A stretch of DNA of 10,401 nucleotides, taken from Candidatus Latescibacterota bacterium. Its GTDB lineage: Bacteria; Latescibacterota; UBA2968; UBA8231. The stretch lies in contig JAGWBY010000142.1 of assembly GCA_021295675.1 (NCBI GenBank), forward strand, positions 1 to 10,401, read 5' to 3'. Within the stretch, counting starts at the first letter, position 1. Each line of letters opens with the position of its first letter. Under the pieces are notes generated by a model. It saw only the letters and a program-made list of their open reading frames with translations. It did no database searches and was not told the DNA's origin. Shown piece by piece: positions 1 through 10,401 of the stretch. A program made the translations under genes and the position numbers.

Positions 1-102
1 GCCGGCAGCGCAACAGGCGAGATAACTAAGGCCGACTACGCACGTAGTATATTTAGGTAGAACCGGTCTCGGACGCGGGTTCGATTCCCGCCGCCTCCAC
101 CA
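1..102 (+). ncRNA. ssrA: tmRNA (ssrA), 3' part
   Basis: This is the 3' end of transfer-messenger RNA, which rescues stalled ribosomes by acting as alanyl-tRNA and then as a short mRNA encoding a degradation tag. The tRNA-like T arm is clear: stem GCGGG (75-79) pairs with CCCGC (87-91) around the loop TTCGATT (80-86), followed by the acceptor strand and an encoded CCA ending at 102. The stretch GGACGCGGGTTCGATTCCCG is close to the 3' end of known bacterial ssrA genes. The tag-encoding and 5' parts lie upstream of the window. A tRNA alone is unlikely, because no D or anticodon arm sits at the expected distance and the sequence between 40 and 70 has the tmRNA character. The 3' end of ssrA is a well-known integration site for genomic islands. 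Confidence 0.88.
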
Positions 103-118
103 TTCTTCCACACACAAC

Positions 119-159
119 ACGTCTCTCCGGGGTGATTCTCCGGAGAGACGTTTGTCTTG
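119..159 (+). terminator. Intrinsic terminator after ssrA
   Basis: ACGTCTCTCCGG (119-130) and CCGGAGAGACGT (140-151) form a perfect 12-bp stem with a 9-nt loop, followed by the T-rich run TTTGTCTT. It lies 17 nt after the CCA end of tmRNA and is well placed to end that transcript, insulating it from the HicB-like gene downstream. Confidence 0.85.
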
Positions 160-172
160 AAAGGGATTGCTT

Positions 173-352
173 GTGCCGCAACAAGGAACAATCCTAACGG
201 CTGAAATCTATAAAAAGAAAAAAGGACTCTACGTATCTCATTGTCCTCAGATCGGAATAGCCAGCCAAGGCAAGAATGAGGAAGAGGCTTTTAACAATCT
301 CAAAGAAGCCGTATCTCTCTATCTAGAAGAAGTTACAACAGCAACAGCATGA
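173..352 (+). CDS. HicB-like small protein (orphan antitoxin family)
   Basis: This 59-residue protein belongs by pattern to the HicB-like antitoxin superfamily (UPF0150/COG1598). After a first beta strand it has the typical core GLYVSHCPQIGIASQGKNEE, followed by the helix EEAFNNLKEAVSLYLEE. In HicAB toxin-antitoxin modules HicB neutralises the mRNA-cleaving toxin HicA. Here no HicA-like gene is adjacent, and the longer DNA-binding C-terminus of full HicB is absent. The GTG at 173 is preferred because AAAGGGA (160-166) lies 6 nt upstream; a TTG at 167 would touch that ribosome binding site. The stop overlaps the next start as ATGA (349-352), indicating translational coupling to the AlbA-type gene. 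Base composition is clearly more AT-rich than the following genes, consistent with horizontal origin. The family call is fairly secure; its role here is unknown. Confidence 0.72.
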   Translation: MPQQGTILTAEIYKKKKGLYVSHCPQIGIASQGKNEEEAFNNLKEAVSLYLEEVTTATA

Positions 353-1911
353 CCGGCAAACTTCCCATCAACATCGACCACCTGCTGCGCCAGCGCACCA
401 TCGAAGGCGAACGCATCGAGTACAAAGCTGGTTGGAATCCGCAGAGCGTGCTGCACACCATCTGCGCCTTCGCCAACGACTTCCACAATCTAGGCGGCGG
501 TTACGTGGTCTTGGGCGTCGAGGAACAAAATGGCCGCCCAATTTTGCCGCCCAAGGGCATCAGGCCCGATGCCATCGATGCGACACAGCAGGAACTACTC
601 AACCTGGGGCATGCCGCCATACAGCCGCATTACCATCCCCTCACCGCTACCTATAACGTCGATGGCCAGACCATCCTCGTCCTCTGGGTCCTACAAAGCC
701 AAAGTGAATCTGAGCGCGGAGCGCAACGATTGGGCTTACTTCATTCGCAGACACAGCAGCACGGTTCGCGCCAAGGGTCAAGACGAGCGTGAGCTGCTCA
801 GTCTGGCGGCCACAGTACCTTTTGACGACCGCTATCGCCAGACTGCTTCGCTTGATGACCTGTCCCATCGGCTGATCCGTGAGTTTCTCGGGGAAATCGG
901 CAGCGAACTAGCATCGGAAGCAGAGGGCCTATCTGTTGAGGACTTGGGCAAGCGCCTGAATATCGTCGGCGGCCCGCCCGAGGCGATGTTTCCGAAGAAC
1001 GTCGGTCTGCTGTTCTTCAATGAGCGGCCAGACAGGTTTTGATGTCGTGTGGTTTCCCGATGGGCCGGGCGGCGATCAGTTCGAGGAGAAGGAGTTCCGT
1101 GGGCCGTTGTCCATCATTCTCAGCGAGGCGATCAGTTACATTGAGCGGAATTACCTGAAGGAAACCGTCGTCAAGCATCCCCACAAGCCGGAGGCCGAGC
1201 GGTTCTGGAATTTTCCAATTGGTGCCATCGAAGAGGCACTGGTGAACGCCATCTACCATCGCTCATACGAGGAGCGGGAGCCGGTTGAAGTTCGGATCAC
1301 CCTCGAAGAGTTACTGGTCTTGAGTTATCCCGGTGCGGACCGCTCCATCCGTATGGATGACTTCAAGAAGGGGCAGGCCGTGAGCAGGCGCTACCGGAAC
1401 CGGCGTATTGGTGAGTTTCTGAAAGAACTCCTCGCCGAGGCACGCTCAACCGGCGTGCCGAAAATCTTCCGGGCGATGCGGCAGAATGGCTCCCCGGATC
1501 CAATTTTTGAGAGCGACGACGACCGCACTTGGTTTCGAGTCCGCCTACCAGTGCATGAACGGGCATTACTCGCCGCGATCGAACAAGACACCGATCATGA
1601 TAAGTCATTGATAAATAAGAAGAAAGGTCAAGATACCCTACATGATACCCTACATGATACCCTACATGATACCCTACATGATACAGAACGTGTTGAACGC
1701 CTGATCGTGCTCCTCACGGGAGAAATGAGCCGCTCCCAATTGCAGGAGGCAATGAAGTTGCAGGATCGCATACCTTGAGCCCGCCCTCAAGGCCGGTCTG
1801 ATCGAAATGACCCTCCCGGACAAACCGAAAAGTCGAAAGCAGCAGTACCGTCGAACCGCTCGAGGCGAGGCGCTCGCCGAACAAATTAAACGGAAGAATG
1901 CCCCCAGATGA
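349..1911 (+). pseudogene. AlbA_2/RecG-like ATP-binding protein, broken by three frameshifts
   Basis: When joined across three frames, this encodes a protein of the Schlafen AlbA_2 plus RecG-like C-terminal (HATPase_c_4) family, putative nucleic-acid-binding regulators often found in defence or type I R-M loci. Segment 1 (349-690, 114 codons) holds the AlbA_2 core, with EYKAGWNPQS, ICAFAND and GGGYVVLGVEE. Segment 2 (692-1039) continues with AYFIRRHSSTVRA and ELLSLAATVPFDDR. Segment 3 (1041-1769) holds AIEEALVNAIYHRSYEEREP, RYRNRRIGEFLKEL, GVPKIFRAM and a DTLH tandem linker. Segment 4 (1771-1911) completes a winged-helix-like tail (YLEPALKAGLIEMTLPDKP) and ends in TGA overlapping the hsdM start. 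The breaks lie where family members carry PGGD.RP, FPG.QI and a short KHFR-like stretch, so each looks like a 17-20-nt deletion. The protein is probably not made in full unless the breaks are artefacts. The family call rests on remembered homologues. Confidence 0.8.
1632..1684 (+). repeat. 12-bp tandem repeat (GATACCCTACAT, 4 copies plus a partial)
   Basis: Four identical head-to-tail copies of GATACCCTACAT start at 1632, 1644, 1656 and 1668, followed by GATAC. In the reading frame of the AlbA-type gene they encode repeated Asp-Thr-Leu-His. They sit in the linker between the ATP-binding part and the C-terminal winged-helix-like tail. The period is a multiple of three, so gain or loss of copies would change linker length without shifting the frame. 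Perfect copy identity suggests recent expansion by slippage. Tetrapeptide repeat linkers at this place are, from memory, a recurrent feature of the family. Confidence 0.93.
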
Positions 1912-2309
1912 ACACCGCTCCCATCGTCTCCAAAGTCTGGAGCTTCTGCACCACCCTGCGCGATGACGGAGTGAGCTATGGCGACTATCTGGAACAGCTC
2001 ACCTATCTGATCTTCCTCAAGATGGCCGATGAATACGCCAAACCACCGTACAGCCGCGACGTCGGCATCCCAGCCGAATTCAACTGGCAGAGCCTGAAAT
2101 CGAAGAACGGTGCGGAACTCGAAAACCACTACGTAGCCTTGCTTCGCGCGCTTGGCACCAAGACGAACATGCTAGGCCGGATCTTTACCAAGGCCCAGAA
2201 CAAGATCCAAGACTCGGCAAAGCTGTTCCGCCTCATCGACATGGTGGACGACACCGAATGGGTGACTTGGAGACGCGGTAGGCAGCGGATTAAACATTGC
2301 GAAATATGA
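1908..2309 (+). pseudogene. hsdM: Truncated type I restriction-modification methyltransferase subunit
   Basis: The first ~118 codons are a strong match to the N-terminal helical domain of HsdM, the DNA adenine methyltransferase subunit of type I restriction-modification. Visible family blocks are IVSKVWSFC, LRDDGVSYGDYLEQLTYL, FLKMADEY, LLRALGTK and IFTKAQNKIQD.AKL.RLID. Homology stops near position 2262, after TEWV, and about 15 unrelated codons lead to TGA at 2307. Complete HsdM is about 480-500 residues, so the S-adenosylmethionine motif and the catalytic NPPF/NPPY motif are both missing. No hsdS or hsdR is present. The ATG overlaps the stop of the preceding gene, and GGAAG at 1892-1896 may serve as its ribosome binding site. 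The remnant cannot methylate DNA. It most likely lost its 3' part, with the neighbouring genes, in the deletion that created the junction just downstream. Confidence 0.85.
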
Positions 2310-2417
2310 AGTTATTGTTGTGTCATCCCTAAGAGACCCTTTATAATATTTTCTATCTCTAATTGGCGACGTAGAGTTCGGGCGCTCTGGTGCGGGTCCA
2401 CCCTGTCGGCCGAGCAG
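2262..2417 (+). other. Junction segment between hsdM remnant and secreted-protein gene
   Basis: This ~155-nt stretch matches neither flanking gene and is AT-richer than both, especially at 2290-2363. In the frame starting at 2266, 26 codons stay open to TAA at 2344 and end ...AKYEVIVVSSLRDPL. They read like a natural protein C-terminus, but I do not recognise the family. The frame of the downstream gene is open from 2310, yet contains no ATG or signal-peptide-like stretch. I see no transposase, inverted repeat or convincing promoter. The simplest reading is debris at a deletion or integration junction. Confidence 0.45.
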
Positions 2418-4691
2418 TTGCGCTACGACTCGGCGCGCGACTGGCGGCAGTGGGAGTTGCCCCTGGGCGCAGTGGACCTGACGGCGCTAGGCGTGATCCA
2501 GCCCACCCGTATCGAAAGACTGACCGACGCCGTGCGCGACTCGGACGCCTTCGACGGCGGCATCCGCAACGCCGGCTCCAACCTCAACCTGGCCCGCTTC
2601 GCCATCGATGGCGACCCGGCAACCGGCTGGGCACCCGACCCGGAAGCCAAACCCGAGAATTGGTTTCTCGAAGTCGACCTCGGCCGCGCCGTCTCGGCCA
2701 ATAGCGTGACCCTGGTCTTCGACGCGGAGGCCCCGCCCTTCGAACTCTTCGATCTGCTGATTTCGACCGGCGAACCCGAAACCGACGTTATCGCCGCCCC
2801 TATCGAGGGCTCGCTCGTCTACCGCACCAAGGAGCGCTTCAAGGAAAACACCCGCCACCGGGTGACCTACGAAATAGCGGAAATCGACGCCGAGCCGCTG
2901 CAGTTTATCCGCTTCGAGCCCTTGCTGATGGTGCCCGACGCCCGCCTAGTCGAGGTCGAAGTCGAAACCATCGGCGACAATATCGCTCTCGGTCTGATGG
3001 AACGGGGAGGTGCCGTCGACATCAATACCAACCTCGCCCAGATTGACCAGCAACCCCTCGGCAAGGCCAGAGCCCTTTTCGATGGCGACCTCTACTTAGG
3101 CTGGAGAGCCGGCAGCGCCGGGCGAGGCCTCAATGATATTCTCTCGCACATGGTCCTCGACCTAGGCGCTGTCTACTGGGTCGACCAGATCCGGGTCATC
3201 GGCGGCGTGGTTGAGAAGTCGTTTTTTGGCGGTGCCATCGTCAGCAGACACATTGTCTCCCGGCGGCGCTGGGGCTTTCGCTTCTACGAGTTGATGACCT
3301 CCGATGGCTCGCTCTCACCCGACGGCTCGCGCCTGTGGACCAAGCACTTCTCGGGCGAAGCGCCCGTCCACCAGCGGTCCAAAGGGCTGGTAGACCACCA
3401 TTTCGACCTGCAGCCTACCCGCTACATGCGCATCTTCTGGAAATTCTGGGACACTAGCTGCTTCTCCTTCCAGAGCCTGGGCGTGAGGGGCGGCAGCTTC
3501 AGAGTGCCCGGCTGCAGCGCCGGCGGAGCCACCGACGAGATCCAGATCTTCGGCCAGGGCTTCCCCCAAGACGTCGGTTTCCAATCGCCGCTGATCGACC
3601 TGGGCGAGGGCAAGAATCTCAACTCGATAGAATGGAGCGGCGAACAACCGCCGGGCACTCTCATCGAAATCCGCACCCGCACCGGCAACGACGTCACCGA
3701 GATCTTGACCTACCACGACAAGAACGGCAAGGAAGTCACCGAGAGGAAGTACAACAAGCTAATCCCCAGCTTCAAAGGCCCCATCGACACCTCCCGCGTC
3801 GCCGGCGGCGATTGGAGCGTCTGGAGCCGGATCTACAGCTTCTCCGGCGAGGACTTTCTCTCGCCCTCGCCGCGCCGCTACATGGAAATCGACGTGCGCA
3901 TGGTCTCCGACTCGCCCGACCGCGCTGCTACCCTCGACTTCCTCGCCGCCAACTTCACCGAGCCGCTGGCCGCCCGCGTGCTCGGCGAGATCTTTCCCCA
4001 GCAGGTCGAACCGGGCATACTGACCGAATTCACCTATTACTTAAAACCCGAAAACACCAGCGGCTTCGACCGCCTCGCCGTCGAGTCGGTCGCACCGGTG
4101 CATTTTATGAGCGTTTCGCGTAATGGCACCGACCTCGACGTGCAGATGGACACCACCGCCAATGGCTTTCTGATCCACTTGCCCAATCGCATCCGCACCG
4201 ACCAGCTCATCGAGTTGAAGTTCGAATCTTCCGTATTCCGGCAATCGACCCGCTTCGACGTCTTTCTCCAGGACGGCCGTCAGGACGCTAGCGTGCGCCA
4301 GCGCGTCGACCCCGGTAATGCCTCCGAACTAATCGAGAGCAACACCAACGTCGTCAGCCTGCCCGTCAGCCCCAAGCTCTTCGCCAACGTGGTGCTCTCT
4401 TCGCCGGTGCTCACCCCCAATGGCGACGGGGTCAACGACGCATTGCAGCTCTCGGTTGACCTAATCAACGTGCTCGAATCGCGCCCCTTGCGGTTGCGCC
4501 TCTACGATCTGGCCGGTCGCCCCGTCTACGACCGCGGCGAGAACGGCCGCGCCGACCAGCATCATTTCACCTGGGACGGTCGCGACAGCGCGGGGTCTCG
4601 CGTCGCGCCGGGCCTCTATATTCTCGAGATTTTGGTCGAAGGCGATGCCGGCGACGAGAAGGCGCAGGAAATCATTTCGGTGGTCTACTAG
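2418..4691 (+). CDS. Secreted or surface protein with discoidin-like and CHU_C/FlgD-like domains, N-terminus probably missing
   Basis: This 757-codon frame has a beta-sandwich architecture typical of extracellular carbohydrate-binding proteins. Residues ~55-120 resemble an F5/8 type C (discoidin) domain (FAIDGDPATGW, LEVDLGRAVSANSVTLVF). A second copy spans ~200-380 (ALFDGDLYLGW, MVLDLGAVYWVDQIRVIGG, TRYMRIFWKFWDT, ATDEIQIFGQG). The middle (400-520) holds IEIRTRTGNDV, SFKGPIDTSR and GEDFLSPSPRRY, a block of unknown function. The C-terminus (~663-757) is a CHU_C/FlgD-like Ig domain: LTPNGDGVNDAL, LYDLAGRPVYDR, FTWDGRDSAG and APGLYILEI. Such domains commonly end exported surface proteins. The TTG at 2418 has no good ribosome binding site, and neither signal peptide nor ATG is seen in the open frame back to 2310. 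The 5' end has therefore probably been lost by fusion to the hsdM remnant, and expression in its present form is doubtful. No enzyme motif was recognised. Confidence 0.72.
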   Translation: MRYDSARDWRQWELPLGAVDLTALGVIQPTRIERLTDAVRDSDAFDGGIRNAGSNLNLARFAIDGDPATGWAPDPEAKPENWFLEVDLGRAVSANSVTLVFDAEAPPFELFDLLISTGEPETDVIAAPIEGSLVYRTKERFKENTRHRVTYEIAEIDAEPLQFIRFEPLLMVPDARLVEVEVETIGDNIALGLMERGGAVDINTNLAQIDQQPLGKARALFDGDLYLGWRAGSAGRGLNDILSHMVLDLGAVYWVDQIRVIGGVVEKSFFGGAIVSRHIVSRRRWGFRFYELMTSDGSLSPDGSRLWTKHFSGEAPVHQRSKGLVDHHFDLQPTRYMRIFWKFWDTSCFSFQSLGVRGGSFRVPGCSAGGATDEIQIFGQGFPQDVGFQSPLIDLGEGKNLNSIEWSGEQPPGTLIEIRTRTGNDVTEILTYHDKNGKEVTERKYNKLIPSFKGPIDTSRVAGGDWSVWSRIYSFSGEDFLSPSPRRYMEIDVRMVSDSPDRAATLDFLAANFTEPLAARVLGEIFPQQVEPGILTEFTYYLKPENTSGFDRLAVESVAPVHFMSVSRNGTDLDVQMDTTANGFLIHLPNRIRTDQLIELKFESSVFRQSTRFDVFLQDGRQDASVRQRVDPGNASELIESNTNVVSLPVSPKLFANVVLSSPVLTPNGDGVNDALQLSVDLINVLESRPLRLRLYDLAGRPVYDRGENGRADQHHFTWDGRDSAGSRVAPGLYILEILVEGDAGDEKAQEIISVVY

Positions 4692-4860
4692 GTTTACTAA
4701 ATAAACGACGTGAGCAAATCCATCTGCAGGGTTCGGCCAGCTCCGTCGCACGTTGCACTGCGCCTTTATAGCGCGCGAATTCGACCAGCAAACCAACCAG
4801 CGCGAGCATTGCCCCGAGACCGCCGAACGCCTCTCGCCATGAGACCCTCTTGAAATTTCT
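4672..4860 (-). other. Possible small membrane-protein frame or remnant
   Basis: On the minus strand a 63-codon open frame overlaps the end of the secreted-protein gene and fills the gap before the sulfatase. Its first half reads like a real protein: GGLGAMLALVGLLVEFARYK gives a ~13-residue hydrophobic run followed by a basic and amphipathic stretch (GAVQRATELAEP). The second half, overlapping 4672-4710, is unremarkable. The only internal ATG is at 4807-4809 and would give 45 residues; no ribosome binding site is evident. It could be the N-terminal remnant of an inner-membrane protein, a small membrane protein, or chance. Confidence 0.2.
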
Positions 4861-4881
4861 CTACGACTAAGAACAATCGTA

Positions 4882-6279
4882 ATGCCAAAACGACCCAATG
4901 TGATTCTTATCGTCGCCGACGACATGGGCTATGGCGATTTCGGCGTTTTTAACGACGGCCCGGCCAAAACGCCCCATCTCGACGCGCTGGTTGGCGAGGG
5001 GGTCTGTCTGACCCAACACTACGCCGGGTCGCCGGCCTGCTCGCCGTCGCTACCCGCACCGCACCGGCGCGTTGACACCGATGGAGGTACGCGGGATGGA
5101 CCGCATCGCGCTTGACGAGGTGACCATCGGCGATGCGTTCAAACACGCGGGGTATGCGACGGGGCTGATCGGCAAGTGGCACAATGGCGCGCTTGACGAT
5201 CGCTATCATCCCAACGCACGCGGCTTCGATGAGTTTTTGGGCTTTCGCGGCGGGTGGATGGATTATTTCGACTGGTGGGTCGAGCGCAACGGGCGGCGCG
5301 AAACCGCGGACGGGCGCTATTTGACCGATGTGTTCACCGACGAGGCGATAGATTTTATTGCGCGGCACCGGCAGGACTCCTTTCTGCTCTGCATGATGTA
5401 CAATGCGCCGCATACGCCGTTGCAGGCCCCCGACGAGGCGGTACAGCCCTATCTCGACGCGGGGATGAGCCCGGGCGTAGCGATTACCTACGCGATGAAC
5501 GAGATCATGGATCGGGGCGTCGGGCGGATCGCGGAAACATTGGCAGACTTGGGACTGGCCGACGATACGATCCTGATGTTCACCAGCGACAACGGACCGG
5601 CGTTTAGAACGCGACCCGACCAAGTGCCCGAGGGGATGAGCACGGACTTGCGGCGCTACAATTGCGGCTTTAACGGGCAGAAAGGGTCGGTTTACGAGGG
5701 CGGCATCCGGGTGCCGATGATCGTGCGCTGGCGCGGCGGGTTGGAGGGGGGGCGGCAGATCGACGAGTTGGTACACGGTATGGACTGGTTGCCGACATTA
5801 GCCGGGTTGTGCGGCATCGAGCGTCCCGGCGGGCGGGCCCTAGACGGGCGCGACGCGGCCGCGGTGTTGCACGGTGCCGGCGATGACGCTCCGGCGCGAT
5901 TTTGGCAGCTCAACCAATTTCAGCCCGTCGGCTGGATCAACGCGGCGATGCGCGAGGGGCCGTGGAAGCTGGTCCGTCCCCAGTTGGCGCAAAAGCCCAA
6001 GACCGATGCGGATAAGCGCGTGATGGAACGCTACGTGGAAGTTGATATCCAATACAAATACCACCCCGACGAGGTGACGGAGCTGATGAGCGAGCCGGAT
6101 CCCGAGTTGATTGTCCCGCCGCCGGCTGATTTGGAGCTCTACAATATTGACGACGACCCGCTGGAACAGAACAACATGGCGACGGATGAGCCGGAGCGCG
6201 CGAGCCGGATGAGGAAGTCGAGGCGGAAAGGCGGCGGATTCAGCCCGACGGCTCTATACTGGAGATCGTGGACGAATAA
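4882..6279 (+). pseudogene. Arylsulfatase-like sulfatase with two frameshifts, one in the catalytic signature
   Basis: This is a type I sulfatase, which hydrolyses sulfate esters (substrate unknown) using a formylglycine made from Cys. Segment 1 (4882-5049) opens with PNVILIVADDMGYGDFG, whose DD binds the metal, and reaches HYAGSPACSPS with the modifiable Cys53. Family members continue RAALLTGRYPHRTG. Here the RAALLTGR codons are missing and the text resumes at 5051 as YPHRTGALTPMEVRGMDRIA in another frame. Segment 2 (5051-6208) carries GKWHN, APHTPLQAP, FTSDNGPAFR and GQKGSVYEGGIRVP, the remaining active-site blocks, then LELYNIDDDPLEQNN. Near 6209 the frame shifts again to segment 3 (6211-6279), EEVEAERRRIQPDGSILEIV, ending in TAA at 6277. 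Without the Arg and following residues of the signature the enzyme cannot be matured. No clear ribosome binding site precedes the ATG. The gene lies 190 nt after the secreted-protein gene, on the same strand. Confidence 0.85.
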
Positions 6280-6280
6280 A

Positions 6281-6404
6281 GGTGCTACAGCACCGACAAC
6301 AGCGATATCAACCATGCGCGTGAACATTATCAAGTAGTAGCCGAAGTCGTGAGGCTTCGGAGAAAATAACTATTTGCTCGTAAGCAAAATCCTGTGAAGG
6401 CAGG
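6281..6404. other. Cluster of short hairpins in the convergent intergenic gap
   Basis: The 193-nt gap between the convergent sulfatase and helicase genes holds four short perfect hairpins: GGTGC/GCACC with loop TACA (6281-6294), CCGAAG/CTTCGG (6341-6360), TTTGCT/AGCAAA with loop CGTA (6373-6388) and CCTG/CAGG (6391-6404). None is followed by a T run on either strand, so they are poor intrinsic terminators. They may be a structured RNA remnant or coincidental. I found no coding sequence I could support in the gap. Confidence 0.3.
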
Positions 6405-6472
6405 TCGAGACATGAAAGCCAGCGCAAGAACTGACGCGGTCGCCGCTCCATCGCGCTCGACGGCAAGATGGC

Positions 6473-9400
6473 TCAATTACTTATGGCGACACCGGGCGTT
6501 TTAGTAGAACCTCTTAGTAAGCACGTCCGGCGAGAGGTTTCGTCAAGCAATCGGTCCTGTGTTTTCCTGATTTCTTCAATCACTGAGTCAATTTCCTCGT
6601 GGCATCGCCACGCCGGTATTCGCAGGATTGTCCAACCGAGATTGACTAGGACGCGGTCTCGTGTAATATCCTGGCGCCGTTGTTGGCTTCTGGCGTCAAG
6701 GTGCTGATCGCCGTCAACCTCGATGTTCAGCTTGATTCCTTGTTCCAGCAGCGCAAAGTCCAGCTCGTACCCCTCTACCTCGAGCTTGCCATAGGGTAAG
6801 AGATCTTGGAGCTGCATGGCGTCGAGCAGGATTTTCTCAGCCGTGCTGTCCGTGCGGAACTCGGCGGACAGCGGACCAGCGCCCTCATTCCGGGCGACCT
6901 CATCGCGCAGATAGACCCGCAAGGAGGCCAAGGTTGGACTCCCCAAATCTCCCATGAGCGGGTGACCGAGAACGATTAGTGCTCGACGGGCGCGGCTGAC
7001 AGCCACGTTGAGGAGGTTTCTCTCTTTTTCTATCCAACGGACACCGCTCTTAGACATGCCGGGCGAGAGCACGGAGGAAAGAATAACCGCATCACGCTCG
7101 TCTCCCTGCAGACGATGTGCGGTTCCACTTACAAAATCGATGTCGTCCAAAAAATCCTGGCCGAATTGCGTTTTGGCTATCTGATCGATGAGCCGCGCCT
7201 GCGCAGTAAACGGAGTTACCACGCCGACAGTCTTGTAACCGGATTCGATTGCGCCACGAAGTTGTTTCACTGTCTCCTCTGCCTCTGTCAGGTTTAGCCA
7301 GCTTCCTGTGGCGGGCCGTACTGCCGCGCCGTCGACATCGCACCAGTAGATGGCACGATCACGCTGGGATGTATCGGAGACATCCGTCAACACGGTGAGT
7401 TCTCCCTTGTAGAACGTTTTATTGAACCAACGGGCGATGTGTGGGTGGCAGCGGTAGTGCTCGTTGAGAAGAATTGGGGTTTGGGGTTTTGCCGCAAACT
7501 CAAACGCGGAGTAAGCCGAACCGTCTTTGTGGTGGATGCCGCGGTCGCGTAGATCGTCGTTGTCGAACCCCGTCTGCGTGGCGATCTCCTGTAAGAGTCC
7601 ATCGCTAAGGGAAACGATCGGGTTCAGTTGATATGGATCCCCCACGATCGCCAAGCGTTTTGCGCGGTAGGCCAATGGCAATACGGCTGCGAGGCTGCAC
7701 TGGCTAGCCTCATCGACGATCACGAGGTCAAACAATCCTGATTCCAAGGGAAAGTTGGAATGCGCTGTTAATGCCGTACACGCCCAGCCTCGTAAGTAGC
7801 GAAACGAATTGCCAATTGCTCTTCTAAAGCGGTCGCCGTTGGCGGGGATTGTGCCGAAGACTGCTAGACGGTTAGCACCAGAGGAGATTCGCGTCGCCGC
7901 CTCCACGCGGATTGCGTAGAGGCTTGCATCTGCCCATTTCTGGTCTGCTTCGCGCACAGTGGTCGTTGGGTCGCCCACTGCGGACTTCAGTTGTTGACGC
8001 TCAACTCGTCCAATTTCCAATTGGGAGGTCAGCTTTGCTATACGCTGATCAATTTGAGCCCAGATGACGAGTTGATCCAATGAAGCGGTTTCAAGGCAAC
8101 CGAGTCGCCTACGAAAGCGTCGCGCGCGGAAACGAGGAAACAACCACGTCCGCAACAACCCTCTGGCCCGTTGCTCTATTTCATAGGAACTAATGGACAG
8201 TTCAGGAGGGCTCGCGTTAGTCCAGAGCACTCGCGCTGCCTCTTTCAAGGCTCGTCCGAGTTTCTCTTGCTCCTCTACAAGCTGCAACAGTTTCACGTCC
8301 AGTTCGTCCAGCCTCGCCAATTTTTCCATTAGCTCGGTGCGCTCAGTGGTGACTCGCTTCAATTGGGCGCGCGTTGCGGCTTGGTTGCCGTGGTGAGCTG
8401 CCGCCTGAGCCGACGCCGCGGTAATGCGATCCGGGACCTGCTCGCGCACATCGCGATTGCCGGTGCGGACTAACAAGCCGCCAATCACGTCCTTTTCCGC
8501 ACGCTCGACGGCCACGTCAACTGCACCATTGTTGGTCGAAGTCACCAAAACCTTGTCGCCGTCCAGCCACGCGTTCGCAACCGCGTTGACTAGGAGTTGC
8601 GTCTTGCCGGTCCCAGGTGGGCCGGTCACGACCGTCAGGGGATTTCTGCGGAGACATTCGAGTGTTTCTTCCTGTGATTGGTTGCATACAAGTGGAGCGG
8701 CGAGAGGTTCGGACGGAGGTCGCTTATTTTCCTTCTGCGCGAAACCGTTGCGGAGCAGATGGGCCGCAGCCGTAGTTGACCAGTCTTTTCGGGTCTGTAG
8801 TTGTCGCAGTTCTTCGCGCAAGGTGCTGGTATATCCAGACCACTCGGCCACGACCGAGATCGCGGCGTTGTAGATGCCTTGTTTGCGACCGATGTTCGAT
8901 TGGAGGATTCTCGCGTTGAGGGGCGATAATATCTGGAGTCCGAGCAGGTCGGCCGTTCGTCCGGCGAGGACACCAAAAGCGTCGGCATCTCCGAACGGCA
9001 AGCCGCGACTTAGCAGGTCGCTAATGTCTTCGGTGATCGAAGGGTCAAAGATACCGCTTGCCGTGATGGCCAAATTGAACTCTGGCTCCATAGTAGCGTG
9101 AAGTTCCCACTGGTTATCGGAGCCTTGTTCCGGTTCGACTTGGATAGCGAAAAGAGGAGCAACCTTGGGTGTGTGATCGCGGTCGGTTACGACGATGGTC
9201 GGCCAGCCGTAAATGATCGACCCGGCGCGAGACTTCAGTTTATTGGGGAGTTCTCCGGGTGCTGGCGTCGAGTCGCTCTGCCCGACCACCAGTTTCTCTT
9301 CCCCACAGTGCAAGAACCACAGAGAGTTCCTTTTGACGTATGGGACCAGTGATTTCGCTGCTTCCGCTTCAATGCACCGTTGCGCATAATGGCATAGTTG

Positions 9401-9673
9401 CTGCCAGGGAATTTGCCCGCTGTTGGCAGTCGGCTTTGAAGAGCTTGAAGCGCTAGGATTTGCGTTCGTTGCCGTGTTCCGCGAATCGCCCGCTATGCTA
9501 TCCGATGCGACTTGGGCCGCGGAGCCCTCGCTACCTGCGCAGTCAATACACCAGACTTTTTTCGACGATGGTGACCAGTAGGCGCGCTGGCCCGCCTCTA
9601 GCCTCATTGCACACAATTGGCAGCGTCCGGCGTACTTCAGCGCGATAAAACGTAGCTCTTTGGGGCGTTTCAT
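6473..9673 (-). CDS. Zn-finger / SF1 helicase / PD-(D/E)XK nuclease fusion protein
   Basis: This 1066-residue protein is predicted to translocate on or unwind nucleic acid and to cut DNA. A four-Cys zinc-finger-like motif lies at residues 18-45 (CQLC...CIDC). After a Ser/Asn-rich linker (50-88) comes an uncharacterised domain (~89-320). The UPF1-like superfamily 1 core follows: N331-Q334 as a Q-motif-like stretch, Walker A GPPGTGKT (351-358), motif Ia VLVTSTNNGAVD (375-386), a long helical insert (~427-480), Walker B VIVDEASQ (651-658), motif III GDPYQL (678-683), motif IV-like LNEHYRCHP (736-744), motif V GTAHRLQGDERD (850-861) and motif VI VAVSRARRAL (890-899). The C-terminus (~943-1022) resembles DUF559/MTES_1575-type nucleases of the Vsr-like group: E946, D972, then IEVDGDQH (984-991) and WTILRIP. 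All key residues appear present. The ATG at 9673 fits family-like N-termini. It stands alone and convergent to the sulfatase. An anti-phage role is an inference from architecture. Confidence 0.86.
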   Translation of the reverse strand: MKRPKELRFIALKYAGRCQLCAMRLEAGQRAYWSPSSKKVWCIDCAGSEGSAAQVASDSIAGDSRNTATNANPSASSSSKPTANSGQIPWQQLCHYAQRCIEAEAAKSLVPYVKRNSLWFLHCGEEKLVVGQSDSTPAPGELPNKLKSRAGSIIYGWPTIVVTDRDHTPKVAPLFAIQVEPEQGSDNQWELHATMEPEFNLAITASGIFDPSITEDISDLLSRGLPFGDADAFGVLAGRTADLLGLQILSPLNARILQSNIGRKQGIYNAAISVVAEWSGYTSTLREELRQLQTRKDWSTTAAAHLLRNGFAQKENKRPPSEPLAAPLVCNQSQEETLECLRRNPLTVVTGPPGTGKTQLLVNAVANAWLDGDKVLVTSTNNGAVDVAVERAEKDVIGGLLVRTGNRDVREQVPDRITAASAQAAAHHGNQAATRAQLKRVTTERTELMEKLARLDELDVKLLQLVEEQEKLGRALKEAARVLWTNASPPELSISSYEIEQRARGLLRTWLFPRFRARRFRRRLGCLETASLDQLVIWAQIDQRIAKLTSQLEIGRVERQQLKSAVGDPTTTVREADQKWADASLYAIRVEAATRISSGANRLAVFGTIPANGDRFRRAIGNSFRYLRGWACTALTAHSNFPLESGLFDLVIVDEASQCSLAAVLPLAYRAKRLAIVGDPYQLNPIVSLSDGLLQEIATQTGFDNDDLRDRGIHHKDGSAYSAFEFAAKPQTPILLNEHYRCHPHIARWFNKTFYKGELTVLTDVSDTSQRDRAIYWCDVDGAAVRPATGSWLNLTEAEETVKQLRGAIESGYKTVGVVTPFTAQARLIDQIAKTQFGQDFLDDIDFVSGTAHRLQGDERDAVILSSVLSPGMSKSGVRWIEKERNLLNVAVSRARRALIVLGHPLMGDLGSPTLASLRVYLRDEVARNEGAGPLSAEFRTDSTAEKILLDAMQLQDLLPYGKLEVEGYELDFALLEQGIKLNIEVDGDQHLDARSQQRRQDITRDRVLVNLGWTILRIPAWRCHEEIDSVIEEIRKTQDRLLDETSRRTCLLRGSTKTPGVAISN

Positions 9674-9906
9674 CTTCGGTTTCGGCGTCGTCCGGCAGGT
9701 CGCGGCGCATTTCTTCCACCTATTTGACCGCGACTCGCTCTGGCCTCAAGCAATCTCTGATTGTCGATGCGATAGAACAGGGCTATTATAAAATTGATTG
9801 AACTGAATTAGTGCAAACCTTCAGCGCAAGGAACGCTCTAGATCGCGGTCAACCCACTAGCATCATCGGTTCACTAAATTGATTTTAAGCCAGCGAAAGA
9901 GAGACT
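9674..9906. other. Divergent intergenic region
   Basis: This gap separates the divergent helicase (minus) and racemase-family (plus) genes and must contain both start regions if each has its own promoter. A 9-nt direct repeat AAATTGATT occurs at 9791-9799 and 9876-9884, and an AT-rich patch (9783-9810) includes TATTATAAA. Spacing does not allow a confident -35/-10 call. I see no RNA gene, and no coding frame I can defend. Confidence 0.3.
9897..9903 (+). promoter_or_regulatory. Ribosome binding site of the racemase-family gene
   Basis: AAGAGAG lies just before the ATG at 9907, with a short 3-nt spacer. It is purine-rich and supports this ATG, although it is not a perfect Shine-Dalgarno match. 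Confidence 0.5.
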
Positions 9907-10401
9907 ATGAAAATCACCGACATTAAGGTTACGCCCTCCCTCGGCGCGGAACATCGCCACTGGTCCTTGCTAAAAATCTTCACCGATGAAGGCATTGTCG
10001 GCCTCGGCGAGTGGGCTGGGGGCCCATCGGCCGCGACCCGACCAACATCAATCAATTGCACTACGACCACCTGTGGCAGATGCAGGGCCGCGGTGCCGGC
10101 GTGGAAATCGCCCTGTGGGACATCCGCGGCAAGCAGCTAAACGCGCCCATGCACGAACTGCTGGGCGGCAAACTGCGCGACCGCATCCGCGTGTACTGCG
10201 ACTGCCACTCGGGCGCTCACTGGACGCGGGAAGACTACGCGCGGCGCTGGCAGGAGACGCGGGCCAGCGGGCAATTGGATCCGGTGTACGAAACCAGCGC
10301 CTACGTGTCCATGGCCCAAGAAGTGGTGGCCGAAGGATACACCGCGATCAAGTTCGATCTCGACGTGCCCAACCCTTGGAAGCTCGACGCGTACGACCGC
10401 T
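9907..10401 (+). pseudogene. Mandelate racemase / muconate lactonizing enzyme family protein, frameshifted and cut by window end
   Basis: The N-terminus MKITDIKVTPSLGAEHRHWS and LLKIFTDEGIVGLGEWAGG are typical of the enolase-superfamily MR/MLE N-terminal domain; these enzymes abstract a proton alpha to a carboxylate of sugar acids. After GEWAGG (about 10020) the frame changes and continues from ~10023 as GRDPTNINQLHYDHLW, GVEIALWDIRGKQLNAPMHE, LLGGKLRDRIRVYCDCHSGA and EGYTAIKFDLDVPNPWKLDA. This matches the linker to the catalytic barrel, including a lysine-bearing beta strand (AIKF). The helix normally between GEW.GG and the GRDPTNI block is missing, so the break is probably a deletion of roughly 30-45 nt, less well bounded than the other breaks. 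Substrate cannot be assigned; the tone is that of RspA or sugar-acid dehydratase relatives. The remaining ~250 residues lie beyond the window. If the frameshift is real the gene is dead; if not, it is an ordinary dehydratase or racemase. Confidence 0.8.

What the first reader, a model, noticed from the sequence alone, without database searches (positions are those of the whole stretch)
6473..9673. Stand-alone zinc-finger / SF1 helicase / PD-(D/E)XK nuclease: candidate single-gene defence system
One intact protein joins a four-Cys finger, a UPF1-like helicase with all motifs visible, a long helical insert between motifs Ia and II, and a Vsr/DUF559-like nuclease with E946, D972 and E985-x-D987 in place. 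SF1 helicase plus nuclease fusions are known among anti-phage and nucleic-acid-control systems, and a decayed type I R-M cluster lies about 4 kb away. It has kept an open frame over 3.2 kb while neighbouring genes are broken, hinting at selection. The N-terminal domain at residues 89-320 has no function I recognise.
Basis: partly seen in the sequence, partly recalled or inferred. Interest (0 to 1): 0.72.

Follow-up and report, generated by a model that had tools for sequence, protein, structure and literature searches.

The report
Mobile single-gene zinc-finger helicase-nuclease
The window holds one intact gene for a protein that joins a zinc finger, a UPF1-like helicase and a nuclease domain; copies have spread between unrelated bacterial groups as a lone gene, and it is most likely a one-gene defence against invading genetic elements, although that is untested.

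Summary

The new finding is mobility. Close copies are patchy (7 of 64 genomes of the phylum). The Binatia copy is 84% identical where RpoB is 55%. The gene enters alone: empty sites are visible in 5 of 7 gene-free genomes of one genus, beside ssrA, and in 6 genomes of the window's genus, two of which hold a broken copy nearby. dN/dS is 0.18-0.24 in five comparisons.

Defence is the likeliest role, but neighbourhoods give weak support: defence-like neighbours were traced in 3 of 13 contexts. The closest described architecture is CnuH of CoCoNuT type III-B; membership of CoCoNuT, Mokosh, Hhe and ProA fails.

The parts
6473..9673 (-). CDS, 1066 aa zinc-finger / UPF1-like SF1B helicase / PD-(D/E)XK nuclease
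9533..9652 (-). four-Cys zinc finger (residues 8-47; C18, C21, C42, C45); absent from the nine distant rows (19-23% identity) of alignment A3
   Evidence: (phrog_5664, residues 2-54)
9416..9532 (-). disordered, fast-evolving linker (residues 48-86)
   Evidence: pLDDT below 50; highest dN in all five comparisons
8714..9415 (-). stalk helix plus beta-barrel (1B/OB position of UPF1-like helicases), residues 87-320
   Evidence: full-model structural alignment from residue 87; weak when searched alone
8474..8683 (-). RecA1, first part, with Walker A (351-358, nt 8600-8623) and motif Ia
7796..8473 (-). helical coiled-coil arm inserted between motifs Ia and II (residues 401-626; helices 431-483, 532-566, 569-598)
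6959..7795 (-). RecA1 second part (motif II DEASQ, nt 7700-7714) and RecA2 to motif VI (residues 627-905)
6539..6856 (-). DUF559/MTES_1575-type PD-(D/E)XK nuclease (residues 940-1045; E946, D972, E985, D987, H991, R1018)
6473..6520 (-). non-native C-terminal extension of 15 residues and stop (family stop lost)
6432..9886 (.). approximate inserted unit relative to empty sites in six genomes of the same genus (left edge uncertain, between 6283 and about 6432)
1..102 (+). 3' end of ssrA (tmRNA); copies in two genera of the class lie near ssrA

Best explanation
This is a self-sufficient helicase-nuclease gene that spreads horizontally as a single-gene insertion. Most likely it is an innate immune effector against invading nucleic acid (phage, plasmid or other mobile DNA or its transcripts). 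Proposed working: the zinc finger and the stalk/1B barrel grip a single-stranded stretch or end; the SF1B motor translocates 5' to 3' on it; the coiled-coil arm transmits or restrains motor movement, or makes a dimer; the tethered PD-(D/E)XK domain cuts the strand when the motor engages an abnormal substrate. Shown here by computation: architecture, conserved catalytic residues, purifying selection, cross-phylum transfer, single-gene insertion at several sites. Inferred: polarity (from the family, recalled), substrate (ssDNA or RNA), trigger, gating, and the defence role itself.
Against: No experiment. Defence-like neighbours traced in only 3 of 13 contexts. No close copy on annotated phages (9 records, all under 60% identity, none covering 80%), plasmids (1068 records, all under 60%, none covering 80%) or IMG/VR contigs (7 loci, 23-27%), so the vehicle is unknown. 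PADLOC hits are generic to UPF1-like helicases. For two Gemmatimonadota genomes the helicase is hardly more alike than RpoB (64 against 62% and 65 against 62%), so transfer there is not shown by identity. G001 and G011 carry broken copies, so the gene is dispensable.
Confidence: 0.55

Rival explanations
1. Accessory nucleic-acid maintenance enzyme (DNA repair or RNA surveillance, in the manner of Dna2 or UPF1) that confers a niche benefit and happens to be transferred.
For: Closest folds are UPF1, IGHMBP2 and Dna2; metabolic neighbours; conserved synteny within lineages.
Against: Absent from most relatives and present as an insertion beside empty sites, with broken copies tolerated: not core maintenance.
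Confidence: 0.2
2. Selfish free-standing nuclease gene: the Vsr-like domain cuts an empty site, and helicase-aided repair copies the gene in, like a homing endonuclease gene.
For: Single-gene insertions with no partner; nuclease profile hits a mobile-intron protein (3r3p); different sites in one genus; an imperfect 14-nt direct repeat lies near both edges (6416-6429 and 9887-9900).
Against: Different target sites rather than one homing site; no shared ends seen by eye between lineages; 13 direct-repeat families occur in the same stretch, so the 14-mer may be chance; junctions look imprecise.
Confidence: 0.1
3. CnuH-like module of a CoCoNuT-type system whose McrB/McrC partners are encoded elsewhere in the genome.
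For: Same order of parts as type III-B CnuH as described in PMC11090510 section 9: UPF1-like motor, OB, large helical insertion after Walker A, C-terminal Vsr. McrC occurs elsewhere in 8 of 20 gene-bearing genomes.
Against: McrC was not found in 12 of those 20 genomes and never on the helicase contig; N-terminus is a zinc finger, not a wHTH.
Confidence: 0.08
4. A decaying passenger with no current function in this window.
For: Lost native stop; broken neighbours; broken copies in two congeners.
Against: All catalytic residues intact; dN/dS 0.18-0.24; a 99% identical full-length cluster with 7 member sequences in the protein database (P0001).
Confidence: 0.05

Closest known systems
CnuH of CoCoNuT type III-B (PMC11090510; section 9 part 1, section 16 and passages read)
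   Same: UPF1-like SF1 helicase with OB domain, large helical insertion with coiled coils after Walker A and a C-terminal Vsr-like PD-(D/E)XK nuclease fused directly
   Different: CnuH III-B has an N-terminal wHTH and sits with CnuB (McrB GTPase), CnuC and CnuA; here a four-Cys finger and no such partners near the gene
Mokosh (MkoA / MkoC)
   Same: Helicase domain is the best PADLOC match (MkoC E 2.5e-66, best stretch 645-905)
   Different: Mokosh I and II carry PLD domains (PMC10952713 Table 1, passages); this has a DUF559-type nuclease and no PLD in Pfam
Hhe, ProA, PDC-S37 (PADLOC / NCBIfam)
   Same: Profiles align over the helicase and the C-terminal nuclease, to residues 1035-1046
   Different: Profiles of 1550-1911 positions; scores 58-112 bits, against NCBIfam cut-offs of 1500 (ProA) and 2000 (Hhe); DUF4011 not found
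UPF1 / IGHMBP2 / Dna2
   Same: SF1B helicase core including stalk and 1B position
   Different: Expanded arm; C-terminal nuclease (Dna2's is N-terminal, recalled); zinc finger; bacterial and mobile
Hna (PMC13381803, abstract)
   Same: ATPase-nuclease protein; useful model of ATP-gated nuclease in abortive infection
   Different: Different helicase and nuclease families (recalled); not homologous by any search here

Membership tests
UPF1-like SF1B helicases | SF1 motifs I, Ia, II, III, IV, V, VI with DEAxQ box | tested here: met
UPF1-like SF1B helicases | stalk and 1B barrel before Walker A | tested here: inconclusive
PD-(D/E)XK, DUF559/MTES_1575 | E, D, ExD catalytic set in alpha-beta-beta-alpha-beta order | tested here: met
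   DUF559 33.7 over cut-off 20.6; invariant in 47 rows; element order in model; 3hrl E 1.4e-8
CoCoNuT type III-B | UPF1-like helicase with large helical insertion and fused C-terminal Vsr | tested here: met
   with the description
CoCoNuT type III-B | N-terminal wHTH | tested here: not met
   four-Cys finger instead
CoCoNuT type III-B | adjacent McrB-type GTPase (CnuB) and McrC (CnuC) | tested here: not met
   McrC in 8 of 20 genomes, none on the helicase contig; a crude motif scan of ORFs at 22 loci flagged one ORF (L034 6293-7366), judged by eye not to be McrB
Mokosh | PLD-family nuclease fused (type II) or encoded as MkoB (type I) | tested here: not met
   no PLD in the protein; one relative, L038, has a separate PLD protein next door (MkoB E 4.2e-9, PLDc_2)
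Hhe / ProA | score over NCBIfam curated cut-off; DUF4011 (Hhe) | tested here: not met
   75.9 of 2000 and 111.7 of 1500 bits; no DUF4011
anti-phage defence system | protects against phage or plasmid | not testable with these tools
   needs phage challenge
anti-phage defence system | enrichment in defence islands | tested here: inconclusive
   71 against 31 PADLOC families in 130 and 130 proteins; 3 of 13 contexts traced
transposon / integron-like element | own recombinase gene in the inserted unit | tested here: not met
   the g9 insertion of about 3.3 kb holds the 3.17 kb CDS and no room for another gene except antisense; antisense ORFs were not scanned
transposon / integron-like element | defined terminal repeats | tested here: inconclusive
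   no inverted repeat of 12 nt or more at the unit ends in two loci; shorter ones not searched; one 14-nt imperfect direct repeat near the edges in the window

The most novel reading that the evidence does not exclude
A new stand-alone immune gene family: a zinc-finger, UPF1-like helicase fused to a Vsr-type nuclease that does alone what the multi-protein CoCoNuT helicase module does with partners. It travels between phyla (many apparently sponge symbionts) as a bare one-gene cassette, in two genera landing near ssrA, and acts as a bacterial surveillance-and-destroy motor on invading single-stranded nucleic acid, possibly RNA.
Probability: 0.25. Interest if true: 0.75.

Novelty: new variant of a known kind. 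Interest (0 to 1): 0.5.

Why it matters
If it is a defence gene, it is one of the simplest helicase-nuclease immune systems: one gene, no partners, moving between phyla as a single-gene insertion. It separates the UPF1-like motor plus Vsr nuclease of CoCoNuT III-B from its McrBC partners, which makes 'what does that motor sense by itself?' directly testable with one plasmid. The empty/filled site pairs give natural controls. It may also be a concrete case of what Robbins et al. (PMC8163846, abstract and passages read) report for sponge symbionts in general: enrichment of CRISPR and restriction genes, and lateral transfer of many sponge-enriched genes between microbial taxa.

Full report
WHAT IS THERE. 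Pfam finds AAA_11 (331-603), AAA_12 (728-904), DUF559 (954-1037, over its cut-off) and MTES_1575 (just under its cut-off). PHROGs finds family phrog_5664 at residues 2-54 (E 2.4e-8). The protein database returns 1389 homologues at E<=1e-3 among 7987 candidates scored; the best 120 are listed, at 66-99% identity, 118 of them without a name. A 47-row alignment reaching down to 23% identity keeps Walker A, motif II, E946, D972, E985, D987, G988 and R1018 invariant. The four-Cys finger marks the close clade: present in the 17 relatives' rows of 36-91% identity in alignment A3, absent in its nine rows of 19-23% identity, which start near residue 89.

SELECTION. Six homologues were compared. Against G003, L029, G029, L030 and G122 the whole-gene dN/dS is 0.18-0.24; L034 was saturated. 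The RecA parts have low dN, the nuclease lies below the gene average in four of five, and the linker 51-88 has the highest dN in all five, about equal to or above its dS in three (L029, L030, G029). The native stop is lost in this window by a 6-nt deletion, adding about 15 residues.

MOBILITY. Close copies (E<=1e-100) are in 7 of 64 genomes of the phylum, 2 of 145 sampled from the class of the Binatia copy, 3 of 200 sampled from the class of an Acidobacteria copy (one is a fragment) and 4 of 16 of the class of a Gemmatimonadetes-titled genome; the last three counts include bait genomes. In the window's genus it is in 3 of 11 genomes, two of them split over separate ORFs (682 and 530 aa in G001, 559 and 231 aa in G011). 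The Binatia copy is 84% identical to the window's while RpoB of that genome is 55% identical to that of G001; Acidobacteria 76 and 57; same-class genus 77 and 69; but two Gemmatimonadota genomes 64-65 and 62, and same-genus G003 88 and 96. The tree puts the window and G003 copies with Binatia, Gammaproteobacteria and Acidobacteria copies (100/99), apart from the same-class copies (100/100). G+C differs by 0.05 or more from both flanks in 3 of 7 loci (window, L029, L034).

SINGLE-GENE INSERTION. In genus g9, G029, G032, G034 and G035 carry the gene 1.3-5.4 kb from ssrA. Of seven congeners without it, five have the two flanks contiguous with 3-35 nt between them; G028 is diverged there and the match in G040 stops at a contig end. 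In the window's genus the junction from sulfatase to MR_MLE lacks the gene in G001, G002, G004, G008, G010 and G011. G001 and G011 instead hold broken copies in front of the AlbA gene, in G001 116 nt from ssrA. The G011 junction carries the first 31 nt of the MR_MLE gene between the helicase flank and the AlbA gene, so the window-type position probably came first and the gene then moved with ragged ends. No terminal inverted repeat of 12 nt or more was found. Six of 22 loci (window included) lie within 6.5 kb of ssrA, all in the window's class.

NEIGHBOURS. Of ten recurrent or near neighbours scanned in Pfam, eight match metabolic or housekeeping-type families (esterase twice, UPF0093, PhyH, BNR, nucleotidyl transferase, UDP-sugar dehydrogenase, epimerase) and two match nothing; others were read only by eye. 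PADLOC at 1e-8 matches 71 families among 130 neighbour proteins and 31 among 130 control proteins, only the first 25 of each shown. Traced: G003 (type IIG restriction-methylase fragment and a HEC-01-like pair), L030 (AbiEi and a second MkoA-like helicase) and L038 (a PLD protein); the G011 AlbA gene matches pAgo profiles only weakly. The RT_UG29 and MzaA matches were not traced to a member. So enrichment is suggestive at most.

COMPARISON. The best-described relative in architecture is CnuH of CoCoNuT type III-B (PMC11090510, section 9 part 1, section 16 and passages read). McrC occurs in 8 of 20 gene-bearing genomes but never on the helicase contig. Mokosh, Hhe and ProA fail on domain content or cut-off. 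Of ten relatives scanned, nine carry a DUF559/MTES or DUF2726 C-terminus, and one (L057) an N-terminal NERD domain instead; they come from Bacteroidales, Firmicutes, an actinobacterium and others. So the broad kind is known; the zinc-finger, stand-alone, mobile clade is the variant.

VERDICT. Architecture and mobility are well supported. A defence role is the best single explanation (0.55) but untested. Which nucleic acid is cut, and what triggers cutting, is inference.

Noticed in passing
window 690, 1041, 1768, 5051, 6210, 10022: The frameshifts found inside the broken neighbours (AlbA/HATPase gene, sulfatase, MR_MLE) are 17-25-nt deletions absent from the relatives that align there (1 to 6 at each site). 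An assembly artefact or an unusual deletion process; unexplained.
   Followed up: partly
L165 2877-3899 (G007): The same sulfatase/MR_MLE gap holds a different lone ORF (340 aa, no Pfam or PADLOC match) in G007: the site may be a hotspot for single-gene insertions.
   Followed up: partly
window 6416-6429 and 9887-9900: Imperfect 14-nt direct repeat (13 of 14) near both edges of the inserted unit; 13 direct-repeat families occur in the stretch, so chance is possible.
   Followed up: partly
window 6329-6431: Matches (82%) a stretch in G006 that runs into the start of a thioesterase-like gene (gene type read by eye), so the left edge of the helicase unit is probably right of 6431.
   Followed up: partly
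L130 4407-8480, L132 7198-11250: A protein of about 1350 aa lies between the helicase gene and ssrA in two of four g9 genomes; the L130 copy has no Pfam or PADLOC match.
   Followed up: partly
L038 3694-4368: PLD-like protein with a topoisomerase-type zinc ribbon (MkoB-like, E 4.2e-9) directly downstream of a split helicase copy in an Acidimicrobiia MAG.
   Followed up: partly
L109 8785-12353 (G001 helicase copy): The coiled-coil arm region (window 7992-8326) matches a second time and the gene is split over two ORFs, i.e. a broken copy with an internally duplicated arm.
   Followed up: no
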